From: Candidatus Parvarchaeota archaeon
Lineage (GTDB): Archaea; Nanobdellota; Nanobdellia; B33-G15
Direction: 5' to 3'
Length of the DNA: 48,619 nucleotides
Assembly: GCA_017608385.1 (NCBI GenBank)
Contig: JAFCFZ010000003.1
Location: 1-48,619 of the forward strand
The position numbers and the translations under genes were made by a program. Shown in pieces: positions 1 through 48,619 of this stretch (within the stretch, counting starts at the first letter, position 1; each line of letters starts with the position of its first letter). A model generated the notes under the pieces. The model saw only the letters and a program-made list of their open reading frames with translations. It did not search any database and was not told the origin of the DNA.

Positions 1-2
1 CA

Positions 3-251
3 GTTGTTTCAATTTCAATTGTGTTCTTGTTTTCTGCCAACCCCATTTGTTTGAGGGAAGGAATCAGTGAAGTTTATACTTGTAGTGATGGTTCTTTCAG
101 GGCAATTTATGGTAATATTGGTGGAGGATATGACATAATAAAGCAGGATGGGAGTGTTGTCAATTGTCCTGTTATCAATCCAGATTTGTTGGATGAAGAT
201 TGCTTTAATTATCTAGAAACCTGTACAGAAACAAACATCTGCCCAATTTGA
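3..251 (+). CDS. C-terminal part of a small secreted Cys-containing protein (5' truncated by window edge)
   Basis: The frame is open from the first bases of the window to a TGA at 249-251, so the true start lies outside. A GTG at 21 is the first possible start inside. The visible N-terminal part is hydrophobic (VVSISIVFLFSANP), like the end of a signal peptide, followed by a short polar domain with five Cys after the signal-like part. No family was recognised. An exported small protein or lipoprotein is inference. Confidence 0.5.
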   Translation, partial: VVSISIVFLFSANPICLREGISEVYTCSDGSFRAIYGNIGGGYDIIKQDGSVVNCPVINPDLLDEDCFNYLETCTETNICPI

Positions 252-280
252 AAATTAAAAGAATTTTAAAATAATTCTAT

Positions 281-973
281 TCACTTAACAATTTCCAATA
301 AATCTTCTATTTTTTCAATGATATGGTCTGGTTTTTCTTCTTCTGTAGGATTCTCATTCATCTCCATGTCTTTCCAGAGCCCATATTTACTCAAAACAGA
401 TGTTATTCCAGCTCTGTTTGCCCCAACAATATCCCTTAGTGGATGATCTCCAACAAATATTGCCTCTTCTGGTTTGATATTTAGATTTTTTAGAACCATA
501 TCAAACGACTCTTTTGACGGCTTTCTTTCTTTGAAATCATCAATTGTAAGAACTATATCGAAATAATCCACCATATCAAGATAAGCCAATCTAATCCATG
601 CCTTAATTTTTGGAGCGTCAGAAACTATTGCTAATTTTAATCCCATATCTTTCAGTTTCCTTAATGTTGGCTTAACTTGAGGATAAGGCTTCATAACTGT
701 TGATCTTACTTTTCTGTAAGCAACTATCCCCGCGGATAAAAATTTATAATCCACATTACCAAAAGATTCAATTAAGAACTTCTGGAAAATATGTGGATCT
801 TCATAAGATGATTCAGAATATATTCTGACTATTCTTTTTTTGGCTTCTGCTTTTGACATTTTAAGCCCTGCCTTTATCATTCCTTCAATTGCAGAATCAG
901 TACATACTTCTTTGAATTTTTCAAAATCAATAAGAGTATTGTCCAAATCAAAAAGAACCGCCTTGATTTTCAT
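281..973 (-). CDS. HAD-superfamily hydrolase (subfamily IA type)
   Basis: This is a cytosolic phosphatase-type HAD enzyme of 230 aa, the usual length of the family. Motif I is DLDNT with nucleophile D9 and acid/base D11, motif II is the Ser in IVSDAP (S118), motif III is K151 and motif IV is VGDHPLRD (D176, D181). All catalytic positions are present. A helical cap lies between motifs I and II. The substrate cannot be read from the sequence; phosphoglycolate or another small sugar phosphate is possible. It stands alone, convergent with the truncated gene at the window edge and divergent from the DUF4013 gene. Confidence 0.9.
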   Translation of the reverse strand: MKIKAVLFDLDNTLIDFEKFKEVCTDSAIEGMIKAGLKMSKAEAKKRIVRIYSESSYEDPHIFQKFLIESFGNVDYKFLSAGIVAYRKVRSTVMKPYPQVKPTLRKLKDMGLKLAIVSDAPKIKAWIRLAYLDMVDYFDIVLTIDDFKERKPSKESFDMVLKNLNIKPEEAIFVGDHPLRDIVGANRAGITSVLSKYGLWKDMEMNENPTEEEKPDHIIEKIEDLLEIVK

Positions 974-1028
974 ATTTTAAGAGAGTTAATTAGAAAATAA
1001 AAAGGTTTTGAAAACAAAGTAAAAAACA

Positions 1029-1034
1029 TTTAAA
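1029..1034 (+). promoter_or_regulatory. TATA box of the DUF4013 gene
   Basis: TTTAAA starts exactly 28 nt before the ATG at 1057. The same spacing recurs before many starts in this window. Confidence 0.6.
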
Positions 1035-1056
1035 CTTCCTATGTATCATTTACTAA

Positions 1057-1770
1057 ATGGTTGACTTTGTAAAAGCATTGAAAAGACCGTTTTCAGACAC
1101 CAATAGACTTTTCATAGGAACTCTCTTGGGAATGATTCCACTAGTTAATTTGATTGTTACTGGTTATGCTCTTAGGAGTACTGGATTCACAAAAGAGAAA
1201 ATGAAAAGAGATAAATTGCCTGAATGGAAGAATTACAGTGACCTCTTCATAAAAGGTCTTGTGGCATGTTTTATAGGCTTCTTATTGTTTTTGCCAGCAA
1301 TATTGTTTTTGATTGGAACTTTTGGAACATTGATTATGTCTCCCGCCGTAAGTATGTTTTTTGGAGGTATATCTATGGATACATGGAGTGAAATCTTTTC
1401 AGGAGATATAACTGAAATCCAAGCTCAGACTTTGTTCAATCAAGATTGGACACTATTGCTACCATTTATGATAAGTGCACTGCCCTTATTTATTATTGGA
1501 GTAGCATTAGCATTTTTGGCACTTTATGTTATGCCTATAGCAACTTTAGGATGGCTCAAGGAAGAGAGATTCAGTGCAGCTTTTAGTTGGAAAGTACTAC
1601 AAAAAGCATTTAATTTTGACTACTTTGTGAACTGGTTAGTGGTAGGTTTCCTCATAAGTGTAGTAGGTTTCTTTTTTGGATGGATTCCATTTTTAGGAAC
1701 AGGTATCACAATGTATGTGATTGGTGTATTCTCTTACACAGTATTTGCAGAAGTTTATGAGAGCGTCTGA
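1057..1770 (+). CDS. DUF4013-type integral membrane protein
   Basis: The 237-aa protein has a short soluble N-terminus (DFVKALKRPFSD), a conserved-looking LPEWKNYSDLFIKGL segment before the third helix, and about five to six hydrophobic helices. That layout and the LPEW motif match the DUF4013 family of archaeal and bacterial membrane proteins, whose function is unknown. A TTTAAA box begins 28 nt before the ATG, supporting this start and a leaderless message. Confidence 0.8.
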   Translation: MVDFVKALKRPFSDTNRLFIGTLLGMIPLVNLIVTGYALRSTGFTKEKMKRDKLPEWKNYSDLFIKGLVACFIGFLLFLPAILFLIGTFGTLIMSPAVSMFFGGISMDTWSEIFSGDITEIQAQTLFNQDWTLLLPFMISALPLFIIGVALAFLALYVMPIATLGWLKEERFSAAFSWKVLQKAFNFDYFVNWLVVGFLISVVGFFFGWIPFLGTGITMYVIGVFSYTVFAEVYESV

Positions 1771-1781
1771 ATTAACCTTTT

Positions 1782-2105
1782 TTATATCTTTATTTTTCTC
1801 ACTTCAAATGGGTAGTCTTTGTTATCACACATTTCATCTGTTTCACTTTTCATTATTTCAATATGATAAGGATATTCGGGGTCAAGAGCAGTTATATCTG
1901 GTCTTTTGCCATTTCTTGCAAGTTTACCTTCGCATATGAAATCAACTCTTTTTTGAGCTAATTTCCAGCACTGGTTAAACTTCTCAAGTTCATGTTCGTA
2001 TGTGCTCCCTTTATTGATTCTGATGCAATTAATATGTCTACTATCATTCATTTCAAATACTTGCTTTAGCGCCCATATCTCTTGCATTGTTTGAAGTTTG
2101 TTCAT
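1782..2105 (-). CDS. Small PD-(D/E)XK-nuclease-like protein
   Basis: The protein has 107 aa. The C-terminal half holds a Glu in FICEGKL, then KRPDI, then HIEIMKSETDEM, ending in a DYPFEVRKIKI strand. This resembles small archaeal restriction-endonuclease-fold proteins with an E...R-x-D...E...E-T-E pattern, but the classic E-x-K is not clear, so the assignment is tentative. GGAGTG lies 7 nt before the ATG, a good ribosome binding site. Transcribed alone toward the DUF4013 gene. Confidence 0.6.
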   Translation of the reverse strand: MNKLQTMQEIWALKQVFEMNDSRHINCIRINKGSTYEHELEKFNQCWKLAQKRVDFICEGKLARNGKRPDITALDPEYPYHIEIMKSETDEMCDNKDYPFEVRKIKI

Positions 2106-2213
2106 TATTTTTCACTCCATATTTTATTTTTTATAGTTGATTTACTTCAAGAACAAATAACGCATTAAAAACATGATCAAAAGATTTCCAGTATTCCTAT
2201 TGAAAATAATCAA

Positions 2214-2825
2214 TTAACTATATTTATGTTTGAAAACACCTAAGATATCTGAATATTTCCTCATTTGATCTTTTAATGCTTCTACTCCAGGCAAAAATTC
2301 TGATTTTTTTCTAAAAATCCCCTTATTTGGTAAGGTTATTACTCCAAGCACTTCAAAATTTTCATTTTTCGTCATCTCAGTAGCATGACCTTTCCATTCG
2401 TTTGCTAAAATATAACCTCCAAGATCAAGATTAGGAAGAATATCAGAAGAAGGTATGTCCGAATTATAAAGTAGGATTAAATCATGATTGCCTCTATATT
2501 TTTTTGCTTCAATTAAAACTGTTTTTAAACCATTTTTTTCAAGCATTTCTAAACTTTTTGGATCTATATCCACATAGGTTAAATTATCAAAAACTTCTGA
2601 AGGACTAGCATCATTCCCACATCCAGGATAAAGAACAGAACTGGGAGAAAATATTTCTCTATTAAAACATTTTAATTGTTTTACTAAGTCAGAATAACTC
2701 CTTGATTTTGTATCTCCAAAAAAAGATTGATCTTCTGATTCTCCATCAAAAACAATAATATCCTCAAGTCCTTCTATAGACATATCTATCCCCGCTTCTC
2801 CATTAAATTGATTATCTTCTTCCAT
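2214..2825 (-). CDS. Rossmann-fold, methyltransferase-like protein
   Basis: Residues around 65-95 contain VLYPGCGNDASPSEVF followed by LTYVDIDPKSLEML. That looks like the glycine-rich motif I and acidic strand 2 of SAM-dependent methyltransferases. The later catalytic motifs are not recognisable, and the acidic N-terminal 45 residues are unusual. The start was moved from a TTG at 2831 to the ATG at 2825 because a TTTAAA box lies 28 nt before it. The result is 203 aa. Substrate unknown; a degenerate, non-catalytic SAM-binding protein is also possible. Confidence 0.65.
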   Translation of the reverse strand: MEEDNQFNGEAGIDMSIEGLEDIIVFDGESEDQSFFGDTKSRSYSDLVKQLKCFNREIFSPSSVLYPGCGNDASPSEVFDNLTYVDIDPKSLEMLEKNGLKTVLIEAKKYRGNHDLILLYNSDIPSSDILPNLDLGGYILANEWKGHATEMTKNENFEVLGVITLPNKGIFRKKSEFLPGVEALKDQMRKYSDILGVFKHKYS

Positions 2826-2996
2826 GATCAAGAGAGACTAACTTCCATTTAAAAATATTGGGAAATGAATTAATTAAATCATGCCTTCTAATCCTTCTAC
2901 TCTTCTAACAAGAGATTCAAAACCAGGGACCTTTTTCATAGCTTCCAACTCAAAATTTGTTGAGAAAGCAATAGTGTCAGTTGTTTCTATTTTAGC

Positions 2997-3653
2997 CTAA
3001 AGGAACTCCTCAAACTCCTTAATTGGGATTATACCACTATTTAACATACCTAGACAACCATGATAAAGAACCCATTCAGGGCAACTATCTTTTTTCTCCT
3101 CTTCCAAACCACAAAGTTTCCAAATTGGGTTTTCTATTGGTTTGACGCTAAATCTTGGTTTGCCTGATTTACCAACTCTTGGTTTATCTGAATGGTATAA
3201 ATAGTACACTGTCAATTCAAAAGACTCATTAGCTATTGTTTCTCCATTTTTTTTTGTGAAAACATTCATTTCACTTATCGCAGGGATGAATATTTCCATG
3301 TTCTTTGGGTTAAATTTCTCATTTTTATATTCTTTATTTGAAAAGAAACTGCAACTTACTGATTCATTGATTCTTGTTATAATATCTTTATTTTCTGGAA
3401 TTTTTTCCCCTTTTTTTATATCAAAAAAGACCCATCTCTCTGTTTCAGGGTCAATTTTAGGGTCATAATACCCTTCTAATTTTTTAAGTGTTATATCACA
3501 ACTCTTTGAAAGCTTTTCAATACCTTTTCTTTTAAAAAGTAGCTCGTATGTTCTTTCATCATAAGGGATTAGTGCTGCATCTGCTTGCCTAACAATATTC
3601 CTATAACTCTTTAGTTTCAGATTACCACCCCATAATAAGATGGAAAAATCCAT
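2997..3653 (-). CDS. Uncharacterised soluble protein, possibly cut short by an in-frame TAG
   Basis: The 218-aa protein has no recognised domain. It has a hydrophobic N-terminus (MDFSILLWGGNLK), a central KK/EK-rich region and a Cys/Trp-rich end (IWKLCGLEEE, PEWVLYHGCLGML). The stop is TAG at 2997-2999, but the same frame stays open for 40 more codons to a TAA at 2874-2876, and the predicted peptide there looks coding (KVPGFESLVRRVEGLEGMI). The original gene may therefore be about 258 aa. The ATG is directly preceded by the repeated leader TTTTCAAAATTCTTTTAAA. Confidence 0.65.
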   Translation of the reverse strand: MDFSILLWGGNLKLKSYRNIVRQADAALIPYDERTYELLFKRKGIEKLSKSCDITLKKLEGYYDPKIDPETERWVFFDIKKGEKIPENKDIITRINESVSCSFFSNKEYKNEKFNPKNMEIFIPAISEMNVFTKKNGETIANESFELTVYYLYHSDKPRVGKSGKPRFSVKPIENPIWKLCGLEEEKKDSCPEWVLYHGCLGMLNSGIIPIKEFEEFL

Positions 3654-3672
3654 TTTAAAAGAATTTTGAAAA
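3654..3672 (-). repeat. Shared 19-nt leader motif, copy 1
   Basis: TTTTCAAAATTCTTTTAAA lies directly before the ATG of the 218-aa gene. The identical 19 nt precede the start at 4650. Upstream of both is TAAATAAAC, 5 nt farther away here than in the other copy. It may be a promoter-proximal operator or the mark of a copied 5' region. Confidence 0.6.
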
Positions 3673-3679
3673 CAATAGT

Positions 3680-3832
3680 TTATTTAAGATTACCAAACCT
3701 ATTCCACCGTGTTTTAATTTTTGACCTACGAACTTTGACTCTTGAAGATTTTTTTACCTTCTTTTTTTTCCTAAAACTTATTTTTTTACCACTTTTTGTT
3801 TTGAAATTTGGTTTCTTTTTAACTTCAACCAT
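3680..3832 (-). CDS. Very basic 50-aa protein
   Basis: The frame runs from an ATG at 3832 to a TAA at 3680-3682. The protein starts MVEVKKKPNFKTKSGKK, has Lys/Arg runs (RKKKKVKKSS, VKVRR) and ends KTRWNRFGNLK, so about half the residues are Lys or Arg. A GAGGAT ribosome binding site lies about 6 nt before the ATG. The composition and length suggest a nucleic-acid- or ribosome-associated peptide, but no known ribosomal protein was recognised. It is the first gene of a possible two-gene unit with the 218-aa gene 27 nt downstream. Confidence 0.6.
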   Translation of the reverse strand: MVEVKKKPNFKTKSGKKISFRKKKKVKKSSRVKVRRSKIKTRWNRFGNLK

Positions 3833-3933
3833 AATATCCTCTAATTTTGAATAGATAAAAACATTCTGAAAACAAATTAATCTTTTTTTTCCAGCATCAG
3901 TATAAAATCAAAAAATATACTTTTTACATCCAC

Positions 3934-3946
3934 ACCTTTAAAAGGT
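3934..3946 (+). promoter_or_regulatory. Palindromic TATA/operator candidate ahead of the 87-aa membrane gene
   Basis: ACCTTTAAAAGGT is a perfect inverted repeat around a central A and contains TTTAAAA, which begins 33 nt before the ATG at 3970. It could be a promoter with a built-in operator. Confidence 0.35.
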
Positions 3947-3969
3947 AAATAAATATATGAATAAATATT

Positions 3970-4233
3970 ATGGACCTTCACAAAATAAAATTAAAGTATT
4001 GGGTAAAAATAATCGCAATATTGTTCATTATTTCATTTACAACAGGAATAATAAAATTTCCAATATGGTCTAAATTATTGGGTGAAACCTATTTTAATCT
4101 TCCTTTAGGTGGCATAACGCTATTGCATGATTGGGCAAGTTTAATTATGGGAATACTAATTACAGTTCATTTGATACTACATAAGGATTTAATTAAGGAA
4201 ATGGCAAAAAAAGGATTAAAAAAACAAAAGTAA
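3970..4233 (+). CDS. Small two- to three-helix membrane protein (DUF4405-like)
   Basis: The 87-aa protein has hydrophobic segments at about residues 10-28 and 50-70. The second holds LLHDWASLIMGILITVHLILH, with spaced His residues like the DUF4405/cytochrome-b561-like membrane domains. Only about half such a domain is present, so heme binding would need a partner or dimer. The lysine-rich C-terminus should face the cytosol. The family link is tentative. Confidence 0.65.
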   Translation: MDLHKIKLKYWVKIIAILFIISFTTGIIKFPIWSKLLGETYFNLPLGGITLLHDWASLIMGILITVHLILHKDLIKEMAKKGLKKQK

Positions 4234-4263
4234 TACTAAAAAAATCATCCTTTATTGTATTCA

Positions 4264-4281
4264 TTTTAAAAGATTTTTGAA
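4264..4281 (+). repeat. Imperfect third copy of the leader motif
   Basis: TTTAAAAGATTTTTGAAA differs by one base from the complement of the 19-nt motif at 3654-3672. Here it lies between two converging genes and precedes no start codon. A looser version is at about 253-270. Confidence 0.4.
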
Positions 4282-4293
4282 AAACTATTTGGA

Positions 4294-4650
4294 TTATTCT
4301 TTACCATATCCTTTTTGACATTTTTTATAAATTCCATCTGAATAATTTCCAAAACCAGCAAAAATCCCGTTTGAACGCGTTAAAACATGCCATTCCACTA
4401 CAAGAGAATCAGATCTTTTACCTCTAGACATTATCTTACCTCTTGTTATTTCCTCTCCATCTTTTTTACCAACAAAACTAGAAAAATAGAGTTTATCTTT
4501 TGGCTTTCTACATTGTTTAGGGAGACTCACTTCAACTTCTAAGCCTTCTTCAGGATCTTTCAAAATCTTTTCAAAATCATCCCTTTTGATTTTAATACTT
4601 TGTTTAAGGAATTTATAGACATTAAGCATAGGAATTAAGTTAAAACCCAA
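4294..4650 (-). CDS. Uncharacterised 118-aa protein
   Basis: No family was recognised. The protein is basic, with charged segments (IKIKRDDFEKILKDPEEGLEVEV, KKDGEEITRGKIMSRGKRSD) and a Gly/Tyr-rich end (FAGFGNYSDGIYKKCQKGYGKE). The first start is a TTG at 4650, directly after the 19-nt leader motif. An ATG eight codons in (MLNVYKFLKQ) is the alternative. Because the same leader abuts an ATG at 3653, the TTG start is plausible. Confidence 0.5.
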   Translation of the reverse strand: MGFNLIPMLNVYKFLKQSIKIKRDDFEKILKDPEEGLEVEVSLPKQCRKPKDKLYFSSFVGKKDGEEITRGKIMSRGKRSDSLVVEWHVLTRSNGIFAGFGNYSDGIYKKCQKGYGKE

Positions 4651-4669
4651 TTTAAAAGAATTTTGAAAA
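4651..4669 (-). repeat. Shared 19-nt leader motif, copy 2
   Basis: TTTTCAAAATTCTTTTAAA is identical to the copy before the gene at 3653. TAAATAAAC directly upstream begins 28 nt before the TTG and may be the TATA box. Confidence 0.6.
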
Positions 4670-4776
4670 GTTTATTTAGCACATTAAAATTTGGAAATAT
4701 GCAATGTTTTATAAAGCGAGAGTTAGGTTCATAATTCAGACATAACTTAAATTATGTCAAAAAGGAGTGAAAATAA

Positions 4777-4968
4777 ATGGAAAGAAAATTTAACAGGGGA
4801 GGTTCTAGAGGAGGACCTAGAAGAGATTTTGACTCAGGACCAAGAGAAATGCACAAGGCAACTTGCGCAGAATGTGGTAAAGAGTGTGAAGTTCCTTTTA
4901 AACCTTCAGGAGATAGACCTGTCTACTGCAGAGAGTGTTATGCAAATAAAAGACCAAGAAGGTTCTAA
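4777..4968 (+). CDS. CxxC-x(n)-CxxC zinc-ribbon protein
   Basis: This 63-aa protein has an Arg/Gly-rich N-terminus (RGGSRGGPRRDFD) and a zinc ribbon with two CxxC pairs, CAECGKEC and CREC, joined by EVPFKPSGDRPVY. The form is common in DPANN and CPR genomes and is thought to bind nucleic acid. AAGGAGTG lies 8 nt before the ATG and fixes this start; an overlapping frame opening at 4754 merely contains that ribosome binding site. A TTTTATAAAG box at about 4709-4718 implies a short untranslated leader. Confidence 0.85.
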   Translation: MERKFNRGGSRGGPRRDFDSGPREMHKATCAECGKECEVPFKPSGDRPVYCRECYANKRPRRF

Positions 4969-5062
4969 TTTCGGAGTCTAATTTGAAAGTATAACTAAAT
5001 ATTTTTTGTTTTAATTTAATTTTTTTTGGGACATCTTATTTTAAGAAGATTATGGAAGATAA

Positions 5063-5740
5063 CTAAAGATCATGTCCGGGAAATAATTGGTCTACATCTA
5101 ATGATCTGACTCTTTCTAGGGTTTTTTGAAACACAGTATGATTACTTGAAGGTAAATCTGTTCTCCCCACGATATCCTCACCAAACCAAACATCTCCAGA
5201 AAAGAGAAACTTGTTTGTTTCATCGTAAAGACATATAGATCCATCTGAGTGGCCCGGTGTTTCCATAACTTCGAACTCAAAATCACCCATTTTTATTAAA
5301 TCTCCTTCTTTTAGAATCTTATCTACTTTGATTTTACCTATTTGATCTTGAAAAACAATAACTGTTTCATCCATATTTCTAACATGTTCAGCTGTTTTTT
5401 CACTTGCCCATACCTCTACATTTGAATATTGATTCACATAAAACACATGATCATAGTGAGCATGAGTTAAAATGATCACATCTGGTTTTTTTAATCCAGT
5501 TGGACCATATCCTGCATCAATTTGAAAGATACCATTAGAAGAAATTACTTGATAAGTGTTAGATTTTCCCAATCCTTTATCAGAAAACTTATGAATTTTA
5601 GTTTCCCCAATTGTAAATTCTTCCATAAAATCCATAATTATTTTTGTGTTTAAAAAGTTATAAATTACCATAAATAAAAGGAGACAAATAAATAACAAAA
5701 GAACAAATCTCAAGTCAATTATCTTAGGTTTTGGTAGCAT
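5063..5740 (-). CDS. MBL-fold metallo-hydrolase, possibly membrane anchored
   Basis: The protein has the metallo-beta-lactamase motifs HAHYDH (H93, H95, D97, H98), H164 in TPGHSDGS, D183 in FSGDVWFG and a terminal PGH (H223), so a two-metal glyoxalase-II-like site is complete. At 225 aa it has an N-terminal hydrophobic segment (about residues 12-30). A TATA-like TTTTAAG starts 30 nt before this ATG. A second TTTATA lies 29 nt before an internal ATG at 5635 (MDFMEEF), which would drop the helix. The anchor is therefore uncertain; the enzyme class is not. Confidence 0.85.
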   Translation of the reverse strand: MLPKPKIIDLRFVLLLFICLLLFMVIYNFLNTKIIMDFMEEFTIGETKIHKFSDKGLGKSNTYQVISSNGIFQIDAGYGPTGLKKPDVIILTHAHYDHVFYVNQYSNVEVWASEKTAEHVRNMDETVIVFQDQIGKIKVDKILKEGDLIKMGDFEFEVMETPGHSDGSICLYDETNKFLFSGDVWFGEDIVGRTDLPSSNHTVFQKTLERVRSLDVDQLFPGHDL

Positions 5741-5807
5741 TTAATTATAAATCCTTGACCCCGCTTAAAAGAATTATCTTTTTATTCTTACGTATTCTAT
5801 TACAATT

Positions 5808-6440
5808 ATGAAAACATTTGATGTGATAGCTATCACAATGATACTTGTCTCATTCTTAATTGGTATCTTCTTGTATCCAACAATGCCAGAACAAATGGCA
5901 TCTCATTGGGGTATTTCCGGAGAAGCAGATGGTTACATGACAAAAGTTTGGGGACTGTTTCTCTTTCCTATAATGCTCGTTTTTCTATATCTAATGTTTA
6001 AAGTAATACCAGCAATAGATCCTTTGAAGGAAAATATCAAGGAATTTAGAAGATATTTTGATGGATTTATCTTAGTTGTCATGGTTTTCTTGTTTTACAT
6101 TTACTTAATGACTCTATTTTGGAATATGGGATATATCTTTGACTTTACTTATGTGATAATTCCAGGAATTGCTTTCTTATTTTACTATGCAGGAGTCTTG
6201 GTTGAAAACTCAAAAAGAAATTGGTTTATTGGTATTAGAAACCCATGGACTATTAGTAGTGATAAAGTATGGAATAAGGTCCATAAAAAAGGAGGAAAGA
6301 TGTTCAAGATTGTTGGAATATTATCATTATTAGGACTTTTCTTTATTGAATATATCATTTTCTTCCTCTTGTTACCTATTTTTGTTGCTATAGGTTATCT
6401 AACAATTCTCTCATACACCGAATTTCAAAAAGAAAAGTAA
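5808..6440 (+). CDS. SdpI-family membrane protein
   Basis: The 210-aa protein begins with a helix and then MPEQMASHWGISGEADGYMTK, the hallmark of the DUF1648 domain, followed by further helices and WFIGIRNPWTISSDKVWNKVHKKGGKMF, the SdpI signature. In Bacillus, SdpI gives immunity to the SdpC toxin. No toxin gene is visible here, so the archaeal role is open. Six to seven membrane segments are predicted. A DUF3795 gene follows 26 nt downstream on the same strand. Confidence 0.9.
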   Translation: MKTFDVIAITMILVSFLIGIFLYPTMPEQMASHWGISGEADGYMTKVWGLFLFPIMLVFLYLMFKVIPAIDPLKENIKEFRRYFDGFILVVMVFLFYIYLMTLFWNMGYIFDFTYVIIPGIAFLFYYAGVLVENSKRNWFIGIRNPWTISSDKVWNKVHKKGGKMFKIVGILSLLGLFFIEYIIFFLLLPIFVAIGYLTILSYTEFQKEK

Positions 6441-6466
6441 TTATTCTTATATTTTGTAAAAAAAAC

Positions 6467-6922
6467 ATGGAAGAGATATTAATTGCACCATGTGGAATGA
6501 ATTGCTCTATTTGTTCCTCATATCTTGTGTTGAAGAATGAGGTTAAGGAGAAAGGAGTCAAGATAGCACATTGTAAAGGTTGTAGACCTCGAGATAAAAA
6601 ATGCGCTTTCATAAAAAAGAAATGTAAAAATAATCTCTTGATGGATAATAAAATAACATATTGTTATGAATGTAAAGATTTTCCATGTGATCCTTTGAAA
6701 AAATTGGATAAAAAATATAGAGAAAGATATAGAATGAGCATGATTGAGAATTTGGAATTCATAAAAAAGAACGGAACTAAAAAATTCTTAGAAAAGCAAG
6801 AAAAAGAATGGAAATGTGGAAAGTGTGGAGATACTGTTTGCTGTCATAATGGAATTTGTTATAATTGCGGTATTGAAAAACTAAAGAAAAAGAAGAACAG
6901 ATACAGATGGGAAGATAATTAA
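6467..6922 (+). CDS. DUF3795 Cys-rich protein
   Basis: The protein starts ILIAPCGMNCSICSSYL and continues with CKGC, CAFI, C-x3-C-x2-F-P-C, CGKCGDTVCCHNGICYNCG. This regular set of Cys pairs is the DUF3795 pattern and points to several zinc or Fe-S sites. The basic C-terminus (KLKKKKNRYRWED) is soluble. It may share a transcript with sdpI. Its TAA interlocks with the stop of the opposing coiled-coil gene in a 4-nt TTAA overlap. Confidence 0.85.
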   Translation: MEEILIAPCGMNCSICSSYLVLKNEVKEKGVKIAHCKGCRPRDKKCAFIKKKCKNNLLMDNKITYCYECKDFPCDPLKKLDKKYRERYRMSMIENLEFIKKNGTKKFLEKQEKEWKCGKCGDTVCCHNGICYNCGIEKLKKKKNRYRWEDN

Positions 6923-8148
6923 TTCATTTTTTCTAATTCCTGCTTTATTTTTGATATATTTTGACTATCTTTTTCTAAAATTTCATTTTGAGTTTTAATT
7001 TTCTCACTTAAGTTTTTAATCTCTCCTTTAATTCCAAAGACTTTGGTTGATTTATCTTCCTTTTTACGCTTAAGCTCATCCCCTTTTCGTTTAATTAAGG
7101 AGGAGTCAATATTTTTCTCTTGCCCTTTAGACAATTCAATAAGCTTTTCATGCTTCAAAAATAAACTTTCCAAATGTTTTTCATCATATTTTGAGAGAAA
7201 TACTTTTGTTTTCTCTTTTCTTTTCTTATCTAAGTTAATATTTCCTATTTTCAAGTTCTTTTTTAACTCAGAAAACACAAAAATAGTGTTTTTCAAACTA
7301 TTTTTAGAGCACATAAAGTCAGTTTGATCCATCCTATCAATTATTTTCTTTGTTTGAGAATCAGCCAATCTATGTTTATAGTATAAAAGAGCTTTTTTCA
7401 CATTTAATATCATTCCAGAAAATTGACTTTCTAATGATCTGATATTATTTTTTATCTCACTTAACTTATCTTTTGATGTTTTGTGATCTTTAAATTCATT
7501 GGAGCTTTGTAGTTCTTGAATTTCTTTCTTGAGTAATTCTAATCTTTGTTCTGTTTTTTCCAGATATATCTGTAATTCTTTCCTTTGTGATCTCAACTCT
7601 TCAAAAAACCCAATAGCAGACCTATTTTTTCTTATTTGATCAAGCCACTTGGAGAATTTTTCCTCATTTTCTATTTTTTTATTTGTACTCTCTTTAATGT
7701 TGTTGTAATAACCATACAAACTTTTTAGTTGGTCCCATAGTTTAAGATATGGTTGAGAGAAAAGTATCTTGACCCTTTCTTCATATTTTGAATTATTATT
7801 ACTGATAATATCTAAAGCCTTTCCGGTATTTGTATAAAATTCCTTTAAAGAACTAAAATCTAAAGATTCCACTTCTCTTTTAGTTATAACAACTATGCTT
7901 TTTCTTGCAGAGAGAGATAATTCAATAAGAGTTTTATGGACATTTTCCTTTCTTACCTCTTTTTTCCTCAATTCTTCTATTGAGTTTAATATTTTACCTA
8001 TCATTGATTCTATTTCTTTTGGTTGAAATGTTTCATCTTTCCAAATAGAACCTACTCTTTCCTCCAAAATTCCTTCGATTTCCTCTTCCTTTATTTCAAT
8101 TCTCTCCTTTTCCTGTTTTTTTGGAGAAAATCTATCAAAAAATCCCAT
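6919..8148 (-). CDS. Long coiled-coil protein of unknown function
   Basis: The 409-aa soluble protein is dominated by Lys/Glu heptad-like sequence from about residue 20 to the end, strongest around 185-255 and 355-409. No membrane segment or enzymatic motif is seen. The start was set at the second ATG (MGFFDRFSPKK) because TTTAAA lies 28 nt before it, the usual spacing here. It could be an SMC-like scaffold without ATPase heads; no name is justified. Confidence 0.75.
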   Translation of the reverse strand: MGFFDRFSPKKQEKERIEIKEEEIEGILEERVGSIWKDETFQPKEIESMIGKILNSIEELRKKEVRKENVHKTLIELSLSARKSIVVITKREVESLDFSSLKEFYTNTGKALDIISNNNSKYEERVKILFSQPYLKLWDQLKSLYGYYNNIKESTNKKIENEEKFSKWLDQIRKNRSAIGFFEELRSQRKELQIYLEKTEQRLELLKKEIQELQSSNEFKDHKTSKDKLSEIKNNIRSLESQFSGMILNVKKALLYYKHRLADSQTKKIIDRMDQTDFMCSKNSLKNTIFVFSELKKNLKIGNINLDKKRKEKTKVFLSKYDEKHLESLFLKHEKLIELSKGQEKNIDSSLIKRKGDELKRKKEDKSTKVFGIKGEIKNLSEKIKTQNEILEKDSQNISKIKQELEKMN

Positions 8149-8189
8149 GATCATGATTGGAAAATAATGCTTTAAACGTTTATTGGAAA

Positions 8190-8465
8190 TTATAATCCAA
8201 AGTCCTCAATAAAGTTTCTTATTGTTTGATATTTTTGTAAGTAAAGAAAGCCTTTATTAGCTAAAGAATAGTGCCTTCTGCCCTTTTTGTCACTTTTTTC
8301 CTCAATAAATTCCTTTTCTAGTAATTCAGAAAGATATTCTTGGAATCCTTGAGAAGATAAGTTTGAATAACGTAGGAGAGGAGTGGGTTTGATTTTATTA
8401 TCATTATCCTTGATTACTCTAAGCATGTCATAGATTATCCCCATTTTATCTCTTTTTTTTGCCAT
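8190..8465 (-). CDS. Winged-helix DNA-binding protein (HTH_45-like)
   Basis: The 91-aa protein reads as one winged helix: KMGIIYDMLRVIKD, LLRYSNLSSQGFQEYLSELLEKEFI (recognition region) and the wing GRRHYSLANKGFLYL. This is the layout of PF14947-type archaeal regulators. It starts one base after the stop of the membrane protein gene upstream on the same strand, so the two are co-transcribed and the helix protein may act with that membrane partner. Confidence 0.8.
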   Translation of the reverse strand: MAKKRDKMGIIYDMLRVIKDNDNKIKPTPLLRYSNLSSQGFQEYLSELLEKEFIEEKSDKKGRRHYSLANKGFLYLQKYQTIRNFIEDFGL

Positions 8466-8466
8466 T

Positions 8467-9111
8467 TCAAACCCTTGTACTTTTCATTACATAGTAAAGT
8501 ATTGTGGAAAACAATAATCCTGAAACAAGGTAAACCATAAGTTGAAATTCAAAGACCATATCTGGTACAAAAATTTCGACAATGCTTATAGTCCAAAAAC
8601 ATAGTAATAACAGATAAATCAGATACAGTCTTGTTCTTTTTTTGTTAACCATTTTATATACTCCAAAAGCGAGAAGCATGAGCTGAATTGCAACAAACAT
8701 TTCTGCTCCAGATACAAAAACAGTGAAAACCCCAACAACTACAGCTATGATGTGCCACATAATTTCCAAATACTTTCCCTCACCTTCCCATGAGATGCTA
8801 TTGATCAAATAAAAGAAAGCCATAACACTAGCATATATTGATATAGAAAATGTTAGAGCTGCAGGAGTTAATACATAAATAGGAATCCAGTTTCCTTGTG
8901 CAAAACTAAATATAATTGTTCTTGTAATAAACTTGAAAAAATAAGATATTGCAAAAAAGAAGAAAGTTCTTCTGAAATATATTATTCCCCTGTATTGACT
9001 TAGCTTTTCTAATTCTTCAGTTTTAAAATAAATTGCAAGACATATAGCCATAATTACCACTGAAAAAATAGATTCAGATGCAATTATTGGTGCTAAAACC
9101 CTATTAATCAT
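8467..9111 (-). CDS. Seven-helix membrane protein paired with a winged-helix regulator
   Basis: The 214-aa protein has about seven hydrophobic helices spread over its whole length, with charged loops (KTEELEKLSQYRG, NKKRTR). The family is not recognised. In other archaea, membrane proteins of this size sit next to small winged-helix genes and may be sensors; that reading is inference from gene order. It is the first gene of the two-gene unit. Confidence 0.7.
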   Translation of the reverse strand: MINRVLAPIIASESIFSVVIMAICLAIYFKTEELEKLSQYRGIIYFRRTFFFFAISYFFKFITRTIIFSFAQGNWIPIYVLTPAALTFSISIYASVMAFFYLINSISWEGEGKYLEIMWHIIAVVVGVFTVFVSGAEMFVAIQLMLLAFGVYKMVNKKRTRLYLIYLLLLCFWTISIVEIFVPDMVFEFQLMVYLVSGLLFSTILYYVMKSTRV

Positions 9112-9233
9112 TATTATTTAACTTAGAAATTAGCTTTTAAAAAATGTGGAGGTAAAATGCACATTTTTCTTTCTTTTTGTTTATATATCCTTTTTGAACA
9201 TATAAATCATGAAATTTGGAGGTGAAATGAAAC

Positions 9234-9626
9234 ATGAAAAAAACTCAGGCATTAGCATTATTCACTATTATTGCCATTGGGATAAGTGGGGTGAGTTATG
9301 CTTGGATGGGACCTATGTCTGAAATGACTGAAGAAGACAAAGCAGCATTTCAAGAGACAAGAGACCAACTCCAGACAGCCATCCAAAACGGAGATTATGA
9401 AACCTGGTTTGATTTGATGCAAGGAAAGTTTTCTGAAATGACTTCTGAAGAAAATTTCCAGGCAATTCAAGAAAGGCACGGAGAAAAACTCCAATTAAAA
9501 GAACAAATGCAAGAAGCCATTCAAAATGGAGATTATGAATTGGCTAGAGAATTAAAAGCACAATTTGGAGGACCAGGAAAACATAGAATGGGAATGCAAA
9601 TAGACGGTTGTCCAATGCAAGGATGA
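9234..9626 (+). CDS. Secreted small protein with an internal duplication
   Basis: The 130-aa protein has a clear signal peptide (residues 1-23, ending VSYA). The mature part is acidic and helical, with two copies of the motif AIQNGDYE (about 49-56 and 96-103), each inside a roughly 30-residue helical repeat. The end is Met/Gly-rich with one Cys (CPMQG). The NGDYE repeat recurs in exported proteins of CPR and DPANN organisms; function unknown. GGAGGTGA, a full match to the archaeal anti-Shine-Dalgarno, lies 8 nt before the ATG. Confidence 0.75.
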   Translation: MKKTQALALFTIIAIGISGVSYAWMGPMSEMTEEDKAAFQETRDQLQTAIQNGDYETWFDLMQGKFSEMTSEENFQAIQERHGEKLQLKEQMQEAIQNGDYELARELKAQFGGPGKHRMGMQIDGCPMQG

Positions 9627-9641
9627 TGGTCTTCGGACCAT
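9626..9641 (+). terminator. C(UUCG)G-capped hairpin at the 3' end of the secreted-protein gene
   Basis: ATGGTC-TTCG-GACCAT forms a 6-bp perfect stem with a C(UUCG)G tetraloop, which is exceptionally stable. It begins on the last base of the stop codon and is followed by TATTCTTCC. It may terminate transcription or protect the 3' end. Confidence 0.6.
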
Positions 9642-9686
9642 TATTCTTCCATCAATATGAGGGAAACACATAACAATTCATTAAGG

Positions 9687-9692
9687 TTTAAA
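9687..9692 (+). promoter_or_regulatory. TATA box of the DUF333 lipoprotein gene
   Basis: TTTAAA begins 29 nt before the ATG at 9716, suggesting a leaderless transcript. Confidence 0.55.
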
Positions 9693-9715
9693 AATAAGAA
9701 CAACATAATCTAATC

Positions 9716-10036
9716 ATGAATTGGTTATTTGGAATCATTGCAATTTTTTCCGTAGCATTTTTTATTGGTTGTACACAATCAGTAACAGATTTTGATTCTT
9801 GCATATCCGCAGGATACCCTGCAATGGAATCTTATCCAAGACAATGTTCTGATGGAACCAATACTTATACAGAAGATATTTCTGGAATTGCAAATCCTGC
9901 CTCTGTTTATTGTGAAGAGCAAGGATATGTTTTGGAAATGAGAACAAATGAGAATGGAACATATGGTATGTGTATTAGTGGAGATAAAGAATGTGAAGAG
10001 TGGACATTCTTTCGTGGGGAATGTAGCTTAGATTAG
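9716..10036 (+). CDS. DUF333-containing lipoprotein
   Basis: The 106-aa protein has a short signal peptide with lipobox FFIGC (Cys19), then FDSCISAGYPAMESYPRQCSDG, a module seen in many archaeal lipoproteins, then the DUF333 domain NPASVYCEEQGYVLEMRTNENGTYGMCI...EEWTFFRGEC. The paired Cys residues should form disulfides outside the cell. TTTAAA at 9687 is 29 nt before the ATG. Confidence 0.85.
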   Translation: MNWLFGIIAIFSVAFFIGCTQSVTDFDSCISAGYPAMESYPRQCSDGTNTYTEDISGIANPASVYCEEQGYVLEMRTNENGTYGMCISGDKECEEWTFFRGECSLD

Positions 10037-10071
10037 AAACCCTTTTATTCTTTCCTAGATTTTTATTTTAA

Positions 10072-11199
10072 ATGAAATCTGCGAAAGTTGCTCTTATAAA
10101 ATGTGAATCTTATAATAGTGAGAAGGTTTACAAAGCAGTAAAAAGAGGTTTAAAACTCTTAGGAGGAATTGAAAAATTTGTAAATAAAGATGATAAAATC
10201 CTTTTGAAACCAAATCTCCTCTTGTCAAGAGACCTAATTTCTCCACATCCTTCAGTTTTCGAAGCCATTATCAGAATTTTAAGGGAAAACAAATACAAAA
10301 AACTCTCTTATGGTGATTCCCCTGGGTTTGGTAGTCTTAAATCAGTTGCTGAAAAAAATGGTTTGAAACAAGTTGCAGATAAATACAAAGTAAAACTAGC
10401 TAATTTCAGGGAAGGGAAGATGATTAAAGTTCCTAATGCTAAAATAAATAAAGAATTTAATATTGCAAAGGGAGTTTTGAACTCAGATTCAATAATAAGT
10501 GTCTCTAAAATGAAGACACATCAATTAACTGGTATAACTGGGGCAATAAAGAACCAATATGGCTGTGTTCAAGGATTTGAAAAAAAAACGCTCCATGCAA
10601 AATATCCAAGTGTAACTAGTTTCTCAAAAATGCTTGTTGATCTTAATCTATTTTTAAGACCTAAATTATTTATCATGGATGGAATCATTGCAATGCAAGG
10701 CAATGGTCCTTCTGGGGGAGAGCCATACCAAATGAATTTTATTTTGATTTCAGATGATCCTGTTGCTTTGGACACTGTTTTTTGTGAATTAATAAATCTA
10801 AAACCAAAATATATCCCAACAATTGTTTATGGAGATGCTTGTGGTCTTGGAAATATGAACAATATCAAACTTCTTGGAGATAAATTAGAAGTGAAAAAAG
10901 ATTTTGATGTTCAAAGATATTCTTTAATGGAGAAAAGAATGGGTTTTATGGGTGTTTTAGACCCTTTACTAAAAAAACCGGTCATTAATCCTGAAAAATG
11001 TATAAGGTGTGGAACATGTGTTAAAGTATGTCCTGTCAAGGAAAAAGCAGTGAATTTCAAAGATGGAGACAAAACAAAACCTCCGATTTATGACTACTCT
11101 ATTTGTATTCGTTGTTTTACATGTCAAGAAATGTGTCCTGCAAATGCAATAAGTGTTAAAACTCCTTTACTTGGAAGAATACTTCTTTATAGAAAATAG
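10072..11199 (+). CDS. DUF362 protein with two 4Fe-4S ferredoxin motifs
   Basis: The N-terminal 290 residues match the DUF362 domain (KILLKPNLL, SVSKMKTHQLTGITGAIKNQYG, DGIIAMQGNGPSGGEP). The C-terminus has two clusters: CIRCGTCVKVCPVKEK and CIRCFTCQEMCPANAI, each C-x2-C-x2-C-x3-C-P. Proteins of this build are soluble iron-sulfur proteins of uncertain role. A ferredoxin-linked role fits the GAPOR found later in the window, but the two genes are 11 kb apart. Confidence 0.9.
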   Translation: MKSAKVALIKCESYNSEKVYKAVKRGLKLLGGIEKFVNKDDKILLKPNLLLSRDLISPHPSVFEAIIRILRENKYKKLSYGDSPGFGSLKSVAEKNGLKQVADKYKVKLANFREGKMIKVPNAKINKEFNIAKGVLNSDSIISVSKMKTHQLTGITGAIKNQYGCVQGFEKKTLHAKYPSVTSFSKMLVDLNLFLRPKLFIMDGIIAMQGNGPSGGEPYQMNFILISDDPVALDTVFCELINLKPKYIPTIVYGDACGLGNMNNIKLLGDKLEVKKDFDVQRYSLMEKRMGFMGVLDPLLKKPVINPEKCIRCGTCVKVCPVKEKAVNFKDGDKTKPPIYDYSICIRCFTCQEMCPANAISVKTPLLGRILLYRK

Positions 11200-11252
11200 T
11201 ATATTTTCCAATAGAACAATTGTTTTAAATTGAAATTATATCTTTTAAAATA

Positions 11253-11531
11253 ATGACAGATCCGTTAGCTTATTGGATAAGACAAAATCCAGAGAAATCT
11301 TTGGAAGAAGCGTTTGAAAAAATAGAAACTCCAGTTCCTAAGAGTGATATCGAAAGAAAATTGAGTGATTGTGAGTTTATTGATAACTGCCGGAATTCTA
11401 TTTCATTCCATTGGTCAGGGCTTTCTGGAGCTGGAAATAAATATTGTATAGACTCTACTCAAAACTTTCGAGCAAATAATTGTCCTGTTTATAATGCATT
11501 ATTAGGTGGAATACATAAAATAAGTGATTAA
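11253..11531 (+). CDS. Uncharacterised 92-aa protein with conserved-looking Cys residues
   Basis: No family was recognised. The N-terminus is acidic and helical (DPLAYWIRQNPEKSLEEAFEKI) and the C-terminal half has four Cys (CEFIDNC, YCIDS, NNCPVYNAL), which could bind zinc or an Fe-S centre. TTTAAA lies 29 nt before the ATG, and the coding composition matches neighbours, so it is probably a real gene. Confidence 0.55.
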   Translation: MTDPLAYWIRQNPEKSLEEAFEKIETPVPKSDIERKLSDCEFIDNCRNSISFHWSGLSGAGNKYCIDSTQNFRANNCPVYNALLGGIHKISD

Positions 11532-11612
11532 ACCCACAAACGGTGTTAATTCTTATAAGTATTTTAAGAGTCTAAATTATATATTCCAGAATAAAAAATA
11601 CTTTTAAACAAA

Positions 11613-12158
11613 TTAAGACCTTTTTTTGATAAGCATTGCAAAATCCTTTGCAAAAATCTTAATTCTGTCATAATGCACAAAATCATTGATTCCAGTTGAT
11701 TTGTATTCTTTTCCCCTGTCTTTGGAAAAACCCAGGACCATAGATCTTAGTATTCCTTTTGCAAATCCCATTTTTTTGGAAAGATCAGAATACATCCCAA
11801 AACCATCAGCTAGATCATATTTTAATCCAATTTTCTCCATTTGAGGATCAATGAATTTTTTGATAGCCCCATCTCTTTCTGCCACAGACATTGCAGAACT
11901 TATGAAAATTCCTAAAGGAACATTAATGTCTTTTTTGAACTTTTTCAGATATTTTACTGGTTCCTTTGCCCATTTGAACATTGCAACACTAACACCAACA
12001 ATAAGCCCATCATATCCTTGAGGAGAAATCCATTTTTCCTTTTTTAAATCAAGAACCTTTACATCTAATTTCAGCTTCCTCATTTCTTTAGCGAGGTTAT
12101 TAGCAGTGAATTTGGTAGAACCATACCTTGTTCCATAAACCATTAATACTTTCTTCAT
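11613..12158 (-). CDS. Flavodoxin-domain protein (HemG-like type)
   Basis: The protein starts KKVLMVYGTRYGSTKFTANNLAKEM, the phosphate-binding loop of flavodoxins, and has GYDGLIVGVSVAMFKW and PLGIFISSAMSVAERDG, as in the flavodoxin family that includes HemG-type oxidases. At 181 aa it is a single FMN domain. The start was moved to the ATG at 12158 because an ATATATT box lies about 26 nt upstream; a start at 12179 would add IEYPKI. The redox partner is unknown. Confidence 0.85.
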   Translation of the reverse strand: MKKVLMVYGTRYGSTKFTANNLAKEMRKLKLDVKVLDLKKEKWISPQGYDGLIVGVSVAMFKWAKEPVKYLKKFKKDINVPLGIFISSAMSVAERDGAIKKFIDPQMEKIGLKYDLADGFGMYSDLSKKMGFAKGILRSMVLGFSKDRGKEYKSTGINDFVHYDRIKIFAKDFAMLIKKRS

Positions 12159-12188
12159 AATTTTTGGATACTCTATCAATATATATTT

Positions 12189-12383
12189 CTATTCTTCAAA
12201 AACAAAAATATTCTCAATTTTAGCTTTTAGTGCTTTAGCAACATTATGAGCTAATTTTAGGGAAGGATTATACTTCCCTTGCTCAAGAAAAACAATTGTT
12301 TCTCTTCTAACTCCTGCCTTTCTAGCCAATTCTTCTTGGGTCATGTTCCATTTTGCTCTATACTCTTTAATTTTAGTCTTCAA
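12189..12383 (-). CDS. XRE-family helix-turn-helix regulator
   Basis: The 64-aa protein is a single HTH_3 domain: [47 protein letters not shown]. The start overlaps the end of the DUF2178-like gene by 4 nt, so they are translationally coupled. A palindrome over the promoter of the pair is the probable operator for autoregulation. Confidence 0.92.
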
Positions 12384-12799
12384 TCAGCAGACCCCCATTT
12401 GCTTAGGTAAATATATGAAACACTAAAAACAAACCCAGTTACTAACAAAACAAGATATCCACCATGTCTGATTGAAAGACCCATACTAATCAATGAATCT
12501 TCCATCATACCAACAATAAGTGATGTCCCTATCGCAGCAATAAAAGCATAATAACCTGCCTTATAATTCACTTTTTTTATGAATTCATCTTCTAATGGAA
12601 GACTTTTTTTGTATGCTTTTATCTTCCTCCAAAGCATATATCCTGCACCACTTGCCAAAATCAAAACAATAAATATAGTTGCTGTTTCTACAGGATTAAT
12701 TGAAGAGATATTAATCTTATAAAAAAACACTCCAGAGATAACCAAAGTCAATACAATTACTCCCAAAAAGGTTTTTACTTTATCTTCTGTTTTTTTCAT
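12380..12799 (-). CDS. DUF2178-like membrane protein
   Basis: The 139-aa protein has four helices (about 11-29, 40-56, 82-100, 110-130) and a charged loop [23 protein letters not shown], the layout of DUF2178 proteins, which typically sit beside an XRE regulator. The start was set to the ATG at 12799 because GGAGGT lies 4 nt upstream; a longer frame from 12817 has no such site. It may be a small sensor that controls the XRE protein. Confidence 0.8.
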
Positions 12800-12821
12800 T
12801 TTAACCTCCGTTATCAATTTT

Positions 12822-12855
12822 TAACATAAAGTTAATTATTTATAACCTTATGTTA
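12822..12855. promoter_or_regulatory. 34-nt palindromic operator around the XRE operon promoter
   Basis: The 13-nt arms TAACATAAAGTTA (12822-12834) and TAACCTTATGTTA (12843-12855) are inverted repeats with one mismatch, separated by an 8-nt spacer. On the minus strand the spacer holds the TATA-like TTATAAATA. A dimeric XRE protein bound here would block TBP, so autoregulation is likely. Confidence 0.7.
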
Positions 12856-12905
12856 GATAAATATAACACCATATTTAAATTTTTTGCTCAATTAAAAAAG
12901 ATTAA

Positions 12906-13106
12906 ATGTCATTATTTCATACCAAAAATATGTTTGATTTCATAATGTTCCTTGTTTCTGTTTTTATAATCGTATTTATGAGTTTGCTCCTTCTTGGCAT
13001 TTTTGTTCTCCCATATGTAGACGTTAATCCAATACTTGTTATAACTCTGGTTGTTGCAATCACAAGTGTTTTTTGGTTTTGGTTATTTAGAGATGAATTA
13101 TTCTAG
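12906..13106 (+). CDS. Small two-helix membrane protein
   Basis: The 66-aa protein consists of two hydrophobic helices (about 12-34 and 41-60) with a polar N-terminus and an acidic end (FRDELF). No family was recognised. It is divergent from the XRE operon and may be controlled by the same palindrome. Confidence 0.55.
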   Translation: MSLFHTKNMFDFIMFLVSVFIIVFMSLLLLGIFVLPYVDVNPILVITLVVAITSVFWFWLFRDELF

Positions 13107-13142
13107 AAATAACTTTAATAATAATCGAATTCTATAATTTCT

Positions 13143-14099
13143 ATGCATATAAGACAAGTTCTACCTTTGTTTTTAGTTTTCTTAATAATGGGATGTACCT
13201 CTGAGTGGCAAATCCAAAATAATCTTGGAACAAAATACGGGATTTTTGTAATGGATTCAGATGGAACTAATGTGAGACAAATACATGGTAGTGAGATAGC
13301 AATGATGGGAGTTAATCCTTCTCCAGATGGAACAAAATTAGCATTTTTTGAATTTAGTGGAAATTTCTCTGAAATTATTTCTTCAGAAGTATCATTAATT
13401 AATATTGATGGAACTGGTTACAAAAAATTAACAAATAATGATTATATGGATTTTCAACCAGTATGGATATCTAACCATGAAATTCTTTTTATTTCAAACC
13501 AAAATAATGTAGGGACAGATGTTTATGTAATGGATCCAAATGGGAATGTCTTAAGACAATTGACTGATACTATTGGGATTTCAGAAGCAGATCCAGATGT
13601 TAAATGTAATAAGATTGTTTTCACAAGAGAACACTCAATATGGATAATGGATATTAATGGGGAAAATCAAGAAAAAATCACAGAACCTCCTTCAAAAGGA
13701 GTTGATGTGGGTGTCCAATTTCCTTTAGGAGATTATGACCCTAATCTATCTCCTGATTGTAAAAAGGTTTCTTTTGAAAGATTAATGAGCACAGGAAAAT
13801 CTATTGATGGAACTAATTTGGGAGATTATGATATTTATGTTTATGATTTGGAGACCGATCAAGAAATAGATATTAGTCAAAATGGAGACGCCGACTTATT
13901 ACCAAAATGGTCTTCTGACAATAAAATTCTCTTTGTTCATTTAAGTGATGACATAAACAATGTGTATGATGTCTATTCTATTAATTCTAATGGAACTGAA
14001 AGAACTAAAATAACAGGAAATGATCCAACCAATTTCATAGAAAAAGGAGCTATTTGGTTTGGAGACCAGATAATATTTACTGCGGAGTTTTTCCAATGA
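13143..14099 (+). CDS. TolB-like beta-propeller lipoprotein
   Basis: The protein has a signal peptide with lipobox FLIMGC (Cys18), then repeats of the WD40-like/TolB type: YGIFVMDSDGTNVRQI, VSLINIDGTGYKKLT, VYVMDPNGNVLRQLT, SIWIMDINGENQEKIT, IYVYDLETDQEIDIS and VYSINSNGTERTKIT. Six such blades are visible over 318 aa. It should be anchored outside the membrane and bind a partner or ligand. It is not a full Tol system, because no other Tol genes are near. Confidence 0.85.
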   Translation: MHIRQVLPLFLVFLIMGCTSEWQIQNNLGTKYGIFVMDSDGTNVRQIHGSEIAMMGVNPSPDGTKLAFFEFSGNFSEIISSEVSLINIDGTGYKKLTNNDYMDFQPVWISNHEILFISNQNNVGTDVYVMDPNGNVLRQLTDTIGISEADPDVKCNKIVFTREHSIWIMDINGENQEKITEPPSKGVDVGVQFPLGDYDPNLSPDCKKVSFERLMSTGKSIDGTNLGDYDIYVYDLETDQEIDISQNGDADLLPKWSSDNKILFVHLSDDINNVYDVYSINSNGTERTKITGNDPTNFIEKGAIWFGDQIIFTAEFFQ

Positions 14100-14155
14100 A
14101 AAAAGGAGCAATATAATTAGGTTTTGAAACAATAATTATAATTGCTTTTGTTATC

Positions 14156-14305
14156 ATGGTGTTGATTGTTGTGACCTTTTTCTTTTACGAACATTTTGTG
14201 AAAAATGCTTGGAATTTACTTATCAAACTACTTAAGGAATCCAAAAAAGATTTAAAAGAATTAACAATTGTTAAATCATGGAAAATAGGGCTGTTGGTTT
14301 TTTGA
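14156..14305 (+). CDS. Possible small membrane ORF with an unclear start
   Basis: This frame is open from 14117 to a TGA at 14303-14305. The predicted peptide has a hydrophobic run (TIIIIAFVIMVLIVVTFFFYEHF) and a helical basic end (LLIKLLKESKKDLKEL), which looks coding. AAGGAG is at 14102-14107, but the only in-frame ATG is 14156, inside the helix, so a start codon at the expected spot seems lost. It overlaps the next gene by 28 nt. It may be decayed. Confidence 0.35.
   Translation: MVLIVVTFFFYEHFVKNAWNLLIKLLKESKKDLKELTIVKSWKIGLLVF
14251..14256 (+). promoter_or_regulatory. TATA box of the membrane-anchored regulator
   Basis: TTTAAA begins 27 nt before the ATG at 14278. Confidence 0.5.
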
Positions 14306-14763
14306 TAGTAGGTATTGCAGCTCTAATAGGTTTTATAATATTTTCTTTTAATACTGCCATGATAGAGATAGTTACTTCATCTTGTTCTCATGGGATTTCT
14401 TGTCCAATGTGGGGTACAATAACTTTTCAAACAAATGTTAGTATGTCCATAATGGCTTTTGTGATAGTTGTGGGAGTCTACTTAATTTTATTTGGAAAAG
14501 AAAAGAAAGAAATTGAAACAAAAAAGCCAAAGAAGATCACAAAAAGAAGTTATAGTAAAATCATGTCAGATATGAATAGTGATGAAAAAAATATATTTGA
14601 AAAAATAATTGAAGAAGAAGGGACAATATTCCAATCTGAATTAGTAGAAAAAACTAAATTCTCAAAAGCAAAAGTATCTAGAGTTTTAGATAAATTGGAA
14701 GGAAAAGGATTAGTAGAAAGAAGAAGACGTGGTATGACTAATGTTATCATACTAAAGCATTGA
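14278..14763 (+). CDS. Membrane-anchored winged-helix regulator
   Basis: The 161-aa protein has two N-terminal helices (7-27, 58-76) enclosing an outside loop with two Cys (SSCSHGISCPMWG). It is followed by a basic linker and a C-terminal winged helix (DEKNIFEKIIEEEGTIFQSELVEKTKFSKAKVSRVLDKLEGKGLVERRRRGMTNVI). It is a one-component regulator that could read an extracellular signal through the Cys loop. TTTAAA lies 27 nt before the ATG. Confidence 0.8.
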   Translation: MENRAVGFLIVGIAALIGFIIFSFNTAMIEIVTSSCSHGISCPMWGTITFQTNVSMSIMAFVIVVGVYLILFGKEKKEIETKKPKKITKRSYSKIMSDMNSDEKNIFEKIIEEEGTIFQSELVEKTKFSKAKVSRVLDKLEGKGLVERRRRGMTNVIILKH

Positions 14764-14812
14764 AACTAGTTTCACACTTGTTCTTAAATATAGTTTCAAG
14801 CACTAAATTGTT

Positions 14813-15052
14813 ATGTTAAGTAAAAAAAACGGTTTAAAAATTGCTACAATTGGAGTAGGACTATTTCTGTTTGTATTAATTTCCTCCACGTTCACTAATG
14901 TTTCTGTTGCAGCAGAAACAGGTGTAGGAGATTCTATCCAAGTGAGTGAAATCCAAGAAGGTGTTTGTCCAATGAATGGAGGTAGTTCTTGTCCAGGAGG
15001 TTGTAGTGCAGGGACTTGTCAAGTCCAAACTTGTGGCTGTGGGTGCAGATAG
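14813..15052 (+). CDS. Secreted Cys-rich peptide
   Basis: The 79-aa protein has an N-terminal signal segment (residues 12-33, ending SVAAE). The mature end carries seven Cys in CPMNGGSSCPGGCSAGTCQ and CGCGCR. The Cys/Gly pattern suggests metal binding or a compact disulfide-rich peptide. It is flanked by two membrane-linked winged-helix regulators. A TTAAATATA box lies 29 nt before the ATG. No family recognised. Confidence 0.6.
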   Translation: MLSKKNGLKIATIGVGLFLFVLISSTFTNVSVAAETGVGDSIQVSEIQEGVCPMNGGSSCPGGCSAGTCQVQTCGCGCR

Positions 15053-15126
15053 CACCCCAGTCTTTTATTTCGGTTTTTTCCTAATAATATGAAAAACAAT
15101 TAAAAGAAAGACCAAACATAATTATT

Positions 15127-15651
15127 ATGCAACAAACCATATTAAACAAAGAAATTTTCAAGGCCTTATCATCAGATACAAGAATAGATATTCTCAAATA
15201 TTTAGGTAAGAGACGAATGACTCTTTCTGAGATATCTGAAAAATTAAATATGTCATTATCCACGATCAAGGAACATTTAGATACTCTTTCTTCGGTTAAG
15301 TTGATTGTTAAAATAGATGAAGGTAGGAAATGGAAATATTATGAACTCACCGAAAAGGGAAAAGGAATTGTAAGTCCCATACAAATTAACATATCTATTT
15401 TTTTAGGGGTTTCAATTGTTGCAATGATAGTTAGTTCATACTTTTTAACTAATAGTTTATTGCCTGTTCAAGGGGATATGTTCCTTATGGCTTCTCAAGA
15501 AGCAGTTTTAGGAGAGAACCCAAGAGTTGAACTTCTTGTTGAACAAACAATACCTTATTTGGAGATAATTGTATTTGCGGGATCTATGATTCTGTTTGGA
15601 TTTTCACTAGGATATTATTTTTCAAACAGAGGGAGAGGATATGGAGATTAA
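15127..15651 (+). CDS. ArsR-like winged-helix regulator with two C-terminal membrane helices
   Basis: The N-terminus (KEIFKALSSDTRIDILKYLGKRRMTLSEISEKLNMSLSTIKEHLDTLSSVKLIVK...YYELTEKGK) is an ArsR-type winged helix. Residues 90-108 and about 148-167 are membrane helices around an outside loop of about 40 residues. The 174-aa product is a membrane-bound transcription factor. Its last 11 nt overlap the AlkD gene, so the two are co-transcribed. Confidence 0.88.
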   Translation: MQQTILNKEIFKALSSDTRIDILKYLGKRRMTLSEISEKLNMSLSTIKEHLDTLSSVKLIVKIDEGRKWKYYELTEKGKGIVSPIQINISIFLGVSIVAMIVSSYFLTNSLLPVQGDMFLMASQEAVLGENPRVELLVEQTIPYLEIIVFAGSMILFGFSLGYYFSNRGRGYGD

Positions 15652-16324
15652 GAAGATCATCAAGAAACTTGAATCTCTTGGAAATAAAAAAGATTTAGAA
15701 GGGATGGCAAGATTTGGAATAAATCCTGAAAATAGTTTTGGAGTATCTATCTATAAATTGAGACCTTTTGCAAAAGAAATAGGAAAAAATCATGAACTTG
15801 CTTTGAAATTATGGGGTTCAGGGATAAGAGAAGCAAGAATTCTTGCATCATTTATTGATCTACCTGAAAAAGTAACAGAAGAACAAATGGAAAAATGGGT
15901 AAAAGACTTTAATTCTTGGGATGTTTGTGATCAGGTTTGTAGTAGTTTATTCGATAAAACAGAATTTGCATATGAAAAAGCGTTTGAATGGAGTGAAAGA
16001 CAAGAGGAATTTGTTAAGAGGGCTGGATTTGTTTTAATGGCTACTTTATCTGTTCATGACAAGAAAGCAAAAGATTCTGATTTTGAACAATTTTTCCCAA
16101 TAATAAAAAGAGAAATTTATGATGAAAGGAATTTTGTGAGAAAAGCAGTAAATTGGGCACTTAGAAGTATTGGTAAAAGAAATATTGAACTTAATAAAAA
16201 AGCAATTTTGGTAGGAAAGGAAATACTTGAAATGGCTTCAAAAACAGCCAAATGGATAGCTAAAGATGCCTTGAAAGAATTAACTAGTGAAAATGTACAA
16301 AAAAGGTTGAAAAATAAAAAATAA
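15641..16324 (+). CDS. alkD: DNA alkylation repair enzyme, AlkD-like HEAT-repeat family
   Basis: The 227-aa helical protein shows the AlkD pattern: RFGINPENSFGVSIYKLRPFAKEIGK, ELALKLWGSGIREARILASFID, WVKDFNSWDVCDQVC and ERNFVRKAVNWALRSIGKRN. The Trp and Asp in FNSWDVCD and the WALR segment are the family's DNA-contact region. Members remove 3- or 7-alkylated purines. It overlaps the end of the ArsR-like gene by 11 nt, so that regulator may tie repair to an envelope signal. Confidence 0.9.
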   Translation: MEIKKIIKKLESLGNKKDLEGMARFGINPENSFGVSIYKLRPFAKEIGKNHELALKLWGSGIREARILASFIDLPEKVTEEQMEKWVKDFNSWDVCDQVCSSLFDKTEFAYEKAFEWSERQEEFVKRAGFVLMATLSVHDKKAKDSDFEQFFPIIKREIYDERNFVRKAVNWALRSIGKRNIELNKKAILVGKEILEMASKTAKWIAKDALKELTSENVQKRLKNKK

Positions 16325-16333
16325 TTCTATTTT

Positions 16334-16822
16334 TTAGGCTCCCTTCTTGTAAACCTCTATGAAAACCAAATAGAGCAGATAAAGAGAGTAAGCGAAGGCT
16401 AAGAAAGCTAAAGTGAAGCTAATCACTGGAACTAAGTTGATCAATGAATTCATTATTGCCAAGGGTGCAGAATAGAGTGCAATTAAGAAAGATTGTCTTT
16501 CGAAATTACCCTTGAATCCAAATATCACAGCAATTATATACAGTATTGCTGAAAAGACCAACCAAGCTATCACAGACAGTATTGGAACAAATATTAGGGT
16601 TAATATCGCAACAAATAATGTGATCCCTGCTCCGAAAAATGTTGTTAAGAGATCCAAACCATATCCAAAAACTCCAAAGAAAGTTCCAATACTTGTAATA
16701 ATTCCTGCAATAATTCCTCCAAGAATAATATGTTTAGCTCCATCAGCCAAGTCTCCCTTTTCTTTTTTAAAGGTTTGAGCTGGTTTAGTAAGGGCCTCAA
16801 CCCATTCATTGAAGTATTTCAT
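16334..16822 (-). CDS. Yip1-domain membrane protein
   Basis: The 162-aa protein starts with an amphipathic KYFNEWVEALTKPAQTFKKEKG, as in Yip1/YIF1-like prokaryotic proteins, followed by about five hydrophobic helices. Function in prokaryotes is unknown. It converges on alkD with a 9-nt gap. Confidence 0.75.
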   Translation of the reverse strand: MKYFNEWVEALTKPAQTFKKEKGDLADGAKHIILGGIIAGIITSIGTFFGVFGYGLDLLTTFFGAGITLFVAILTLIFVPILSVIAWLVFSAILYIIAVIFGFKGNFERQSFLIALYSAPLAIMNSLINLVPVISFTLAFLAFAYSLYLLYLVFIEVYKKGA

Positions 16823-16884
16823 TAAAATGAATCAATACCCTCCAATATAAAAATCTATTTTAATGGATTTGTTGACATTAAATT

Positions 16885-17079
16885 ATGGAATGTAAAAAAG
16901 AAGAAAACCTAAAATATTGTAATTGTTCTTACAACTGTCCTAAAAAAGGAATTTGTTGTGAATGTATAAAGGACCATAGAGAAAGAGGAGAATTACCAGC
17001 ATGTTATTTTGATAATGAAACTGAAAAAACTTATGACAGATCAATTGAAAATTTTATGAAAAATAAAAAAGAATTCTAA
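16885..17079 (+). CDS. DUF6485 Cys-rich protein
   Basis: The 64-aa protein has [55 protein letters not shown]. The nine Cys and the [12 protein letters not shown]...YDRS motif match DUF6485, a small metal-binding family of anaerobes. Its TAA overlaps the stop of the opposing membrane gene by 4 nt. Confidence 0.85.
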
Positions 17080-17438
17080 AATCCTAAATAAGGCGAGAAA
17101 AAGCCAAGAATTAATCCCATACTAAACATAATTACTCCTGCTAATGAAGGAAGGAAAAAAGCACCTAACAAACCTAAAGTAATAGCAGTTAATCCTAATA
17201 ATCCTCCAATATGAAATGCATTTCTTAATTGCCAAAATAAGATGATATATGTTATAATTGCGAGAATAATTCCCCCCCCTAACACTAAATCTTGGTTAAA
17301 ATTAAGATTCATTGCTTTAATACCTGCTCCAACAATAGATCCTTCCAAATCAAATCCAGCCCTGGTAAAAAATCCAGCAACGGCACCTAATCCAAGCACA
17401 TAATTGCTAACAAACTTTTCTCCTTTTGGTAATTCCAT
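17076..17438 (-). CDS. Uncharacterised four-helix membrane protein
   Basis: The 120-aa protein starts with a soluble [12 protein letters not shown] and then has about four hydrophobic helices rich in Gly. No family was recognised. It follows the split MgtE genes on the same strand with a gap of 40 nt, so it may belong to the same unit. Confidence 0.55.
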
Positions 17439-17478
17439 AATTATTATTGAATTTGATTTTTCAAAAAGATTTGTAAAA

Positions 17479-17994
17479 TCACAAAATAATCCTAATCATG
17501 AATACAAAAACAATTACTGATAAAACATCAGCAATTGCAGTTGCTATAGGAATTATCACATTGTCTGGGTCATGATTTTTTTCAAGAAGAAATACAGTTA
17601 GTAGGTAAGTTACAACAATTAAAACAAGTATTAAACTCATTGAAGTGAAAAAAACTATTATTAAAGCTTGGAAAAGAGTTATACTTTGATCAAGAGTCCA
17701 TCCAAGGAACCCAAGATATAACGAAGTAAATATAGCCACAATAAAGATTCTTAACATCATCTTTCCAATCATCTCTCTATATCTCATTTTGAAAGCAGTT
17801 GATAGTTTTGAAGTTAAAACACAACTAAAATCACCTATCATATTGTTCAATGCAGGGATAACTATGATCAAAAAAGGAATTGTATACAATGTTTCTTTAA
17901 TAGATACTAAACTAATCCCTGCAATAGAACTTATAGTAATAGTTATCAAGATAATTGGAAGACTTTCTTTTATAATCTCATTTATTTTATACAC
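17479..17994 (-). CDS. MgtE/SLC41-type divalent cation transporter, second half
   Basis: The 171-aa protein is one MgtE membrane domain with about five helices. It holds IVIPALNNMIGDFSCVLTSKLSTAFK near the N-terminus and KNHDPDNVIIPIATAIADVLSVIVF near the end, the D-P-D-N motif that lines the Mg2+ path. It overlaps the first half by 8 nt. Two such domains probably form one transporter. Confidence 0.85.
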   Translation of the reverse strand: MYKINEIIKESLPIILITITISSIAGISLVSIKETLYTIPFLIIVIPALNNMIGDFSCVLTSKLSTAFKMRYREMIGKMMLRIFIVAIFTSLYLGFLGWTLDQSITLFQALIIVFFTSMSLILVLIVVTYLLTVFLLEKNHDPDNVIIPIATAIADVLSVIVFVFMIRIIL

Positions 17995-18526
17995 TCAAAA
18001 TCACCATTGCTGCAAGTATCAAGGAACTAGTACTAAAAATATCACCTAAAGTTGTTACAAGAGGCCCCATCATATTGTCAGGATCATGACCATGTTTGAA
18101 AAGATATTTTGTAGTTACTGTTGTGAAAATTATTGTGATTGTATTTGATAAAAGTCCTGCAATAAACGCAATAAAAATGATTAATCCACCATAATTTCCT
18201 ATTCCTAATATGAGAGATAATCCCCAAGCAAGAAAACCGAGAAAGATAGATGAAACGATTCCAATGATAAATGAAGCAATTACACTATTTCTTATCCTTT
18301 TTTTACCTATTTTTCCTTTTAGTGTTCCTAAATGAAGGCCTGTACCTAATCTTGCAGATAATGAACCACTAACATTCCCACTCATCTCAAAAAATCCAGG
18401 AATTAGAATAAGGATTGCTGGAATTTGTTCTAAAACTCCAGTAATTTGGGCCAATAATATTCCCGCACCAAGACCTCCGGTAGTTGAAATGAATTCTGCA
18501 AAGCTCATTTCAAAGATGTCTTTCAT
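17987..18526 (-). CDS. MgtE/SLC41-type divalent cation transporter, first half
   Basis: The 179-aa protein carries the same domain: LILIPGFFEMSGNVSGSLSARLGTGLHLG and HGHDPDNMMGPLVTTLGDIFSTSSLI. There is no cytosolic CBS or N domain as in bacterial MgtE. The 4-nt overlap with the RCK_C gene upstream and the 8-nt overlap downstream show a tightly coupled operon. Mg2+ or a related ion is the likely substrate. Confidence 0.88.
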   Translation of the reverse strand: MKDIFEMSFAEFISTTGGLGAGILLAQITGVLEQIPAILILIPGFFEMSGNVSGSLSARLGTGLHLGTLKGKIGKKRIRNSVIASFIIGIVSSIFLGFLAWGLSLILGIGNYGGLIIFIAFIAGLLSNTITIIFTTVTTKYLFKHGHDPDNMMGPLVTTLGDIFSTSSLILAAMVILSV

Positions 18527-19086
18527 AACCTGATTGTCCCTTTTGAGACTTTTTCAAAAATTTCCAAAGACTTTTGATCTCCTAGACAAATAAGAAGGTC
18601 ATTAATCTTTATTTTGTCCTTTGGTCCAGGAAGGATTATCCATTTTTCATTTCTCTTTATGGCAAGAATCATTGCTCCTGTCTTTTGTCTGACTCCCATT
18701 TCAAGAAGATTCTTTCTATCAATAGATGAACTCGCCTTTATGACTGTTACAAAAGCTCTTTTATCTTCTTCACCAAAGACTTTTTTTAGAACAGGATGAA
18801 TTTCACTTTTTTCCAAGACTAAATGAGCTCTATCTGAATAAGAATCAGCCAAATCAGACTGTATTTCCATTATATCAGTTATAGTTACTAATGTGTCTTT
18901 TTTAACTCCCCTCAAGCTAAAAATAAGCCTATAGAGCTCTATTCTTGTTTTTTTGAACTCACCATAAAGTTCTAGAGTTATTTTGGAAATGTTCTTGTCA
19001 TTCAAAAAAATAGAGGATAAAGACAAGTGAGACATTACATCAAGCAGATTGTTTGTTTTTTTCATCAAACTAACTAGGTCTTTCAT
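18523..19086 (-). CDS. PhoU-like helical and RCK_C (TrkA-C) domain protein
   Basis: The N-terminal part (about residues 1-90) is helical and PhoU-like (DLVSLMKKTNNLLDVMSHLSL). The C-terminal 80 residues are an RCK_C domain (LLEMGVRQKTGAMILAIKRNEKWIILPGPKDKIKINDLLICLGDQKSLEIFEKV). Such proteins regulate ion transport, here probably the MgtE pair. The start was set to the ATG at 19086 because GGTGGTG lies just upstream; a longer frame reaches 19140. Confidence 0.85.
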   Translation of the reverse strand: MKDLVSLMKKTNNLLDVMSHLSLSSIFLNDKNISKITLELYGEFKKTRIELYRLIFSLRGVKKDTLVTITDIMEIQSDLADSYSDRAHLVLEKSEIHPVLKKVFGEEDKRAFVTVIKASSSIDRKNLLEMGVRQKTGAMILAIKRNEKWIILPGPKDKIKINDLLICLGDQKSLEIFEKVSKGTIRL

Positions 19087-19120
19087 AAACACCACCAATA
19101 TCTTTTTCTCACACCAGATA

Positions 19121-19126
19121 TTTAAA
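19121..19126 (+). promoter_or_regulatory. TATA box of the acylphosphatase gene
   Basis: TTTAAA begins 28 nt before the ATG at 19149. Confidence 0.55.
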
Positions 19127-19148
19127 CTTTTAAAAACCATTAAGATAA

Positions 19149-19412
19149 ATGAAGATCCGAGTTTTAGTTTATGGAACTGTTCAGGGAGTGAATTTTAGAT
19201 CTAGCACAGTTATTATTGCAAACCAATTAAATATCTCAGGAACTGTGAGGAATTTAGATAATGGTTCTGTTGAAGTTATAGCTGAAGCAGACAATGAATT
19301 TCTGTTAAAATTCATAGTTTTCTTAAAAAAAGGCCCTGATGGATCTAAAGTAGATGATCTAAAAATAGAAGAATATGAAGAAAAAATAGATAAAGGTTTT
19401 AAAAGAATTTAA
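19149..19412 (+). CDS. acyP: Acylphosphatase
   Basis: The 87-aa protein shows the family motifs [14 protein letters not shown] (catalytic Arg; the usual Gly before FR is Asn) and [18 protein letters not shown] with the catalytic Asn. Length and fold order fit a small cytosolic acylphosphatase that hydrolyses carboxyl-phosphate bonds. It ends directly at the stop of the opposing TRAM-protein gene. Confidence 0.9.
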
Positions 19413-19934
19413 TTACTTTTTCTTTTTACTTTCTTTTTTACTTTCTTTTTTACTTTCTTTTTTACTTTCTTTTTTACTTTCTTTTTTATCTTCTTTTTTA
19501 CTTTCTTCTTTTGGTAGTTCTTTTGGAAATTCTTCCTCAGTAGCTTCTTCAGCTGGAGCTTCCTCTTCAGTAGCTTTTTCCTCAGTAGCTTCTTCAGCTG
19601 GAGCTTCCTCTTCAGTAGCTTTTTCCTCAGTAGCTTCTTCAGCTGGAGCTTCCTCTTCAGTAGCTTTTTCCGTAGATTCATCTTCAACTGGATTTTCAGG
19701 AGCTTCTTCTACCTCAACATCCTTTGCATCAGATGCACCAATTACTTTTCCAATTGCGAATTTTCTTAGAACCTTCTCAACCTTCACTTTAACTTTATCG
19801 CCCTCTTTTGTTCCTGGAACAAAGATAACGAAACCTTCAATTTTTGCGATACCATCGCCTTTTTCACCAACTGCTTCGATGGTGATGTCATATTCTGTGC
19901 CTTCTTCAACAGGCTTAGTAAACTGTCTTTCCAT
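19413..19934 (-). CDS. TRAM-domain protein with a long repetitive charged tail
   Basis: Residues 10-65 are a TRAM RNA-binding domain (EGTEYDITIEAVGEKGDGIAKIEGFVIFVPGTKEGDKVKVKVEKVLRKFAIGKVI). The rest is low complexity: three 15-residue repeats of the type ATEEKATEEEAPAEE, then KKES units, ending in Lys. Archaeal single-TRAM proteins act as RNA chaperones; the tail is unusual. The start at 19934 is fixed by GGAGGT 4 nt upstream; a longer frame to 19985 lacks this. A TTTATAAATA box lies at about 19990-19999. Confidence 0.85.
   Translation of the reverse strand: MERQFTKPVEEGTEYDITIEAVGEKGDGIAKIEGFVIFVPGTKEGDKVKVKVEKVLRKFAIGKVIGASDAKDVEVEEAPENPVEDESTEKATEEEAPAEEATEEKATEEEAPAEEATEEKATEEEAPAEEATEEEFPKELPKEESKKEDKKESKKESKKESKKESKKESKKKK
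19434..19494. repeat. 12-nt tandem repeats coding for KKES
   Basis: About five units of the type TTTCTTTTTTAC (plus-strand view) are nearly identical, so copy number is likely to vary by slippage without breaking the frame. Confidence 0.75.
19535..19669. repeat. 45-nt tandem repeats in the TRAM gene
   Basis: Three nearly identical 45-nt units contain CAGCTGGAGCTTCCTCTTCA and encode the 15-residue acidic repeat. Boundaries are approximate. Confidence 0.75.
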
Positions 19935-20027
19935 ATAATTACCTCCGTAAACTGTGACTTTAATGTCTTGATATGCTCCATTCATAGGTATTTATAAATT
20001 TAATTGATTTCACAACGTTGAAAATTA

Positions 20028-20036
20028 TTTATATAT
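20028..20036 (+). promoter_or_regulatory. TATA box of the 141-aa helix-turn-helix gene
   Basis: TTTATATAT begins 27 nt before the ATG at 20055. Confidence 0.5.
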
Positions 20037-20054
20037 GTTAAACATTGTATTTTT

Positions 20055-20480
20055 ATGGCTAAAGTAATCACTCCTTTGGGGGTTGAGATAGATTATAAGG
20101 AATATTGGAAAAAAAGAAAGGAAGAAAAACTATGGTGTAAAATGCAGATTAATTATGATAGAATGAAACAACTCCTATCGTCTGGCCAATTCACTTTAGA
20201 GGATTTTTGTAAATTCCTCTTTCCACAAAGCAAGAAATCAGATATTGCATTGAAAATGATAAATTATATTAAAAATTCTAAAGAACCTGTTTTTTTTAAG
20301 CAAATGGTTGAAGATATGGGAACTCCAAAGAGCACAACATGGCAAGTTTATATCATGTTGAAAAGAGCAGGAATAATTCAAAGAAAAACCAAAGCAGAAC
20401 CCCTAAGATTAAGCACAAAATTCAGTGAAGTAGTAGAAGATCTGGAATTATGGTGGAAAAATTTTGTTAAAGTAAAATAA
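20055..20480 (+). CDS. Winged-helix-like protein, family unknown
   Basis: The 141-aa soluble protein has a basic N-terminus (DYKEYWKKRKEEKLWCKMQ) and a likely winged helix at about residues 70-115 (ALKMINYIKNSKEPVFFKQMVEDMGTPKSTTWQVYIMLKRAGIIQRK). It ends in aromatic-rich LELWWKNFVKVK. It may bind DNA. No named family. Confidence 0.6.
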   Translation: MAKVITPLGVEIDYKEYWKKRKEEKLWCKMQINYDRMKQLLSSGQFTLEDFCKFLFPQSKKSDIALKMINYIKNSKEPVFFKQMVEDMGTPKSTTWQVYIMLKRAGIIQRKTKAEPLRLSTKFSEVVEDLELWWKNFVKVK

Positions 20481-20520
20481 AACACAAAATAGATAAAAAA
20501 CATGTTGATTATTCTTTGTC

Positions 20521-20892
20521 ATGAGAATACTTAGAAAAACCCATTTTTGGCAGGATAAGAGAACATTTTTAGATATTGATGCAGAACCTCCACAAAAAAA
20601 TGACAGAGGATATGCAGAAGAAGGAAATGTTGTGTTAAAAATAGCGGATGAAGAAGGAATTAAAGCAGCATTTAAGTTAAGTGTTGATGAAGCAAGAGCA
20701 TTAGTTGGTACTGTAACAATCTTTTTGGAAAAACATGATATTAGAATGGCAAAACTTCTTTCTGAAAGACAAGAAAGCGACTATGGGGATTCAAATCATG
20801 AAACTACTCCAATAGAACCAGTCAGTTTTGGAATGTTTGAAACTCCAGAAGTAGAAAATGATGAAAAGCCAAAACTTCAATTTTATTATTAA
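20521..20892 (+). CDS. Uncharacterised acidic 123-aa protein
   Basis: No family recognised. Residues 35-80 look like a compact alpha/beta domain (EGNVVLKIADEEGIKAAFKLSVDEARALVGTVTIFLEKHDI); the rest is acidic and probably unstructured. The TAA interlocks with the stop of the sugar-isomerase-like gene on the other strand by 4 nt. It lies 40 nt downstream of the winged-helix gene and may share its transcript. Confidence 0.55.
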   Translation: MRILRKTHFWQDKRTFLDIDAEPPQKNDRGYAEEGNVVLKIADEEGIKAAFKLSVDEARALVGTVTIFLEKHDIRMAKLLSERQESDYGDSNHETTPIEPVSFGMFETPEVENDEKPKLQFYY

Positions 20893-21557
20893 ATACTTTT
20901 TTTCAATCCCTTAACTCTTGCTTTCATTTTATCTATACTTATGAGGGCATCATTCATATCATATTTACTGTCTAATTTCATAACAAAAGGAATATTTTTT
21001 TCCATAAATTCTTCAATTACTGGGTCTAAAAAGTCCGATTCTCCTAAAGAATAAGGCAATCCAATAATTTCCTTAAAATAGTCTGAAATATTAACTCCAA
21101 TAATTTCATCCTTCAACATTTTCATAAATCCTTTGGCATTAATTCCACAAGCTTTAGCAGTAGTAGGATTAAAAACAAATTTTAACCCAGGATAGTCTCT
21201 AACTAAATTATAAATGTCTGTAGGAGTCCTTCCTAATGTTTCAGTATTTTCTATTGCAATGTTTATGTTCTTTTTCTTACCTAATTCTATCATTTCTTGC
21301 AGTTTTTTTAGTTCAGATTTTTCAGGATTAAATAGAATATATTCAGAATTTAGACTATCTGCAAGGAAAATAAGGTATTTGTAATCCCTTATTGTTCCCT
21401 GAATAGAATTTACATTTGCTTTTGCAAGGAGTGGATCTTTTACAAAGTCTTTTTTTGTTTGAGAATGATGTAATTCTATATCTACCTTAGCACTAATTAG
21501 TGATCTAAGTATATCATTAAAACTAGCAGATAAGTATGTGTTAACAACAAATCTCAT
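20889..21557 (-). CDS. Sugar-phosphate isomerase/AP-endonuclease-2-type TIM barrel, degenerate metal site
   Basis: The 222-aa protein follows the xylose-isomerase-like TIM barrel (VDIELHHSQ, INIAIENTETLGRTPTDIYNLV, LKFVFNPTTAKACGINAKGF). The first metal Glu (IEN) is kept, but the later D-x-x-H is FNPTTA, the His-x-x-D is NISD, and the last Glu is replaced (VMKLDS). It may have lost metal-dependent catalysis or bind a different ligand. Confidence 0.75.
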   Translation of the reverse strand: MRFVVNTYLSASFNDILRSLISAKVDIELHHSQTKKDFVKDPLLAKANVNSIQGTIRDYKYLIFLADSLNSEYILFNPEKSELKKLQEMIELGKKKNINIAIENTETLGRTPTDIYNLVRDYPGLKFVFNPTTAKACGINAKGFMKMLKDEIIGVNISDYFKEIIGLPYSLGESDFLDPVIEEFMEKNIPFVMKLDSKYDMNDALISIDKMKARVKGLKKSI

Positions 21558-21587
21558 AGTCTAAAAATTATGAATCAACAATAAATA

Positions 21588-21593
21588 TTTAAC
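21588..21593 (+). promoter_or_regulatory. TATA box of the TIM-GAPOR operon
   Basis: TTTAAC inside AATATTTAAC begins 29 nt before the ATG at 21617 and decides that start over a TTG at 21602. Confidence 0.5.
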
Positions 21594-21616
21594 TAAATGG
21601 CTTGAGTTTTATCTTA

Positions 21617-22276
21617 ATGCTACTTATTAATTTCAAAGCTTATGCACAATCTTCCGGAGAAAAGGCTCTTGAGATAGCTAAGACATGTGAAAAGGTTTCT
21701 AAAAAACTTAAAAAAAACATCGGGATAGTTCCAAATTGTCTTGATATTGTTAATGTTTCAGGAAAAACAAAAATACCTGTTTTTTCTCAAGGAGTTTCTG
21801 TTTTTGAACCAGGAGCACACACAGGATCAACCACTGCATTCTCTTTGAAAAGAGTTGGAGTAAAGGGAGTTGTTTTAAATCATGCTGAAAATAAAATAGA
21901 AAAAGCTATTTTGAAAAAAGCCATAGAAATTTCCAAACAATATAAGTTAAAAGTTCTTGTTTGTGCTAAGGATATTAAAGAAGCAGCTTACATTGCCAAA
22001 TTGAGTCCAGATTATATTGCAATTGAACCACCAGAATTAATTGGTGGGAAAATATCAGTAAGTACTGCAAAACCAGAAATAATAAGTAAGGGTGTTAAGA
22101 AAATAAAATCAATCAATAGACAAATAAAGGTATTAGTTGGTGCAGGTGTTCATAATAAAGAAGATGTTAGAAAAGCAATTTCATTAGGAGCATCTGGAGT
22201 TTTTGTTGCTTCTTCTGTGTGTAAAGCTAAAAACAAAAGAAAAATAATTGAAGAACTTGCGGGGGGATTGAAATGA
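21617..22276 (+). CDS. tpiA: Triosephosphate isomerase
   Basis: This 219-aa protein has the archaeal short TIM form. The catalytic set is complete: NFK (N5, K7), VLNHAE (H89), YIAIEPPELIGG (E137), and the phosphate loop GASGVFVASSV. It interconverts dihydroxyacetone phosphate and glyceraldehyde 3-phosphate. The stop overlaps the GAPOR start in ATGA, so the enzyme and the next one, which uses its product, are translationally coupled. Confidence 0.95.
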   Translation: MLLINFKAYAQSSGEKALEIAKTCEKVSKKLKKNIGIVPNCLDIVNVSGKTKIPVFSQGVSVFEPGAHTGSTTAFSLKRVGVKGVVLNHAENKIEKAILKKAIEISKQYKLKVLVCAKDIKEAAYIAKLSPDYIAIEPPELIGGKISVSTAKPEIISKGVKKIKSINRQIKVLVGAGVHNKEDVRKAISLGASGVFVASSVCKAKNKRKIIEELAGGLK

Positions 22277-24198
22277 GAGCTGTTCACATTAATAACCGTT
22301 GGAGAACTGTAAAAGTAAAGAAGACAAATGAATTAGGCCCAGTTGACTTTGCAATAAACCAACATCTTGAAAAAAAGAGTTATGAAAATCCTACTTTATC
22401 TTCAAAAAACCCATTGTGTTTTGGTATTGGTCCTTTAGCTGGAACAGTTTTACCAGGAGCTAATAGGCTTATTTTTGTGGCAAGATCTCCTTTGGTGGGA
22501 AATTTGATAATAGCAACAATGGGGGGGGCTGGAGTTGCTTTAAACAAAGCAGGAATTGATTATGTTTCTTTAGAAGGAAAAGGAAGAGAATTCACAGTTG
22601 TTGCTCTTAAAAGAAAAAAGAAGAAACTCCATAAAAAATTTATAAGGATCAAGAAAGAAAAACTCAATGATATCTTTTTTAGAACATATAAAGGACATGC
22701 AGGAATATATGGTCTTCAACAATATTTATTTGATGAACTTGTTGATTGGTATGGAAATGATTATTTTAGAGTAATTGCCACAGGCCCTGCGTCACTTATT
22801 TCTAATTATGGTGCTTTAGGATCAACAGTTATTGAAAATAAAAGCATAAAATGGGGGCAAGATGATTACGCTGCTAGAGGAGGATTAGGTTCAGTAATGT
22901 CTCAAGCACACCACATCCCAGCAATTGTTTTTGGTGGAGACTTTGATGAAAATAGATTTGAAAATGGACTCGATATGGAAAAAGCAAATGAATTCTTTAT
23001 GAAAGAATTTGGCAAAAAAGCTCCAGAAGTATGGTCCAGCACCACAAAAAAGTATACTTATGATGATTCAATTGGAACAGGTGGAACATTTGGTATTAAT
23101 TTCTATACTTTAGGAGAAAAAACTCTTTCATTTAACTGGAGTTCCACATATCTTCCAAAAAAACAAAGGAAAAATATGTATGATAAATTGATAAGAAACT
23201 GGTATTGGCAAAAATTCCAGGATGAAACAATCAAAACAAGAAGTTGGAAATCTTGTGGAGAAAAATGTCCAGTTGTTTGTAAAAAAATTAATATTATTTT
23301 CAAGAAAGACTATGAACCTTATGCAGCAAATGGACCTCAATTAGGTATTTTTAATATGGAAGATGCTGAAAGAATAGTCAGAAAAGTAGATGAATTAGGA
23401 TTTGATGCTATTGAAGTAGGAAATATGCTTGCATGGATAATGGAAGCAAGAGCAAAAGGAATTCTTTCAGCAAAAGATATTGACACAGATATTCCAGTCC
23501 AATTTGATGCAGAAGAATATATGAAATCACCTCTTCTTTATTCTCATTCCAATATGTTGGTTGCCAATCATTTGTTGAATTTGATAACAACAGGTCAAGG
23601 AATTGGAAAATATTTGAGGAAAAACATAAGAGTTGCTGCAAGAGAATTGGAAAAAAAACATAGAGGAATAAAGGATTTAGCACTTTATACTCCATATGGT
23701 AAGAATTTTGGAATTACTCCAATAATGTATGGGACGCCCGGAGTTTTTGCACCATTACCTATGTTGATTTTAAGTAAGATATATTATAATATGGACAAAT
23801 TTGACCCATATGAGATAGGAAAAGCTTCTGCTAAACGAACAATTGAAGAAACAGCAATAGATCAATTCGGATTTTGTAGATTCCACAGAAAATGGAGTAC
23901 CAAAGTATCAGAACAAATGATAGCTCATGTAACAGGAGTTCCAATAAATAGCGAAGAAATGTCAAAACAAATAGTCAGAAGACTAAATGATTATTCTAAA
24001 AAAGCAGGAATAAAGCCAGTTTATTGGGAAACTCAAAGAGTTAAAGATGTTGTAAGAAACTTTATAGAAGATTTCTCTAAAATGACTGAAAATAATGAAT
24101 TGAAAAAATGGGTAGCTAAATTTGGAAACAGCTATGAAACCAATATGAAGAAATATTGGAAGGAAATGTTGAGAGGAATCGAAGAAGGATTATTATAA
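22273..24198 (+). CDS. gor: Glyceraldehyde-3-phosphate:ferredoxin oxidoreductase (GAPOR), tungsten enzyme
   Basis: The 641-aa protein belongs to the aldehyde ferredoxin oxidoreductase family, and NPLCFGIGPLAGTVLPGANR with RSPLVGNLIIATMGGAG is close to the GAPOR branch known from Pyrococcus. Cys ligands of the 4Fe-4S cluster are in SCGEKCPVVCKK, with a later Cys in IDQFGFCRFHRKW. It oxidises GAP to 3-phosphoglycerate with ferredoxin as acceptor and needs a tungstopterin cofactor. The start overlaps tpiA by 4 nt. Family certain, exact GAPOR identity likely. Confidence 0.88.
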   Translation: MRAVHINNRWRTVKVKKTNELGPVDFAINQHLEKKSYENPTLSSKNPLCFGIGPLAGTVLPGANRLIFVARSPLVGNLIIATMGGAGVALNKAGIDYVSLEGKGREFTVVALKRKKKKLHKKFIRIKKEKLNDIFFRTYKGHAGIYGLQQYLFDELVDWYGNDYFRVIATGPASLISNYGALGSTVIENKSIKWGQDDYAARGGLGSVMSQAHHIPAIVFGGDFDENRFENGLDMEKANEFFMKEFGKKAPEVWSSTTKKYTYDDSIGTGGTFGINFYTLGEKTLSFNWSSTYLPKKQRKNMYDKLIRNWYWQKFQDETIKTRSWKSCGEKCPVVCKKINIIFKKDYEPYAANGPQLGIFNMEDAERIVRKVDELGFDAIEVGNMLAWIMEARAKGILSAKDIDTDIPVQFDAEEYMKSPLLYSHSNMLVANHLLNLITTGQGIGKYLRKNIRVAARELEKKHRGIKDLALYTPYGKNFGITPIMYGTPGVFAPLPMLILSKIYYNMDKFDPYEIGKASAKRTIEETAIDQFGFCRFHRKWSTKVSEQMIAHVTGVPINSEEMSKQIVRRLNDYSKKAGIKPVYWETQRVKDVVRNFIEDFSKMTENNELKKWVAKFGNSYETNMKKYWKEMLRGIEEGLL

Positions 24199-25161
24199 TT
24201 CATTCTTTATAGATATTGCAGCATCTTCTGGAGGGACAGAGTTAACATAGATATTAGAACCTAGTTCAAGTCCTGCTAATTTTGCAAGTCTTGGATAGAT
24301 TTCTAAGTGAAAATGAAAATCTTTTCCCTTTGGTGCTTGATGAATTGCATAATTATATGGAAAACTTCCCATTAATTTTTCCATAGCATTTAGGATAATA
24401 ATTATAATATCTGCTAAATCATTTTTTTCACTATTTGTCATTTCTGAGATATTTTTCATGTGTCTTTTTGGAAGGATCCATAGTTCATATTGGAATTTTG
24501 GAGCATAAGGGCATATTGCAACAAATGATTTATTTTCATAAATAAACCTTTCAGACATAACTTCATGTTTCACAATATCGCAAAAAACACATTTTTTCCC
24601 AACACCTTTCATTTCCCACCTAATTCTCTCTGGAATTGAGGGAGTGGCAACTATTTGTGAATGAGGATGGTCAATAGAAGCTCCTGCAACTTCTCCTCTA
24701 TTTTTGAATATTGAAACATAATCAATATTTTTTTTTGAAATCAGTTTTTTGAATCTTGAAACATACATGTCAATAACCATTCTTATGTTTTGTAAACCCA
24801 ATTCATACGATTCTTTATTGTGTTTTCTTGTGTCAATGATTACTTCATGATATCCTGCTATTGGAAAATGATTGTAAAAAGGAGCATCCTGTATTTCAGG
24901 TTTTATTGGGAGATTTTTTATCCATTTTATTGGCTCAATTATTGGAAATTTATTTTTTATTGATTTTACTTCCCACTTTCCATCTACTTTTATTGATTCA
25001 ACATCTGAAACCATTTTCTCATTTCCAGGACAAAAAGGGCACGTTCTGTTTTTCACAGTTGCTTTTGGAGTTTCAAAACAATGAGGTCGCATACCTCTAG
25101 ATTCAGCAATAATAACTCTCTCTTCAGTTATGTAATCCTTTCGGAGTTCATTTTTTCCCAT
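24193..25161 (-). CDS. galT: Galactose-1-phosphate uridylyltransferase family protein
   Basis: The protein has the GalT layout: zinc-binding CPFC (41-44) with a second CVFC site, the nucleophile motif HPHSQ (H165-P166-H167), and HFHLEIYPR near the end. At 322 aa it is typical. GalT exchanges UDP between hexose phosphates; in this family some members act as ADP-glucose phosphorylases. No UGPase is seen nearby, so it may supply the nucleotide sugar for glycogen synthase. The start at 25161 (MGKNELRKDY) overlaps the glycogen synthase gene by 14 nt; a longer frame begins at 25176. Confidence 0.88.
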   Translation of the reverse strand: MGKNELRKDYITEERVIIAESRGMRPHCFETPKATVKNRTCPFCPGNEKMVSDVESIKVDGKWEVKSIKNKFPIIEPIKWIKNLPIKPEIQDAPFYNHFPIAGYHEVIIDTRKHNKESYELGLQNIRMVIDMYVSRFKKLISKKNIDYVSIFKNRGEVAGASIDHPHSQIVATPSIPERIRWEMKGVGKKCVFCDIVKHEVMSERFIYENKSFVAICPYAPKFQYELWILPKRHMKNISEMTNSEKNDLADIIIIILNAMEKLMGSFPYNYAIHQAPKGKDFHFHLEIYPRLAKLAGLELGSNIYVNSVPPEDAAISIKNEL

Positions 25162-27013
25162 TAAGGACCAGCTCATAAGTTTTCATGTAATTTTTAATTA
25201 ATTCTGACCAAACAGTTAATGAAGCCATTTTAAGTGCGTCTTTTTTCAAATTTTCTATTTCTGTTTTATCCATTTTTACTAATTTCTCCATAATTTGAGA
25301 AATATCTGTAATAATTTCTTTATCTTCTCCTATCATGCTCAATACTTTTATTCCTCTGTCCTTTGTCTCTCCAACATTATCCTTTAAGAAACAACCAAAA
25401 CCTGCTAAATCTGTTGTCAAGGCAATTGATTTCTGAGCAGCTGCTTCTATTGGTGTGTAACCCCATGGTTCATATCTGCTAGGGAAAAATCCAACATCAC
25501 AACCAATAACAGTATCATAGTAACTCAGATTAATGAAACCATCTCCTGGTTTTACATAAGTTCCATAGAAAATTACCTTCACCCTATCTTCTTCTCTATT
25601 TTGAAGTCCAACTACTTCTAAATCTTCCAATATTTTATCATTTTCATAAGATATTTTATAACACATATTGCTTGGAACATCTCCCTCATTTTTCATATTC
25701 TTGAATAGTTCCACTGCTTGCTGGATGTTCTTATTTTTATTGTATTCTTTTTTTGAGATGCTTCCATCTTTTATTTCCAAAATTAATTTTTGTTTCAATC
25801 CTCTCAAATATTCTTTCTCTTTTTTCACCCTCTCCATTTTATCAAGAACAAACAAATCTTTGTTGTCCTTTAAAAAGGTATTAAGATTTTCACTGATATC
25901 ATTCATTATCAAAACATTTTCAAGGATTTTTTCTTTTGGACCAGAAACATTTGTTGGAACAAGAATAAAAGTAAACACTTGTTTTTTAGAATTTTCAGCC
26001 TTTAATTTTTCATTTAATTTAGCAAGACCCTTAATAAATACATCCAATCCTTTGTTTCTGTATTCATACCTACCAGATATGTAGAAAAATAATGATTCAA
26101 GAGGATTTATTTTATAATAAGGTAAGAACATTGCATGGAGAAAGTTACCTATTTTCTCTTTAGAATACCAATGTCTATCTCTAATCTCCGTTTTTTTAGG
26201 AAAATCCGATAGATCAACTCCATTTGGAGTTACAATATCTGGTGCTTTTCCAAGAATATATTTACATTCTCTTCCAGTGATTTCACTAACTGTTGTGAAA
26301 ATGTTTGCATTGTTTGCACATGCCTTTTCTAAGAGATGCTTGCTTTCTAATTTGTATTTATATGCATCTCTTGCATCAACTATTTTGTTTTCTTTGATAC
26401 CATTCATAACTTCTTTCATAAAATCTTCTTCCATTGATGCTTTTGACCTGCCTAAGGTGGTAGCATGTGTTGTAAAAACTTTTTTTACATCTGCTTTCTT
26501 AAGATGAAGATATAACATTCCTGCTCCTGCCATCCATTCATGGAAATGAGCTATTATTTTTTCTTTTTCTAATAATTTATAGCGTTCAATAAACATTCCT
26601 ACTACCCAGGCCCAACCAACATTCAACTCAAAATCATAAGGAGCCCATAAAGATTCAATTCCGTAACTTTTCCAAAGATCATATTTTATTTTATTGATTC
26701 TCTTGTCTCCACCTTCCATTTTTGTAACATAGTTGTATGGATCAAGTAAAACAACTCTTGCATCATCTCCTTTAGTCCATTTACCATAATAACACCTAAT
26801 CTCTAATTTTTCCATACTGTCCATTACTTTTTTTATTGTTTCAGGAGGACTTATCTCTTCAACTTCCACTTTAAATGAATGGGGGTCATAAAAACCAATT
26901 AAGAGATAATCGTCCCCAAATCTTTTTACGGTTTCACCAGCCTTGCTTTTTAGAACAGTGTAAATGCCACCCACTTTGTGGGCTACCTCTGAAGAAACCT
27001 CTATTATTTTCAT
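25148..27013 (-). CDS. Glycogen synthase, GT3 (eukaryote/Bacteroidetes-like) type
   Basis: The 621-aa protein begins EVSSEVAHKVGGIYTVLKSKA, has HFHEWMAGAGMLYLHLKK, FTTHATTLGRS, VTPNGVDLSDFP, FYISGRYEYRNKGLD and FFPSRYEPWGYTPIEAAAQ with the two catalytic Glu. These are the GT3 signatures, distinct from the GT5 GlgA type. It extends an alpha-1,4-glucan from UDP- or ADP-glucose. It lies between DUF5752 upstream and galT downstream in one minus-strand operon. Confidence 0.93.
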   Translation of the reverse strand: MKIIEVSSEVAHKVGGIYTVLKSKAGETVKRFGDDYLLIGFYDPHSFKVEVEEISPPETIKKVMDSMEKLEIRCYYGKWTKGDDARVVLLDPYNYVTKMEGGDKRINKIKYDLWKSYGIESLWAPYDFELNVGWAWVVGMFIERYKLLEKEKIIAHFHEWMAGAGMLYLHLKKADVKKVFTTHATTLGRSKASMEEDFMKEVMNGIKENKIVDARDAYKYKLESKHLLEKACANNANIFTTVSEITGRECKYILGKAPDIVTPNGVDLSDFPKKTEIRDRHWYSKEKIGNFLHAMFLPYYKINPLESLFFYISGRYEYRNKGLDVFIKGLAKLNEKLKAENSKKQVFTFILVPTNVSGPKEKILENVLIMNDISENLNTFLKDNKDLFVLDKMERVKKEKEYLRGLKQKLILEIKDGSISKKEYNKNKNIQQAVELFKNMKNEGDVPSNMCYKISYENDKILEDLEVVGLQNREEDRVKVIFYGTYVKPGDGFINLSYYDTVIGCDVGFFPSRYEPWGYTPIEAAAQKSIALTTDLAGFGCFLKDNVGETKDRGIKVLSMIGEDKEIITDISQIMEKLVKMDKTEIENLKKDALKMASLTVWSELIKNYMKTYELVLNGKK

Positions 27014-27036
27014 TTTAATTCAAAAAAAATTTATTA

Positions 27037-27354
27037 TTATTTTAGTTCCTTAATTCTCTTTTCAATTTCTTCGACTACCTTGTGTTGCATGTGATCCCAG
27101 TTCTTTGCTTTCAATGATTTCAATTCTTTTGCTAAAACCTTGTCTCCGAGAACAGCACCTATCCAATTGGCAAAATCATTTCTACCTTCCCTCATGTGAT
27201 GTACTATTGCTGCTGTGGGGGCTTTTTTGAGCTTTTTACTTAGATCTTCAAGACTTCTAGCTCTATCAATTACATTGTAATGATCGGTTTTAATCCAAAA
27301 TGCTTTAGAGTTGTCGACTTTTTTGAGAACCTTTGATCCTAGTTTCTTAATCAT
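27037..27354 (-). CDS. DUF5752 protein
   Basis: The 105-aa soluble protein holds a AFWIKTDHYNVIDRARSLEDLSKKLKKA start and HHMREGRNDFANWIGAVLGDKVLAKEL, the DUF5752 signature. The family is found next to, or fused to, glycogen and trehalose enzymes. Its place as the first gene before glycogen synthase suggests a regulatory or scaffold role in glucan metabolism; biochemical function unknown. Confidence 0.85.
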   Translation of the reverse strand: MIKKLGSKVLKKVDNSKAFWIKTDHYNVIDRARSLEDLSKKLKKAPTAAIVHHMREGRNDFANWIGAVLGDKVLAKELKSLKAKNWDHMQHKVVEEIEKRIKELK

Positions 27355-27408
27355 AACTTTTCATACATTGAGATGATATTTAAATGTTTTTTATCTGGGA
27401 TAGTTATA

Positions 27409-27414
27409 TTTAAA
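27409..27414 (+). promoter_or_regulatory. TATA box of the glycosyltransferase pair
   Basis: TTTAAA begins 29 nt before the ATG at 27438 and selects that start over a GTG at 27420. Confidence 0.55.
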
Positions 27415-27437
27415 TCTCTGTGTTTATTCCCAAATAT

Positions 27438-28055
27438 ATGTCAAAGAATATAATACTTCTAACATGGGAATTCCCACCAAATAACATAAGTCCTATTTCT
27501 CACTATTCAAAAGGATTAGCTGATGCTATTTCTGAGGATAATAATGTTGTTGTTTTGACTTATGATAACTGGAACTCTCATAAATTTACCATTGAAAATG
27601 ATAATCAATTTGTTCTAACGTTTGGAAATCTAATTAAGGGAGCTTATAATCCATTGATTTGGGCTTTAATAATGAGTACAGAAATGGAAAAAAGAGCTGC
27701 TGAAATCCTTAATGATGTTGAAATGGACTTTATTCATGCACAAGATTGGCTAACAATTCCAGCTGCAATAACTCTAAAACAAAGTTTTGGAATACCTCTT
27801 TACTTAACTTTACATTCAATAGAACCGGTAAGGGTTGGAGGAAACTCAGATTCATATATTGAATCAATAAAAAGGATTGAATATGAGGGTTGTAGAATGG
27901 CTTCAAAAATATTTGTAAATAATTTATGGTTAAAATATCAAATAATGTATCATTATTCTGTTCCTGAAGAGAAAATATTTATTGCAAATGGAGACAATTG
28001 GACAAGAGACATCATCAAAAATTATGAAATGGTGAAAGAAATTGAAAGTACTTAA
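27438..28055 (+). CDS. Half glycosyltransferase: N-terminal Rossmann domain only
   Basis: The 205-aa protein aligns with the first half of the GT4/GT5 enzyme directly downstream (IILLTWEFPPNN, DFIHAQDWLTIPAAITLKQSFGIPLYLTLH, RIEYEGCRMASKIFVNN), then stops. The C-terminal donor-binding domain with E-x7-E is absent, and the Gly-Gly loop (KVGGIA in the neighbour) is NISPIS. It should lack catalysis and may be a regulatory partner or acceptor-binding subunit. It ends 14 nt inside the next gene, so the two are co-translated. Confidence 0.85.
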   Translation: MSKNIILLTWEFPPNNISPISHYSKGLADAISEDNNVVVLTYDNWNSHKFTIENDNQFVLTFGNLIKGAYNPLIWALIMSTEMEKRAAEILNDVEMDFIHAQDWLTIPAAITLKQSFGIPLYLTLHSIEPVRVGGNSDSYIESIKRIEYEGCRMASKIFVNNLWLKYQIMYHYSVPEEKIFIANGDNWTRDIIKNYEMVKEIEST

Positions 28056-29262
28056 TTTAACATGGGAATTTCCTCCATGGAAAGTAGGAGGAATAGCTAC
28101 TTATGTTGTGGGGATGGCCAAGTCAATGTTAGGAAAGGATGTTGAAGTTCATGTTGTTTGTCCTGGACCTGAAGAAGGATATGAAAATTATGAAGGAATC
28201 CATGTCCACCGATTTAAAGTAGATTTTCCGAGCAGTGATTTTATTGCTTGGGTTCTTCAAATGAATTTTTTCATGAAAAGAAAGATAGCTGAAATATGGA
28301 AGGAACAAGATGGCTTTGATTTGATTCATGCACATGATTGGATGAGCACAATGCCCGCTATTTTTACAAAAGAAACATACAAAATTCCAATAGTTTCCAC
28401 AATCCATGCAACAGAACAAGGAAGATGGGGTAAGGGAGAAGGAGTTCAAATAATCAATGAAATGGAATATAAACTCACATATGAGTCTTGGAAACTAACC
28501 GTTCTTTCTGATTTTATGAAATGGGAAGTTCAAGACCTTTTTGGAGTACCTAAAGACAAAATATGGGTAATTCCTCCAGGAATGAATCCATGGGAGCACC
28601 AATTTAATTATGATTATTGGGGGATAAGAAACAAATTTGTAGCATCACACGAGAAAATAATACTGTTTATTGGAAGAATGTTCCCACAAAAGGGATGTGA
28701 TATTTTGGTAGGAGCAGCCCAATCTATATTATCTCAATTTCCTAATGCTAAGTTTATTTGTGTTGGTGAAGGATTTGGAAGAATGCATTATACTGATCTA
28801 GCTAATTGGCTTGGAGTAGCTCATAAATTCTTTTTTACTGGATTTTTAGATGATTACAAAGTTAAATGTCTTATGCAAATGGCAGATGTTCTAGTTGTGC
28901 CTTCAAGACAAGAACCAACTGGATTGGTTCCATTAGAAGGAATGTGTGCTAAAACTCCTGTTGTGGTGGCAGGTGTTGGTGGAATGAATCATAACATAGA
29001 TCATGATTATAATGGATTTAAGGCATGGACTGAGAGCAGCGAAAGCATAGCTTACGGAGTAAAAAAGATTTTATCAGATCACAATTATGCTAATTGGCTT
29101 GTTGAAAACGGAATAAAAACAATTTATCATAAATTTGATTGGAATAAGAATGCTCAAATAATGAAAGATTGTTATGTACAAGTTTTAGAAGAATGGAAAA
29201 AATCAGATTGGGGTAAAAACCCTGAAAAATTAAAGGCTAAAGTTGAGATTTCAGAAAATTAA
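28042..29262 (+). CDS. Glycosyltransferase, GT4/GT5 type (starch/glycogen synthase-like)
   Basis: The 406-aa protein is complete: LTWEFPPWKVGGIATYVVGMA with the Gly-Gly donor loop, LIHAHDWMSTMPAIF, ILFIGRMFPQKGCDILVGA, and VVPSRQEPTGLVPLEGM with the E-x7-E motif. It is a GT-B retaining enzyme, probably an ADP/UDP-glucose-dependent alpha-glucan or maltose-forming synthase. The TTG start at 28042 has GGTGA 7 nt upstream. It is the second alpha-glucan synthase candidate in the island besides the GT3 enzyme. Confidence 0.9.
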   Translation: MKVLNLTWEFPPWKVGGIATYVVGMAKSMLGKDVEVHVVCPGPEEGYENYEGIHVHRFKVDFPSSDFIAWVLQMNFFMKRKIAEIWKEQDGFDLIHAHDWMSTMPAIFTKETYKIPIVSTIHATEQGRWGKGEGVQIINEMEYKLTYESWKLTVLSDFMKWEVQDLFGVPKDKIWVIPPGMNPWEHQFNYDYWGIRNKFVASHEKIILFIGRMFPQKGCDILVGAAQSILSQFPNAKFICVGEGFGRMHYTDLANWLGVAHKFFFTGFLDDYKVKCLMQMADVLVVPSRQEPTGLVPLEGMCAKTPVVVAGVGGMNHNIDHDYNGFKAWTESSESIAYGVKKILSDHNYANWLVENGIKTIYHKFDWNKNAQIMKDCYVQVLEEWKKSDWGKNPEKLKAKVEISEN

Positions 29263-30424
29263 CTACTTGCATTACTGTATTATACGCTGTTTCTGGATTA
29301 TCCAAACCTGAAAAATACTTATGAACATCCCCATCTGCCCAATGTTTTGTACAAGCATAATACAAATGATCAGAATTTTGCAAATATCTCCAAATCCTTG
29401 TTAATTCTGGATCATTTTTAGCCTTTATTAGAGGTCTTAATGCTTTTATTTCTTGGAATGCATGTCTTTGCATATCATTTCCTAACCAAGCACTTGTGTC
29501 TCTTTCTATATCTGCCCAACTAATTGTAGCCATTTCATAAACATCGAGTGTGTCCCTTGCTGGATATTTGTCTACTACTTCTTTAGGTGTAGTGAATCTC
29601 ATGTGAGGATATTTTAATACTTCATGAGGCAGTTGTCCTAAAAACCCAAAAATTCCTGTTTCTGGCCATTGATGCTCTCCAAAGGTCTCATAATCAATAA
29701 AAATATTCAATATTTCTCCAGGAGTTGCTGACAACCATGCTGCGTATTTTTCAGACATTAATGGGAATTCTTTCCACCATCTTGCTGAGAATCTATAGCC
29801 TATATCATCACTTAATTTGTAATTCCTTGCAAAAACCTTGATTTGATCAGCCATATGTTTGGGAGGATGATATAAATAATTAGGACTTCTCCAACCCATA
29901 ACATGATCAATTCCTTCTGTAAAAATTCCTTTGAAACCCATTTTTTGTGCTGCTTGTGCTATCTTATTATTGTAAATAAATTCAGTATTCTCAAAAGTCA
30001 CTGGTTTTTGTCCAAAAAGTTCATTAATTTTATCTGAATGCATACCTACTTGCTCTTCAAATTCATCAAAATTTTCATAAACTCCTGCTAATGAGTGATA
30101 ATATGTTTGTCCCATGAATTCTACTTGACCTGTATCTGCAAGTCTTTGAAAAGAATCAATCATATGAGGAAAATACATCTCAAATTGATCCAATAAAACT
30201 CCACTTATTGAATAAGTTACTTTAAAATCCTTAAGATTTTCCAAATTCCGATGAATTATATTATTAGTAGGTTGGTAACACTTGTCAATAACTCTTCTTA
30301 AAATCCCCTCATTTCTTTGTTCGTCAAAAAGCCTTTTGATTAAATTTTTATCATTTCTATTATAATAGTAAGGCCTAAGTCTAAGTGGTTGATGAACTTC
30401 AAAACATAAGTTAATGTCTGCCAT
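29237..30424 (-). CDS. GH57 alpha-amylase-type glycoside hydrolase
   Basis: The 395-aa protein starts INLCFEVHQPLRLRPYYY (the HQP motif of GH57). It contains GVLLDQFEMYFP, FENTEFIYNNKI, KGIFTEGIDHVMGWRSPNYLYHP with the presumed nucleophile Glu, and LNIFIDYETFGEHQWPETGIFGFL with the acid/base Asp. It is close to intracellular archaeal alpha-amylases; a role as branching enzyme or 4-alpha-glucanotransferase cannot be excluded. No signal peptide. It overlaps the end of the opposing glycosyltransferase by 26 nt and follows the debranching operon. Confidence 0.93.
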   Translation of the reverse strand: MADINLCFEVHQPLRLRPYYYNRNDKNLIKRLFDEQRNEGILRRVIDKCYQPTNNIIHRNLENLKDFKVTYSISGVLLDQFEMYFPHMIDSFQRLADTGQVEFMGQTYYHSLAGVYENFDEFEEQVGMHSDKINELFGQKPVTFENTEFIYNNKIAQAAQKMGFKGIFTEGIDHVMGWRSPNYLYHPPKHMADQIKVFARNYKLSDDIGYRFSARWWKEFPLMSEKYAAWLSATPGEILNIFIDYETFGEHQWPETGIFGFLGQLPHEVLKYPHMRFTTPKEVVDKYPARDTLDVYEMATISWADIERDTSAWLGNDMQRHAFQEIKALRPLIKAKNDPELTRIWRYLQNSDHLYYACTKHWADGDVHKYFSGLDNPETAYNTVMQVVNFLKSQL

Positions 30425-30448
30425 GATTCTTCAAACAAACCACCATTT

Positions 30449-30910
30449 TTATTGCTTTTGTTCCTCTTTTAGAAAGAGTTCTAGATCAAATGGCTGTTCT
30501 TTTTTTTCACTATTTACTTCATTTATTGTACTTTTAGCAAATAATGAAGAACCTATTGAAGTATCCTCATCAATAAAAAGAGAACCTATTGAAGATCTTA
30601 TAATATTCAAAGAAGTAATTTTAGAGTCATTTAAATAAAGTCTCCCAATACAAGCACCATAAAGATTTAGATATTTTATTTTAGAACCATGCATAAAAAT
30701 GTTACCGTAATGTCTTAATTCATGAATGATTCCTATTGTTACTTGTTCTTCTATTTGTGAACGTTTTAGTCCTAAAGTTCCACAAACAGAGAAAGGAATC
30801 GAAATTTGTGGAACTATTGCACTATTTAATTTGAGATCCATTTGGCCTATAATTGGAGAACCGCTTGATAGGTATCCCTCAATTATCCTATTAACAGTAT
30901 CTTGATTCAT
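30449..30910 (-). CDS. Unknown 153-aa protein inside the debranching operon
   Basis: No known family was recognised. Residues 70-120 have evenly spaced hydrophobic strands (KIKYLNLYGACIGRLYLND, KITSLNIIRSSIGSLFIDED), like one to three turns of a right-handed beta-helix. The C-terminus is charged and helical. It sits between the debranching enzyme (31 nt upstream) and GH57 (24 nt downstream), so it may bind glucan or organise these enzymes. GGAG lies before its ATG. Confidence 0.6.
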   Translation of the reverse strand: MNQDTVNRIIEGYLSSGSPIIGQMDLKLNSAIVPQISIPFSVCGTLGLKRSQIEEQVTIGIIHELRHYGNIFMHGSKIKYLNLYGACIGRLYLNDSKITSLNIIRSSIGSLFIDEDTSIGSSLFAKSTINEVNSEKKEQPFDLELFLKEEQKQ

Positions 30911-30941
30911 ACATTACTCCGAAAGAATTGTTTTTAAGAAG

Positions 30942-32498
30942 TTATCGAGTCCATCTTCCTAACTCAGATTTTATCCTTGTTTCCCAAATTTCAGACCATG
31001 CTTGGGAACAACATCCACTTGGAATTCCAGTATCTCCATCATAAACTTCATCAATTCCATCAATGCAACGAAGATTTTTATTAGATCTAATTATTTTTAA
31101 GATTTCATTTGACTTGTTCTTTCGTCCATATCTTCTTTCAGCGTATGCTAACATCCCAGTGAGTAATCCCCAAACCATTCCTTGATGATATCCTTGAGGA
31201 TCATAAGATGAATCTTCCTTTGAAACACTTCTCAATCCCCTATTTGTTAGAAACTCTTCAGATTCAAGGACTTCAAAAGCTTTTTTTGCCCTTTCTTTTT
31301 CAACAAGACCAAAAAACAATGGAAATACAGGGTTGGCAGTTTTTGTTTCTTTTCCTAATGTGTCTAAAAAGAATTCTCCATCCCAAAAATCATGATTTAT
31401 CTTTTTTCTTAACAATTCGTGTTTTATGATCCAATCTTTGTTATCTAATAATTTATATCCTGCTTTGTAAGCTTCTGCCCACACAGATTGTACATCTATA
31501 TTATATCCTGTTCTGTCAAGAGTATCCATCCAAGTCTCCTTTATTCTTGATTTTATCATTCTCTTTACTTGACTATTCAGTATATTTTTGATGTTTTCTT
31601 CTATTTCAGGCAAGAAAGTTTTGTCTTTTGATCTTCTTATGTAATGTTCAGCAGCAATAACAAATAAAGGACCAGCATCAATACTATTGTAAACAGGATT
31701 TTTTTCAATGTAATTAGGAATTCTTCCATCATTTTCAAGAGAAGCCAAGATCCTCAACGAATCTCTAGCCCACTCATATTTTCTCTTGTTAGTATATGCG
31801 GGGATGATAAAACCACTATCTCTCCCCCAAACTTGTAAAAACCAAGGAAATCCAGCCATAACTCCTCTACCTTTCTGATAAAAACCAGTATTTTCTGATT
31901 TTTCAGCTGGCTTTTCTATATAAAACTTAAACAATGATCCAGATTTTTTAGAAACTCCATCTTCATACATAAATCCAGGAACAAAAACACTCTGTTCTTC
32001 TTCTTTCCACCATTCTTGGTAATTTCCAGGCTTGTGGGTTTTATATTCGTCTCTTTCATCAAAATTTCCTTTTCCAAACACTAAACTTCCTTTTTCATTA
32101 ACAATTCTTACTTCAGAATTCCTATCAACAACATATTTTCGGTTATGAACATTTTCCACTCTATCTCTTATATTAACCCCAACTTCCATACCTACTCTGA
32201 TGTTTTCAGGAAATTTACTTTTCACATTTATTTCAATGCTTAACCCATTTCCCAACACTGTTCTTTCTTTTATCTCAAATTTATTTGTTTTATACCAATG
32301 TTCAGCCATATTATTGATTTTTACAAATCTATAACAATTATGGGGCCCTAACCAAGTGTCATTTATTTTAATAGCATAATAATCCATTAATTTTTTATTT
32401 CCATCCCATAAGCCACACCATTTTGACCCAAAAGCAGAAGTATTGAATCTCATCAAAATGTATCTTCCATCATTTACTGTATAGAACTTTTTTTCCAC
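30942..32498 (-). CDS. Glycogen debranching enzyme (amylo-alpha-1,6-glucosidase type, GDE C-terminal domain)
   Basis: The 518-aa protein has an N-terminal beta-sandwich and a C-terminal (alpha/alpha)6 barrel with FPWFLQVWGRDSGFIIPAY, NDGRIPNYIEK, SIDAGPLFVIAAEHY, KETWMDTLDRTG, IDVQSVWAEAYKAGYKL and YDPQGYHQGMVWGLLTG. These are the conserved blocks of GH133-type debranching enzymes. It should remove alpha-1,6 branches from stored glucan. It leads the minus-strand operon debranching enzyme-153 aa-GH57. Confidence 0.92.
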   Translation of the reverse strand: MEKKFYTVNDGRYILMRFNTSAFGSKWCGLWDGNKKLMDYYAIKINDTWLGPHNCYRFVKINNMAEHWYKTNKFEIKERTVLGNGLSIEINVKSKFPENIRVGMEVGVNIRDRVENVHNRKYVVDRNSEVRIVNEKGSLVFGKGNFDERDEYKTHKPGNYQEWWKEEEQSVFVPGFMYEDGVSKKSGSLFKFYIEKPAEKSENTGFYQKGRGVMAGFPWFLQVWGRDSGFIIPAYTNKRKYEWARDSLRILASLENDGRIPNYIEKNPVYNSIDAGPLFVIAAEHYIRRSKDKTFLPEIEENIKNILNSQVKRMIKSRIKETWMDTLDRTGYNIDVQSVWAEAYKAGYKLLDNKDWIIKHELLRKKINHDFWDGEFFLDTLGKETKTANPVFPLFFGLVEKERAKKAFEVLESEEFLTNRGLRSVSKEDSSYDPQGYHQGMVWGLLTGMLAYAERRYGRKNKSNEILKIIRSNKNLRCIDGIDEVYDGDTGIPSGCCSQAWSEIWETRIKSELGRWTR

Positions 32499-32577
32499 AA
32501 TTATGTGAACCTTTCTAATAATTTATTCTTTATGTTAAAAACAAAACCAATAAATCTGAGTGTGATATTGCATAATT

Positions 32578-33456
32578 ATGAATGATGTTCTTGTTGTAGG
32601 GGATGTAAATGTTGATATAATCACTTCAAAATTCAAAATAGAGAAGAAAAAACAACAGAAAGTTGAAAATATTTTTGCAACAAAAGGAGGAGAGGCATTT
32701 AATTTTGCTTGTGCTGGTTCAAAATTAGGAATGAAAATAAAGTTTATTGGGAAAATAGGGAATGATGGTTTTGGAGAATTTCTTATTAAGAAAGCAGGAG
32801 AATTTGGAATCAACAAACCAATTCAAACAAAAGGAAAAACAGGAGTATCAATCTCATTAACTCAAGACGATAGAAAATTTATAACATTTAGAGGGGAAAA
32901 TGAGAACTTGAAGATGGGTGATATTAAACTAGAAGACATCAAAAACAGCAAATTTTTCTATTTGGGGGGGATTTGGCACTTAAAATCTTTGCAAAAGGAT
33001 ATCCCAGATCTTTTCAAAAGAGCTCGGAAATTCACAACAACAATTCTCAATATTGGATTTGATTATGAAGGAGAAAAACAGATTTTGAAAAAGATACTTC
33101 CTCATGTTGACATTTTCTTTTTGAATCATGAAGAATTGAAACAAATAAGATTTAGTATCAAACAAATTTTGGATATGGGAGTTAAAATAATAGTTCTTCA
33201 CAAGGGAAACAAGGGGAGTGAATTAATAACTAAAAATAAGAGATATTATTCTGACGCAGCAGCCAAAGAAAAAAAAGTAAGAAATCCCACAGGAGCAGGA
33301 GACATTTTTAATGCTGGCTTTGTTTATTGTTTATTAAATGAATGGGATTTTGAAAAATCCTTGAAATTTGCAAATGCGTGTGGTGCAATTCATGTGATAA
33401 AAGAAAAGGATTTTGTACCATCTTATACTGAAGTCTTGAGGTTTGGAGGTTTTTGA
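32578..33456 (+). CDS. PfkB-family sugar kinase
   Basis: The 292-aa protein shows both PfkB signatures: KGGEAFNFACAGSKLGMKIKFIGKIGNDGFG near the N-terminus and NPTGAGDIFNAGF with catalytic base D242. The substrate could be fructose 6-phosphate, a ribosyl compound or another sugar; the motif set does not decide. Its stop ends 1 nt before the SIS gene, so the pair is one unit. In this island a 6-phosphofructokinase role is attractive but inferred. Confidence 0.9.
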   Translation: MNDVLVVGDVNVDIITSKFKIEKKKQQKVENIFATKGGEAFNFACAGSKLGMKIKFIGKIGNDGFGEFLIKKAGEFGINKPIQTKGKTGVSISLTQDDRKFITFRGENENLKMGDIKLEDIKNSKFFYLGGIWHLKSLQKDIPDLFKRARKFTTTILNIGFDYEGEKQILKKILPHVDIFFLNHEELKQIRFSIKQILDMGVKIIVLHKGNKGSELITKNKRYYSDAAAKEKKVRNPTGAGDIFNAGFVYCLLNEWDFEKSLKFANACGAIHVIKEKDFVPSYTEVLRFGGF

Positions 33457-33457
33457 A

Positions 33458-34588
33458 ATGGAATGGAAAGACATGGAAAAATATGACTCAACAAACATGA
33501 AAAAACATATTCTTGAGCAAGGAGTTGCTATTAAAAGAACACTTTCAAAACAATCCTCTAATTCAGATGCAGTAGCTCAAAGTATATCCGACTCTGAAAA
33601 AATAATAATTTCTGGAGCAGGAGACAAGTATGTGGTCCCTTTAATCTCACAGTATATCTGGAAAAAATATGGAGATATTCCTTTGGAGGTCATTCATTCA
33701 AAGGATTTAGCTTCTTATCCTCCAAAAATTAATATTAATACTACTTGTATTTTGGTTTCTCAATCAGGAAAGACAGAAGATACACTGGAAGCAATGAAAG
33801 TCTGTATGGAAAAAAAAGCATACATTGTAGGGATTACTAATTCAAAAAAAAGAGAAAAAAATTCATTTTATGATTTGGAAACATATGACAGGGGCAATAT
33901 AATAACAACAGAAACAACAATTTACCCTGAAGTATCCCTTCCCTCTACCCAAACATTCCACACAAGTTTGGCATTACTAAATGATCTTTTAATAAGAACA
34001 CTATTACATAGAGGAATAGATACAGGAAATTTGTTAAGAAATCTTCATAGAAAGGTTCCAAGAGATGTTGATTTTTTGAGTAAATCAAAAAAGGTTATGG
34101 ATTGGGCAAAAAACCTTTCTTTAAACATGAAAGAACATTTTGGAAAATGCTTTTATTTTTTAGGAGATGGACCCAGATATGGAATAGCTAGAAAAACTGC
34201 TTTCATAATGTTTATGGAAGGAGTAAAACAAGATGCTTGTGGATTAAGAACAGAAGAATTTATGCATTCTGCTGTCGAATTATTAGATCCTTCCAATGTT
34301 AGCAAAAAACCCTTGTTTGTGATTAGTCCTCCAACCACCTCTCTTAACTACTCCTTATCCAAAAGAGTTCAGGATATGTGGTTAAGACATGCAGGAGAGG
34401 AATTAGTTTATGATATAAAACCATTTGAATATGTTAAAAAGTGGGCGGATAATATCTCCTCAGACTTATTATCTCCTCCTTTGCAGATGGTTCCATTAGA
34501 ATGGTTTTCTTACTATTATGGATTATTTAGAGGAGTAGATCCGGGTAAGTGTGAAATTGTAAAAAAAGTAAGAGATAAGAACGTTTAA
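33458..34588 (+). CDS. Double SIS-domain sugar-phosphate isomerase/deaminase-like protein
   Basis: The 376-aa protein has two SIS domains: IIISGAGDKYVVPLISQYIW with CILVSQSGKTEDTLEAMKVC, and KCFYFLGDGPRYGIARKTAFIMFMEG with LRTEEFMHSAVELLDP. The second matches GlmS/AgaS-type isomerase domains with the conserved Glu in TEEFMH. It could be a glucosamine- or glucose-6-phosphate isomerase. GGAGGT 7 nt before the ATG at 33458, made from the end of the kinase gene, fixes the start over a TTG at 33443. Confidence 0.87.
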   Translation: MEWKDMEKYDSTNMKKHILEQGVAIKRTLSKQSSNSDAVAQSISDSEKIIISGAGDKYVVPLISQYIWKKYGDIPLEVIHSKDLASYPPKININTTCILVSQSGKTEDTLEAMKVCMEKKAYIVGITNSKKREKNSFYDLETYDRGNIITTETTIYPEVSLPSTQTFHTSLALLNDLLIRTLLHRGIDTGNLLRNLHRKVPRDVDFLSKSKKVMDWAKNLSLNMKEHFGKCFYFLGDGPRYGIARKTAFIMFMEGVKQDACGLRTEEFMHSAVELLDPSNVSKKPLFVISPPTTSLNYSLSKRVQDMWLRHAGEELVYDIKPFEYVKKWADNISSDLLSPPLQMVPLEWFSYYYGLFRGVDPGKCEIVKKVRDKNV

Positions 34589-35673
34589 TCTATTTTTTTC
34601 CATGAATCTTTGTATTCTTCCATCAATTCGGTTATCTTTGTGTATTCCATTTCATCCATTTGTAGTCTGTGTGGCTCAAAAGGACCTGCCATTCTGAAAT
34701 AATCTGCAGCAGCATTGGCTTTTTGCCTAGCTCTGTCAAATTGAGGTCCCTTAAACATATCTTTAGGTCCTATAAAATATCCATTAGCTATTTGAAATCC
34801 TGCAGCCATTACGATTGGAGGACCATCAAATCTGGTTGGTGTTGCATCTTCAAAAGCTACAGGCATTAGTGGTCCATGGTGGGAGCCTCTCATCCATCCT
34901 GCTACAGGGTGTGGATATGAAAATGATTCCAATAACTCTCCAACTGCTGGAAATCCATGTTGAGCCCTAGTAACAAGAACAGGGTCATCCTTTCCAACAT
35001 ATTTTCCTGCAATTAAACTCAATCTTTCCACACTTGAAGAAGCAGCTATTTCATCGTCAATCCTTCTGAAGATTCTTTTTATGACATATCTACCAGTTGT
35101 TCCGATAAATGCTAGAAGATGGTAAATATCATCTGGAGCATTTAACATTAACCTCTTGTGTTCCTTTACATCATAAACCTCAAATTTGAAACCCTTTTCC
35201 ATATTTGGATCTATAACTAAACCAGGTGTATTAAATGGATCTGCAAACATTTTGTACAAATTGTAATTCCAAGCCCCAGGTTCTGTTTTGTCTGCCATAA
35301 AAACAACTATTGGTTCTGATTTTCTCTCTTCAAATTCCATTTCAGCAATACCAGGACCCATACCTCTAACATTTCCCGAAAATGTTGATTTGAGAAGATC
35401 TTGTCCAGCACCATACAACTTTAATTTTTTGGCTCTCTTTGTGCCTTCAATAAATGTATCCCAAGCTAGCTTGTGAATATTTTTATTATCAACACCTTTT
35501 TGGTGAGACATAATGAGTTCTAAATCATCTCCACAAGCCAAAACTCTATAGTCAATAAGGTCTTTGGACTTCTTCAGTTTTCTTTCAGCAATAGAAATTA
35601 GGTCTGGATGAACTCCAGAGTGACCAACATAGCCACCTATATCAGCTTTTATAACGCTAATTGTCACTTTCAT
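34585..35673 (-). CDS. fbp: Fructose-1,6-bisphosphate aldolase/phosphatase (class V, bifunctional)
   Basis: The 362-aa protein covers the whole archaeal family: TISVIKADIGGYVGHSGVHPDL, LACGDDLELIMSH, ADKTEPGAWN, AGKYVGKDDPV with Schiff-base Lys K228 and Y225, and HHGPLMPVAFEDATPTRFDGPP. It makes fructose 6-phosphate from triose phosphates in one step and pushes carbon toward sugars, fitting a glycogen-building island. It overlaps the SIS gene by 4 nt tail to tail. Confidence 0.95.
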   Translation of the reverse strand: MKVTISVIKADIGGYVGHSGVHPDLISIAERKLKKSKDLIDYRVLACGDDLELIMSHQKGVDNKNIHKLAWDTFIEGTKRAKKLKLYGAGQDLLKSTFSGNVRGMGPGIAEMEFEERKSEPIVVFMADKTEPGAWNYNLYKMFADPFNTPGLVIDPNMEKGFKFEVYDVKEHKRLMLNAPDDIYHLLAFIGTTGRYVIKRIFRRIDDEIAASSSVERLSLIAGKYVGKDDPVLVTRAQHGFPAVGELLESFSYPHPVAGWMRGSHHGPLMPVAFEDATPTRFDGPPIVMAAGFQIANGYFIGPKDMFKGPQFDRARQKANAAADYFRMAGPFEPHRLQMDEMEYTKITELMEEYKDSWKKID

Positions 35674-35711
35674 GAGAAAAACGAATCAGCATTTTATAAT
35701 AAACTTATTGG

Positions 35712-35987
35712 TTAGAACATTCTTTCTTGGGTTTTTTCATTGGATTTTTTCATAACAAACCAAATTATTATACCAACAACTATGAAGTAGAACAAGGTAA
35801 GTATTCCAGGAATCAAAGACAACATAGAGGTGATTGATGTTACTTCTGTTTCACTAATATTTAATCCCATTGTTTGTCTCATATTAACTAAGATACCATA
35901 TGCTTGGAAAGCAACTGAGAATACAATCAACCCAAGAATAAAAATTACAGTAGCCCCCAGAATTAATTGATTGGCCTGAATCTCCAT
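35712..35987 (-). CDS. Small two-helix membrane protein
   Basis: The 91-aa protein has two hydrophobic helices (about 9-30 and 55-77), an outside loop rich in Ser/Thr/Glu, and a basic tail (KKSNEKTQERMF). No family recognised. It is divergent from a winged-helix gene and shares the palindromic TATA region with it, so the regulator may control both. Confidence 0.6.
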   Translation of the reverse strand: MEIQANQLILGATVIFILGLIVFSVAFQAYGILVNMRQTMGLNISETEVTSITSMLSLIPGILTLFYFIVVGIIIWFVMKKSNEKTQERMF

Positions 35988-36008
35988 TCTTAAAAGTAAT
36001 CGGTATAT

Positions 36009-36018
36009 ATTTATAAAT
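36009..36018. promoter_or_regulatory. Palindromic TATA box shared by divergent genes
   Basis: ATTTATAAAT is its own complement. It lies 28-29 nt before the GTG at 36038 on the plus strand and about 31 nt before the ATG at 35987 on the minus strand. Confidence 0.55.
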
Positions 36019-36037
36019 GTTTTAAGAATTTAATTTT

Positions 36038-36463
36038 GTGAAAGTACGTAAGGAAGTTCCAATTAATGAAGTAACTCTTAGAAAGTTTGAAAAGCCATAT
36101 GGGGACTTAGATACTTGTCTTAGAAAATTTCTCATGTCTATAGGACTTCTCCAAGTTGGAGAATCTAGGGATGAAATCACAAAAATATTCAAACATCTTC
36201 TTCTTTCAAGAGGCAAAATAATTCAAACCAAAGAGATAATCGAAAGAACAGGAGCATCTCCTTCCAATTTAAGAAGACACTTAAGAAGATTGAGGAGTTT
36301 AGGTCTTGTTGAAAGAATAGATACAGGCTATAGAATAAGTGAAGGAAAGAATTTGGTAGAAATTGTTTCTGAGATGAACAGTATTGTTCAAACTACAATG
36401 GAAAGAATCATTGATTATGCACATTTTCTAGAGTCTATCTTGAAGACTCAAAAAGATTCATAA
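36038..36463 (+). CDS. Winged-helix transcription regulator
   Basis: The 141-aa protein has an N-terminal extension (KVRKEVPINEVTLRKFEKPYGDLD) and a winged helix in the middle (DEITKIFKHLLLSRGKIIQTKEIIERTGASPSNLRRHLRRLRSLGLVERIDTGYRI), followed by an amphipathic helix for dimerisation. The start is GTG, supported by the TATA box 28 nt upstream. It overlaps the next, opposing winged-helix gene by 29 nt. Confidence 0.82.
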   Translation: MKVRKEVPINEVTLRKFEKPYGDLDTCLRKFLMSIGLLQVGESRDEITKIFKHLLLSRGKIIQTKEIIERTGASPSNLRRHLRRLRSLGLVERIDTGYRISEGKNLVEIVSEMNSIVQTTMERIIDYAHFLESILKTQKDS

Positions 36464-36731
36464 GCTTCACAAGAACTTCGGATATTTCCTTACCTTTTTT
36501 TGTAAGGGTTATCATTTTTCTTCTTCCATCTTTTTTGAAAGTTATTAACTTATATCTCTCCATCTCTTGTAAAACCCTTACTGTGTGAGCATAAGTACAA
36601 TCAACCTCTTTTGCAATTAAACTTGGATATCTAGGTTTAGATTGATTCCTTAGTTTAATTAACATCTTACTTGGTTTTTCTCTTAAAAAATATTTGAACA
36701 GTTTTTTACTACCTGTAGCCAAAACTACCAC
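36435..36731 (-). CDS. MarR-like winged-helix regulator
   Basis: The 98-aa protein is a single winged helix: PSKMLIKLRNQSKPRYPSLIAKEVDCTYAHTVRVLQEMERYKLITFKKDGRRKMITLTKKGKEI. Soluble, probably dimeric. Its 3' end is antisense to the regulator on the plus strand, so they may influence one another through complementary message ends. Confidence 0.82.
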   Translation of the reverse strand: MVVLATGSKKLFKYFLREKPSKMLIKLRNQSKPRYPSLIAKEVDCTYAHTVRVLQEMERYKLITFKKDGRRKMITLTKKGKEISEVLVKLMNLFESSR

Positions 36732-36789
36732 CCAATTAAAAAGAGCAATATTTAATATTTAAAACTTTGTATATTTTAGAAAAGATAGT

Positions 36790-36993
36790 TTACTTTATAA
36801 CTAATTTTACATCAGATTCATTCACAGTTTCTCTTCCTGCGTGTTTTGCAAGAGTTTTAGCTTGACTACTTATCTCCACTCCCACATCTTTTATTTGTTC
36901 ACACATTTTTTCCAAGGATTCTTTACTGATTTTCATACCGTGTTTTTTGGTCTCTTTTAGCATTATCCTTTTTATGACTGTTTTTGGAATCAT
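36790..36993 (-). CDS. Archaeal histone
   Basis: The 67-aa protein has the complete histone fold: IPKTVIKRIMLKE, GMKISKESLEKMCEQIKDVGVEISSQAKTLAKHAGRETVNESDVKLVIK. The AKHAGRETV segment with the RT pair and the final helix match HMf-type histones. It wraps and compacts DNA. TTTATA on the minus strand begins 29 nt before the ATG. Confidence 0.95.
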   Translation of the reverse strand: MIPKTVIKRIMLKETKKHGMKISKESLEKMCEQIKDVGVEISSQAKTLAKHAGRETVNESDVKLVIK

Positions 36994-37016
36994 GATTTGA
37001 AATCTTGCTTAGTTAT

Positions 37017-37022
37017 TATAAA
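37017..37022 (-). promoter_or_regulatory. TATA box of the histone gene
   Basis: TTTATA (minus strand) begins 29 nt before the ATG at 36993. Confidence 0.5.
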
Positions 37023-37065
37023 CATTTTGAAAAGAAATAAAAGCTAAATACTTCTAGCATATTCT

Positions 37066-37770
37066 ATGGTCTTTATCCAAGGAAAATTGAGAAAGAGAGA
37101 CAGACTTAAAATCTATTTTATTATTATATCAATCATATTTTCATTATTTGTTTCTGGAATCCCAGGAATTTTAATAACTAAACTGATCTTCGAAAATTTG
37201 AGTTTGTTTTATTTTTGGATACTTATCCCAGGTATTATTATTTTTAATTATGCCCTATTCATGATTGTATTTCTAATTCTTAGTGTAATGTTTTATAAGT
37301 TATTTCTACCAATTCCTGATGGAAAATATGATTGTCATACATATGAATATTATATAAATGGAGCAAGAGGAATATATCTAAGAATTTTCTTGGGTTTTTT
37401 ATTCCCCTTTCCAGTATTAAGAACAATTCCTCAACTCTATAATCTATTTGGAGCTAAGATGGGTAAAGGCTCATACATAGCATATCCTTTTACAGAACCA
37501 GACAGAGTGGAAACAGGAGTTAATTGCATGATAGGAGAATTAGCAGTAGTTACAAGCCATACTTATGCTGGAAATAAATTAATTTTGAAAAAGATCAAAA
37601 TAGGTAATAATGTCACTATTGGAGCAGGAGCAGTAGTATTTCCTGGTGTAGAAATAGGAGATAATTGCATTATTGGAGCCAATACAATTGTTCCTAAAAA
37701 TGAAAAGATCCCTACAAACACAATTTGGCTAGGTCCAGATAGAAAACCTTTGAAGAGAAAATCTAAATAA
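37066..37770 (+). CDS. Membrane-bound hexapeptide-repeat acyltransferase-like protein
   Basis: The 234-aa protein has two N-terminal membrane helices (about 18-42, 50-75) and a C-terminal left-handed beta-helix with hexapeptide repeats (VETGVNCMIGELAVVTSHTYAGN, IKIGNNVTIGAGAVVFPGVEIGDNCIIGANTIVPKNEKIP). The His in TSHTYAG may be catalytic. It may acylate cell-surface polymers or lipids; the substrate is unknown. It overlaps the opposing phosphoribosyltransferase gene by 8 nt. Confidence 0.85.
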   Translation: MVFIQGKLRKRDRLKIYFIIISIIFSLFVSGIPGILITKLIFENLSLFYFWILIPGIIIFNYALFMIVFLILSVMFYKLFLPIPDGKYDCHTYEYYINGARGIYLRIFLGFLFPFPVLRTIPQLYNLFGAKMGKGSYIAYPFTEPDRVETGVNCMIGELAVVTSHTYAGNKLILKKIKIGNNVTIGAGAVVFPGVEIGDNCIIGANTIVPKNEKIPTNTIWLGPDRKPLKRKSK

Positions 37771-38419
37771 TACTTTCAAGATCCAAAAGAGACTCAGAAG
37801 AGACTTTATTTTGAGAAATATATTTTTCTACTTCGTCACTAAAGTTATTGACATCTATACCCAAATCTTTTGCAATTTTTGGACCTTTATGTACTATAAT
37901 TTCTACTTCACTCAATGCTTCAAATTCATGAGGAAATACTAACCAAGAATCTGTTTTATAGACAAAAAACTTAGGAACTTCTTCTGTCACATTTTTTTCA
38001 GGTTTAAAATAGATAGTTCCAACTAAGATATTTTTAGGAAAATTAGCTCTCGTTCTCCTTTTTAACTCCTCTTTAAATGCTTTAACTGTTCTTCCTGTAT
38101 CCCAAACATCATCGATTATCAAAAGTGTATCATCTTGATTTACTGTATCCACAAGGTATCCTAAATTATAAACAACTATTTCCGTTGCTTTTTCATCTAT
38201 TTTATCTGGTTCATATGCAGAGGTTCGTACAGAAATATGATCTGTGTTTATTCCCCTATAAGCTAAACTTTCTTGAACAGTGATGCCTACTGGAGCCCCT
38301 CCCCTCCATAAACCAACTATTTTTGAAGGAACTGCACCACTATCGAAGATATATTTAGATAATTTACAAGAATCTTCCCATAGTTGTTTTGGTGTAATGA
38401 AAACTTTATTTATACCCAT
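37763..38419 (-). CDS. Purine-type phosphoribosyltransferase
   Basis: The PRPP-binding motif LLIIDDVWDTGRTVKAF, the early GLWRGGAPVG loop and WLVFPHEFEA toward the end match hypoxanthine/xanthine-guanine phosphoribosyltransferases. At 218 aa it is standard. It should salvage a purine base with PRPP; the exact base is undetermined. Confidence 0.9.
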   Translation of the reverse strand: MGINKVFITPKQLWEDSCKLSKYIFDSGAVPSKIVGLWRGGAPVGITVQESLAYRGINTDHISVRTSAYEPDKIDEKATEIVVYNLGYLVDTVNQDDTLLIIDDVWDTGRTVKAFKEELKRRTRANFPKNILVGTIYFKPEKNVTEEVPKFFVYKTDSWLVFPHEFEALSEVEIIVHKGPKIAKDLGIDVNNFSDEVEKYISQNKVSSESLLDLESII

Positions 38420-38468
38420 AACAAGCCGGTAGATTTTCTGTTTATTAGTTTTTCTCTATAAGAATACA

Positions 38469-39020
38469 CTATAACATTTTCAAGATTTTTTTGGCCTTTT
38501 TTATGTTATTTTTAGATCCACTTTTTTTTATAAAAGCTTTAACTTCCTTTTTCAAATCCTTTATGTGTCTTTTATTAGATGTTTTATCCCCCTGAATTTT
38601 CATTTTTCCTTCACTAAATCCTTCAGAAAAATACCAATTCTTGAACCACCTTGCTCCTCCTAAAAACAAGGCAAAACCTTTTTCTGTTATTGGTTCAGGA
38701 ACTCCCTTTGATAAATCCACTCCTGTTTCCTCTTCTAATCTATATTCTATAGAAACGTGTCCTTCTTCAGGAAGTAGTTGAAACATCCTGTTGATAATAT
38801 CTTGATAGATTTTTCCATAAAATGTAATCTCAAACCAAGGTTTATAACCTTCTTCTCTCCCTGCAAAATAAATTCCATCCATTACTTTTTTTCCATCAAG
38901 AAATATTTCAAAAAACCTCTCATCAACAAATCTTCCCTTCCTTGTTTTTAATTTAGTTCTTTCAAAGTCTAATTCCATACTGTCAAAATATTTTTTTAGG
39001 AATCTATCTAATTTATCCAT
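38469..39020 (-). CDS. DUF1122-like protein
   Basis: The 183-aa soluble protein contains EGYKPWFEITFYG, GHVSIEYRLEEETG, GVPEPITEKGFALFLGGARWFKNWYFSEGFSEGKMKIQGDK, and a basic helical end. The last block resembles the archaeal DUF1122 family. The start was moved from 39038 to the ATG at 39020 because a TTTATTT box lies 27 nt upstream. Function unknown. Confidence 0.7.
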   Translation of the reverse strand: MDKLDRFLKKYFDSMELDFERTKLKTRKGRFVDERFFEIFLDGKKVMDGIYFAGREEGYKPWFEITFYGKIYQDIINRMFQLLPEEGHVSIEYRLEEETGVDLSKGVPEPITEKGFALFLGGARWFKNWYFSEGFSEGKMKIQGDKTSNKRHIKDLKKEVKAFIKKSGSKNNIKKAKKILKML

Positions 39021-39065
39021 GAATACACAAAAACCCATCCAAATAAAAAAATATTGGAAATAATA

Positions 39066-39713
39066 TTATTGTTTTCTTTTAACTTTATATTCTATTCTTC
39101 CCAACTTTTCTATTTTTTCTCCAACTAGCCCAGTACTTTCAACAGAAGTTTGAATTTCAGTACTTATTTTAGCTTTAGTACCTCCATAAAAAACAGCATA
39201 CCCGACATTCAAATCATGAATCAATCTATTTAATGACATAGTATCATTTAATTTTAATCTCGCAATGATTTTAGATTCTAATTCTTTTAATTCTTCAAAA
39301 ACGTATGGGTCTACCATTCTTTCAAGATTATATGGGATTTCATTAGCATCCAATTTCTCAATGTCTAGACTAGCAGATACCCCTTCTAAAATAACAGGAC
39401 AAATTGGTTTTCTTGAATTATAAGTATCTTCATCAAAAACAGTAATTTTTCTAACAAGCTCTGTTGAAGTACCAAAACCAGCCACCGCTAAGTATTCTAT
39501 CAAATTTATTGGTTTATGCATTGAACAAAAAGAGTATACAACACCCAATTCTATTTCCAAAGGGGATATTTTCCATTTTTTAGCATCCAATATTGCTCTT
39601 TCCATATCTGGTTCTAGTATATCATTTGTATATTGGTCTGCTAAATTCATTAGGTCTTCTTTATCCTTGTCAGTAATATCTTTCTTAGGCAAAAAAATTC
39701 TCTTTATTTCCAT
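39066..39713 (-). CDS. Uncharacterised 215-aa protein downstream of tRNA-Arg
   Basis: No family recognised. It is soluble, alpha/beta, with LGVVYSFCSMHKPINLIEYLAVAGFGTSTELVRK, a middle region rich in acidic residues, and a C-terminal TEIQTSVESTGLVGEKIEKLGRIEYKVKRKQ. It starts 40 nt after the tRNA-Arg(GCG) gene on the same strand, so it may be read from the argS-tRNA transcript. Confidence 0.6.
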   Translation of the reverse strand: MEIKRIFLPKKDITDKDKEDLMNLADQYTNDILEPDMERAILDAKKWKISPLEIELGVVYSFCSMHKPINLIEYLAVAGFGTSTELVRKITVFDEDTYNSRKPICPVILEGVSASLDIEKLDANEIPYNLERMVDPYVFEELKELESKIIARLKLNDTMSLNRLIHDLNVGYAVFYGGTKAKISTEIQTSVESTGLVGEKIEKLGRIEYKVKRKQ

Positions 39714-39753
39714 ACTACTCTTTGGTAGTTATTATACTTAAAAGTCTTTTGAA

Positions 39754-39827
39754 TGCCCCCACCAGGATTTGAACCTGGGTTACAGGGTCCGCAACCCTGC
39801 GTTCTATCCGTACTAAACTATGGGGGC
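39754..39827 (-). tRNA. tRNA-Arg (anticodon GCG)
   Basis: The cloverleaf reads acceptor GCCCCCA/TGGGGGC, D-stem GTTT/GAAC, anticodon arm CAGGG-TTGCGGA-CCCTG and T-arm CCAGG-TTCAAAT-CCTGG, with discriminator A and no encoded CCA. The anticodon GCG reads CGC/CGU. The first G is also the last base of the argS stop codon TAG. Confidence 0.95.
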
Positions 39828-41404
39828 TACATTTTTTCAGGAACCTGAATATTCAATAAAAACATTGCCTTTTCAAGAATATTATGAACAGATTTTACTA
39901 AAACCAGTCTGAAATTTCTTTTGTCCTTATGCACTTCTTTAAGAACAGGTATTTTTTCATAGAAAGAATTGAATATTTCTGCTAGTTCATGAGCATAGTT
40001 AGCAATTAAATTTGGTTTGAATTGATCTCCAGCATTTTCAACTATTTGAGGAAACTGCGCCATTTTTCTTAATAATTTCTTTTCCTCCTCCTCTATTTCG
40101 GGCCATTTGAAATCACTTATCTTAGCTTTTTCAAAAATATGTTTGGCTCTTACAGCAGAATATTGTAAGTAGGGACCTGTGTTTCCTTTTAACCTTAACA
40201 TTTCATCCCAATTGAAAATAATATCTCTCTTTGGTTCCACCTTCAATATAGAATAGTTAAGAGCACTCAAACCCACTTCTTTCGCCACTTTTTTATTGAT
40301 CTTCTTTGCTCTTTCAAGGCTTTCATTTATTACATCTTCTGCAAAAATAACTTTTCCTTCTCTTGTTGACATTTTTCCTTCAGGAAGACTAACATAACCA
40401 TAATAAACATGATAACATTCTTTAGCCCATTTAAGTCCTAATAATTCAAGTGTTTTGAATAATTGCTTAAAATGAAGTATTTGTTCTGGTCCAACTACAT
40501 AAATCATTCTGTCAAAACCATATTCTTTTTTTCTATCTATTGCTGTAGCAACATCTCTAGTCAGATATAATGTAGTCCCATCTTTTTTTTGGATAATTGT
40601 AGTTGATAAATTATCAAAATTAACAATCCACGCACCATCCTCTCCTTTTTTTGCCAGCTTTTTCTTTTTTAACTTTTCTATGATATCTTTCCCCATATCA
40701 CTGTACTTACTTTCTCCATCATAATTATCAAATTCTGCATTCAAAATCTTATAAATTCTTTTAAATTCTTTCAAACTCAATTTAGTGAATTTCTTCCATA
40801 ATTTTGTAAATTCTTTATTTCCTTCTTCTAATCCTTTATACACTTCTCTTGCATTATCCTCTAAAGATTCATTTTTTTTAGATTCCTGATGAAATTTAAC
40901 ATAAACTCTCATCATTTCTTTTGTTGGATTTTTTAATAATTCAAACTCATTACCCCATAATTTGTAAGCAAGAATCAACTTACCAAATTGAGTTCCAGTG
41001 TCCCCATACCAATTGACTTTCCTTACTTTATTTCCTAAAAATTCAAAAATTTTCACAAATGAAATTCCAAGTATTGTGTTTCTTAGATGACCAACATGCA
41101 TTGGTTTTGCTATGTTGGGACTTGAATACTCCAAAAGAATGTTTTTTCCTTGCTTTTGCTTTCCATAATCTTTTTTTTGGACCTCATCAATTATTTTTTG
41201 ACCCATTTTTGACCAATTAATATGAAAATTAATATAACTCCCTTTGATTTCTGAAGTAACCCAGACAGGTAATTTTACCTTTTTTAATATAGTTTTAGGT
41301 TTTTTATTGAATGATTTTGCTGTAAAATCTCCAAAATCAGAATCCTTTATTTCCAAACCAACAACTTTTTCAAGATCTTTTCTTAGTTTTTCCCATAAAT
41401 ACAT
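39827..41404 (-). CDS. argS: Arginyl-tRNA synthetase
   Basis: The 525-aa class I synthetase has EYSSPNIAKPMHVGHLRNTILG (HIGH-type motif HVGH), NWYGDTGTQFGKLI, GKMSTREGKV (KMSKS type), and a C-terminal anticodon-binding helical domain (GPYLQYSAVRAKHIF). It charges tRNA-Arg. The stop codon overlaps the 5' base of tRNA-Arg(GCG), and two more tRNA-Arg genes lie upstream on the same strand. Confidence 0.96.
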   Translation of the reverse strand: MYLWEKLRKDLEKVVGLEIKDSDFGDFTAKSFNKKPKTILKKVKLPVWVTSEIKGSYINFHINWSKMGQKIIDEVQKKDYGKQKQGKNILLEYSSPNIAKPMHVGHLRNTILGISFVKIFEFLGNKVRKVNWYGDTGTQFGKLILAYKLWGNEFELLKNPTKEMMRVYVKFHQESKKNESLEDNAREVYKGLEEGNKEFTKLWKKFTKLSLKEFKRIYKILNAEFDNYDGESKYSDMGKDIIEKLKKKKLAKKGEDGAWIVNFDNLSTTIIQKKDGTTLYLTRDVATAIDRKKEYGFDRMIYVVGPEQILHFKQLFKTLELLGLKWAKECYHVYYGYVSLPEGKMSTREGKVIFAEDVINESLERAKKINKKVAKEVGLSALNYSILKVEPKRDIIFNWDEMLRLKGNTGPYLQYSAVRAKHIFEKAKISDFKWPEIEEEEKKLLRKMAQFPQIVENAGDQFKPNLIANYAHELAEIFNSFYEKIPVLKEVHKDKRNFRLVLVKSVHNILEKAMFLLNIQVPEKM

Positions 41405-41431
41405 AATAAATAATTCTGTAACAGGACAATT

Positions 41432-42172
41432 TTAATGTTTTGTTAAGGCCTTTATTATCTCTGAACCTAATTTTACTGTGATATTATTAACATCTTTTTC
41501 AGGATTAATTTCCACCAAATCTGCTCCGATCAATCCATCCATTTTTTTTATCTTTCCAATAAAATAAAGCAACTCTCTACTTGTTATTCCTCCTGGTTCA
41601 GGCCAATCAACACCAGGAGCAAAACCAGGATCAACACCATCAATGTCTATACTAAGGTAAAATTTCTTTCCTCTCAAAAGACTCATTAAGTCCTCGGTGA
41701 CTCTTTTGATTCCTTTTTGCATTATTTCATAGGACGAAAAGAAGACAAGGTTGTTCTTTTTTATGAAATTCATCTCATCATTACTCCATTTTCTCAAACC
41801 TATAAAAACCACTCCTGAAACAATTTGGTTTTCCACTAATTTTCTCACAAAATCTTCATGAGTAACATTGTCAAAACCAATTTCACAATCAGGATGCGCA
41901 TCCATCATAACTAAAAGCGGTTTTTTCTTTGTTCCGTTTATTAAGGAATAAGTTATGGAATGATCTCCCCCTATTCCAACAAAGAATCTTGAAGGAACAG
42001 CCTCCTCTATATTTTTTTGATTTTCAATTAAATCTTGAGAAGTTTCTACATCTAAAATATCAAATTTAATTTTTTCATAGTCTTTTGATAACATCTCAAC
42101 AATTTTATCAGGCGCCTTATCAGTATCAGATTCTTTCATGCTTCCATGTTTGAATGGAATTTTCAATAACAT
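41432..42172 (-). CDS. speB: Ureohydrolase (agmatinase/arginase family)
   Basis: The 246-aa protein holds the full binuclear Mn site: GGDHS, MDAHPD, and SIDIDGVDPGFAPG. The PEPGGITSRELL segment follows. The family hydrolyses agmatine, arginine or related guanidino compounds; its place ahead of argS supports an arginine-linked substrate. The ATG is one base after the 3' end of tRNA-Ala, so tRNA 3' processing would create a leaderless mRNA. Confidence 0.88.
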   Translation of the reverse strand: MLLKIPFKHGSMKESDTDKAPDKIVEMLSKDYEKIKFDILDVETSQDLIENQKNIEEAVPSRFFVGIGGDHSITYSLINGTKKKPLLVMMDAHPDCEIGFDNVTHEDFVRKLVENQIVSGVVFIGLRKWSNDEMNFIKKNNLVFFSSYEIMQKGIKRVTEDLMSLLRGKKFYLSIDIDGVDPGFAPGVDWPEPGGITSRELLYFIGKIKKMDGLIGADLVEINPEKDVNNITVKLGSEIIKALTKH

Positions 42173-42173
42173 A

Positions 42174-42245
42174 TGGACTGGCTGGGAGTTGAACCCAGAG
42201 CCTCCTGCGTGCGAGGCAGGCGATCTACCATTGAGCTACCAGCCC
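42174..42245 (-). tRNA. tRNA-Ala (anticodon CGC)
   Basis: The acceptor GGGCTGG/CCAGTCC contains the G3:U70 pair that defines alanine identity. The anticodon arm is CCTGC-CTCGCAC-GCAGG and the T-arm CTGGG-TTCAACT-CCCAG, with discriminator A and no encoded CCA. Confidence 0.95.
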
Positions 42246-42276
42246 AATGAATCTCACATTATTCCTCTTAAAAAAT

Positions 42277-42813
42277 TTAGTTTTCCACAAAATTTTTCCA
42301 GTCACGCTTTCTTATGAAAAAAGACAAAGTAATTGTGGTCACTATATTATATAATAAGAGGGGAAATGCAAAATCCATATTGGGTAATGTTAAAGTATTC
42401 AGGTAAAAATAATCTATTAAGTCATTTGAAAGGAAAAATAAGAGAACTATTGCAAGATATTTGTCATCTACCTTTTGAAATCCAAATACTAAAACTTGAG
42501 AGATGAGCCATAAATGTCCAATTATCAAAAAGATTGAATCATCTATTAATAATGGGCCTGAGAAAAAGGACCAATAAAAGAAATAAGCCAAAAGAGTCCA
42601 AATCCCATACTTGATACTTGCCATAAAAGCTATTGGTTTGAATTCTTTTTTCCATAAAGAAGCAATAAATAAGATCACTGCAATGGGACAATCTATTAAA
42701 AATATCCAAATAAGGGGATTAGTTCTTTGCAAATTGATTTCATATGTAAGCATTCCAGTGTAGAGTGCAAAGAGATTCAATATAATTATTAGACTTATCC
42801 ATGTTTTATTCAT
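42277..42813 (-). CDS. DUF1405-like membrane protein
   Basis: The 178-aa protein has about six membrane helices, with NPLIWIFLIDCPIAVILFIASL, KYGIWTLLAYF and LSNDLIDYFY, the layout of DUF1405 proteins of archaea and Bacillus. Function unknown. The ATG is two bases after the 3' end of tRNA-Arg(TCG), and tRNA-Ala follows 31 nt downstream. Confidence 0.8.
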   Translation of the reverse strand: MNKTWISLIIILNLFALYTGMLTYEINLQRTNPLIWIFLIDCPIAVILFIASLWKKEFKPIAFMASIKYGIWTLLAYFFYWSFFSGPLLIDDSIFLIIGHLWLISQVLVFGFQKVDDKYLAIVLLFFLSNDLIDYFYLNTLTLPNMDFAFPLLLYNIVTTITLSFFIRKRDWKNFVEN

Positions 42814-42815
42814 AA

Positions 42816-42889
42816 TAGGCCCACAGGGATTTGAACCCTGGTTTGCCGGTCCGAAGCCGGCTGTCCTATCCAGACTAGACTATGAGCCT
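42816..42889 (-). tRNA. tRNA-Arg (anticodon TCG)
   Basis: The acceptor AGGCTCA/TGGGCCT, D-arm GTCT/GGAC, anticodon arm GCCGG-CTTCGGA-CCGGC and T-arm CAGGG-TTCAAAT-CCCTG form a complete cloverleaf. The discriminator is A and CCA is not encoded. The anticodon TCG reads CGA/CGN. Confidence 0.94.
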
Positions 42890-42920
42890 GATAATTATTC
42901 TTTTTGCAGGGTTTTTAATT

Positions 42921-44099
42921 TTATCTTAAAAGAAAATATAGGAATGGCATTGAAAAAACAAGGAAACCAGCATACATTCCAAAAACACTCATTGAAAACA
43001 TTTGTAAGAGGAAACCTCCTGCAAAACAACCAAGAAAACTGCTAAAATCTTTCACAGTTTCAGTAACTCCAGTAAAACCACCAATATTTTTATGATTGGC
43101 CATTTCTCCAACCATAATACTTACTGAAGGCATTATCATACTAAAACCAATATTGGCTATTAGAACAGAAAGCATAATTGAAAAAAAGTCATTACTGAAT
43201 AACACTAGAAAAAACCCTAGAGAGACCATTAAAACTCCTATTGCAATTGGTTTGCTTTCTCCATGTTTTTCTATAAATCCAAGTAATAGAAGAGGCATTA
43301 TTATCCAAGGAGTAGAAGAAGCAATAGAAAGAATAATACCTATTTCTGCAATAGAATACCCAAGATTGTTCATTATAATTGGAAGAAAAGATCCTAAGAA
43401 TGAAATTCCAGTACCGTATAATAAAGTCCCTAATAATACTCCATATGCTTTTCTTCCCTTTTTGAAGAATTCTTTTATTCCTTTTACTAATAAATCCATT
43501 GATTTGCTTTCTGCCGATTTTCTATCTGGAAGTCTTCTTGAAACAAATAACATTAGAATAAAGGACAATGAAAGTATGTAGAAAGGAGCTTTCCAAGAAT
43601 AATATATGATAATAATGGATCCTATTATCGGTGCTATTACTAATGAAATATTTCTAACTATTGTTGATAAACTTACTTCCTCTTCCATGAATTTTTTTGG
43701 AACACTACGTATTGCACTCCAATATGATACCCAATACAATGATCCTAAAACAGAATGAATTATTCTCAAAACAATCAAAGAAAAAGTGTCTTCAACAACA
43801 GCATACATAAATGTGATGAAAAAATAAGCGATAAGAGCAAATGTTATTATTTTTTTAGACCCTATCTTGTCACATAAGGCTCCAGCAGGAATATCTGTAA
43901 AAAACTTTATTATACCCCATAATCCAAGAACAAAACCACTTATTATCAATGATCCAGTAATTTCATTTATCCTAATACTAAATATTGGAGTTGCAAGACC
44001 CCAGAAAAAATTGAATAACCCACCTATTATGATTATTGGAATAGTTTGTTTGAAATATTTTTTTGAACTTATTGCCTTTACAAATTCATGCCAAGCCAT
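42921..44099 (-). CDS. Major facilitator superfamily transporter
   Basis: The 392-aa protein has about 12 membrane helices and the MFS loop 2-3 signature FTDIPAGALCDKIGSKKI. The loop between the halves is basic (RRLPDRKSAESKSMDLL). The substrate is unknown; export of small molecules is typical of this branch. It is co-directional with the tRNA-Arg(TCG) gene. Confidence 0.92.
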   Translation of the reverse strand: MAWHEFVKAISSKKYFKQTIPIIIIGGLFNFFWGLATPIFSIRINEITGSLIISGFVLGLWGIIKFFTDIPAGALCDKIGSKKIITFALIAYFFITFMYAVVEDTFSLIVLRIIHSVLGSLYWVSYWSAIRSVPKKFMEEEVSLSTIVRNISLVIAPIIGSIIIIYYSWKAPFYILSLSFILMLFVSRRLPDRKSAESKSMDLLVKGIKEFFKKGRKAYGVLLGTLLYGTGISFLGSFLPIIMNNLGYSIAEIGIILSIASSTPWIIMPLLLLGFIEKHGESKPIAIGVLMVSLGFFLVLFSNDFFSIMLSVLIANIGFSMIMPSVSIMVGEMANHKNIGGFTGVTETVKDFSSFLGCFAGGFLLQMFSMSVFGMYAGFLVFSMPFLYFLLR

Positions 44100-44131
44100 T
44101 TGATTAGAAAATCTGTATCCCTATTTAATTT

Positions 44132-45313
44132 TTACTTAATAAAAGAAATATTTTGAATTGTTTTACTAAAATTTATTACAGTATTGTTTATTTTATCTAT
44201 CAATAAGGAACCATTAAAGTGACTTCCAAATTCATAAAGAATAGCATTCGAAATATAATAATTCAAATTAACTAAAATACCTAAGAGATACATAAGTCCC
44301 AAGAAACCAACAATTTTTAGATATATAATCATATCAGACTCATTTTCAATAAGCATGGCAAATGGAAAAAACCAGATGAGATACCAAGGCATCTGCCATG
44401 AAAATAAAAAGAAACTTAATGTAGGTAATATAATCAAGATATTATTCTTGTCTTTTAATTTTTCTATACTTTTTAGAATAATTATCCCAAAAATTATTAT
44501 GGTAATTATTGATAAAGGATTCAGAAAAATATGTCCATAATATAAAGGATTTGTGTAAATTATAGAATAAGTTTCATTGTTTGAAACATGCTTTATAAAA
44601 CTAGCTCCCATATTGGTTTGCAATGAGAATAAAAACAAGAGAGGGATCATTCCAATAAAGAACCATACTGCTTTCTTTTTAGCCTTGATCAAAAATAAAG
44701 GCAAAATAAATATAGGATATACCTTAATTTGAACAGCGATTGCAAGAAATATTCCTGCTTTTGACCAATCTTCTTTTTTAAGGAAATAGATTGATAGGAG
44801 AAGGAACAAATTAGTAAGGGTTTCCATTTTACCTCCTGTTATTGTGATAAAGAAATCTGCAATAAAGAAAAATCCAACAAAGATCAAAAACCATCTTTTT
44901 TTGGTGAAACTCTTATCGTCTCCCATTTTGAGCAATAAAAGAAGATTGATATTAACTATCACGAAAAGAACAATATTCACCATTATTCTTTGTATTTGTA
45001 AATTTGCTGGAATTTTAGCAAAAACAGAATAAAACAATAAAACAGCAGGAGGATACTCATAGGTTAAGTTAGGATGTCCCATAGTTTCTTCGATATCAAA
45101 TAAAGAATCTTCTGAAACATCATAATTATCCATAATGAATTTGTCATTGATATCATAAACACCCAATCCATATTCCCAAAAAAGATGACCATATAGTAAA
45201 TTTCTATTTCTATCTCTTTGGAGAGTTATAATATCCATTACTGGTATGAAAATAATACCTAATACAAACGAAATAATGAAGAATTTTCTGTATTTTTTTG
45301 CGGTTTCAATCAT
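44132..45313 (-). CDS. GT87-type polyprenol-dependent membrane glycosyltransferase
   Basis: The 393-aa protein has about ten membrane helices and an early extracellular loop (YGHLFWEYGLGVYDINDKF...TYEYPPAVLLFYSVFAKIP), with the YEYPP motif of GT-C/DUF2029 enzymes. Further WQMPWYLIWFFPF resembles the family end. It should transfer a mannosyl-like sugar to lipids or proteins on the outer face. Directly upstream is tRNA-Arg(CCT). Confidence 0.85.
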   Translation of the reverse strand: MIETAKKYRKFFIISFVLGIIFIPVMDIITLQRDRNRNLLYGHLFWEYGLGVYDINDKFIMDNYDVSEDSLFDIEETMGHPNLTYEYPPAVLLFYSVFAKIPANLQIQRIMVNIVLFVIVNINLLLLLKMGDDKSFTKKRWFLIFVGFFFIADFFITITGGKMETLTNLFLLLSIYFLKKEDWSKAGIFLAIAVQIKVYPIFILPLFLIKAKKKAVWFFIGMIPLLFLFSLQTNMGASFIKHVSNNETYSIIYTNPLYYGHIFLNPLSIITIIIFGIIILKSIEKLKDKNNILIILPTLSFFLFSWQMPWYLIWFFPFAMLIENESDMIIYLKIVGFLGLMYLLGILVNLNYYISNAILYEFGSHFNGSLLIDKINNTVINFSKTIQNISFIK

Positions 45314-45361
45314 TCAAATCCCATAATTCTATATTTTGGTGATTTGTTTTAAACTTTACTA

Positions 45362-45436
45362 AGGGCCCGCGGGGATTTGAACCCCGGACCTGCAGCTTAG
45401 GAGGCTGCTGCCCTATCCGGACTAGGCTACGGGCCC
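45362..45436 (-). tRNA. tRNA-Arg (anticodon CCT)
   Basis: The acceptor GGGCCCG/CGGGCCC, D-arm GCCT/GGGC, anticodon arm GCAGC-CTCCTAA-GCTGC and T-arm CGGGG-TTCAAAT-CCCCG are complete. The base after the stem is T rather than the usual A or G, so the discriminator is U73. CCA is not encoded. The anticodon CCT reads AGG. Confidence 0.92.
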
Positions 45437-45469
45437 ACTAAACAAAATCAGAATAACTCACTTAAAAAA

Positions 45470-45808
45470 TTACTTTTTTATCTTTTTTCTTGCCTTTTTT
45501 TCTACTTCCTTTGCTTTTTCTGTTATTTTTGTAAGGTATTTTACCATTAAGAAAATGACAAAAGCAATTATTAAGAAATCAATTAAACTTCCTAAAAAAG
45601 CTCCAACTCCAAAATTAGCTGTTCCAAATGTGACTGTGATATTTCTCCATCCACCAGATATTTCAAAAATATCTATGATAGGCATTATCATATTATTTAC
45701 AAGAGAACTTACCAAATCTTTGGCTGCTAAACCAACAATGAATGCTACAGCCATGGCAACCACATTATATTCTTCAATGAATTTCTTAAAATCTTCCATA
45801 AATGCCAT
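45470..45808 (-). CDS. mscL: Large-conductance mechanosensitive channel
   Basis: The 112-aa protein is a full MscL: EDFKKFIEEYNVVAMAVAFIVGLAAKDLVSSLVNNMIMPII (amphipathic start and pore helix), a short loop, the second helix FLGSLIDFLIIAFVIFLMVKYL and a charged helical tail. It protects against osmotic shock. It is divergent from acdB. Confidence 0.95.
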   Translation of the reverse strand: MAFMEDFKKFIEEYNVVAMAVAFIVGLAAKDLVSSLVNNMIMPIIDIFEISGGWRNITVTFGTANFGVGAFLGSLIDFLIIAFVIFLMVKYLTKITEKAKEVEKKARKKIKK

Positions 45809-45841
45809 AAAAAATGAACTATATGACTACATAAATAATTT

Positions 45842-45850
45842 TTTATAAAA
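45842..45850 (+). promoter_or_regulatory. TATA box of acdB
   Basis: TTTATAAAA begins 27 nt before the ATG at 45869. The mscL promoter lies on the opposite strand within the same 60 bases. Confidence 0.55.
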
Positions 45851-45868
45851 CCACAGACTCCTCAAATT

Positions 45869-46471
45869 ATGAATTTAATAGAATCTCTAATGTTTTTAAG
45901 AGAAAAAGGACTTCCTGTTACTGATTTTATAGAAATAAATGAAAGAAAAGATCTGGAAAAAGCTGAGGAATTGGGTTTCCCTCTTGTTATGAAAATAACT
46001 GAAGGCCATAAAACAGAGGTTCAAGGAGTTATTTTAAATATCAACTCAAAAACAGATTTGGAAAAAGCATTGGTTAAATTATCAAGACTTGGAAAACCAA
46101 TAGTTGTTCAAAAACAAGTTTCAGGAATAGAAGTTATTATTGGAATTAAAAAAGATGAAATTTTTGGACATGTGATAATGTTTGGTCTTGGAGGAATATT
46201 TGTAGAAGTCATGAAAGATGTATCCTTTCGTTTATGTCCTATCTCAAAAAAGGACGCTCTTGGCATGATTGATGATCTTAGAGCAAAAGAATTATTATTT
46301 GGAGTTAGAGGAAAGAAGGAGACAGATATTGATAATTTAGCAGAACTTCTTGTTAAAATTTCTAAAATAGATCTTTCTTATATTGAAGAGATGGATCTAA
46401 ATCCTGTTATTTTGGATGGAAAGGACTTCTTTATTGTTGATTCCCGAATAATTCCAACAGATAATAGATAG
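45869..46471 (+). CDS. acdB: ADP-forming acetyl-CoA synthetase, beta subunit (ATP-grasp)
   Basis: The 200-aa protein shows GFPLVMKITEGHKTEVQGVILNINS, KPIVVQKQVSGIEVIIGIKKDEIFGHVIMFGLGGIFVEVMKDVSFRLCP and YIEEMDLNPVIL, the ATP-grasp_5 signatures. With the alpha subunit it converts acetyl-CoA, ADP and phosphate to acetate, CoA and ATP. Its last 41 nt are antisense to the end of acdA. Confidence 0.93.
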   Translation: MNLIESLMFLREKGLPVTDFIEINERKDLEKAEELGFPLVMKITEGHKTEVQGVILNINSKTDLEKALVKLSRLGKPIVVQKQVSGIEVIIGIKKDEIFGHVIMFGLGGIFVEVMKDVSFRLCPISKKDALGMIDDLRAKELLFGVRGKKETDIDNLAELLVKISKIDLSYIEEMDLNPVILDGKDFFIVDSRIIPTDNR

Positions 46472-47750
46472 TTTTACATGCTTCTTCTGGTTCTTGAAAA
46501 TTAGGTATTTTGTTTTTTTCAAGGTAGTTTACAGCCCATTTAATCTTATCTCCACCCATAAAACAAGAAAATACAGGTTTATTGTTTTTTGAAAATTTAA
46601 CCACTTCTTTAGAAGTTCCCATTGGTTCTGTCATTGCTTGAGGTGTCAATAAAACAAGAAACATATCATAAGAGGACTTTTTTACAATATCAAATGTTTT
46701 TTTGAATCTTATTGGATCAGCATCACCCACAATATCAATTGGATTGTTTTTACTCCAATTATGAGGCAATATTTTGTTTAAGCGATTGCTTATTTCCTTG
46801 CTTACTTTTGGAAGCAATACATTATATTTTTCACAAGAGTCTGCAGCTAAAACTCCTGGCCCTCCCGCATTGGTTAAAATCAATAGTTTCTTTCCATTTG
46901 GAATTTTTCCCATATGAACACATTTTGAAACATTGAGTAAATCCTCTATTTTATCCATTCTTACTACTCCGGCCTGTTTAAATACACCTGAATAAATTTT
47001 ATCAGATCCAGCTAATGCACCAGTATGTGAGGCAGCAGCTTTGGATCCTGCCTTACTTGTTCCCGCTTTTATCACTGCAATTGGTTTTTTTGATCTCTTG
47101 GTAGCTTCAAAAAAATTCCTTCCATCTTTCAAAGATTCCATATAAAGGACAATTAACTTTGTTTTTTTATCTTTTTGAAGAAAATCAATAATATCTGCAA
47201 AATCAATATCTGCCATATTCCCTATTGAAAAGAAATAGGAAAGACCAATATTTCTTTGAATAGCCCAATCTAACATTGCTGAACCCAGTGCTCCAGATTG
47301 TGAGATAAATGCAACTTTTCCTTTTTCAGGCATTCCTTCAAAAAAAGAAGCATTTAAATCTTTTTCAGTGTTTATGAAACCCATACAATTAGGACCTATC
47401 AATTTAATCCCGTGCATTTTAGCTCTTGTTTGAACTTCATCCTCTAATTCTTCATTACCCGTTTCACTAAAACCAGCACTAATGACCATAACTTTTTTTA
47501 TTCCTTTGACTCCACAAAGATCTAAAATTCTCAAAACAAATTTAGCAGGAATAACAATTATAGCCAAATCTACTTTTTCCTTTATATCTAAAATAGACTT
47601 GTAAGTTTTTAACCCTAAAATTTTATGAGCATTAGGATTTACTGGGAATATTTTTTTCCCTGACTTTTTAAGATTTTTTAAGAGGATATGTCCTACTTTC
47701 CCTTCATATCTGCTTGCACCAACCAATGCAATTGTTTTAGGGTCAAACAT
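46431..47750 (-). CDS. acdA: ADP-forming acetyl-CoA synthetase, alpha subunit
   Basis: The protein has an N-terminal CoA-binding domain (TIALVGASRYEGKVGHILLKNLKKSG, KLIGPNCMGFINT) and succinyl-CoA-ligase-like domains (VAFISQSGALGSAMLDWA, AASHTGALAGSDKIY with the phosphorylated His). The start at 47750 (MFDPKTIAL) is preferred because a TATATAA box lies 22-31 nt upstream; frames from 47771 and 47789 add 7 or 13 residues. It uses the opposite strand from acdB, unlike the usual tandem or fused order. Confidence 0.93.
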   Translation of the reverse strand: MFDPKTIALVGASRYEGKVGHILLKNLKKSGKKIFPVNPNAHKILGLKTYKSILDIKEKVDLAIIVIPAKFVLRILDLCGVKGIKKVMVISAGFSETGNEELEDEVQTRAKMHGIKLIGPNCMGFINTEKDLNASFFEGMPEKGKVAFISQSGALGSAMLDWAIQRNIGLSYFFSIGNMADIDFADIIDFLQKDKKTKLIVLYMESLKDGRNFFEATKRSKKPIAVIKAGTSKAGSKAAASHTGALAGSDKIYSGVFKQAGVVRMDKIEDLLNVSKCVHMGKIPNGKKLLILTNAGGPGVLAADSCEKYNVLLPKVSKEISNRLNKILPHNWSKNNPIDIVGDADPIRFKKTFDIVKKSSYDMFLVLLTPQAMTEPMGTSKEVVKFSKNNKPVFSCFMGGDKIKWAVNYLEKNKIPNFQEPEEACKTIYYLLELFGNQQ

Positions 47751-47770
47751 ATTTTGCAATACAGTAATCA

Positions 47771-47782
47771 TTATATAAATAG
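47771..47782. promoter_or_regulatory. Bidirectional TATA region between acdA and tmk
   Basis: TTATATAAATAG contains the near-palindrome TTATATAA. Its centre is about 24 nt before the tmk ATG (47800, plus) and about 26 nt before the acdA ATG (47750, minus), so both leaderless genes may use it. Confidence 0.55.
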
Positions 47783-47799
47783 GTTTCATTCAAATTTCA

Positions 47800-48407
47800 A
47801 TGAAAGGTAAGTTTGTTATTTTTGAAGGAATCGATGGTGCTGGAATGTCTACACAAGTATATAGACTGAATCAATTCCTTAAGAATAAGGATCTAAAGGT
47901 TGTTATGACAAAAGAACCAACTAGCAATTTAATAGGAGGAGTTATAAGAGCAGCATTAAGAAAGGAGTGTGCAAAACGGATTTGAGAACTTTACAACTCC
48001 TTTTCACTGGAGATAGAAGTCATCATTTAGAAACAATTGTCAAGCCTGCTTTAAATGATGGAAAATGGGTTTTAACGGATAGATATTTTCTCTCAACAAT
48101 TGCTTTTGGAGGTTTGGAAATTGATAAAGATTGGCTCAGACAATTAAATAGTAAATTCTTAATTCCTGACTTTGCATTCATTATAGATCTTCCTGTTGAA
48201 GTTTCTTTAGATAGAATTGATAAATCTCGTGCATCAAATGAATTTTTTGAAGAAAAAGAAAAATTGGAAAAAATCAGAAAGAACTATTTAGATTTAGTGG
48301 AAGAACTCAAGCAAGAAGGATGGAACATACATGTTATTGATGGAACTCAAACAATAGATGATGTCCATAAAGAAGTTGCTAAGATAATTGACCAAGATAT
48401 CTCATGA
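47800..48407 (+). pseudogene. tmk: Thymidylate kinase, frameshifted (or sequencing error)
   Basis: The first frame (47800-47985) reads FVIFEGIDGAGMSTQVYRLNQFL...IRAALRKEC and stops at TGA. The second, from about 47970 to 48407, continues KTDLRTLQLLFTGDRSHHLETIVKPAL...VLTDRYFLSTIAFGG to the end. Together they are a full-length kinase of about 200 aa. One missing A in the GCAAAACGG run near 47970 would restore the frame. The P-loop Lys is Met (GAGMSTQ). Because the break is next to a 94-bp repeat and the contig end, an assembly or read error is as likely as a real mutation. Confidence 0.85.
47995..48088 (+). repeat. 94-bp direct repeat, copy 1 (inside tmk)
   Basis: These 94 bases, starting AACTCCTTTTCACTGG, recur without a mismatch at 48526-48619. 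This copy is coding within tmk. Confidence 0.95.
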
Positions 48408-48522
48408 TAACTATTGCAATTATAAATAATGCTGACAAGTAAATCACATGTTCTGGTTTTATCTCTACCTTACTTTTATAATCCTCAAAATATCTTACAA
48501 TACCTCCCATTCCTGAAGGCAT
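48379..48522 (-). CDS. secG: Sec61-beta/SecG subunit of the archaeal translocon
   Basis: A 47-aa frame from ATG at 48522 to TAG at 48379-48381 reads MPSGMGGIVRYFEDYKSK, then VEIKPEHVIYLSALF, then IIAIVIMRYLGQLS. The SGMGGIVRYFEDY segment, the IKPEHV motif and one C-terminal helix are the Sec61-beta hallmarks. Upstream it runs into the second copy of the 94-bp repeat at 48526, so a few N-terminal residues may be missing. The gene overlaps the end of tmk by 29 nt on the other strand. Confidence 0.88.
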   Translation of the reverse strand: MPSGMGGIVRYFEDYKSKVEIKPEHVIYLSALFIIAIVIMRYLGQLS

Positions 48523-48525
48523 TCT

Positions 48526-48619
48526 AACTCCTTTTCACTGGAGATAGAAGTCATCATTTAGAAACAATTGTCAAGCCTGCTTTAAATGATGGAAAATGGG
48601 TTTTAACGGATAGATATTT
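48526..48619 (+). repeat. 94-bp direct repeat, copy 2 (window end)
   Basis: The last 94 bases of the window repeat 47995-48088 exactly and end mid-gene. A perfect repeat running off the contig end is typical of an assembly-graph artefact rather than of real DNA. Confidence 0.93.

Follow-up and report, generated by a model that had tools for sequence, protein, structure and literature searches.

The gene for tRNA-Sec, selC, is nested in or overlaps selB in Alphaproteobacteria and in some Gammaproteobacteria and Nitrospirae (Mukai 2021, PMC8124441). Processing of such a transcript would yield a nonstop mRNA, and the mRNA and the tRNA have been proposed as alternative products; a model of alternative mRNA/tRNA processing is thus already published for selB/selC (PMC8124441). 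Overlaps of tRNA genes are also found in animal mitochondria (PMC4284800), and an overlap of cox1 and tRNA-Lys in Armadillidium is among the cases cited in PMC8124441. In Nanoarchaeum equitans, leaderless tRNAs are produced without RNase P from promoters located 26-27 nt upstream (PMC10100707). A search of the literature on argS/tRNA-Arg operons and on linkage between genes for synthetases and their cognate tRNAs returned nothing relevant.

Here we describe a junction of argS and tRNA-Arg(GCG) in a 48,619-nt stretch of DNA from a Candidatus Parvarchaeota archaeon (the window). As in selB/selC, the tRNA gene overlaps the 3' end of the gene for its protein partner, and both genes read in one direction (here on the minus strand), although the partner in this case is an aminoacyl-tRNA synthetase. 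Unlike in selB/selC, where a whole or half tRNA lies inside the ORF and the arrangement is kept across many species, the overlap amounts to one base (39827) and was found in one archaeal genome, being absent from the related genome G001. The argS/tRNA-Arg pair works at most like the known cases and lacks two defining features of selB/selC, namely nesting and conservation. Like in animal mitochondria, tRNA ends may act as processing sites of a polycistron, and a 5' cut can fall in the stop codon of the upstream gene; in mitochondria, however, promoters are very few and stop codons left as UA are completed by an A-tail (polyadenylation), whereas most tRNA genes here have their own TATA box. With N. 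equitans, the archaeon shares a small archaeal genome, a TATA-like box at a near-fixed distance from the first base of the tRNA (G1) and the expectation of little or no leader but, unlike N. equitans, which has no RNase P, it encodes RNase P RNA.

The shared base of argS and tRNA-Arg(GCG)

The genome (G000) is a 700-kb draft in 31 contigs that is 94% complete, and the window is its contig C29. Enzymes for cutting both ends of tRNAs are encoded: the archaeal RNase P RNA (RF00373, 118.8 bits against a cut-off of 84), the RNase P protein p30 (PF01876, score at the cut-off) and tRNase Z (TIGR02651, 319 bits, above the cut-off). Two exosome-type RNase PH genes are also present. Together with a histone-like ORF, these genes mark the genome as archaeal, and its size and relatives are suggestive of a DPANN-type lineage. 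The gene order on the minus strand of the window is tRNA-Arg(CCT), GT87-like, MFS, tRNA-Arg(TCG), DUF1405, tRNA-Ala(CGC), arginase-family gene, argS, tRNA-Arg(GCG) and an ORF of 215 aa. The features of interest are as follows.

39754..39827, minus strand: tRNA-Arg(GCG), 74 nt, without encoded CCA (ARAGORN and Rfam RF00005, 67 bits)
39829-39827, minus strand: argS stop codon TAG, with the G at 39827 common to G1 of tRNA-Arg(GCG)
39827..41404, minus strand: argS, arginyl-tRNA synthetase (ArgRS), 525 aa, complete, coordinates including the stop codon (PF00750, E 7.6e-74; PF05746)
41432..42172, minus strand: arginase/agmatinase-family gene (speB-like; PF00491, E 5.3e-47), directly upstream of argS
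42174..42245, minus strand: tRNA-Ala(CGC), ending just before the start codon of the speB-like gene
42816..42889, minus strand: tRNA-Arg(TCG), 2 nt upstream of the ATG of the DUF1405 gene (42813)
45362..45436, minus strand: tRNA-Arg(CCT), the last of three tRNA-Arg genes that this strand carries within 6 kb

The genome has at least three tRNA-Arg genes, and a 6-kb stretch of one strand (39754-45436) holds those with anticodons GCG, TCG and CCT together with argS and the arginase-family gene. Elsewhere in the window, a histone-like ORF (36790-36993) was identified by eye, as was a TRAM-domain-like ORF (19413-19985) whose long, low-complexity tail repeats EEAPAEEATEEK and KESK units.

The earlier note had read the last base of the argS stop codon as the first base of the tRNA, and both its coordinates and its reading proved right by the sequence, the ORF, ARAGORN and Rfam. 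The tRNA was placed at 39754..39827 independently by ARAGORN and by the Rfam tRNA model; its anticodon is GCG in the ARAGORN reading, and its acceptor stem pairs GCCCCCA with TGGGGGC, followed by A73. The argS frame ends in CCT GAA AAA ATG TAG and runs directly into GCCCCCATAGTTTAG, the minus-strand junction reading GAAAAAATGTAGCCCCCATAG, so that the third base of the TAG and G1 are one and the same, base 39827. A minimum-energy fold of the junction RNA, in which no cloverleaf was seen, was not used as evidence.

The ArgRS encoded in the window is complete up to its C-terminal Met. PF05746 (DALR_1) matches over its full profile (positions 1-117 of 117) at residues 413-525, up to the last residue. 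The alignment with ten related ArgRS proteins extends to this same C-terminus, where most of them have EKM, EEM or a near variant. The argS stop codon is therefore genuine and in its normal place. A lengthening or shortening of argS to reach the tRNA was ruled out because the C-terminus matches those of the relatives and, as judged from the sequence, nothing but spacer is missing at this junction.

Among 127 tRNA genes in four genomes, one other plausible overlap with a protein gene was found, involving a methyltransferase frame in G004. This frame (L188, 702-1463; best Pfam matches PCMT and GCD14) enters the downstream tRNA gene by 21 nt, which is more than the 1 nt shared by argS and tRNA-Arg(GCG). 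Some short frames (80-111 codons) that start upstream of tRNAs and have their stops within them, at -10 or -15, were rejected as probably due to chance. An exact 1-nt overlap is uncommon; the one at argS was seen once, in a draft assembly, and stands at the far end of a graded series of short spacers.

The locus in related genomes

One relative of the same family was compared, G001, which belongs to a sister genus and whose ArgRS is 55% identical. A scan of named genomes with an ArgRS alignment gave mainly Clostridia, few archaea and no close relatives. The earlier note had itself named absence of the overlap from close relatives as counting against its proposal, and in G001 argS ends in TAA, and a 31-nt spacer with a TATA-like box separates it from the orthologous tRNA-Arg(GCG). 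This spacer, which starts with AAGTTATTAACTC and contains GTTATTAAC, was read straight from the sequence; a two-genome alignment of the junction misplaced the spacer and was set aside. The shared base is thus absent from the sole same-family relative examined, and no argS/tRNA overlap was found at the other relatives' argS loci scanned for tRNAs. The tRNA-Arg(GCG) gene of G001 (L065, about 3145-3235) carries an insertion of ~20 nt in its T-loop region, which probably represents a noncanonically placed intron, and was missed by ARAGORN.

The order of genes in G001 (tRNA-Arg(TCG), tRNA-Ala(CGC), speB-like, argS and tRNA-Arg(GCG)) matches that in the window, minus the DUF1405 gene between the first two tRNAs. 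In G002, tRNA-Arg(CCT) lies 43 nt downstream of argS with a TATA-like box in between; in two f4 genomes, tRNA-Arg(GCG) lies about 0.7 kb downstream of argS; and in G006, tRNA-Arg(TCG) and tRNA-Ala(CGC) are found upstream of argS. By sequence, then, part of the neighbourhood is conserved but the overlap is not. Half of the tRNAs within 1.5 kb of argS in relatives (5/10, one genome per family) are tRNA-Arg, with a p of about 0.006 when set against an assumed typical share of 5/38 in a small and phylogenetically uneven sample. Several related families likewise have argS and tRNA-Arg genes as neighbours.

Promoters, spacers and tRNA 3' ends

Most of the 35 tRNA genes of G000 have a TATA-like box starting 30-36 nt before G1. 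Two TATA-like boxes are relevant to argS and tRNA-Arg(GCG).

39852..39863, minus strand: TATA-like box GTTTTTATTGAA, beginning at -36 from G1 of tRNA-Arg(GCG), within the final codons of argS; candidate promoter of the tRNA
41427..41438, minus strand: TATA-like box ACATTAAAATTG, beginning at -34 from the argS ATG and overlapping the speB-like stop; candidate leaderless argS promoter

The offset of GTTTTTATTGAA falls in the range used by the tRNA promoters of the genome (-30 to -36). Its leave-one-out position-weight score is 4.37, ranking 25th among the 35 tRNA promoters, and synonymous recoding of the same argS peptide equals the match 14% of the time (P = 0.14). A promoter of tRNA-Arg(GCG) inside argS is thus plausible as a weak candidate. 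The tRNA could be transcribed from it with no shared transcript, the other outcome that the earlier note had named as counting against its proposal. ACATTAAAATTG, with a higher score of 6.12, lies above the 95th percentile of random positions.

A same-strand stop codon within 35 nt upstream was found for 12 of the 35 tRNA genes in a survey that counted open frames rather than curated genes, the sorted gaps being -1, 12, 22, 23, 31 and up. Strong TATA boxes of tRNA-Asp (gap 22) and tRNA-Ser (gap 23) begin at -34 and -32, respectively, inside the upstream frame. With spacing this tight, it is normal in this genome for a tRNA promoter to extend into the end of the upstream coding sequence, and argS is the extreme. 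At L061 (1489-1500), a tRNA-Pro(GGG) follows the stop codon of a HAD-like ORF by 12 nt (both identified by eye), and no TATA box is recognisable there (score -1.0).

The 3' side of the tRNA genes is more remarkable in this archaeal family than the argS overlap. In G000, the ATG of a same-strand ORF lies 1-4 nt past N73 in 7 of 35 tRNAs and, in G001, an ATG, GTG or TTG lies 0-1 nt past the tRNA end in 9 of 30. Only 1 of 62 tRNAs has such a junction in G002 and G004, which represent two other families (Fisher p about 1e-4), and the corresponding counts for ATG alone are 11/65 and 0/62 (p about 6e-4); these p-values are rough, as the comparison was framed after the pattern had been seen and the counts were read by hand. 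Similar junctions turned up in G006 in a pattern search.

42174-42172, minus strand: tRNA-Ala/speB-like junction in the window, the ATG sitting 1 nt past A73 of tRNA-Ala(CGC)
42816-42813, minus strand: tRNA-Arg(TCG)/DUF1405 junction in the window
Other junctions in G000: L002, L020, L024, L062 and L064
Junctions in G001: L065, L157, L158, L162, L164, L155, L160 and L171

Pfam matches confirm several of the genes downstream of tRNAs as real (exonuclease III-like, HAD, methyltransferase, GatC, HhH-GPD and GNAT), and two junctions are common to the two genera, namely tRNA-Ala(CGC) with the speB-like gene and tRNA-Val with an ORF (34% identity between the ORFs). No TATA box is visible inside the tRNA before the start codon of the speB-like gene (-7.98) or the DUF1405 gene (-2.53), unlike for argS and most tRNAs, and these two genes are therefore probably co-transcribed with the tRNA. 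If so, a tRNase Z cut would give leaderless mRNAs from both. The pattern of tRNA 3' ends next to start codons resembles the punctuation of mitochondrial transcripts by tRNAs.

Origin and consequences of the overlap

The overlap is best explained, in our judgement with reasonable though far from full confidence, by genome compaction with an embedded weak tRNA promoter and no dedicated regulatory device. The observations behind this reading are the overlap itself, the intact ArgRS, the spacer in G001, the short spacers throughout the genome and the genes for RNase P RNA and tRNase Z. A spacer of ~30 nt with a TATA-like box, as in G001, would have been lost in this lineage (loss appearing likelier than gain), so far that G1 of the tRNA came to supply the third base of the argS stop codon. 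Transcription of tRNA-Arg(GCG) would most likely be driven by the degenerate TATA element within the final codons of argS (about -36 to -25), so that the RNA starts at G1 or slightly upstream, and argS would be transcribed from its own leaderless-type promoter. In read-through argS transcripts that include the tRNA, RNase P cleavage would deprive the mRNA of its stop codon, presumably as a tolerated loss rather than a form of control. Against a tRNA promoter of its own, GTTTTTATTGAA is among the weakest of the genome; this weakness and its match by 14% of recodings mean that tRNA-Arg(GCG) could depend on argS transcription, and the excess of argS/tRNA-Arg neighbours in this class leaves room for selected co-expression.

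With no spacer between the genes, an argS mRNA cannot have its complete stop codon unless it also carries G1 of the tRNA. As the genome encodes RNase P RNA and p30, read-through RNA could be cleaved at this base, leaving an mRNA that ends in AUGUA without a stop; should the tRNA fold within the argS transcript, RNase P would separate the A of UAG from its G. To this extent, the cut within the stop codon suggested by the earlier note agrees with the geometry and with the encoded enzyme, but nothing shows that it is frequent or has a regulatory effect. The further proposal that each argS-tRNA transcript yields either translatable mRNA or mature tRNA-Arg, a choice linking the levels of ArgRS and tRNA-Arg, seems to us improbable. 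The one-base geometry, the RNase P genes, the lack of room for a terminator, the weak promoter of the tRNA and the recurrent neighbourhood are all compatible with such a switch, and the same model has been put forward for selB/selC (PMC8124441). Yet G001 has the same two genes with a 31-nt spacer and a TATA-like box, and with at least three tRNA-Arg genes tRNA-Arg(GCG) would be a poor single sensor of charging capacity. The link between enzyme and substrate levels is accordingly unsupported, the overlap being absent from G001 and the tRNA being one of several.

The weak tRNA promoter could also mean that tRNA-Arg(GCG) is mainly cut from argS read-through RNA, as in mitochondria, the mRNA ending in AUGUA being rescued as nonstop or given an A-rich tail by the exosome to form UAA, constitutively rather than as regulation. 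We regard this as unlikely, if less so than a switch. It would fit the two exosome-type RNase PH genes and the tRNA 3' ends that abut promoterless start codons in the same neighbourhood and genome (such as the speB-like start, -7.98); however, no archaeal tail is known to complete a stop codon, a junction of this kind at a stop codon occurs once in G000, a TATA-like box still lies at a suitable offset before the tRNA, and argS has a candidate promoter of its own (6.12). A broader version, in which the tRNAs of this family punctuate polycistrons as in animal mitochondria, with tRNase Z releasing leaderless mRNAs (as from tRNA-Ala to speB-like) and RNase P cutting in the argS stop codon to leave a UA-ended mRNA that is tailed or rescued, is more doubtful still. 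An assembly or consensus error that deleted bases between argS and the tRNA is very improbable: the genome is a draft of 31 contigs and the overlap is seen in one sequence only, but neither the reading frame nor the ArgRS C-terminus nor the tRNA shows any damage up to the shared base, about 30 nt would need to be missing, and other short gaps (12, 22 and 23 nt) exist in the genome.

Genome compaction thus remains the preferred reading. Outside organelles, it is rare for a tRNA gene to overlap the gene for its protein partner, and the argS/tRNA-Arg overlap sets up a testable conflict between translation stop and 5' processing of the tRNA. The junctions between tRNA ends and start codons would mean that tRNA punctuation of the mitochondrial kind has a counterpart in prokaryotes and that leaderless mRNAs can arise by a second route.
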